Shown here one piece after another: positions 1 to 35,683 of a stretch of 35,683 nt of DNA (position 1 is the stretch's first letter; the number at the start of each line of letters is the position of its first letter). A program made the position numbers and the translations under genes. The stretch is from the NCBI RefSeq assembly GCF_002078235.1, contig NZ_MSGP01000291.1:1-35683 (forward strand). The letters are read 5' to 3'. Below the pieces are notes generated by a model. The model worked only from the letters and a program-made list of their open reading frames with translations, did no database searches and was not told the origin of the DNA. Source of the DNA: Streptomyces viridosporus. GTDB lineage: Bacteria > Actinomycetota > Actinomycetes > Streptomycetales > Streptomycetaceae.

Positions 1-34
1 GCGGGTCCCTCCCGGCCTCCCCCACCGGCTCTCG

Positions 35-1914
<1,880 letters not shown>

Positions 1915-2367
1915 ATGTCAACTCCCGCCCCCAGCACGGCCCTTGCGCACTTCGGCCGGGACGACCCGCACCGGTTCGGCCGGGCCGGCGCGTACGGGGG
2001 TACGGCTGCCCGGGTCCGCACGAACGCTGCTGGAAGAGGTCCGCGTGCCGGCGCACGTGGCACCGTACTTCCGCGCGCCCGGTGAAGAGGACACCCTGAC
2101 GACGTGCGCCACACCCTCGACTCCCCGTTCTCCGCCGCCTTCGAGTATCTCGACGACGCGGGCCGCGAGCAGATCGCCACCGAGGCGACCGGGCCCGGGC
2201 GCGCGCATCCGGGGGAACTCCTCTGGCGGCGGCTGGAGCGGGAGGGCGTGGCCGCGGAACGGGTGCGCCGGGTGTACCGCGAGCCGGAGCCGTGCACGAC
2301 GCCGGGGCACTACTGCGCGGCGTGGGTGCACCGTGTCTTCTTCACCGCGGAGTTGAGGGCCCCGTGA
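1915..2367 (+). pseudogene. Degraded deaminase-type protein with SUKH-4-like N-terminus
   Basis: A GAGG site seven bases before ATG 1915 opens a frame beginning MSTPAPSTALAHFGRDDPHRF. That frame is lost at a run of five Gs (1996-2000). Removing one G joins it to a second frame reading ARTLLEEVRVPAHVAPYF, which resembles the N-terminus of SUKH-4-type proteins. At about 2098-2104 the meaningful frame switches again, to one reading DDVRHTLDSPFSAAFEYLDDAG and ending with EPCTTPGHYC, a Pro-Cys...Cys zinc-type motif like that of nucleic acid/nucleotide deaminase domains of polymorphic toxin systems. From memory of the family, about 100 residues of the middle and about 30 of the C-terminus are missing. 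GTG 2104 could start a shorter 87-residue product. The stop overlaps the next gene's start (GTGA at 2364). Family assignment is by recognition only. Confidence 0.55.
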
Positions 2368-2915
2368 GTTTCGCGGTCTCCTCGGACGAACTCCTCGACG
2401 CGTTCGGCCTGGCGGGCGTCGTGTACTTCCCGCGCCACACGGCCCCGGGCAACCGCCTCGACGTCCGCACCGCGGACTTCCTCAGCGGGGTCGGCCTCCC
2501 GGACGACGTGTACTTCACATCGAAGGCCGGCGTCGGCCAGGAGGAGTCGATCGCCCTGGCCGAGTGGTTCGGGCCCGAGAACGGAACCCTGCCCGAGGAA
2601 TGCCGGGCCTGGCTGGTACTCGCCCACTTCGCCGCATCCCTCCTCGCCCTCGACCCCGAGAGCGGGAAGGTGTACGCGTTCGGTGAGGGCGAGCCCCTGG
2701 ACTCGTACACACAACTCCACCGTGACGTCGAATCCCTCGTGCACGCCCTGCTTCTGTTCAAGAGGTTCGACGAGCACGAGCGGGACGACTCCGATGTCGA
2801 AGAGCAGGTCGATCGGCTGCGCGCGCGGATCGGAGCCTTCGACCCGCTCCCCTTCGAGAACGACCGGTCGCAGTGGAATCTCGTCCTCGACGAGGTCGTC
2901 GAAGGAGTCTGGTGA
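2364..2915 (+). CDS. SUKH-4-like immunity-type protein
   Basis: Intact 183-residue cytoplasmic protein with no signal peptide or membrane segment. It has the features I associate with actinobacterial SUKH-4 proteins: an N-terminal SSDELLDAFG...VVYFPR stretch, the LPDDVYFTSKA element (about 50-60), a central WLVLAHFAASLLALDPESGKVYAF (about 90-115), and an acidic C-terminal half with an SQWNLVLDEV helix. SUKH proteins are known as immunity partners of nuclease and deaminase toxins. GTG 2364 was chosen because GAGGG lies four bases upstream and the start overlaps the stop of the preceding gene, suggesting translational coupling. The partner is broken here, so this may be an orphan immunity gene or have another role. 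Confidence 0.65.
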   Translation: MSFAVSSDELLDAFGLAGVVYFPRHTAPGNRLDVRTADFLSGVGLPDDVYFTSKAGVGQEESIALAEWFGPENGTLPEECRAWLVLAHFAASLLALDPESGKVYAFGEGEPLDSYTQLHRDVESLVHALLLFKRFDEHERDDSDVEEQVDRLRARIGAFDPLPFENDRSQWNLVLDEVVEGVW

Positions 2916-2982
2916 GACGGCCCGTCGCACCCCGGCGGAGAACACCGGACCGGCAGTGACCCCGCGCGGCCCCGCCGCGGCC

Positions 2983-3021
2983 GTGCCCCGTACCGGCCCG
3001 GCTCGAACCGGTACGGGGCAC
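2983..3021. terminator. Bidirectional terminator-type hairpin
   Basis: A perfect 14-bp stem, GTGCCCCGTACCGG (2983-2996) with CCGGTACGGGGCAC (3008-3021), around an 11-base loop. It lies between the converging ends of the SUKH-4-like gene and the xylanase gene, so it probably serves both. There is no clear T run. Confidence 0.7.
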
Positions 3022-3070
3022 TCCCCCGTCGGGGAGGAGACGGGGAGCGGCCGGGCGGAACCGGCGCGCC

Positions 3071-4228
3071 TCACCCCCGCCGGTGCCCGCGGTCCTTCCG
3101 CGCCGCCTCCTTCAGGGTGTCCCGCAGGGCGTAGAAGGCGGGCTTGCGGGCGAAGTCCTCGGTCATGACGTTCGCGAAGCCCTCGCCCTCGAAGAACACC
3201 GGCACCCACGAGTACTTGTCGGTGAAGCCCCAGATGGTGAACGAGTTGCAGCCGTCGACGGCCAGGCACGCCTGGAGCACGCGCCGGTAGTAGTCGGCCT
3301 GCTTGCGCTCCTGCGCCTTGGTGGGCACGCCGCTCTCCGGCAGGTCCATGCGGACGTCCAGTTCGGTGACGGCCGTCTCCAGGCCGAGCGCGTCGAACCG
3401 GCGCAGGTTGTCCTCCAGGTCGCCCGGGAAGCCGTAGCGCGTGCTCAGGTGGGCCTGGACGGAGAAGCCGTGCACGGGCACGCCCTGCGCGAGCAGGTCC
3501 TGGACGAGGGCGTGGTAGGCGTCGCTCTTCGCGTTGACGCTCTCGACGTTGTAGTCGTTGAAGAACAACTTCGCCTCGGGATCGGCCTCGTGGGCCCACC
3601 GGAAGGCGTCGGCGACGATGCCCGGGCCCAGTTCGCGGATCCAGATGTTGTCCTGGGTGCGCAGCCTGCCCTGGTCGTCGAAAATTTCGTTCGCGACGTC
3701 CCACTGCTGGATCCGGCCGGCGTAGCGGCCGACGACGGTGGTGATGTGCTCGCGCAGGAGGGCGCGCAGTTCCTCCGCGGAGAAGTCGCCCTTCTCCAGC
3801 CACTCCGGGTTCTGGCTGTGCCACAGCAGGGTGTGGCCGCGCACGACCTGGCGGTTGCGCTCGGCGAACCTGACGATGGCGTCCGCCTGCCCGAAGTCGT
3901 AGCGGTCCCGCTCGGGGTGGATGAAGTCCCACTTCATCTGGTTCTCGGGGGAGACCGAGCCGAACTGGCGCGCCAGGATCCTCCGGTACTCCTTGTCGTG
4001 CGTGAACGGGTCCGGGTAGTCCTGCGAGAGGTGGTGGCCGCCGCCCGCCACGGCGGTGCCCACGAAGAAGCCCTCGGGAGCGGCCGAGCGCAGCCGGTCG
4101 GGCGCGGCGTGGGAGTGCGGCGGAGCCTTCCGGTCGGCCGGCGGGGCGGCCGTGGCCGCGCCCGTCGTGAGCGGCAGGCACAGGGCGGCGGTGGCGAGTG
4201 TCACGGTGGCGAAGCGAAGGGATCTCAT
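3071..4228 (-). CDS. Secreted endo-1,4-beta-xylanase, GH10
   Basis: Extracellular enzyme cutting internal beta-1,4 bonds of xylan. The 385-residue precursor starts with a Sec signal peptide (MRSLRF, hydrophobic core, probable cut near AATA at 27). The rest is one GH10 barrel: SVSPENQMKWD (91-101), RGHTLLWHSQ (130-139), WDVANE with acid/base E181, and VTELD with nucleophile E289, then the WGFTDKYSW motif (333-341). There is no carbohydrate-binding module and no linker, so the protein is a bare catalytic domain. The gene is monocistronic, divergent from the methyltransferase gene, and followed by a hairpin. An inverted repeat about 30-56 bases upstream of the start is a likely operator. Close homologs in Streptomyces are xylan-induced and glucose-repressed; that is family knowledge, not seen here. 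Confidence 0.96.
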   Translation of the reverse strand: MRSLRFATVTLATAALCLPLTTGAATAAPPADRKAPPHSHAAPDRLRSAAPEGFFVGTAVAGGGHHLSQDYPDPFTHDKEYRRILARQFGSVSPENQMKWDFIHPERDRYDFGQADAIVRFAERNRQVVRGHTLLWHSQNPEWLEKGDFSAEELRALLREHITTVVGRYAGRIQQWDVANEIFDDQGRLRTQDNIWIRELGPGIVADAFRWAHEADPEAKLFFNDYNVESVNAKSDAYHALVQDLLAQGVPVHGFSVQAHLSTRYGFPGDLEDNLRRFDALGLETAVTELDVRMDLPESGVPTKAQERKQADYYRRVLQACLAVDGCNSFTIWGFTDKYSWVPVFFEGEGFANVMTEDFARKPAFYALRDTLKEAARKDRGHRRG

Positions 4229-4256
4229 GCGGGGAGTCTCACTCCATCCGTTCTCG

Positions 4257-4284
4257 AATGTTTCGAATTCATAGACGAAACATT
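4257..4284 (-). promoter_or_regulatory. Inverted repeat upstream of the xylanase gene (candidate operator)
   Basis: AATGTTTCG (4257-4265) and CGAAACATT (4276-4284) are perfect 9-bp arms ten bases apart. It lies 29-56 bases upstream of the xylanase start codon, in the promoter region. CGAAA/TTTCG half-sites are reported in operators of other Streptomyces xylanase genes, which supports a repressor site. The nearby methyltransferase gene starts 160 bases further right, so the site most likely serves the xylanase. Confidence 0.5.
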
Positions 4285-4445
4285 AGGGATGGGGCGGACG
4301 CTAAGGTCCGACCGAGCGGCGCGTCAATACCCGTGCGGAGTTCCGCCCGCGCGAAGGGCGTCCGGCGCACCGTGCCGACCCGGGGCCGGCTGTCGTGACG
4401 AGCGCGATCACCGGTCAACTCCCGAGCGTGGCAAGGGGAATGACG

Positions 4446-5266
4446 ATGGATCAGCAGGACGCGGGCGTGGACGCCCCCCTACGGATCGACACCGGCAGCC
4501 GCATCCCGCGCGGATGTACGACTGGTTCCTCGGCGGCAAGGACAACTACCCGGTGGACGAGGAACTGGGCCGGCAGCTCGTGTCCTTCGCGCCGGTCATC
4601 CCGGTCATGGCCCGGATGAACCGGGCCTTCGTGCACCGCGCCACCCGCTGGGCGGCCGGCCGGGGGGTGCGCCAGTTCCTCGACATCGGGACCGGCATCC
4701 CGACGGGGCCGAACCTGCACCAGGTGGCCCAGGAGGTCGCCCCCGAGGCACGGGTCGTGTACTGCGACAACGACCCGATCGTGCCGGCCCACGCGGGAGC
4801 GCTGCTCCGGGGCACCCCCGAAAGGTCCGTCGACTACGTGCAGGCGGACGCCCGCGACACCGACGCCATCCTCGAACGCGCCCGCGGGACACTGGACTTC
4901 GACCGGCCGGTCGCGCTCTCCCTGATCGCACTGCTGCACTTCATCGGTGACGAGGACGGGGCCTACGAACTGGTGGAGCGTCTCAAGAAGGAACTGGCTC
5001 CCGGCAGTTGCCTGATCATGTCCCACCTCACCCCCGACTTCCATCCGGAGGAGGCCTCGCGGAAGGTCGTCGACCTGTACCGGGCGGGCGGGCTCACCAT
5101 GGACATGCGCAGCCGGGACCGGTTCGCCCGCTTCTTCGACGGCCTGGAGCCCGTGGCCCCCGGCATCGTGGCGGCCGAGGACTGGCACCCGGAACTCGGG
5201 GAGCCGGTCCCCGGCCAGGAGGGCGTCCTCAGCGGGACCTACGCGGCGGTGGTGCGCAAGGGGTGA
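4446..5266 (+). pseudogene. SAM-dependent methyltransferase (DUF574 type), frameshifted
   Basis: From 4514 on, the frame reads MYDWFLGGKDNYPVDEELG, then the SAM-binding motif FLDIGTGIPTGPN, VVYCDND, YVQADARD and LSLIALLHFIGDEDGAY, all typical of the large Streptomyces family of DUF574/Methyltransf_19 proteins (about 270 residues). The family's N-terminus (PLRIDT then PHPARMYD) is split between frames. ATG 4446, seven bases after AAGGGG, gives MDQQDAGVDAPLRIDT, while PHPARMYDW is in another frame. Adding one C at 4492-4493 restores IDTRQPHPARMYDW. So one base is missing, either a true mutation or a sequencing error. Without it the only in-frame start is ATG 4514, which has no ribosome-binding site and loses the N-terminus. 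The substrate is unknown; the family is abundant and mostly uncharacterised. Confidence 0.75.
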
Positions 5267-5270
5267 TCCT

Positions 5271-5318
5271 CCCCGGCCGGGCGGTCGTGGTTGCGGTCCC
5301 CCGGCCGGGCGGTCGTGG
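5271..5318 (+). repeat. Two 20-bp direct repeats after the methyltransferase
   Basis: CCCCGGCCGGGCGGTCGTGG occurs at 5271-5290 and again at 5299-5318, with an offset of 28 bases, just after the methyltransferase stop. Each copy contains the small palindrome CCGGCCGG. It may be a local duplication in a non-coding spacer. Confidence 0.7.
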
Positions 5319-5402
5319 CCGCGGCCCGTCCGGTCGGCCCTCCCCTCATCAGGTCCGTACCAACCCCTTGCCCCCGCCCCCTCCACGCCGCAAGCTCCCC
5401 TC

Positions 5403-6383
5403 ATGGAGCTGGAGTTGCGGCATCTGAGAACGATCCGGGCGATCGCGGACGCGGGCAGCCTCACCAGGGCGGCGACCGACCTGGGCCTGGCGCAGCCCGC
5501 GCTGAGCGCACAGCTCAAGCGGATCGAACGCGCCCTGGGCGGTGAGCTGTTCGAGCGCGGCCGGCACGGCGTACGGGTCACGGCGCTCGGTGAACTCGTA
5601 CTGGAACGCACCCGGATCGTGCTGCCCGCGGTCACCGAACTGCAGCGGGAGGCGACGCGGTTCGCCCGCACTCCGCACGCGACCTCCGCCCTCCGGCTGG
5701 GCGGCACCCACGGCCCGCTGCTGGGCGCGCTGGTGGACCGGCTGGCGGACGCGGTGCCCGACGCGCGGGTGACGACGTGCACGTCCTGGTCCGAGCGGGA
5801 GCTGGCGGACCTGCTGACCGAGGGACGGCTGGACTTCGCGCTCGCCGGCACCTGCGGCTCCGCTCCCCCTCCCGGCGCCGGGGCACTGGTCTGGCGGGAG
5901 GTCGCGGTGGACCCGGTCTTCGTCATGGTGCCGGACGCGCATCCGCTGGCCCACCGGACGGAACTGGACCTGGCCGAACTGGCCGACGAGGAGTGGGCCT
6001 GCGTGCCCGGCGACGGCTGCTTCGGCGACTGCTTCACCGCCGCCTGCACCCGCGCCGGCTTCACCCCGCGCCGCATGTACGAGACCGACACCGCCTCCCT
6101 GGTCCATCTGGTGCAGGTGGGCCGGGCGGTCGGGACGTGCCGGGCGACCTTCCCGACCACGCCCGGGATCACCACCCTGCCGCTCACCGGCACCCCGCTG
6201 ACCTGGCGGCACCTGCTGGGCTGGCACGCGACGACACAGCGCGAGGAGGCCGCCGCCACCGTGCTGGCCCAGGCCCGGCTGGCGCACGCGGGCGTGGCGG
6301 CGGGCAGCGAGAGCTACACGCTGTGGCTCTCGGCCCACCGCGCCCCGGCCCCGCACCCACCGGTGGCTCCGCACGTTCCATAA
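5403..6383 (+). CDS. LysR-family transcriptional regulator
   Basis: 326-residue cytoplasmic DNA-binding protein. The N-terminal winged helix-turn-helix reads LRHLRTIRAIADAGSLTRAATDLG and then LAQPALSAQLKRIERALG (about 5-46), closing with LFERGRHGVRVTALGE. Residues from about 90 form the usual two-lobed effector-binding domain. The C-terminal tail after about 300 is rich in Ala and Pro and not conserved. ATG 5403 gives the normal LysR beginning (MELELRHLR), though I see no strong ribosome-binding site. It is followed 92 bases later by the protease gene in the same direction, so it might control that gene, but LysR regulators more often control divergent genes and none is divergent here. The effector is unknown. 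Confidence 0.93.
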   Translation: MELELRHLRTIRAIADAGSLTRAATDLGLAQPALSAQLKRIERALGGELFERGRHGVRVTALGELVLERTRIVLPAVTELQREATRFARTPHATSALRLGGTHGPLLGALVDRLADAVPDARVTTCTSWSERELADLLTEGRLDFALAGTCGSAPPPGAGALVWREVAVDPVFVMVPDAHPLAHRTELDLAELADEEWACVPGDGCFGDCFTAACTRAGFTPRRMYETDTASLVHLVQVGRAVGTCRATFPTTPGITTLPLTGTPLTWRHLLGWHATTQREEAAATVLAQARLAHAGVAAGSESYTLWLSAHRAPAPHPPVAPHVP

Positions 6384-6475
6384 CGCCGGGGAGGGGGCCG
6401 GCCGACGTCTTACGGCTGCCGGTCGGCCCTTCCTACGGTTTCGGCACCTCCCCACCGAAACCGAGGAGATCCCGC

Positions 6476-7858
6476 ATGTCCCCCATGCTCCGACGACACA
6501 CCAGGGCCAGAGCCGCGGGCGCCGCGCTCGTGGCGGCGGCCGGCCTGCTCGTGGCCGGGCTCAGCGGCTCCGCGAGCGCCGGGCCGGCCGCCGCCACGTC
6601 CCCCACCCCTGCCTCGGCCGCCGAGACGCTGCGCACCGACGCCGTCCCGCCCGCCCTGCTCAAGTCCATGGAGCGCGACCTGGGTCTGGACCGACAGCAG
6701 GCGGAGCGCCGCCTGGCGAACGAGGCGGAGGCAGGTGCCACGGCGGGCCGCCTGCGCGCCGCCCTGGGCTCCGACTTCGCGGGCGCCTGGGTGCGCGGAG
6801 CCGAGTCCGGCACGCTGACCGTGGCCACGACGGACGCCCGCGACGTGCGGACCATCGAGGCGCAGGGCGCCGAGGCCGACGTCGTCCGCCACTCCCTGGC
6901 CGACCTGGACGCCGCCAAGGCCCGCCTGGACCGGGCGGCGGCCCGCACCGGCACCACCGACGCCCCCGTCCGGTACGTCGACGTCCGCACGAACAAGGTC
7001 GTCGTGCAGGCGGTACGGACGTCCGCGGCCCGCGCCCTCGTCTCGGCCGCCGGGGTCGACGCGTCCCTCCTCCGCATCGAGAAGTCGGCCGAGCGCCCCC
7101 GCCCGTTCTACGACCTGCGCGGCGGCGAGGCCTACTACATCAACAACAGCGGCCGCTGTTCGATCGGCTTCCCCGTCACCAAGGGCACCCAGCAGGGCTA
7201 CGCCACCGCCGGCCACTGCGGTCGGGCCGGGGCGAGCACCAGCGGCCACAACCGGGTCGCCCAGGGCACCTTCCAGGGCTCCACCTTCCCGGGGCGCGAC
7301 ATGGCCTGGGTGGCCACCGACACCAACTGGACGGCGACGCCGTACGTCAAGGGCGCGGGCGGCCAGAACGTCCAGGTGACCGGGTCGACGCAGGCTCCGG
7401 TCGGCTCCTCCGTCTGCCGTTCCGGCTCCACCACCGGCTGGCACTGCGGGGTCATCCAGCAACTGAACACCAGCGTGACCTACCCCGAGGGCACCATCAC
7501 CGGCGTCACCCGCACCTCGGTGTGCGCCGAGCCCGGCGACTCGGGCGGCTCCTACATCTCCGGCAGCCAGGCCCAGGGCGTGACCTCGGGCGGCTCGGGC
7601 AACTGCAGCAGCGGCGGCACGACGTACTTCCAGCCGATCAACCCGCTGCTCCAGACCTACGGCCTCACCCTGAAGACGAACAGTGACGGCGGCGGCGAGG
7701 AGCCCCCGCCCGCCGGCGGCACCTGGTCGGCCGGCACCGTCTACCAGCCGGGCGACACGGTGACCTACGGCGGCGCCACCTACCGCTGCCTCCAGAGCCA
7801 CCAGGCCCAGGCCGGCTGGGAACCGCCGAACGTCCCGGCGCTGTGGCAGCGCGTGTGA
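6476..7858 (+). CDS. Secreted S1 serine protease with chitin-binding module (streptogrisin C type)
   Basis: 460-residue preproprotein. The signal peptide covers about 1-35 ([10 protein letters not shown] then a hydrophobic core, ending SASA). A long propeptide follows, with an alpha-lytic-protease prodomain signature [14 protein letters not shown] (168-181). The mature chymotrypsin-fold domain begins near D213 and carries the triad H247 (TAGHC), D275 (PGRDMAWV) and S356 (GDSGGSY), with four cysteines placed as in streptogrisins. After a short Gly/Pro linker (404-415) comes a CBM5/12 module ([17 protein letters not shown]...[11 protein letters not shown], 417-460), which in relatives binds chitin. 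The start is supported by GAGGAG seven bases upstream. Bound to chitin, it probably degrades cell-wall-associated proteins; that is inference from domain content. A strong hairpin follows. Confidence 0.95.
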
Positions 7859-7890
7859 GCCACCACTGACCACCCCGACGGGGGGAACGG

Positions 7891-7931
7891 CCCTGCCCCG
7901 GGCACGCCACAGCGGCGCGCCCGGGGCAGGG
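7891..7931 (+). terminator. Terminator of the protease gene
   Basis: Perfect 13-bp stem CCCTGCCCCGGGC (7891-7903) with GCCCGGGGCAGGG (7919-7931), followed by TCTTGTG, 33 bases after the protease stop. Confidence 0.75.
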
Positions 7932-8077
7932 TCTTGTGCGACGTCGGACACCGCGCCCCCGGGTCCGTCGGCCCGTCCGACCACCGGGGAACGGCCTCCG
8001 CCCGGAGTGCTCGGAGCCGTCCGGGACCGGGAGAGCGACCGGGAGAACGCGAGGCCGACAGGATCCGGACGGCGAAA

Positions 8078-8107
8078 GGGCCCGCACGACCGAAGTCGTG
8101 CGGGCCC
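8078..8107 (-). terminator. Terminator of the str operon (after tuf)
   Basis: On the minus strand GGGCCCGCACGAC, the stable loop TTCG, then GTCGTGCGGGCCC followed by TTTCGCC. A 13-bp perfect stem with a UUCG loop and a short T tail 44 bases after the tuf stop is a textbook intrinsic terminator. Confidence 0.88.
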
Positions 8108-8150
8108 CTTCAGGTGCTCGCGGTGGAGCTACCAGGTCAGATCAGCAAGC

Positions 8151-9344
8151 TCACTTGTTGATCTTGGTGACCTGGCCGGCGCCCACGGTCCGGCCACCCT
8201 CACGGATGGCGAACTTCAGGCCCTCCTCCATGGCGACGGGCTGGATGAGCTCCACCTTCATCTCGGTGTTGTCACCCGGCATGACCATCTCGGTGCCCTC
8301 GGGGAGGGTCACGACGCCGGTCACGTCCGTCGTACGGAAGTAGAACTGCGGGCGGTAGTTGTTGAAGAACGGGGTGTGGCGGCCACCCTCGTCCTTCGAC
8401 AGGATGTAGGCCTGGGCCTCGAACTCGGTGTGCGGGGTGACCGAGCCCGGCTTGATGATGACCTGGCCGCGCTCGACGTCCTCGCGCTTGATGCCGCGGA
8501 GCAGCAGACCGACGTTCTCACCGGCCTGGCCCTCGTCGAGGAGCTTCCGGAACATCTCGATGCCGGTGACCGTGGTGGTGGTCTTCTCCGGCTTGATGCC
8601 GATGATGTCGACGGTCTCGTTGACCTTGAGGACACCACGCTCGATGCGGCCGGTGACGACCGTACCGCGACCGGTGATGGTGAAGACGTCCTCGATCGGC
8701 ATCAGGAACGGCTTGTCGACGTCACGCTCGGGCGACGGGATGGACTCGTCCACGGCCTTCATCAGCTCGAGGACGGAGTTGCCCCACTCCTTGTCGCCCT
8801 CGAGGGCCTTCAGAGCCGAGACCTTGACGACCGGAACCTCGTCGCCCGGGAACTCGTACTCGGAGAGGAGCTCGCGGACCTCGAGCTCGACGAGCTCCAG
8901 GATCTCCTCGTCGTCCACCATGTCGGCCTTGTTCAGGGCGACGACGATGTACGGGACGCCGACCTGGCGGGCCAGGAGCACGTGCTCCTTGGTCTGCGGC
9001 ATCGGGCCGTCCGTGGCGGCGACCACCAGGATCGCGCCGTCCATCTGGGCGGCACCGGTGATCATGTTCTTGATGTAGTCCGCGTGACCGGGGCAGTCGA
9101 CGTGGGCGTAGTGACGCTGCTCGGTCTGGTACTCGACGTGCGAGATCGAGATGGTGATACCGCGCTGGCGCTCTTCGGGAGCCTTGTCGATCTGGTCGAA
9201 CGCCGAGGCCTCGTTCAGGTCCGGGTACGCGTCGTGCAGCACCTTGGTAATGGCGGCCGTGAGGGTCGTCTTACCGTGGTCGATGTGACCGATGGTGCCG
9301 ATGTTGACGTGCGGCTTAGTCCGCTCGAACTTCGCCTTCGCCAC
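8151..9344 (-). CDS. tuf: Elongation factor Tu
   Basis: GTPase that brings aminoacyl-tRNA to the ribosome; 397 residues, full length. G1 GHIDHGKTT (about 19-27), switch [10 protein letters not shown] (about 80s), G4 NKAD and G5 SALK are present, followed by intact beta-barrel domains 2 and 3 ending [10 protein letters not shown]. The GTG start at 9344 is supported by AGGAGG seven bases upstream. It is the last gene of the str operon, 168 bases downstream of fusA. In Streptomyces this copy (tuf1) is the main EF-Tu and has, in studied species, its own promoter in the fusA-tuf spacer. The protein shows no unusual substitution that I can recognise. Confidence 0.99.
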
Positions 9345-9421
9345 TGGGGTCCTCCTGTGGAGTGGTTCTGTACGCCTTACTCATCGGCGCCAGGTGATCT
9401 TTGCTGGGAAACCCGGGCCCG

Positions 9422-9473
9422 GGGCATTCCACCACGGTGGTGGCGGAATGCCCGTTGCAGGCTCCGGAGTCAA
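9422..9473 (-). promoter_or_regulatory. fusA-tuf spacer: hairpin and candidate tuf promoter
   Basis: GGGCATTCCACCAC (9422-9435) pairs with GTGGCGGAATGCCC (9440-9453), 14 positions with one A-C mismatch and a four-base loop. On the minus strand TTGACT (9473-9468) followed 17 bases later by CATTCC (9450-9445) is a possible promoter whose -10 lies in the hairpin arm. There is no T run, so this looks like a promoter or processing site rather than a terminator. The -10 is poor. Confidence 0.35.
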
Positions 9474-9512
9474 GCCTAAAGCGTGTGAACGGAGTCCGTT
9501 GAACGGAGTCCC

Positions 9513-11639
<2,127 letters not shown>

Positions 11640-11678
11640 AAGGCTTCAGTCTTCTCTCGGTCTCGATGGGGTCTGCGA

Positions 11679-12149
11679 CTACCAGCGGTAGTGCGCGAAG
11701 GCCTTGTTGGACTCGGCCATCTTGTGCGTGTCCTCGCGCTTCTTCACAGCGGCACCGAGGCCGTTGCTGGCGTCGAGGAGCTCGTTGAGCAGACGCTCGG
11801 TCATGGTCTTCTCACGACGGGCACGCGAGTAACCGACCAGCCAGCGCAGCGCCAGCGTGTTGGCACGGCCGGGCTTGACCTCGACCGGAACCTGGTAGGT
11901 GGCGCCACCGACACGGCGGGACTTGACCTCGAGGGTCGGCTTGATGTTCTCGAGAGCGCGCTTGAGCGTGATGACCGGGTCGTTGCCGGTCTTCTCGCGC
12001 AGACCCTCCATGGCGCCGTAGACGATGCGCTCGGCGGTGGAGCGCTTGCCGTTCAGCAGCACCTTGTTGATCAGGGAGGTCACCAGAGGGGAGCCGTAAA
12101 CCGGGTCGATGATGACCGGGCGCTTCGGGGCGGGGCCCTTACGAGGCAT
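11679..12149 (-). CDS. rpsG: 30S ribosomal protein S7
   Basis: 156 residues, the normal length. It binds the 3' major domain of 16S rRNA and starts assembly of the 30S head. The conserved [11 protein letters not shown] start, the [23 protein letters not shown] helix region and the [17 protein letters not shown] motif are clear. ATG 12149 is two bases after the rpsL stop, with GGAGAAG at the end of rpsL serving as its ribosome-binding site, so the two genes are tightly coupled. Confidence 0.99.
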
Positions 12150-12151
12150 TC

Positions 12152-12523
12152 TTACTTCTCCTTCTTGGCGCCGTAACGGCTGCGAGCCTGCTTGCGGTTC
12201 TTGACACCCTGGGTGTCGAGCGAACCGCGGATGATCTTGTAGCGAACACCCGGCAGGTCCTTCACACGGCCGCCTCGCACGAGCACGATGGAGTGCTCCT
12301 GCAGGTTGTGTCCCTCACCCGGGATGTAAGCGGTGACCTCGATACCACTGGTCAGACGCACACGCGCGACCTTACGCAGGGCCGAGTTCGGCTTCTTCGG
12401 GGTGGTCGTGAACACACGCGTGCAGACGCCGCGGCGCTGAGGAGAGCCCTCGAGTGCGGGCGTCTTGTTCTTTTCGACCTTGTCCTGCCGGCCCTTGCGG
12501 ACCAGCTGCTGGATCGTAGGCAC
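12152..12523 (-). CDS. rpsL: 30S ribosomal protein S12
   Basis: 123-residue decoding-centre protein. The GTG start at 12523 ([11 protein letters not shown]) with GGAG just upstream gives exactly the family length; the open frame upstream of it is leader. Residues where streptomycin-resistance changes occur are wild type: K43 in [12 protein letters not shown]88 and P91 in [11 protein letters not shown]. So this allele is predicted streptomycin-sensitive. It is the first gene of the str operon, about 190 bases downstream of a strong promoter. Confidence 0.99.
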
Positions 12524-12719
12524 TACTTCTCCGGTTTCTGTGTGCCGATGGGTACAGCTAACCTGGAACGTCACCGACCCACGCGGTCGGGTGTGTCGAA
12601 TCACGCGGACTCCCGCCGCAAGGCAGAAAGAAGCGCAGATTGCGGTGGCCGTTCTCAGCCCTCAGTGCGGTGTAAAAGGCACGCACGAAGGCCAGGGCAC
12701 ACCCCAGGCACAAGGTCTG

Positions 12720-12748
12720 AGCGTACCTATCGCATTCGCTGCGGTCAA
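12720..12748 (-). promoter_or_regulatory. str operon promoter (HrdB type)
   Basis: Minus strand TTGACC (12748-12743), a 17-base spacer, and TACGCT (12725-12720). This is a very good match to the housekeeping consensus TTGACR-17-TANNNT and is placed correctly to drive rpsL. It predicts a start near 12713 and a leader of about 190 bases. Confidence 0.72.
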
Positions 12749-12772
12749 AACAAATGGGGCGCGTACCGGCCG

Positions 12773-13324
12773 TCAACCGTACGCGAGCGCCAGGAGGAAG
12801 GACAGAGCCAGCAGAGTCGCCCATCCGGCGACCGACAGCCAGCCGAGCACCAGTCCGACCATCGCCAGTGCGTCCCCGTCCTCGCCGGTGCGCGCGATCT
12901 CGGCACGCGCCGCGTGGCCCAGGACGACCGCCGGGATGCCGGTGAGGCCGGCGGTGACCAGGCAGAGCCCGCCGCAGACGGCGGCACCCACCGCCTTCCC
13001 GTTCGTCCGCGGCCGGGGCGCCGCCAGGAACACCGGCGGTACGGCCGTCACGGGCCCGGGATGCGGCGCGGGCCCCTGGGGCAGGTCCGCCACCAGCAGC
13101 GTCAGCTCCCCCACCGTGCGCGCCGCGTACGCCCGTGCGACCCGCCGGTCGAACTCGGGCCGCTCCAGCCGTCCCTCGCCGTACCCGGCTCTGAGGACGT
13201 CCACGGCCCGTTCCCGGTCGGCGTGCGAGGCCAGCATCGAGGGGGCGGCCTGCCCGCTCCACGGCTGAGGTACACCGTGTCCCTGCTGCCAGGGCTGCCA
13301 CTGCGGATACGGCGAATGCGACAC
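12773..13324 (-). CDS. DUF1707/DUF4190 small membrane protein
   Basis: 183 residues. The N-terminal part holds a DUF1707 module (MLASHADRERAVDVLRAGYGEGRLERPEFDRRVARAYAARTVGEL, about 30-74), which in actinobacteria is a cytoplasmic domain found in front of varied membrane segments. After a Pro-rich linker come two hydrophobic segments with a small loop (about 112-136 and 150-180), the DUF4190 pattern. GTG 13324 was chosen with GGAGG nine bases upstream. Its stop codon lies immediately next to the str promoter region and downstream of rpoC in the same direction, so it is probably a separate transcript. Function unknown; I see nothing that links it to transcription or translation. Confidence 0.88.
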   Translation of the reverse strand: MSHSPYPQWQPWQQGHGVPQPWSGQAAPSMLASHADRERAVDVLRAGYGEGRLERPEFDRRVARAYAARTVGELTLLVADLPQGPAPHPGPVTAVPPVFLAAPRPRTNGKAVGAAVCGGLCLVTAGLTGIPAVVLGHAARAEIARTGEDGDALAMVGLVLGWLSVAGWATLLALSFLLALAYG

Positions 13325-13432
13325 CGAACACCACCTCCCCCGTCACGCCGGGTCCCTCCATGATGCGCCGGAGCGGACGTTCCGGCACCGCTACAGACGA
13401 GAACGGCCCTCGTGCCGGTTCCCGGGGAACGC

Positions 13433-13472
13433 CGAGGGGCGGTCACCCCGTACGGGGTGACCGCCCCTCGGA
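13433..13472 (-). terminator. Terminator of the rpoBC transcript
   Basis: 18-bp perfect stem, CCGAGGGGCGGTCACCCC (13433-13450), loop GTAC, and its complement (13455-13472), 13 bases after the rpoC stop. The tail is short of T, as is common in Streptomyces. It also faces the DUF1707 gene upstream region. Confidence 0.85.
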
Positions 13473-13485
13473 TCAAGCGGCTCGC

Positions 13486-17385
<3,900 letters not shown>

Positions 17386-17445
17386 TATGCGTCAATCCCT
17401 CTCAGGGTCGTGAGTCTTGGGGTCTGAAACGGGGGTCCTGGGGCC

Positions 17446-17473
17446 GGCGGGCCTTGAGCGATCAAGGCCCGCC
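17446..17473 (-). other. Hairpin in the rpoB-rpoC spacer
   Basis: GGCGGGCCTTG (17446-17456) and CAAGGCCCGCC (17463-17473) form an 11-bp stem with a six-base loop. There is no T run. It is more likely an RNA-processing or stability element, or a decoupling point, than a terminator. Confidence 0.6.
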
Positions 17474-17482
17474 GCACTCCCG

Positions 17483-20400
17483 TCAGACCTCTTCGACGCT
17501 GCTCGGCTCGCGCCGGGACAGGTCGATGCCGAGCTCCTCCGCAGCGCGGAAGACGTCCTCGTCGGTGTCACGCATCTCGATGGACATACCGTCGCTGGAC
17601 AGCACCTCCACGTTCAGGCACAGGGACTGCATCTCCTTGATGAGCACCTTGAAGGACTCGGGGATGCCGGGCTCGGGGATGTTCTCGCCCTTGACGATGG
17701 CCTCGTAGACCTTCACGCGGCCGGTGACGTCGTCGGACTTGATGGTCAGCAGCTCCTGGAGCGCGTAGGCGGCGCCGTACGCCTCGAGTGCCCACACCTC
17801 CATCTCGCCGAACCGCTGGCCACCGAACTGAGCCTTACCACCCAGCGGCTGCTGGGTGATCATGGAGTACGGGCCGGTCGAGCGGGCGTGCAGCTTGTCG
17901 TCGACCAGGTGGTGCAGCTTCAGGATGTACATGTAGCCGACCGAGATCGGGTCCGGGAACGGCTCACCCGAACGGCCGTCGAACAGCCGCGCCTTGCCGG
18001 ACGGGAGGACCATGCGGTCGCCGTCGCGGTTCGGGATGGTGTGCTCCAGCAGACCGGTGAGCTCGTCCTCACGGGCACCGTCGAAGACGGGGGTGGCCAC
18101 GTTGGTGCGCGGCTCGACCCGGTCGGCGCTGATGTCCTGGAGGCGCTGGGCCCACTCGTCCGCGAGGCCGGAGACGTCCCAGCCCTGGCTGGCGAGCCAG
18201 CCGAGGTGGATCTCCAGGACCTGTCCCGGGTTCATTCGGGACGGCACACCCAGCGGGTTGAGGATGATGTCGACCGGGGTCCCGTCCTCGAGGAACGGCA
18301 TGTCCTCGATGGGCAGGATCTTGGAGATGACACCCTTGTTGCCGTGCCGGCCGGCGAGCTTGTCACCGTCGGTGATCTTGCGCTTCTGCGCGACGTAGAC
18401 GCGCACCAGCTGGTTCACACCGGGGGGAAGCTCGTCGCCCTCCTCGCGGTCGAAGACGCGGACGCCGATGACCTTGCCGGTCTCGCCGTGCGGCACCTTC
18501 AGCGAGGTGTCACGGACCTCACGGGCCTTCTCACCGAAGATCGCGCGCAGCAGGCGCTCCTCGGGCGTCAGCTCGGTCTCACCCTTCGGGGTGACCTTGC
18601 CGACGAGGATGTCACCGGCGATGACCTCGGCACCGATGCGGATGATGCCGCGCTCGTCGAGGTCGGCGAGGACCTCCTCGGAGACGTTCGGGATGTCCCG
18701 GGTGATCTCCTCGGGGCCGAGCTTGGTGTCACGGGCGTCGACCTCGTGCTCCTCGATGTGGATCGAGGAGAGGACGTCGTCCTGCACGAGGCGCTGCGAC
18801 AGGATGATCGCGTCCTCGTAGTTGTGACCCTCCCACGGCATGAACGCGACCAGCAGGTTCTTGCCGAGCGCCATCTCGCCGTTCTCGGTGGCCGGACCGT
18901 CGGCCAGGACCTGGCCCTCGATGATCCGGTCGCCCTCGTTGACGATGACCTTCTGGTTGACCGAGGTGCCCTGGTTGGAACGGGCGAACTTGTGCAGGCG
19001 GTACGTGATGTACGTGCCGTCGTCGTTGGCGGTGGTGATGTAGTCCGCGGAGACCTCCTGGACCACACCGGCCTTCTCGGCCTTGACGACGTCGCCGGCG
19101 TCGACGGCGGAGCGGTACTCCATGCCGGTGCCGACGAGCGGTGCCTCGGACTTAATCAGCGGCACGGCCTGGCGCATCATGTTCGCGCCCATGAGGGCAC
19201 GGTTGGCGTCGTCGTGCTCGAGGAAGGGGATCATGGCGGTCGCGACCGACACCATCTGGCGCGGCGAGACGTCCATGTAGTCCACGTCCTCGGGGCCGAC
19301 GTAGTCGACCTCGCCGCCCTTGCGGCGGACCAGCACGCGGGCCTCGGCGAAGCGGAGGTCGTCCGTCAGCGGCGCGTTGGCCTGCGCGATGACGAAGCGG
19401 TCCTCCTCGTCGGCGGTCAGGTAGTCGACGGTGTCGGTGACCTGGCCGTCGTTGACCTTGCGGTACGGGGTCTCGACGAAACCGAACGCGTTGACCCGGC
19501 CGTAGGTGGCGAGCGAGCCGATCAGACCGATGTTCGGGCCTTCCGGCGTCTCGATCGGGCACATGCGGCCGTAGTGCGAGGGGTGCACGTCACGGACCTC
19601 GAAGCCGGCCCGCTCACGGGAGAGACCACCCGGGCCGAGCGCGGACAGACGACGCTTGTGCGTCAGCCCGGACAGCGGGTTGTTCTGGTCCATGAACTGG
19701 GACAGCTGGCTGGTGCCGAAGAACTCCTTGATGGAGGCGACGACCGGCCGGATGTTGATCAGGGTCTGCGGCGTGATCGCCTCGACGTCCTGCGTGGTCA
19801 TGCGCTCGCGCACGACGCGCTCCATCCGCGCCAGACCCGTGCGGACCTGGTTCTGGATGAGCTCGCCGACGCTGCGCAGACGGCGGTTGCCGAAGTGGTC
19901 GATGTCGTCGGTCTCGACGACGATCGTCTGACCGCTGTCGCCGACCGTCTCGATCTCGCCCGCGTGCAGCTTCACCAGGTACTTGATCGTCGAGATGACG
20001 TCCTCGACGGTCAGGACACCCGCGTCCAGCGGAGCGTCCGCGCCCAGCTTCTTGTTGACCTTGTAGCGGCCGACCTTGGCCAGGTCGTAGCGCTTGGGGT
20101 TGAAGTAGAGGTTCTCGAGCAGCGTCTGCGCGGCCTCACGCGTGGGGGGCTCGCCCGGGCGCAGCTTGCGGTAGATGTCGAGCAGCGCGTCGTCCTGGCC
20201 CTGGGTGTGGTCCTTCTCCAGGGTGGCGCGCATGGACTCGTACTCGCCGAACTCCTCGAGGATCTGCTCGGTGGTCCAGCCGAGCGCCTTCAGGAGGACG
20301 GTGACGGACTGCTTGCGCTTGCGGTCGATGCGGACGCCGACCATGTCGCGCTTGTCGATCTCCATCTCCAGCCAGGCACCCCGGGACGGGATGATCTTGG

Positions 20401-20968
20401 CGGAGAAGATGTCCTTGTCGGACGTCTTGTCGATGCTGGAGTCGAAGTAGACACCCGGCGAACGGACCAGCTGCGACACCACGACACGCTCGGTGCCGTT
20501 GATGACGAAGGTGCCCTTGTTCGTCATGAGCGGGAAGTCGCCCATGAAGACGGTCTGGGACTTGATCTCGCCGGTCTCGTTGTTGGTGAACTCGGCGGTG
20601 ACGAAGAGCGGGGCGGCGTACGTGAAGTCGCGCTCCTTGCACTCGTCGATGGAGTTCTTCGGCGGCTCGAAGCGGTGGTCACGGAAGGTCAGCGACATCG
20701 ACCCGGAGAAGTCCTCGATCGGGGAGATCTCCTCGAAGATCTCCTCCAGACCGGACTTGGTGGGGACGTCCTGACCGTTCTCCAGAGCCTCCTCGACGCG
20801 AGCCTTCCACGCGTCGTTGCCGAGCAGCCAGTCGAAGCTCTCGGTTTGCAGCGCGAGAAGGTTCGGAACCTCGAGGGGCTCCTTGATCTTTGCAAAGGAG
20901 ATGCGCAGCGGGGCGGTGCTGGCGCCGTTGTTCGTATTCGCGGTCGAGGCGTTGCGCGAGGCGGCCAA
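17483..20968 (-). CDS. rpoB: RNA polymerase beta subunit
   Basis: 1161 residues if the TTG at 20968 is used. TTG is chosen because GGAAGGA lies eight bases upstream and the protein then starts [20 protein letters not shown], the form known in Streptomyces; the in-frame codons before it have no ribosome-binding site. The rifampicin region [32 protein letters not shown] shows no resistance change, so the enzyme is predicted rifampicin-sensitive. The catalytic/lid segments, NRDG and [13 protein letters not shown] regions and the C-terminal clamp helix are intact. Its own promoter lies about 160 bases upstream. Confidence 0.99.
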
Positions 20969-21131
20969 GAGGGGGTCCTTCCGAGGGCTCGGACTCACTA
21001 CGCGCGTACCGGCCCCCCACCGTGCACAGAGACAGACATCCCAGGTCGGAGATGATCTGGTCGTCGGTGCTCGAGCGAGGGCATGCCCCTGGTGACGGGC
21101 AGGGGACAGCTAACAGGCAGCGCAAAGGGTC

Positions 21132-21160
21132 AGTGTAGCCACTTGGCACACTGATGTCCA
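21132..21160 (-). promoter_or_regulatory. rpoB promoter (HrdB type)
   Basis: Minus strand TGGACA (21160-21155), 17 bases, TACACT (21137-21132). Good match to TTGACA-17-TANNNT. It predicts a transcript start near 21125, about 157 bases before the TTG start. This would let rpoBC be transcribed independently of rplJL. Confidence 0.62.
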
Positions 21161-21452
21161 GTGCGGTTGTACGAGACCGGTGTAGGCCCTCGTTGCTCTC
21201 AACTCCTGCGACAAGGCGCTGCCCTCAACGCACGGTGATACTGCCCTCTTTGCCGTCGATCCATGCCTCGGATTCGGATCCTTGTGACGACGCGTCCCGA
21301 GAATCGCGCGCCGCGTGCGGTTCGTCAAGGCCCCCCTTGCTCGGACCGCCCGCCACCGGGCGAATCCTCACGGCCCGTGGAGGCACAACGAAGATCACCA
21401 TACCCCCCGCCGTCCCGGGCGCAAGGCAGCCGCCGCCGGGCCCCCGGATACA

Positions 21453-21490
21453 CCGAGGAGCGACCACCCGGATGGATGATCGCTCCTCGG
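21453..21490 (-). terminator. Attenuator-type hairpin after rplL
   Basis: CCGAGGAGCGA (21453-21463) pairs with TCGCTCCTCGG (21480-21490), 11 bp with a 16-base loop. It lies about 60 bases after the rplL stop. Partial termination at this point is known in other bacteria and sets the ratio of L7/L12 to beta subunit. There is no long T tail. Confidence 0.55.
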
Positions 21491-21549
21491 CGCTTACGCG
21501 TTACACGCCCGGAGGGGTCGTGTGAGGATCCTGACGGACCCGGAAGGTC

Positions 21550-21939
21550 TTACTTGACCTCGACGGAGGCGCCGGCGCCCTCGAGGGCCTCCTTGGCCTT
21601 GTCCGCGGCCTCCTTGTTGACCTTCTCGAGAACCGGCTTCGGGGCGCCGTCGACCAGGTCCTTGGCCTCCTTGAGGCCCAGGGAGGTGAGCTCGCGCACG
21701 ACCTTGATGACCTGGATCTTCTTGTCGCCGGCGCCGGCGAGGATGACGTCGAACTCGTCCTTCTCCGGCTCGGCCTCGGCGGCGGCGCCACCGGCGGCAC
21801 CACCGGCGACGACGACCGGGGCGGCCGCGGCGGCGGTGACGTCGAACTTCTCCTCGAAGGCCTTCACGAACTCGGAGAGCTCGATGAGGGTCATCTCCTC
21901 GAACTGGGCCAGCAGCTCGTCCTGGGTGAGCTTCGCCAT
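21550..21939 (-). CDS. rplL: 50S ribosomal protein L7/L12
   Basis: 129 residues. The N-terminal dimerisation helices ([32 protein letters not shown]), an Ala-rich hinge (about 36-60), and the C-terminal factor-binding domain ([40 protein letters not shown]) are complete. It recruits translation GTPases such as the EF-Tu and EF-G encoded nearby. It follows rplJ by 115 bases. Confidence 0.99.
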
Positions 21940-22054
21940 GATGGCGGTCCTTCCACTAAATCGGCAGGTGCCGGATGTACTGGGTGAGGCGGGCGTACGT
22001 CGGGCCCGCTGCGACCCTTGCCGCTAGGCGGCCGGGGTCAGGAAGCGAGCCGAA

Positions 22055-22585
22055 TTACTCGGCACCGCCCTGCTCGTCCTGCTTGGCGCGCAGCGCGTCC
22101 ACGGTGCGGACGAGCTTCGACGGCAGCGCCTGGAAGACGGAGGCAGCCTGGGACTGCTTCCCCTTGAAGGCACCGGCCAGCTTGGACAGCAGAACCTCGC
22201 GGGACTCGAGGTCCGCGAGCTTCTTGATCTCGTCGGCGGAGAGCGCCTTGCCGTCAAGGACACCGCCCTTGATGACGAGATTCGGGTTCTCCTTGGCGAA
22301 GTCACGAAGACCCTTCGCCGACTCCACCGGGTCACCGGTGACGAAGGCGACCGCCGTCGGACCAGCGAAGAGCTGGTCGTCCAGCGTGATCCCGGCCTCG
22401 TTGGCCGCAATCTTGGTCAGCGTGTTCTTCACCACGGCGTACTGGGCGTTCTCACCGAGCGAACGACGCAGCGTCTTGAGCTGCGCCACGGTGAGACCGC
22501 GGTACTCGGTCAGCACGGCGGCGTTGGAGCTGCGGAACTTGTCCGTCAGCTCGGCAACCGCGGCAGCCTTGTCGGGCCTCGCCAT
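22055..22585 (-). CDS. rplJ: 50S ribosomal protein L10
   Basis: 176 residues, the stalk base that carries L7/L12 dimers. [36 protein letters not shown] and the [25 protein letters not shown] region identify it. The C-terminal helix that binds L7/L12 is complete. ATG 22585 follows a GGAGGCCGAGG site. A long leader with an attenuator-like hairpin precedes it, so autoregulation by L10-L12 is likely. Confidence 0.99.
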
Positions 22586-22826
22586 AGAGCCTCGGCCTCC
22601 TTCCGGGTGATTCGGACCGCGCGGACCCGAAGGAGGACTGGGGAAAACGAAACGCCCCGGGCGCAGGCGCACGGGGCGAGGCTCGACCGGTTTTCCGCAC
22701 GCGCTCGGCGGCGAATTCCGGGAGCTCTTCCACAGTCACCTGCGCGGGTCGTCCGCAGTTCAGCGGATCCTTCGGCCACCGCACCCTCTTGCGAGCGCAC
22801 GGCAACGACCAGCGGTCTTTGGCTTC
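22586..22826 (-). ncRNA. L10-type leader of rplJL
   Basis: About 240 bases lie between the predicted transcript start and rplJ. The leader contains a GC-rich hairpin with a T tail (22653-22678) close to the gene and further upstream folded stretches. In other bacteria this leader binds the L10-L12 complex. The assignment rests on position and on the terminator-like hairpin, not on a recognised sequence motif. Confidence 0.5.
22653..22678 (-). terminator. Attenuator in the rplJ leader
   Basis: CGCCCCG (22653-22659) pairs with CGGGGCG (22672-22678) with a 12-base loop; on the minus strand it is followed by TTTCGTTTT. This is a plausible intrinsic terminator ahead of rplJ, about 68 bases before its start, which could be controlled by L10 binding. 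Confidence 0.55.
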
Positions 22827-22832
22827 CGTGGA

Positions 22833-22862
22833 AGAGTACGGGAACGGATCGGCGTCAGGCAA
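22833..22862 (-). promoter_or_regulatory. rplJ promoter (HrdB type)
   Basis: Minus strand TTGCCT (22862-22857), 18 bases, TACTCT (22838-22833). It stands between the end of the lipoprotein gene and the rplJ leader, as expected for a separate rplJL transcript. Confidence 0.5.
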
Positions 22863-22889
22863 ATCGGCCGAGCGGGCGCCCCGGGAGCG

Positions 22890-23831
22890 TCAGGAGTCGA
22901 GACCGGCCTCGGGGTCCTCCTCCAGCCCCTCCAGCTCCTGCATCATCTCCATGAGGTCGAAGGTGTCCTTCGCCGGCGGCGCCTGGACCTCGGCCTCGGC
23001 GCCGTAGTCGGAGTAGTGGGCCGTCATGTTCATCGTGCCCTGGGCCATCTTCATCCCGACGACCATCTTGACCGGGTAGTTGTCCTCGTTGACCCAGACC
23101 TGGGTGTCGTAGCCCTTCAGGCCCGTCTTCTCGACGTTGGCGATCAGGTCCTCGCGCTGCTCGGCGGAGAGCATGTCGAAGGACTTGTTGGCGTCGACCA
23201 TCTCCTCGAAGCTCAACGTGCCCTTGTAGTGCTGCGCCTGGACGCCGTCGACCTTCTCCGGGCCGACGTGCTTCAGGTTCGGCGACTCCAGCAGCATGGC
23301 GAGCTGCTTCGACGGGTCCTGGTTCATGTTCTCCAGGCCGCTGGTCATCTGCTGCTGCACTTCCGCGTCGCCGGACGCCTCGGCGATGGCGGCGAAGTCC
23401 ATCTTCATCCAGCGCTTGCCGTCCATCTCGGCGGCCTGCTTCTCCCCCATGTCCATGTACATGACGTTGTCCAGCATGATCATGCGGACCTCGTCGGGGG
23501 CGTCGGGGCCGCCCTCCGCGAGCGCGGAGCCCGTCATGGTCACGTCCATGACGGCGGGGTCCCAGCCCTGGACCCCGGAGAGCTCCATGGTGCCGCCGCC
23601 CCCCGCGCCGGCCGGCATCGACATGGTCATCCGGACCTTGGAGGACTTGGCCTCCGAGGTCTTCTTGAAGGCGGCCTGGAGGACCTTGGTCATCTCGTTC
23701 TGGGTCTGGGACTCCGTCGCGCCGGCGGCCTTCTTCCCGCCCCCGTCACCGTCCTGACAGCCCGCGACACCCACGACGACGGCCACGGCCGTCAGAGAGA
23801 CACCCGCGCGCTTCCATGCGGCCATGCCCAT
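22890..23831 (-). CDS. Secreted lipoprotein, LppX/LprG-like
   Basis: 313 residues from ATG 23831 (GTG 23840 is an alternative). A lipobox VAGC with Cys25 follows a short hydrophobic stretch, so the protein is probably lipid-anchored on the outside of the membrane. The mature part has no enzymatic motif but is rich in Met and Asp/Glu/Gly, and has the length and layout (SKVRMTMSMPAG, VMYMDMGEKQ, VWVNEDNYPVKMVVGMKM, then an acidic tail) of bacterial proteins with a LolA/LppX-like sheet. Such proteins bind lipids or assist export in mycobacteria. The gene sits between rplA and rplJ in the same direction but is separated from rplA by a strong terminator. Function not known. Confidence 0.85.
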   Translation of the reverse strand: MGMAAWKRAGVSLTAVAVVVGVAGCQDGDGGGKKAAGATESQTQNEMTKVLQAAFKKTSEAKSSKVRMTMSMPAGAGGGGTMELSGVQGWDPAVMDVTMTGSALAEGGPDAPDEVRMIMLDNVMYMDMGEKQAAEMDGKRWMKMDFAAIAEASGDAEVQQQMTSGLENMNQDPSKQLAMLLESPNLKHVGPEKVDGVQAQHYKGTLSFEEMVDANKSFDMLSAEQREDLIANVEKTGLKGYDTQVWVNEDNYPVKMVVGMKMAQGTMNMTAHYSDYGAEAEVQAPPAKDTFDLMEMMQELEGLEEDPEAGLDS

Positions 23832-23913
23832 GAATCCCACCCCTGGTTGTTCCGCTGTTGCTTCACCTGTGAATCAAGTGAACCGTAACGCACCTCACTG
23901 ACACGGGCGTACG

Positions 23914-23956
23914 AAAAAACCCGTCCCCGCGCCTTCGGGAGGCGCGGGGACGGGTT
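23914..23956 (-). terminator. Terminator after rplA
   Basis: A 16-bp stem AACCCGTCCCCGCGCC with its complement (23918-23956), loop of seven bases, and on the minus strand six T residues at the 3' end (two pairing within the stem). It lies about 40 bases after rplA: a classic intrinsic terminator and the clearest in the window. Confidence 0.93.
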
Positions 23957-23993
23957 CACTGCGTCACGGGCCGGTCGGACCGGCCCGGCCGGC

Positions 23994-24719
23994 TCAGACC
24001 GCGGCCGGGTCCTCCTCGACGAGGAGGTTGCGGGTGCGGTTCGGGTCGAGCGGGATGCCGGGGCCCATCGTGGTGGTGATGGCGGCCTTCTTGATGTAGC
24101 GGCCCTTGGCGGCGGACGGCTTCAGACGGAGGATCTCCTCCAGCGCGGCGCCGTAGTTCTCCACCAGCTTGGTGTCGTCGAACGACGTCTTGCCGATGAT
24201 GAAGTGCAGGTTCGAGTGCTTGTCGACGCGGAACTCGATCTTGCCGCCCTTGATGTCGTTGACGGCCTTGGCGACGTCCGGGGTCACGGTGCCGGTCTTG
24301 GGGTTCGGCATCAGACCACGGGGACCGAGCACGCGGCCGAGGCGGCCGACCTTGCCCATGAGGTCGGGGGTGGCGACGACGGCGTCGAAGTCCAGACGGC
24401 CCTTCGACACCTCGTCGATCAGCTCGTCGGCGCCGACGATGTCGGCGCCCGCGGCACGCGCGGCCTCGGCACGGTCACCGGTCGCGAAGACCAGGACCCG
24501 GGCGGTCTTGCCGGTGCCGTGCGGGAGGTTCACGGTGCCACGGACCATCTGGTCGGCCTTGCGCGGGTCGACACCCAGGCGGAAGGCGACCTCGACGGTG
24601 CCGTCGAACTTGGTCGTGGAGGTCTCCTTGGCCAGACGGACGGCCTCGAGCGGGGCGTACAGCTTCTCCCGGTCGATCTTGGCGTCCGCAGCGCGGAGAG
24701 ACTTGCTGCGCTTGCTCAC
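23994..24719 (-). CDS. rplA: 50S ribosomal protein L1
   Basis: 241 residues, the normal length. The start is GTG 24719 ([15 protein letters not shown]) with AGGAG six bases upstream. The conserved signature [24 protein letters not shown] and the domain II fold are complete. L1 binds 23S rRNA and in other bacteria represses its own operon by binding the leader of rplK. It is the second gene of the rplK-rplA pair, 83 bases after rplK. Confidence 0.99.
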
Positions 24720-24802
24720 TAAAAGCTCCTGTGGATTGTCGAGGAGTCGTGGTCCGGGCCGAGCAGGCCCTTCCACACTTCTGCTTGGCTTGCGGGTGGA
24801 GG

Positions 24803-25237
24803 TCAGCCCTCGACCGTGACGCCCATGGAACGGGCGGTGCCGGCGATGATCTTCTCGGCGGCGTCCAGGTCGTTGGCGTTGAGGTCGGGCAGCTTGGTGG
24901 TGGCGATCTCGCGGACCTGGTCGCGGGTGATCTTCGCGACCTTGGTCTTGTGCGGCTCGCCGGAGCCCTTCTCCACGCCCGCGGCCTTGAGGATCATCTT
25001 GGCGGCCGGGGGGGTCTTGGTGATGAAGGTGAAGGAACGGTCCTCGTAGACCGTGATCTCCACCGGGATGACCCAACCGCGCTGCGACTCGGTCGCGGCG
25101 TTGTAGGCCTTGCAGAACTCCATGATGTTGACGCCGTGCTGGCCCAGCGCGGGGCCGACCGGCGGAGCCGGGTTGGCGGCACCGGCCTGGATCTGGAGCT
25201 TGATGAGCCCCGTGACCTTCTTCTTCTTGGGAGGCAT
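24803..25237 (-). CDS. rplK: 50S ribosomal protein L11
   Basis: 144 residues, full length. The N-terminal part ([40 protein letters not shown]) contains the two conserved proline motifs that lie in the thiostrepton site with 23S rRNA, and the C-terminal RNA-binding domain is complete. L11 also is needed for RelA activation in stringent response. ATG 25237 is preceded by GGAGAG. A terminator-like hairpin and a candidate promoter lie between nusG and this gene. Confidence 0.99.
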
Positions 25238-25309
25238 GGCTCTCCGGGTCCTTTCGATTCGGGTCCTGCCCGCGTCATGGGGACAACCCGGACGCAGGCA
25301 TACCGCACA

Positions 25310-25337
25310 ACGATAGCGGGTATGAATGTGCGGCCAA
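25310..25337 (-). promoter_or_regulatory. Candidate rplK promoter inside an inverted repeat
   Basis: Minus strand TTGGCC (25337-25332), 16 bases, TATCGT (25315-25310). Arms CCGCACA (25303-25309) and TGTGCGG (25327-25333) form an imperfect palindrome over the same area. It follows a terminator-like hairpin after nusG, so rplK could be transcribed on its own. The match is moderate. Confidence 0.35.
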
Positions 25338-25344
25338 AAACCGA

Positions 25345-25382
25345 GCAGGTCAGACGGACGCGCGAGCGCTCGCCTGACCTGC
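25345..25382 (-). terminator. Terminator-like hairpin after nusG
   Basis: GCAGGTCAG (25345-25353) pairs with CTGACCTGC (25374-25382), with a GC-rich inner palindrome GCGAGCGCTCGC. On the minus strand it is followed by TCGG and five T residues. A reading-through or partial terminator between nusG and rplK is likely. Confidence 0.6.
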
Positions 25383-25418
25383 GCGGAAGCGTGGGTCCAG
25401 AGGATCCGGCCCGAAGGG

Positions 25419-26237
25419 TCAGTTCTTCTGGATCTGGTCGAAGGAGAGCTCGACCGGCGTCTCGCGACCGAAGATCTCCACCAGGCCCTTGACCTTCTTG
25501 GAGTCGGGGTTGATCTCGTTGATGGTCGCCTGGAGCGTGGCGAACGGGCCGTCGGTGACGGTGACCGAGTCGCCGACCTCGAAGTCCAGCACCTGGACCT
25601 CGACCTTGCGCTGCGGAGCCGGCTTGCCCTCGGCCTCGGCGGCCTCGCGGGCGGCCTTCTCCTCGGCCTCCGGGGCGAGCATCTTGACGATCTCGTCCAG
25701 CGTCAGCGGGTACGGGTCGTAGGCGTTGCCCACGAAGCCGGTGACACCGGGGGTGTTGCGGACGACGCCCCAGGACTCGTTCGTCAGGTCCATGCGGACC
25801 AGGACGTAGCCCGGGAGCTTGTTCTGCTTGATCGTCTTGCGGTCGCCGTTCTTGATCTGGACGACCTCTTCCTGCGGCACCTCGGCCTGGAAGATGTACT
25901 CCTCGACGTTCAGCGAGACGGCGCGCTGCTCCAGGTTGGTCTTCACCCGGTTCTCGTATCCGGCGTACGTGTGGATGACGTACCACTCGCCGGGCAGCGT
26001 CCGCAGTTCCTCGCGGAGCTTCTCGACCGGGTCGCGGTCGTCCTCCTCGGCCGCTTCCTCGCCCTCGGCGGCGTCCTCGGCCTCGGCGGACTCGTCCGCG
26101 GTGTCGGCAGCCTCGGCCTCGGCGGAGGCCTCGGTGTCCTCGATGTCCTCGCCCGCGACGGCGTCGAGCGCGTCCTCGGCGGACTCGGCCCCCTCGTCGC
26201 GAGGCTCAACGGCGTCGTTCACGTTCGGGTCAGACAC
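25419..26237 (-). CDS. nusG: Transcription elongation/antitermination factor NusG
   Basis: 272 residues. The first about 70 are very acidic and Ala-rich with no fold motif, as in other actinobacterial NusG proteins; this segment is disordered and of unknown role. The NGN domain follows ([46 protein letters not shown]), then an Ala/Glu linker, then a KOW domain ending [18 protein letters not shown]. NusG links RNA polymerase to ribosomes and Rho. The start is GTG 26237 with AGGAAGAAG upstream. It follows secE by 80 bases. Confidence 0.98.
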
Positions 26238-26282
26238 GGTGGCTGCTTCTTCCTGGATACATAGGGGTGGAACATGCGAAAG

Positions 26283-26305
26283 GAGCGCCGGGTGCCTCGG
26301 CGCTC
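26283..26305 (-). other. Hairpin in the secE-nusG spacer
   Basis: GAGCGCCG (26283-26290) with CGGCGCTC (26298-26305), an 8-bp stem with a seven-base loop, followed on the minus strand by CTTTCGC. It lies a few bases after the secE stop and could attenuate nusG transcription a little. Confidence 0.5.
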
Positions 26306-26317
26306 TTCGCTCCCGGC

Positions 26318-26605
26318 TCAGCCGAAGACGTACTTGGCGGCGTGACCGAGACCATAGTCGATCAGGGTGACCAGGCCGATCATGATGACCACGAAGATGA
26401 TCACGGCCGTCGTGTACGACGTCAGCTGGTTGCGGGTGGGCCAGACGACCTTGCGGAGCTCCGCCACGATCTGGCGGTAGAAGAGCGCGAGGCGCTTCAG
26501 CGGGCCCTTCTTGGCACGCTTGCCGCCTTTGCGGTTCTTCTTCTTGGAGTCCGGCGCCTCGTCCTGGGCATCAGGCATGTCGATGGAGCCCACGGCGTCC
26601 GTCAC
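26318..26605 (-). CDS. secE: SecE subunit of the protein translocase
   Basis: 95 residues with a basic N-terminal part ([13 protein letters not shown]) and one membrane segment (about 67-88), preceded by the conserved [20 protein letters not shown] motif that fixes it. It is a single-span SecE as in other Gram-positive bacteria. GTG 26605 was chosen with TGAGGA upstream. It lies 108 bases after tRNA-Trp and shares its direction. Confidence 0.97.
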
Positions 26606-26713
26606 TCGTCCTCACCTGATTCCGGGTCGTGGCCGTGCCGCGCCCGGTCTGAGCCGCACGGCGGTGCATTGCTGTACGTACATGCGCACACATCCTGGCG
26701 AAGGTGTGTGTAG

Positions 26714-26786
26714 CAGGGCCGGAGGGACTCGAACCCCCAACCGCTGGTTTTGGAGACCAGTGCTCTACCAATTGAGCTACGACCCT
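26714..26786 (-). tRNA. tRNA-Trp (CCA)
   Basis: 73 bases with a 7-bp acceptor AGGGTCG/CGGCCCT (one G-T pair), intact D, anticodon and T arms, and loop CTCCAAA. Anticodon CCA. The 3' end CTA shows that CCA is not encoded. It is the first element of the secE transcript, as in Mycobacterium (trpT-secE). Confidence 0.97.
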
Positions 26787-26871
26787 TTGTGCGTCCCCCA
26801 ACGTACCGCATCCCGCCGAGTGCTCGGTGTGCACCGGATGAACACGGGCCGTTGAAGGCCAACGAGGTGAG

Positions 26872-26901
26872 AGTGTACGTGGTCCTGGGCCGGGCGTCGA
26901 A
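26872..26901 (-). promoter_or_regulatory. Candidate promoter of tRNA-Trp-secE-nusG
   Basis: Minus strand TTCGAC (26901-26896), 18 bases, TACACT (26877-26872). The -10 is good, the -35 poor. It would start RNA about 80 bases before the tRNA. Confidence 0.38.
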
Positions 26902-27080
26902 CAGAAAGTGGCCGCGGGGGGTCCCGCCACCGGAAGATCGGCGGGAGACCGGCGGAAGATCGCCCTGACCAGTGGCTCCCCGGCGGGTCGATCCGGACTG
27001 GTGTTCAGGGGTTTGCCCGATCCTGTTCAGTCGGTGAAACCCCCGTGTCACATGTGTTTCCGGTCTGGAACGATGGGTCC

Positions 27081-28307
27081 ATGAGCGCTGCAACCCCTCC
27101 CACCGACCGCCGGGTCTCCGCCCGGGTCGGCGCGATCTCCGAGTCCGCCACCCTCGCCGTGGACGCCAAGGCCAAGGCCCTCAAGGCCGCCGGGCGACCG
27201 GTGATCGGCTTCGGCGCCGGTGAGCCCGACTTCCCGACGCCGGACTACATCGTCGAAGCCGCGATCGAGGCCTGCAAGAACCCCAAGTTCCACCGCTACA
27301 CGCCGGCCGGCGGTCTGCCCGAGCTGAAGGCCGCGATCGCCGCGAAGACGCTGCGCGACTCCGGCTACGAGGTGGACCCCTCCCAGATCCTGGTCACCAA
27401 CGGCGGCAAGCAGGCCATCTACGAGGCCTTCGCCGCGATCCTCGACCCGGGCGACGAGGTCATCGTGCCCGCGCCGTACTGGACGACGTACCCGGAGTCG
27501 ATCCGGCTGGCCGGCGGTGTCCCGGTCGAGGTCGTCGCCGACGAGACGACCGGCTACCGCGTGAGCGTGGAGCAGCTCGAGGCCGCCCGCACGGAGCGGA
27601 CGAAGGTGGTCCTCTTCGTCTCGCCCTCCAACCCGACCGGCGCGGTCTACAGCGCCGAGGACGCCGAGGCGATCGGCCGCTGGGCCGTCGAGCACGGGCT
27701 GTGGGTGCTGACCGACGAGATCTACGAGCACCTGGTCTACGGCGACGCGGAGTTCACCTCGCTCCCGGCGCTCCTGCCCGAGCTGCGCGACAAGTGCATC
27801 GTGGTCAACGGGGTGGCGAAGACGTACGCGATGACCGGCTGGCGCGTGGGGTGGCTCATCGGCCCGAAGGACGTGGTCAAGGCCGCGACCAACCTCCAGT
27901 CGCACGCCACGTCCAACGTGTCGAACGTCGCGCAGGCGGCGGCGCTGGCCGCGGTCTCCGGCGACCTGGACGCGGTGGCGAAGATGCGGGAGGCCTTCGA
28001 CCGGCGCCGGAAGACCATCGTGCGGATGCTGAACGAGATCGACGGCGTCCTCTGCCCGGAGCCCGAGGGCGCCTTCTACGCCTACCCGTCCGTGAAGGCG
28101 CTGATCGGCAAGGAGATCCGGGGCAAGCGGCCGCAGAACTCCGTGGAGCTGGCCGCGCTCATCCTGGAGGAGGCCGAGGTCGCGGTGGTGCCCGGTGAGG
28201 CGTTCGGCACGCCGGGGTACCTGCGGCTGTCGTACGCGCTGGGCGACGAGGACCTGGTCGAGGGCGTGAGCCGGATCCAGAAGCTGCTGGCGGAGGCGCG
28301 GGACTGA
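27081..28307 (+). CDS. aspC: Aspartate aminotransferase (class I)
   Basis: 408 residues from ATG 27081. PLP fold type [12 protein letters not shown] (44-54), [10 protein letters not shown] with the substrate-binding Asn (181-190), [12 protein letters not shown] with Asp212 (211-222), and [14 protein letters not shown] with the PLP lysine K247. It moves an amino group between aspartate and 2-oxoglutarate. The ATG has no clear ribosome-binding site; GTG 27045 in the same frame has none either, so short-leader or leaderless translation is possible. It lies divergent to tRNA-Trp and ends with a strong terminator. Substrate range could extend to aromatic amino acids as in other class Ib enzymes. 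Confidence 0.96.
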
Positions 28308-28330
28308 CGTTCCGCCCGCACTCGTCCGCG

Positions 28331-28365
28331 ACAGGGGTGCCCGGGTTCCTCCCGGGCACCCCTGT
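28331..28365 (+). terminator. Terminator after aspC
   Basis: Perfect 15-bp stem ACAGGGGTGCCCGGG (28331-28345) with its complement (28351-28365), five-base loop TTCCT, 24 bases after aspC. Confidence 0.85.
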
Positions 28366-28438
28366 TCATATGTGCGAGCAAGACCACGAAAGGGGAACCC
28401 GCTACCGGGGTGGCCGGGATGTACGGCAGGATCCAGGA

Positions 28439-29479
28439 ATGGAGCGTGTACGTGATGTCTCTGAGCTGCCGAAGGCCCATCTGCACCTGCACTTCACCGG
28501 GTCGATGCGGCCCGCCACCCTGCTGGAACTGGCCGACAAGTACGGGGTGCGCCTGCCCGAGGCGCTGACCGACGCGCTGACCAGCGGGGAGCCGCCGAGA
28601 CTGCGGGCCACGGACGAGCGGGGCTGGTTCCGTTTCCAGCGGCTGTACGACGCGGCGCGCTCGTGCCTGCGGGAGCCGGAGGACATCCGGCGGCTGGTGC
28701 GGGAGGCCGCGGAGGAGGAGCTGCGGGACGGTTCGCGCTGGCTGGAGATCCAGGTGGACCCGACGTCCTACGCACCCCGGCTGGGCGGGCTGATCCCGGC
28801 GCTGGAGATCATCCTGGACTCGGTGGACGCGGCGGTGCGGGACACCGGGATCGGGATGCGGGTGCTGGTGGCCGCCAACCGGATGAAGCACCCGCTGGAC
28901 GCGCGCACGCTGGCCCGGCTGGCGGTGCGGTACGCGGACCGGGGGGTCGTCGGGTTCGGGCTGTCCAACGACGAGCGGCGCGGGATGGCCCGTGACTTCG
29001 ACCGGGCGTTCGCGATCGCGCGCGAGGGCGGTCTGCTGTCGGCGCCGCACGGCGGGGAGCTGACGGGGCCGGCTTCGGTGCGGGACTGCCTGGACGACCT
29101 GGAGGCGGACCGGATCGGGCACGGGGTGCGGGCGGCGGAGGATCCGTGGCTGCTGCAGCGGCTCGCGGACCGCCAGGTGACGTGCGAGGTGTGCCCGGCG
29201 TCGAACGTGGCGCTGGGCGTGTACGACAAGCCGGAGGACGTGCCGCTGCGGACGCTGTTCGAGGCGGGTGTGCCGTTGGCGCTGGGCGCGGACGACCCGC
29301 TGCTGTTCGGCTCGCGGCTGGCGGCGCAGTACGAGATCGCGCGGCTCCACCACGGCTTCACGGACGCCGAGCTGGCGGAGCTGGCCCGGCAGTCGGTGCG
29401 GGGGTCGGCGGCGCCGCCGGACGTGAAGGCGGAGCTGCTGGCGGGTGTGGACGAGTGGCTGGCGGCGCCGGCGGGGTGA
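28439..29479 (+). CDS. Adenosine deaminase-family metal enzyme
   Basis: 346 residues from ATG 28439 (GGCAGG lies eight bases upstream). The order of the metal and catalytic motifs matches the adenosine/AMP deaminase superfamily: HLHLHFTGS (Zn ligands H16 and H18), PHGGELTG (H204, catalytic E207), DRIGHGV (H228), CPASN and GADDP (D285, D286). The residue after the second His-x is unusual: typical family members have L-[DE]-G (Asp/Glu that contacts the ribose 5'-OH), here F-T-G. So the enzyme may act on a purine other than plain adenosine; the call as adenosine deaminase rests on overall resemblance. Its stop codon is six bases from the murB stop (converging). Confidence 0.85.
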   Translation: MERVRDVSELPKAHLHLHFTGSMRPATLLELADKYGVRLPEALTDALTSGEPPRLRATDERGWFRFQRLYDAARSCLREPEDIRRLVREAAEEELRDGSRWLEIQVDPTSYAPRLGGLIPALEIILDSVDAAVRDTGIGMRVLVAANRMKHPLDARTLARLAVRYADRGVVGFGLSNDERRGMARDFDRAFAIAREGGLLSAPHGGELTGPASVRDCLDDLEADRIGHGVRAAEDPWLLQRLADRQVTCEVCPASNVALGVYDKPEDVPLRTLFEAGVPLALGADDPLLFGSRLAAQYEIARLHHGFTDAELAELARQSVRGSAAPPDVKAELLAGVDEWLAAPAG

Positions 29480-29485
29480 GCCCGC

Positions 29486-30541
29486 TCAGAGGCTCACGCC
29501 CACCGTCACCGGCTCGTTGACCAGCGTGACGCCGAAGGCCTCGCGCACGCCGGCGACGACCTCGCGGGCGAGCGCCAGCAGGTCCTCGGTGGTCGCGTCA
29601 CCGCGGTTGGTGAGGGCGAGGGTGTGCTTGGTGGAGATGCGGGCCGGACCGTCGCCGTACCCCTTGGTGAAGCCCGCCTTGTCGATCAGCCAGGCCGCGG
29701 AGGTCTTGGTGCGGCCCTCCCCCGCCGGGTACGCGGGAGGCTCGGCGCCGGTGCCCAGGCGCTGCTCCACGCGGGCGCGGAAGGCCGCGAACTCCTCGTC
29801 GGTGAGGATCGGGTTGGTGAAGAAGGAGCCGGCCGACCAGGTGTCGTGGTCCTCGGGGTCCAGGACCATGCCCTTTCCGGCACGGAGCTTCAGGACCGTC
29901 TCGCGGGCCGTGGACAGGGGGACCCGATCGCCCGGCTCGACGCCGAGGGCGCGGGCCGTCTCGGCGTACCGGAGGGGGCCGGAGAGGCCGTCGGCGTCCT
30001 CCAGCGCGAAGCGGACGCGCAGGACGACGTGGCGCTCGGGGTCGGCCTTGAAGCGGCTGTGGCGGTAGGAGAAGGCGCACTGCTCGTTGGTGAGGGTGAC
30101 CGTCTCGCGGGCCCGGCGGTCGTAGGCGACGACCTCGGTGAGGGTGGCGGAGACCTCCTGCCCGTACGCGCCGACGTTCTGGATGGGGGTCGCGCCCGCC
30201 GAGCCGGGGATGCCGGCCAGGCACTCGATGCCGGCCAGTCCCGCCTCCACGGTGCGGGCGACGGCGTCGGTCCACACCTCCCCGGCCGCGAGTTCCAGAC
30301 GCGTGCCGTCCAGGGCGAACCCCCGGGTGGCGATGACGAGTGCCGTGCCGTCGAAGCCCTTGTCGCCGATGACCAGGTTGGAGCCGCCGCCGATGATCAG
30401 CAGGGGCGTGCCGCTGTCGTCGGCCTCGCGGACGACGGCGATCACCTCGTCGTCGGTCGTCGCGGTGACCAGCCGGGTGGCGGGGCCGCCCAGCCGGAAG
30501 GTGGTCAGCGGGGCGAGGGGGGCGTCGTGGAGTTCCTGCAC
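29486..30541 (-). CDS. murB: UDP-N-acetylenolpyruvoylglucosamine reductase
   Basis: 351 residues from GTG 30541. It makes UDP-N-acetylmuramic acid with NADPH and FAD, in peptidoglycan synthesis. FAD-binding motifs LLIIGGGSNLVIGD and ECLAGIPGSAGATPIQNVGAYGQEV, the active-site serine in TWSAGSFFTNP and the C-terminal NEPVTVG are visible. It converges with the deaminase-like gene. The upstream hairpin (30557-30584) ends just 16 bases before the GTG, so murB is either read through from upstream or starts from a short promoter at that point (TAGTCT lies 8 bases before the GTG). Confidence 0.96.
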   Translation of the reverse strand: MQELHDAPLAPLTTFRLGGPATRLVTATTDDEVIAVVREADDSGTPLLIIGGGSNLVIGDKGFDGTALVIATRGFALDGTRLELAAGEVWTDAVARTVEAGLAGIECLAGIPGSAGATPIQNVGAYGQEVSATLTEVVAYDRRARETVTLTNEQCAFSYRHSRFKADPERHVVLRVRFALEDADGLSGPLRYAETARALGVEPGDRVPLSTARETVLKLRAGKGMVLDPEDHDTWSAGSFFTNPILTDEEFAAFRARVEQRLGTGAEPPAYPAGEGRTKTSAAWLIDKAGFTKGYGDGPARISTKHTLALTNRGDATTEDLLALAREVVAGVREAFGVTLVNEPVTVGVSL

Positions 30542-30556
30542 GCGCTCAAGACTAAG

Positions 30557-30584
30557 GCCCCCGCCGGCTGCGGCCGGCGGGGGC
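30557..30584 (-). terminator. Terminator-type hairpin between the barrel protein and murB
   Basis: GCCCCCGCCGGC (30557-30568) and GCCGGCGGGGGC (30573-30584), 12 bp with loop TGCG. On the minus strand it is followed by CTTAGTCTT. It stops the efflux cassette transcript just before murB or acts as an attenuator. Confidence 0.72.
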
Positions 30585-30610
30585 GGTGGGGCTCGTACGC
30601 GCACGTGCGG

Positions 30611-30991
30611 TCAGGTGAGGCGTCGGGCGACCTCGGACCAGTCGACGGGGAGGTCCTCGCTCTTCGCCGTCCAGCGGGCGAACTTCGCGTCCCGCATCTG
30701 CCGGGCGAGGCGCCGGGCCGTCGGTGCGTGCGGGCCGGAGCGGGCGAAGGCGCCGAGGGCCTGCGGGGACTCCCAGGCGGAGAGGGTCCAGAAGGTCCGC
30801 CGCAGCGGCTCTGCCTTCAGGGTCGCCCCGTACGCGCCGGGGGCCCTGCTCACCTGCCACCACACTCCGGGCGTCTTGAAGAAGAACCGCAGGGCTCCCC
30901 AGAGGGTGCGGGTCTCGAAGCGGGAGGCGAAGACGTGCACCTCGGCGTGGGGCGGCGGGGTGTTCGGGACGGTCCAGGGGAGGATCGGCAC
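30611..30991 (-). CDS. Small DUF3291/monooxygenase-fold protein
   Basis: 126 residues from GTG 30991, with GGAAGGAG seven bases upstream. The sequence VPILPWTVPNTPPPHAEVHVFASRFETRTLWGAL, then TLSAWESPQALGAFARSGPHAPTARRLARQM, has the look of the dimeric alpha/beta barrel group that includes antibiotic-biosynthesis-monooxygenase-like and DUF3291 proteins. No cofactor motif is visible, so catalytic function is uncertain. The gene is 50 bases after the MFS transporter in the same direction and is probably the third gene of that transcript. Confidence 0.75.
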   Translation of the reverse strand: MPILPWTVPNTPPPHAEVHVFASRFETRTLWGALRFFFKTPGVWWQVSRAPGAYGATLKAEPLRRTFWTLSAWESPQALGAFARSGPHAPTARRLARQMRDAKFARWTAKSEDLPVDWSEVARRLT

Positions 30992-31041
30992 GACCGGGCT
31001 CCTTCCTTTCGGGCGGGCTGACCGGGATGTCCGGGAGACGT

Positions 31042-32481
31042 TCAGGAGGCGCTTTCCAGAACCGGCTCGGCCGCGCGGGCGGCCGGCGGCCCCTCGGGGC
31101 GGGCGGGCCCGCGGGCCGGTACGAGCAGGACGGCGCATCCCGCGAGGGCGACCGCCGCGGCCCCCGTGACCAGGGCCGGCCGCAGTCCGTCGACGAACGA
31201 CTGGGCGGACGCGTAGCCGCCCCGGGCCGAGAAGATCGACGCCATGATCGCGATGCCGAGGGCGCCGCCCACCTCGCGCAGGGCGTTGTTGGCCCCGGAG
31301 GCGATGCCCTGCTCCTTCGGCCGGACGCTGGACATCACCAGGTTGGAGGCCGGGGCGAAGAACAGGGCCATGCCGACGCCGCTGACGACCAGGGCGGGCA
31401 GCTGGGCGGTGTAGGAGGCTTCGGCGGTCGCCACCCAGGCCAGGTGGCCGAGGCCGAGGGCCTGCAGGAAGAGCCCGGTGGCGACGACCGGACGGCCGCC
31501 GACGCGGTCGGAGAGGAGGCCGGCGATCGGGGCGACGAGCATCGGCATCCCGGTCCAGGGCAGCATCCGCAGGCCGGCCTCGGTGGGCGAGTAGCCGAGC
31601 ACGCCCTGCATGTACTGGCTGAGCAGGAAGATCGAGCCGAACATGCCGAGGAACATCAGCAGGCTCGCCGCGTTGATGCCGGAGAAGGCCCGGGAGCGGA
31701 ACAGCCGCATCGGCAGCATGGGGTTCCTGGCGCGGATGCTGTAGTGGACGAAGCCGACGAGCAGTGCCGTCCCGGCGAGCAGGCCGGTGAGGACGACGGT
31801 GCCGGTCCAGCCGTCGACGGGGCCGCGGACCAGACCGTAGACGATGCCGAACAGGCCGCCGCTGGCGAGCAGGGTGCCGGGCAGGTCGAGCGGGGCTCCG
31901 GTGCCGCGGGACTCGGCGAGGCGCAGGCGCGCGAGCGGGATGAGGAGCAGGCCCAGCGGGACGTTCAGCCAGAAGATCCACTGCCAGGAGATGTGTTCGG
32001 TGAGACTGCCGCCGACGAGTGGTCCGGAGGCCACGGCGAGTCCGTTGACGGCGCCCCAGATGCCGTAGGCCGTCCCGCGCCGCGCCTCGGGCACGGCGGC
32101 CGTCAGCAGGGTGAGGGTGAGGGGCATCATGACCGCGGCTCCGGCGCCCTGGACCGCGCGGGCGGCGATGAGGGAGTCGATGCCGGGTGCCATGGCCGCG
32201 GCGGCGGACGCCCCGGTGAAGACGGCCAGACCGGCGACGAAGAGCCGGCGGCGGCCGAAGCGGTCGCCGAGGGCCGCGCCGAACATCAGCAGGACGGCGA
32301 AGGTGAGCGTGTAGGCGCTCACGGTCCATTCGAGGTCGTGCAGCGCCCCGCCCAGGTCCTCGCGGATGGAGGGCAGGGCGGTGGTGACGACGAGGTTGTC
32401 GAGGGCCGCCATGAATCCGGCGACGCTGGTGATGACGAGTGCCCAGGCGGCCGATCCGCGGCCGGTGGTCTGCTGTGACAT
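31042..32481 (-). CDS. MFS drug efflux transporter, DHA2 (EmrB/QacA) type
   Basis: 479 residues with about 14 membrane segments. The markers are motif D1-like ALDNLVVTTALPSI (about 26-39), motif A GDRFGRRR (about 72-79), the antiporter motif GLAVASGPLVGG (about 149-160), and the loop at 260 (NPMLPMRLFRSRAFS) typical of this family. It probably exports a hydrophobic or cationic compound using protons. The gene follows a TetR gene and a shared operator motif lies 27-46 bases before the start, so it is very likely controlled by that TetR protein. Substrate not known. Confidence 0.94.
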   Translation of the reverse strand: MSQQTTGRGSAAWALVITSVAGFMAALDNLVVTTALPSIREDLGGALHDLEWTVSAYTLTFAVLLMFGAALGDRFGRRRLFVAGLAVFTGASAAAAMAPGIDSLIAARAVQGAGAAVMMPLTLTLLTAAVPEARRGTAYGIWGAVNGLAVASGPLVGGSLTEHISWQWIFWLNVPLGLLLIPLARLRLAESRGTGAPLDLPGTLLASGGLFGIVYGLVRGPVDGWTGTVVLTGLLAGTALLVGFVHYSIRARNPMLPMRLFRSRAFSGINAASLLMFLGMFGSIFLLSQYMQGVLGYSPTEAGLRMLPWTGMPMLVAPIAGLLSDRVGGRPVVATGLFLQALGLGHLAWVATAEASYTAQLPALVVSGVGMALFFAPASNLVMSSVRPKEQGIASGANNALREVGGALGIAIMASIFSARGGYASAQSFVDGLRPALVTGAAAVALAGCAVLLVPARGPARPEGPPAARAAEPVLESAS

Positions 32482-32507
32482 CGCTCCCCCAGGAGATGGT
32501 CCTTTTG

Positions 32508-32527
32508 GTTAGTTATTGATGACTAAC
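32508..32527 (-). promoter_or_regulatory. TetR operator at the MFS gene
   Basis: GTTAGT-N8-ACTAAC (32508-32513 and 32522-32527). The identical half-sites with the same spacer recur at the tetR start, so this is a good candidate for the repressor's site between tetR and the MFS gene, 27-46 bases before the start codon. Confidence 0.75.
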
Positions 32528-32570
32528 TTTTCTGCGCCGAAAAAAGGCGGCCTCACACCGCCCTCGTCCG

Positions 32571-33140
32571 TCACTCCTTCGACGGGCGCTCGGACCGCGC
32601 CGACGGGGAGAGCCCCTCCCAGATGCGGTGCTCCGGCGGGAACCCCATGGCCGCCACACAGTTGATGAGCATCCCGTACGCCATGAAGGTCGTCGTCTCG
32701 CCGACGTCGGCCCCCAGCGCGAGGTGGACGGTGTCCCACAGCCGCAGCCAGCCGGCGCGCACCGACGCGCCGAACTCGTGGTCGCCCTCCTGCTCCGCGG
32801 CCGCCACGGCGAGGTACATCTGCATCTGCATCATCAGCAGTTCGGGCCGTTCCGCGATGGTCCTGGTGTAGGCGTTCGCCATGGCGTGCAGGGCCTCTTC
32901 GCCCTCCAGCCCCTCGGCGGCCTCCGTGAACATGCGGATGATGTCCTGCGAGCAGCGCTCCGCCGCCGCCAGGAAGATGGCCTTCTTGCCCGGGAAGAGC
33001 CGGAAGAGATACGGCTGCGAGACGCCGACCCGCTTCGCGATCGCCTCGGTCGACGTGCCGTGATAGCCGCCGCGCGCGAACTCGGCGGTCGCCGCGCGGA
33101 CGACGCTCTCGCGCCTCTCCTCTGCGCTCATCCTGACCAT
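32571..33140 (-). CDS. TetR-family repressor
   Basis: 189 residues. The N-terminal HTH (RESVVRAATAEFARGGYHGTSTEAIAKRVGVSQPYLFRLFPGKKAIFLAAAERC, about 10-63) is standard. The ligand-binding part is helical with many Met residues (MMQMQMY), likely lining a hydrophobic pocket. ATG 33140 was preferred over ATG 33131 because the -10 box TAACTT ends seven bases before it, so the transcript is predicted to begin at the ATG itself (leaderless). The gene lies just upstream of the MFS gene and has an operator over its own promoter: autoregulation and control of efflux. Confidence 0.95.
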   Translation of the reverse strand: MVRMSAEERRESVVRAATAEFARGGYHGTSTEAIAKRVGVSQPYLFRLFPGKKAIFLAAAERCSQDIIRMFTEAAEGLEGEEALHAMANAYTRTIAERPELLMMQMQMYLAVAAAEQEGDHEFGASVRAGWLRLWDTVHLALGADVGETTTFMAYGMLINCVAAMGFPPEHRIWEGLSPSARSERPSKE

Positions 33141-33146
33141 GCCAGT

Positions 33147-33176
33147 AAGTTAGTACTCAATCACTAACTACGTCAA
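33147..33176 (-). promoter_or_regulatory. tetR promoter and overlapping TetR operator
   Basis: Minus strand TTGACG (33176-33171), 18 bases, TAACTT (33152-33147): a good HrdB-type promoter. GTTAGT-N8-ACTAAC (33149-33168) covers the spacer and the -10. The last -10 base is seven bases before the ATG A, so RNA should start at the codon. Confidence 0.72.
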
Positions 33177-33226
33177 GAAGGATCCCGCTCGCTCCTCGAC
33201 GGGAGGGACGGGCCCGACCGAAAGGT

Positions 33227-33269
33227 GTGAGGGGTGTCCTCCGCCCTGGTGGCGGAGGACACCCCTCAC
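33227..33269 (-). terminator. Terminator after hadB
   Basis: A perfect 19-bp stem GTGAGGGGTGTCCTCCGCC (33227-33245) and its complement (33251-33269), loop CTGGT, 39 bases after hadB. On the plus side it is followed by GTTTCTTCT; the T content is better on that side, so it may serve both directions. Confidence 0.82.
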
Positions 33270-33307
33270 GTTTCTTCTCGTCTTCTCGCGTTCCTTCCGG
33301 CCCCGCG

Positions 33308-33736
33308 TCAGGCCAGTCGTACGACCGCCCGCGACATCCCCAGCACCTTCTGCCCGGCGCTGGTCGCCGTGAGGTCCACGCGGACCGTGTTGTCGTCGAG
33401 CTTGGCCGCGACCTTGCCGCTGACCTCGATGACGGCGCCCTGCTCGTCGTTCGGGACGACGACCGGCCGGGTGAAGCGGACGCCGTACTCCACGACCGCG
33501 CCCGGATCCCCGGTCCAGTCGGTCACCACGCGGATCGCCTCGGCCATGGTGAACATGCCGTGCGCGATGACGTCGGGCAGACCGACCTCCCTGGCGAACT
33601 TCTCGTTCCAGTGGATGGGGTTGAAGTCGCCGGAGGCGCCCGCGTACCGGACGAGGGTCGCCCGGGTCACGGGGAACGTCTGCGCGGGCAGCTCGGTGCC
33701 GACCTCGACGTCGGCGTAGGAGATCTTCGCCGTCAT
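33308..33736 (-). CDS. MaoC-family dehydratase, HadB-like
   Basis: 142 residues from ATG 33736 (GTG 33748, overlapping the hadA stop as GTGA, is an alternative giving 146). The hot-dog fold motif YAGASGDFNPIHWNEKFAREVGLPDVIAHGMFTMA contains the MaoC hydratase Asp and His (D...H). In mycobacteria the HadB homolog is the catalytic half of a (3R)-hydroxyacyl-ACP dehydratase with HadA. Here it overlaps or closely follows hadA, supporting a heterodimer. Streptomyces makes no mycolic acids, so the acyl substrate must be something else; not seen here. Confidence 0.9.
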   Translation of the reverse strand: MTAKISYADVEVGTELPAQTFPVTRATLVRYAGASGDFNPIHWNEKFAREVGLPDVIAHGMFTMAEAIRVVTDWTGDPGAVVEYGVRFTRPVVVPNDEQGAVIEVSGKVAAKLDDNTVRVDLTATSAGQKVLGMSRAVVRLA

Positions 33737-33744
33737 GGTGTTGC

Positions 33745-34197
33745 TCACGCCTCCTCGGCCGCGCGGGCCACCAGCTTGGTCCAGGCGGTCACGACGTGCT
33801 CGCCGGCCTCGTCGTGCACCTCGCCGCGGATGTCCAGTATGTCGTTGCCGGCCATCGACTTGACCGACTCGATGGTCGAGGTGACCGTGAGCCGGTCCCC
33901 GGCCCGCACCGGACGGACGTAGGCGAACTTCTGGTCGCCGTGCACCACACGGCTGTAGTCCAGGCCGAGCCGGGGGTCGGCGATGACCTGGCCGGCCGCC
34001 TTGAAGGTGATCGCGAACACGAAGGTCGGCGGGGCGATCACATCGGGGTGGCCGAGCGCCTTGGCGGCCTCCGCGTCCGTGTACGCCGGGTTGGCGTCCC
34101 CCACCGCCTCGGCGAACTCACGGATCTTCTCCCGGCCCACCTCGTAGGGCTCGGTGGGCGGGTAGGTCCGCCCCACGAAGGACTGGTCGAGCGCCAT
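33745..34197 (-). CDS. FAS1-like dehydratase, HadA-like
   Basis: 150 residues from ATG 34197, with AGGAGG ten bases upstream. MALDQSFVGRTYPPTEPYEVGREKIREFAEAVGDANPAY, then VIAPPTFVFAIT, is the N-terminal hot-dog domain type (MaoC_dehydrat_N) found in HadA, the non-catalytic or substrate-holding partner. The catalytic His-Asp pair is absent, as expected of HadA. It lies 129 bases after rpmG, behind a hairpin, and just before hadB. Confidence 0.9.
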   Translation of the reverse strand: MALDQSFVGRTYPPTEPYEVGREKIREFAEAVGDANPAYTDAEAAKALGHPDVIAPPTFVFAITFKAAGQVIADPRLGLDYSRVVHGDQKFAYVRPVRAGDRLTVTSTIESVKSMAGNDILDIRGEVHDEAGEHVVTAWTKLVARAAEEA

Positions 34198-34275
34198 GCG
34201 CGCGGCACCTCCTGTGTCTGGTGTCATGACCCTACGGCGAACACGACGGCCGCGGGTCGACCGGTGAGGGAAACG

Positions 34276-34314
34276 ACACGAGGCCGCCCCCCGACTGCGG
34301 GGACGGCCTCGTGT
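34276..34314 (-). terminator. Terminator-type hairpin after rpmG
   Basis: ACACGAGGCCG (34276-34286) with CGGCCTCGTGT (34304-34314), extended inward by four more G-C pairs after one mismatch. On the minus strand it is followed by CGTTTCCC. It lies 12 bases after the rpmG stop and ahead of hadA, so hadAB probably uses read-through or its own promoter. Confidence 0.75.
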
Positions 34315-34325
34315 GCGAGCCTGAT

Positions 34326-34490
34326 TTATCGCGTTTCGCGGTGCGCGGTGTGCGCGTTGCAACGCGGGCAGTGCTTCTTCATTTCAAGACGATCCGGGTT
34401 GTTGCGCCGGTTCTTCTTGGTGATGTAGTTCCGCTCCTTGCACTCCACGCAGGCCAGCGTGATCTTCGGGCGGACGTCGGTGGCAGCCAC
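34326..34490 (-). CDS. rpmG: 50S ribosomal protein L33
   Basis: 54 residues from GTG 34490, with AAGGAG seven bases upstream. [54 protein letters not shown]-type sequence, shown here in words: two CxxC pairs (CVEC and CPRC) form a zinc ribbon, so it is the zinc-binding C+ type. Streptomyces usually has a second, zinc-free L33 elsewhere that is used when zinc is low. It lies downstream of tRNA-Thr and tRNA-Met. Confidence 0.97.
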
Positions 34491-34521
34491 GTGAGTGCTC
34501 CTTGACGAACGGATGGACTGT

Positions 34522-34597
34522 TTAACGCAGAAAGAGTAGCCGATCGAAGGACCGACCCCTTAACGCAGAAAGAGTAGCCGATCGAAGGACCGACCCC
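34522..34597. repeat. Perfect 38-bp tandem duplication
   Basis: Unit 34522-34559 is repeated exactly at 34560-34597. Each unit begins TTAACGCAGAAAG and contains AGTAGCCGAT followed by CGAAGGACCGACCCC. It lies in the spacer between tRNA-Met and rpmG. The duplication makes two copies of one hairpin arm. Confidence 0.95.
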
Positions 34598-34610
34598 GCA
34601 ATCGGCTACT
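34573..34610 (-). terminator. Hairpin after tRNA-Met
   Basis: AGTAGCCGAT (34573-34582) pairs with ATCGGCTACT (34601-34610), 10 bp with an 18-base loop; on the minus strand it is followed by CTTTCTGCGTTAA. Likely a weak terminator or a processing signal between tRNA-Met and rpmG. A second identical arm lies at 34535-34544. Confidence 0.55.
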
Positions 34611-34615
34611 GACTG

Positions 34616-34688
34616 TAGCGGTGACCGGACTTGAACCGGTGACACAGCGATTATGAGCCGCTTGCTCTACCGACTGAGCTACACCGCT
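34616..34688 (-). tRNA. tRNA-Met (CAT), elongator type
   Basis: 73 bases; acceptor AGCGGTG/CACCGCT, all arms intact, anticodon loop CTCATAA, anticodon CAT. It is not initiator-like, because the acceptor starts with a paired A1 and the anticodon stem lacks three G-C pairs. An Ile tRNA with lysidine has the same anticodon, but the place after tRNA-Thr and before rpmG matches metT of mycobacteria. Confidence 0.93.
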
Positions 34689-34734
34689 GCGATGCGATCG
34701 GACCCCGCCTCGCGGCGGGTACCTCTCACACCAG

Positions 34735-34807
34735 AGCCCCAAAACGGAATCGAACCGTTGACCTTCTCCTTACCATGGAGACGCTCTGCCGACTGAGCTA
34801 TAGGGGC
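34735..34807 (-). tRNA. tRNA-Thr (GGT)
   Basis: 73 bases, anticodon loop ATGGTAA with anticodon GGT. The acceptor GCCCCTA/TTGGGGC has a T-T mismatch at positions 6-67. No CCA is encoded. It is the first tRNA of the thr-met pair. Confidence 0.95.
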
Positions 34808-34848
34808 CTGTTGCCGTGTGCGGGGTTTCCCTCGCGGCAACGGAATAG

Positions 34849-34878
34849 ATCATACCCTGAACAGACCCGTGCTCCCAA
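34849..34878 (-). promoter_or_regulatory. Promoter of the tRNA-Thr/tRNA-Met transcript
   Basis: Minus strand TTGGGA (34878-34873), 18 bases, TATGAT (34854-34849). RNA would start about 35 bases before tRNA-Thr. The leader has a hairpin, GTTGCCG (34810-34816) with CGGCAAC (34835-34841), next to the mature tRNA end. Confidence 0.6.
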
Positions 34879-34884
34879 CCACGC

Positions 34885-35562
34885 TCAAGAGGTCGGCTGC
34901 AGCAACCCGCCCAGCGCATTGCACGCGGACGCGATGCGCTGCATGTCCCGCTTGGTCAGCGAGGCGTCCACCGGAAGCGCGAGCGTCTCGTCGGCGGCCC
35001 GCTCGGTCTCGGGCAGGAACACGCACCGCCGGAATTCGGGCAGGCGGTGCACAGGCGTCTTCACCGGCACCCGGCAGTCAACGCCCTTGGCGCGTATGGC
35101 CCGTGCGAAGGCATCCCGGTCGGGCCGTCCGTTCCCCGGCACCCGCACCACGTACTGCCGATAGGTGTGCCCGACGCCGCCCTCGGGCGTCCGCACCCCC
35201 CTCAACTTCGCGTCGAGGAACGCCGCCCGCTCCCGGCGCCGTGCTGTCTCCTCGTACGGCGCCTCGGGCTCTCCGTGCTCCAGCACCAGCAGCCCGTGCC
35301 GTCGGCCGAGGGCGTGCAACCGCTCGAGCTCGGCGGGCCTGCCGAAGCGGTGGACGACAACCACGGCCGCCGTCCGGGGAGTTACGGCCGCCTCCACGGC
35401 GGCCGGCTCGAGGCAGTACGACGCCGGATCTATGTCGGCGAACACCGGCAGCGCTCCCGCCATCACCACGGCTTCGGCGACTTCCACGTTCCCGAAAGCC
35501 GGTACGACGACCTCGTCACCGAAGCCGACGCCGGCAGCTCTGAGCAGTGCAGCAGTACCCAT
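34885..35562 (-). CDS. Shortened DegT/DnrJ-type aminotransferase remnant
   Basis: 225 residues instead of about 370-400. It begins at MGTAALLRAAGVGFGDEVVVPAF, which in full enzymes is the middle of the first domain (usual start NGTAAL follows about 45 residues). The PVFADIDPASYCLEPAAVEAAVTPRTAAVVVVHRFG segment is normal. After LLVLEHGEPEAPYEE the sequence jumps to the C-terminal domain, so the segment with the PLP lysine is absent. The frame is intact and has no stop. It cannot be an ordinary PLP enzyme; it may be a decayed gene or a small protein that keeps only binding surfaces. It lies directly after the rrn terminator. No ribosome-binding site is visible, so it may be leaderless. Confidence 0.7.
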   Translation of the reverse strand: MGTAALLRAAGVGFGDEVVVPAFGNVEVAEAVVMAGALPVFADIDPASYCLEPAAVEAAVTPRTAAVVVVHRFGRPAELERLHALGRRHGLLVLEHGEPEAPYEETARRRERAAFLDAKLRGVRTPEGGVGHTYRQYVVRVPGNGRPDRDAFARAIRAKGVDCRVPVKTPVHRLPEFRRCVFLPETERAADETLALPVDASLTKRDMQRIASACNALGGLLQPTS

Positions 35563-35607
35563 GGAGTGGATGCTCGTTGCGCAACGTGAACGTCAAGTGA
35601 CGGTAAA

Positions 35608-35652
35608 CAAAAAAGGGTTGGACCCCGAACCGAAGTCCGGGGTCCAACCCTT
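35608..35652 (-). terminator. rrn operon terminator
   Basis: 15-bp stem AAGGGTTGGACCCCG (35613-35627) and CGGGGTCCAACCCTT (35638-35652), ten-base loop; on the minus strand the stem is followed by TTTT. It is ten bases after the 5S rRNA end. Confidence 0.93.
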
Positions 35653-35661
35653 ATCAAGAAT

Positions 35662-35683
35662 TGTTCGGCGGCGTCCTACTCTC
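35662..35683 (-). rRNA. 5S rRNA, 3' end only
   Basis: The last 22 bases read on the minus strand GAGAGTAGGACGCCGCCGAACA, the 3' end of actinobacterial 5S rRNA (its CGCCGCCGAAC pairs with the 5' end, outside the window). A terminator follows at once. The rest of the rrn operon lies beyond the right edge. Confidence 0.9.

Follow-up and report, generated by a model that had tools for sequence, protein, structure and literature searches.

The window, as the whole 35,683-nucleotide stretch of Streptomyces viridosporus DNA analysed here is called, carries on its minus strand a gene for a TetR-family repressor (tetR), a gene for a predicted MFS efflux pump and a small gene, in that order and all in tandem. 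The 89 bp between tetR and the MFS gene thus separate tandem rather than divergent genes, which amends the initial annotation. The features on which the argument depends are as follows.

30614 to 30991 plus stop, minus strand: gene for a small ABM-fold (SnoaB-like) protein, possibly in the MFS transcript
31045 to 32481 plus stop, minus strand: DHA2/EmrB-type MFS efflux gene, 479 aa
32484 to 32490, minus strand: Shine-Dalgarno sequence GGGGGAG of the MFS gene
32508 to 32527, no strand: putative operator O2, upstream of the MFS gene, GTTAGTTATTGATGACTAAC
32540 to 32565, minus strand: terminator-like hairpin and T-run (T6) between tetR and the MFS gene
32574 to 33140 plus stop, minus strand: tetR, TetR-family repressor gene, 189 aa, predicted leaderless start at ATG 33140
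33147 to 33152, minus strand: tetR −10 box TAACTT, ending 6 nt before ATG 33140
33149 to 33168, no strand: putative operator O1, between the tetR −35 and −10 boxes and overlapping the −10, GTTAGTACTCAATCACTAAC
33171 to 33176, minus strand: tetR −35 box TTGACG

The TetR protein has an N-terminal helix-turn-helix by Pfam (TetR_N, 51.7 bits against a curated cut-off of 24), and its model is all-helical (pLDDT 88.9) with a TetR fold, matching many TetR-family chains, FasR and SCO7518 among them, at a Foldseek probability of 1.00 (E from 1.7e-4, TM to the query up to 0.71). The MFS protein is assigned to the DHA2 (EmrB/QacA) efflux transporters by TIGR00711, with 298.2 bits for a cut-off of 230.2. 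For the small protein, whose GTG start is our choice, no NCBIfam match was found at E ≤ 0.001 and Pfam gave DUF3291 alone, at 19.3 bits and below the 23.5 cut-off, which leaves it outside the ABM family by sequence; its model (pLDDT 89.9) has the ABM fold, with the SnoaB chains 3kg1_A and 3kg0_C as top PDB matches (E 3.9e-6 and 5.4e-6, TM to target 0.73 and 0.76). A relative of this protein was found at 41 of 80 related loci, in one of them (L012) just 32% identical. A defence system was considered and set aside, there being no PADLOC match among the three proteins.

On the minus strand the tetR promoter reads TTGACG (33176 to 33171), 18 nt, TAACTT (33152 to 33147), 6 nt and the ATG at 33140. 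Comparison was made over 123 distinct upstream regions, a set that leaves out loci below 58% identity to tetR, repeated identical upstream regions, and L001, L002 and L084 to L087, which are copies of the window or other TetR genes; the tetR start was taken as the first start codon met in frame downstream of the −10 box. In 120 of the 123 the start codon follows TAACTT at a distance of 6 nt (86 regions) or 7 nt (34) and is ATG in 117 and GTG in 3, and at least four of six matches to a TTGACA −35 occur at a spacer of 17 or 18 in 115 of 118 scored regions. Over both strands of the window TAACTT stands 6 to 7 nt upstream of a single ATG or GTG triplet out of 1946, namely ATG 33140. A general sigma-70 scan of 30500 to 33400 returned no promoters, and missed that of tetR because TAACTT has only three of six matches to TATAAT; Streptomyces −10 boxes are looser (TANNNT). 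A further, very strong hairpin of 20 pairs lies upstream of tetR (33225 to 33271), terminator-like on the plus strand and perhaps a terminator between neighbouring units.

A Shine-Dalgarno sequence is likewise lacking in the tetR regions. Pairing with the anti-Shine-Dalgarno falls below −5 kcal/mol in 1 of 120 tetR regions versus 115 of 116 MFS regions, and mean energies are −1.8 kcal/mol for tetR, −4.2 for random in-gene stretches and −8.5 for the MFS gene, the last being the best value among several in-frame start candidates and so biased towards strong pairing. The proposal of the initial annotation that the tetR message has no leader is therefore well supported by a fixed −10-to-start spacing and a missing Shine-Dalgarno, and the message (leaderless meaning here a 5' leader of less than about 9-10 nt) most likely starts at or within about one base of the AUG; starting there, it would be translated without a Shine-Dalgarno. 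In 80 of 81 regions the third codon of tetR (33132 to 33134 in the window) is the arginine codon AGG, which is rare in Streptomyces, and ATG is next in 81 of 81. TAACTT is missing from three regions, L118, L120 and L153. L118 and L120 are tetR paralogues (62-64% identical), second copies that have two AAACCGATCGGTTT-type palindromes upstream instead and a nearly unchanged recognition helix; on the same strand no MFS match follows them.

The palindrome GTTAGT-N8-ACTAAC had been noted before the MFS gene and at the tetR promoter, and both occurrences are exact and lie where they were placed, as O2 and O1. At up to two mismatches the window holds three matches where 0.05 are expected, a count reached by none of 100 shuffles; the third, at 34491, has two mismatches and looks like chance. 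The whole-genome search that had been suggested was run over 8,097,217 bases in 986 contigs (99.95% complete), and at up to one mismatch it found O1 and O2 alone, the reversed control pattern occurring at one place.

Details of the site differ somewhat from its first description, which had the same half-sites around different spacers. The half-sites are indeed the same, but the spacers share ATTGA once one site is reverse-complemented, so that on opposite strands five of eight bases agree (nATTGAnn). Over 72 distinct site pairs, drawn from 132, spacer identity averages 4.65 of 8 with one site inverted against 3.32 of 8 in the same orientation, inversion being better in 55 pairs, equal in 9 and worse in 8, and this rules out free, unrelated spacers. 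Of the four half-sites in the window three read GTTAGTNATY and the fourth, on the tetR −10 side, is GTTAGTACTC; half-sites of six bases fall short of the full length, the comparative data giving approximately GTTAGTNATY. Because of the shared spacer bases and these longer half-sites the operator is better written GTTAGTNATYRATNACTAAC, and seems nearer to a 20-bp near-palindrome of approximately that form, with O1 one base off. The extended palindrome at up to two mismatches again finds O1 (at one mismatch) and O2 alone in the genome, the control finding none. A wider regulon was considered and rejected, no further genomic site appearing at up to one mismatch, nor for the extended form at up to two; since there is no third site in the genome, the predicted regulon is the locus itself, exactly O1 and O2.

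Both sites are kept among relatives. In the close loci, which are the best 80 of 335 relatives and all from Streptomyces, taken together with the window, O1 has no mismatch in 76 and one in 5, so that 81 of 81 fall within one; O2 has none in 35, one in 32 and two in 13, so that 80 of 81 fall within two, and the sole failure, L054, is a contig end. In a column profile of 121 tetR and 118 MFS regions the sites are conspicuous against variable flanks. In a sample of 295 Streptomyces genomes the extended site TTAGTNATTGANNACTAA is present in 139, all of which have a tetR orthologue (E ≤ 1e-40, a threshold at which 180 of the 295 qualify), and in none of the 115 genomes without one; the reversed control is zero among the rows listed, and two sites are the most in any row. 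This co-occurrence is partly circular, the pattern having been read from such loci and the genomes sharing ancestry, and therefore its informative part is the absence of the site elsewhere. Of the orthologue-bearing genomes 41 of 180 lack the exact extended pattern, and the loci inspected, from 17 of these 41, all have divergent versions, among them L153, the third of the regions without TAACTT.

Six loci from one genus in another family of the order (L123 to L127 and L129) have an operator about 4 bp shorter, approximately AGTTAGTGACTGCTAACT, which in L124 is identical at both genes (AGTTAGTGACTGCTAACT). Under a rule of five identical outer bases the short site is found at the MFS gene in six of six and at tetR in three of six, the other three tetR sites, which were read by eye, having one outer mismatch. 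In these loci the recognition helix (GVSQPYLFRLF) is unchanged and tetR keeps its leaderless arrangement. The sites of both genes change together, and this is as predicted for one repressor serving two sites. Taken with the conservation at both genes and the occurrence only alongside a tetR orthologue, it lends weight to the original reading of the palindromes as TetR operators, and very probably TetR represses its own gene and the neighbouring efflux pump through two copies of one site, binding and repression being predicted here from sequence.

How the MFS gene is transcribed is seen less directly. Conservation of O2 and of the strong MFS Shine-Dalgarno fits a separate MFS promoter, for which there is no convincing −35 in the window; a candidate −35 box, the TG.cC conserved upstream of O2 in relatives, was dropped, as it is absent from the window. 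The intergenic stretch 32528 to 32572 folds at −19.2 kcal/mol (z −2.08), with 8 of 200 shuffles equally good, and the hairpin at 32540 to 32565 was not reported by the terminator scan. A comparable hairpin and T-run occurs in 55 of 133 loci, and with the window copy missed by the scan a well-conserved tetR-MFS terminator is not established. The hairpin suggests two transcription units in this genome, not generally.

One alternative would make tetR and the MFS gene a single transcript, with O2 as an internal auxiliary site. The tandem order with 89 bp between the genes would suit this, as would a terminator-like hairpin in so few of the loci. The window nevertheless has the hairpin with its T6, 80 of 81 loci preserve O2, beyond which lies a strong Shine-Dalgarno, and L008, which has a small ABM-fold relative soon after tetR, retains O2 although the sequence downstream of tetR gave no MFS match there; a single transcript therefore seems unlikely, and separate units under O1 and O2 are preferred. 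It is still less probable that some other regulator uses the palindromes and that the adjacent TetR acts elsewhere. TetR-type regulators abound in this genome, where the TetR protein (P0001) has 25 further matches at E ≤ 0.001, but the closest of these is 34% identical and over residues 3 to 91 only, the operator occurs nowhere else in the genome, the sites among the 295 genomes are confined to those with a tetR orthologue, and in another family the two sites have changed in concert. Set against these observations, a separate regulator is very improbable, and the adjacent TetR is retained as the protein that would bind O1 and O2.

The leaderless start has its own competitor, in which tetR would begin at the in-frame ATG 33131, giving a 9-nt leader, or would have a longer leader from a farther promoter. 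In its favour all 81 tabulated regions have ATG as the fourth codon, with AGG before it in 80, the general promoter scan missed the proposed promoter, and the distant relatives L128 and L133 have TAACTT well upstream and a purine-rich Shine-Dalgarno, GGAAGGAGG, before the start instead, an exchange that also counts for the leaderless reading of the others. An AGG directly against an ATG is, however, too close to function as a Shine-Dalgarno, and the first codon is ATG or GTG (117 and 3 of 120) at a fixed 6 to 7 nt from the −10 box. Further, L119 and L121 have codons inserted just after the ATG with the promoter-to-ATG distance kept, an insertion that displaces the second ATG, leaves the first in place and therefore argues against the 33131 start. 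A leadered tetR is thus improbable, and a start at ATG 33140 is preferred.

Overall we consider it likely, with a probability of about 0.85, that the locus is a local switch in which a TetR repressor acts on its own gene and, through a second promoter, on a DHA2 pump often accompanied by a small monooxygenase-fold protein. TetR at O1 would cover the core promoter of tetR and so limit its own synthesis, and TetR at O2 would block the second promoter, from which the pump would be expressed together with any small monooxygenase-fold protein that the locus encodes; two transcription units, as suggested by the terminator-like hairpin, would explain the need for a second operator. A small molecule, probably a substrate of the pump, would release TetR from O1 and O2, whereupon strong synthesis of the pump would follow, and of the ABM-fold protein at loci that encode one. 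The tetR message would be translated without a Shine-Dalgarno and probably weakly, the pump having a strong one. The ABM fold of the modelled small protein hints at an aromatic polyketide or quinone as the ligand.

It is conceivable, although we hold it to be rather doubtful, that the leaderless state has itself been selected, with the operator filling the core promoter, the start codon placed at the transcription start and repressor output kept low, an arrangement that would be held across Streptomyces and one genus of a second family. The operator being 4 bp shorter there at both genes with the same recognition helix, half-site geometry would have changed with the reading of the DNA kept.

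Classical tetR is divergent from the MFS gene tetA, with shared operators. The tetR of Tn1721 is likewise a TetR-type repressor gene with a leaderless mRNA (here predicted), of low translation (Baumeister 1991, as cited in passages of PMC4681348 and PMC3017554), and the present genes differ in their tandem order, in having an operator apiece and in the sequence of the site. In the Rhodobacter sphaeroides acuR-acuI-dddL operon 5' RACE places the start of the acuR mRNA, leaderless and again for a TetR-family repressor, precisely on its AUG, and acuR is less well translated than the genes that follow it, according to excerpts of PMC3017554; that operon is catabolic, acrylate-induced and one transcript, whereas the present locus is an efflux cassette with two operators. 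Leaderless mRNAs arise from 21.0% of primary transcription start sites in S. coelicolor, with AUG preferred, and many are for transcriptional regulation, particularly TetR family regulators (excerpts of PMC4895711), which tetR here resembles as far as its sequence predicts.

ActR/ActA and SCO3367/SCO3366 are examples of TetR-family repressors of adjoining MFS pumps acting through palindromes, both pairs divergent in contrast to the tandem cassette here, and among 372 TetR-family regulators 67% are divergent and 15% likely co-transcribed with a neighbour (parts of PMC3511530). A tandem pair with one operator per gene is thus less usual and not new in kind. No operator in the table excerpted from that paper matches O1 or O2, the nearest, of SGR6912, being ACTAA-N4-TTAGT with half-sites in opposite order. 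Literature searches by operator sequence, context and gene numbers gave no dedicated paper on the cassette or operator among the matches listed. The cassette is real, well conserved and ordinary; the operator is newly defined and the kind of system already known.

An efflux cassette that is widespread in Streptomyces thereby gains a defined operator and a local regulon of two sites, and it provides a clean comparative example in which a repressor gene predicted to be leaderless adjoins a strongly translated gene for a pump. The cassette would help in assigning the pump substrate, and its relatives form a natural series in which the effect of leaderless starts on repressor levels could be tested. 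SCO4640 and SCO4641 of S. coelicolor are presumably the orthologues of tetR and the MFS gene. In a table excerpted from PMC3897704 SCO4640 (TetR) and SCO4641 (transmembrane efflux) are both lowered in the first value column, at −4.3 and −2.5, with −0.2 and −0.5 in the next column, and SCO4640 is a row in tables of regulators in parts of PMC3610822 and PMC4848846.

Elsewhere in the window a 38-bp unit is tandemly duplicated with 87% identity at 34511 to 34586, near two tRNA genes and just upstream of a small minus-strand gene, which we take to be rpmG.
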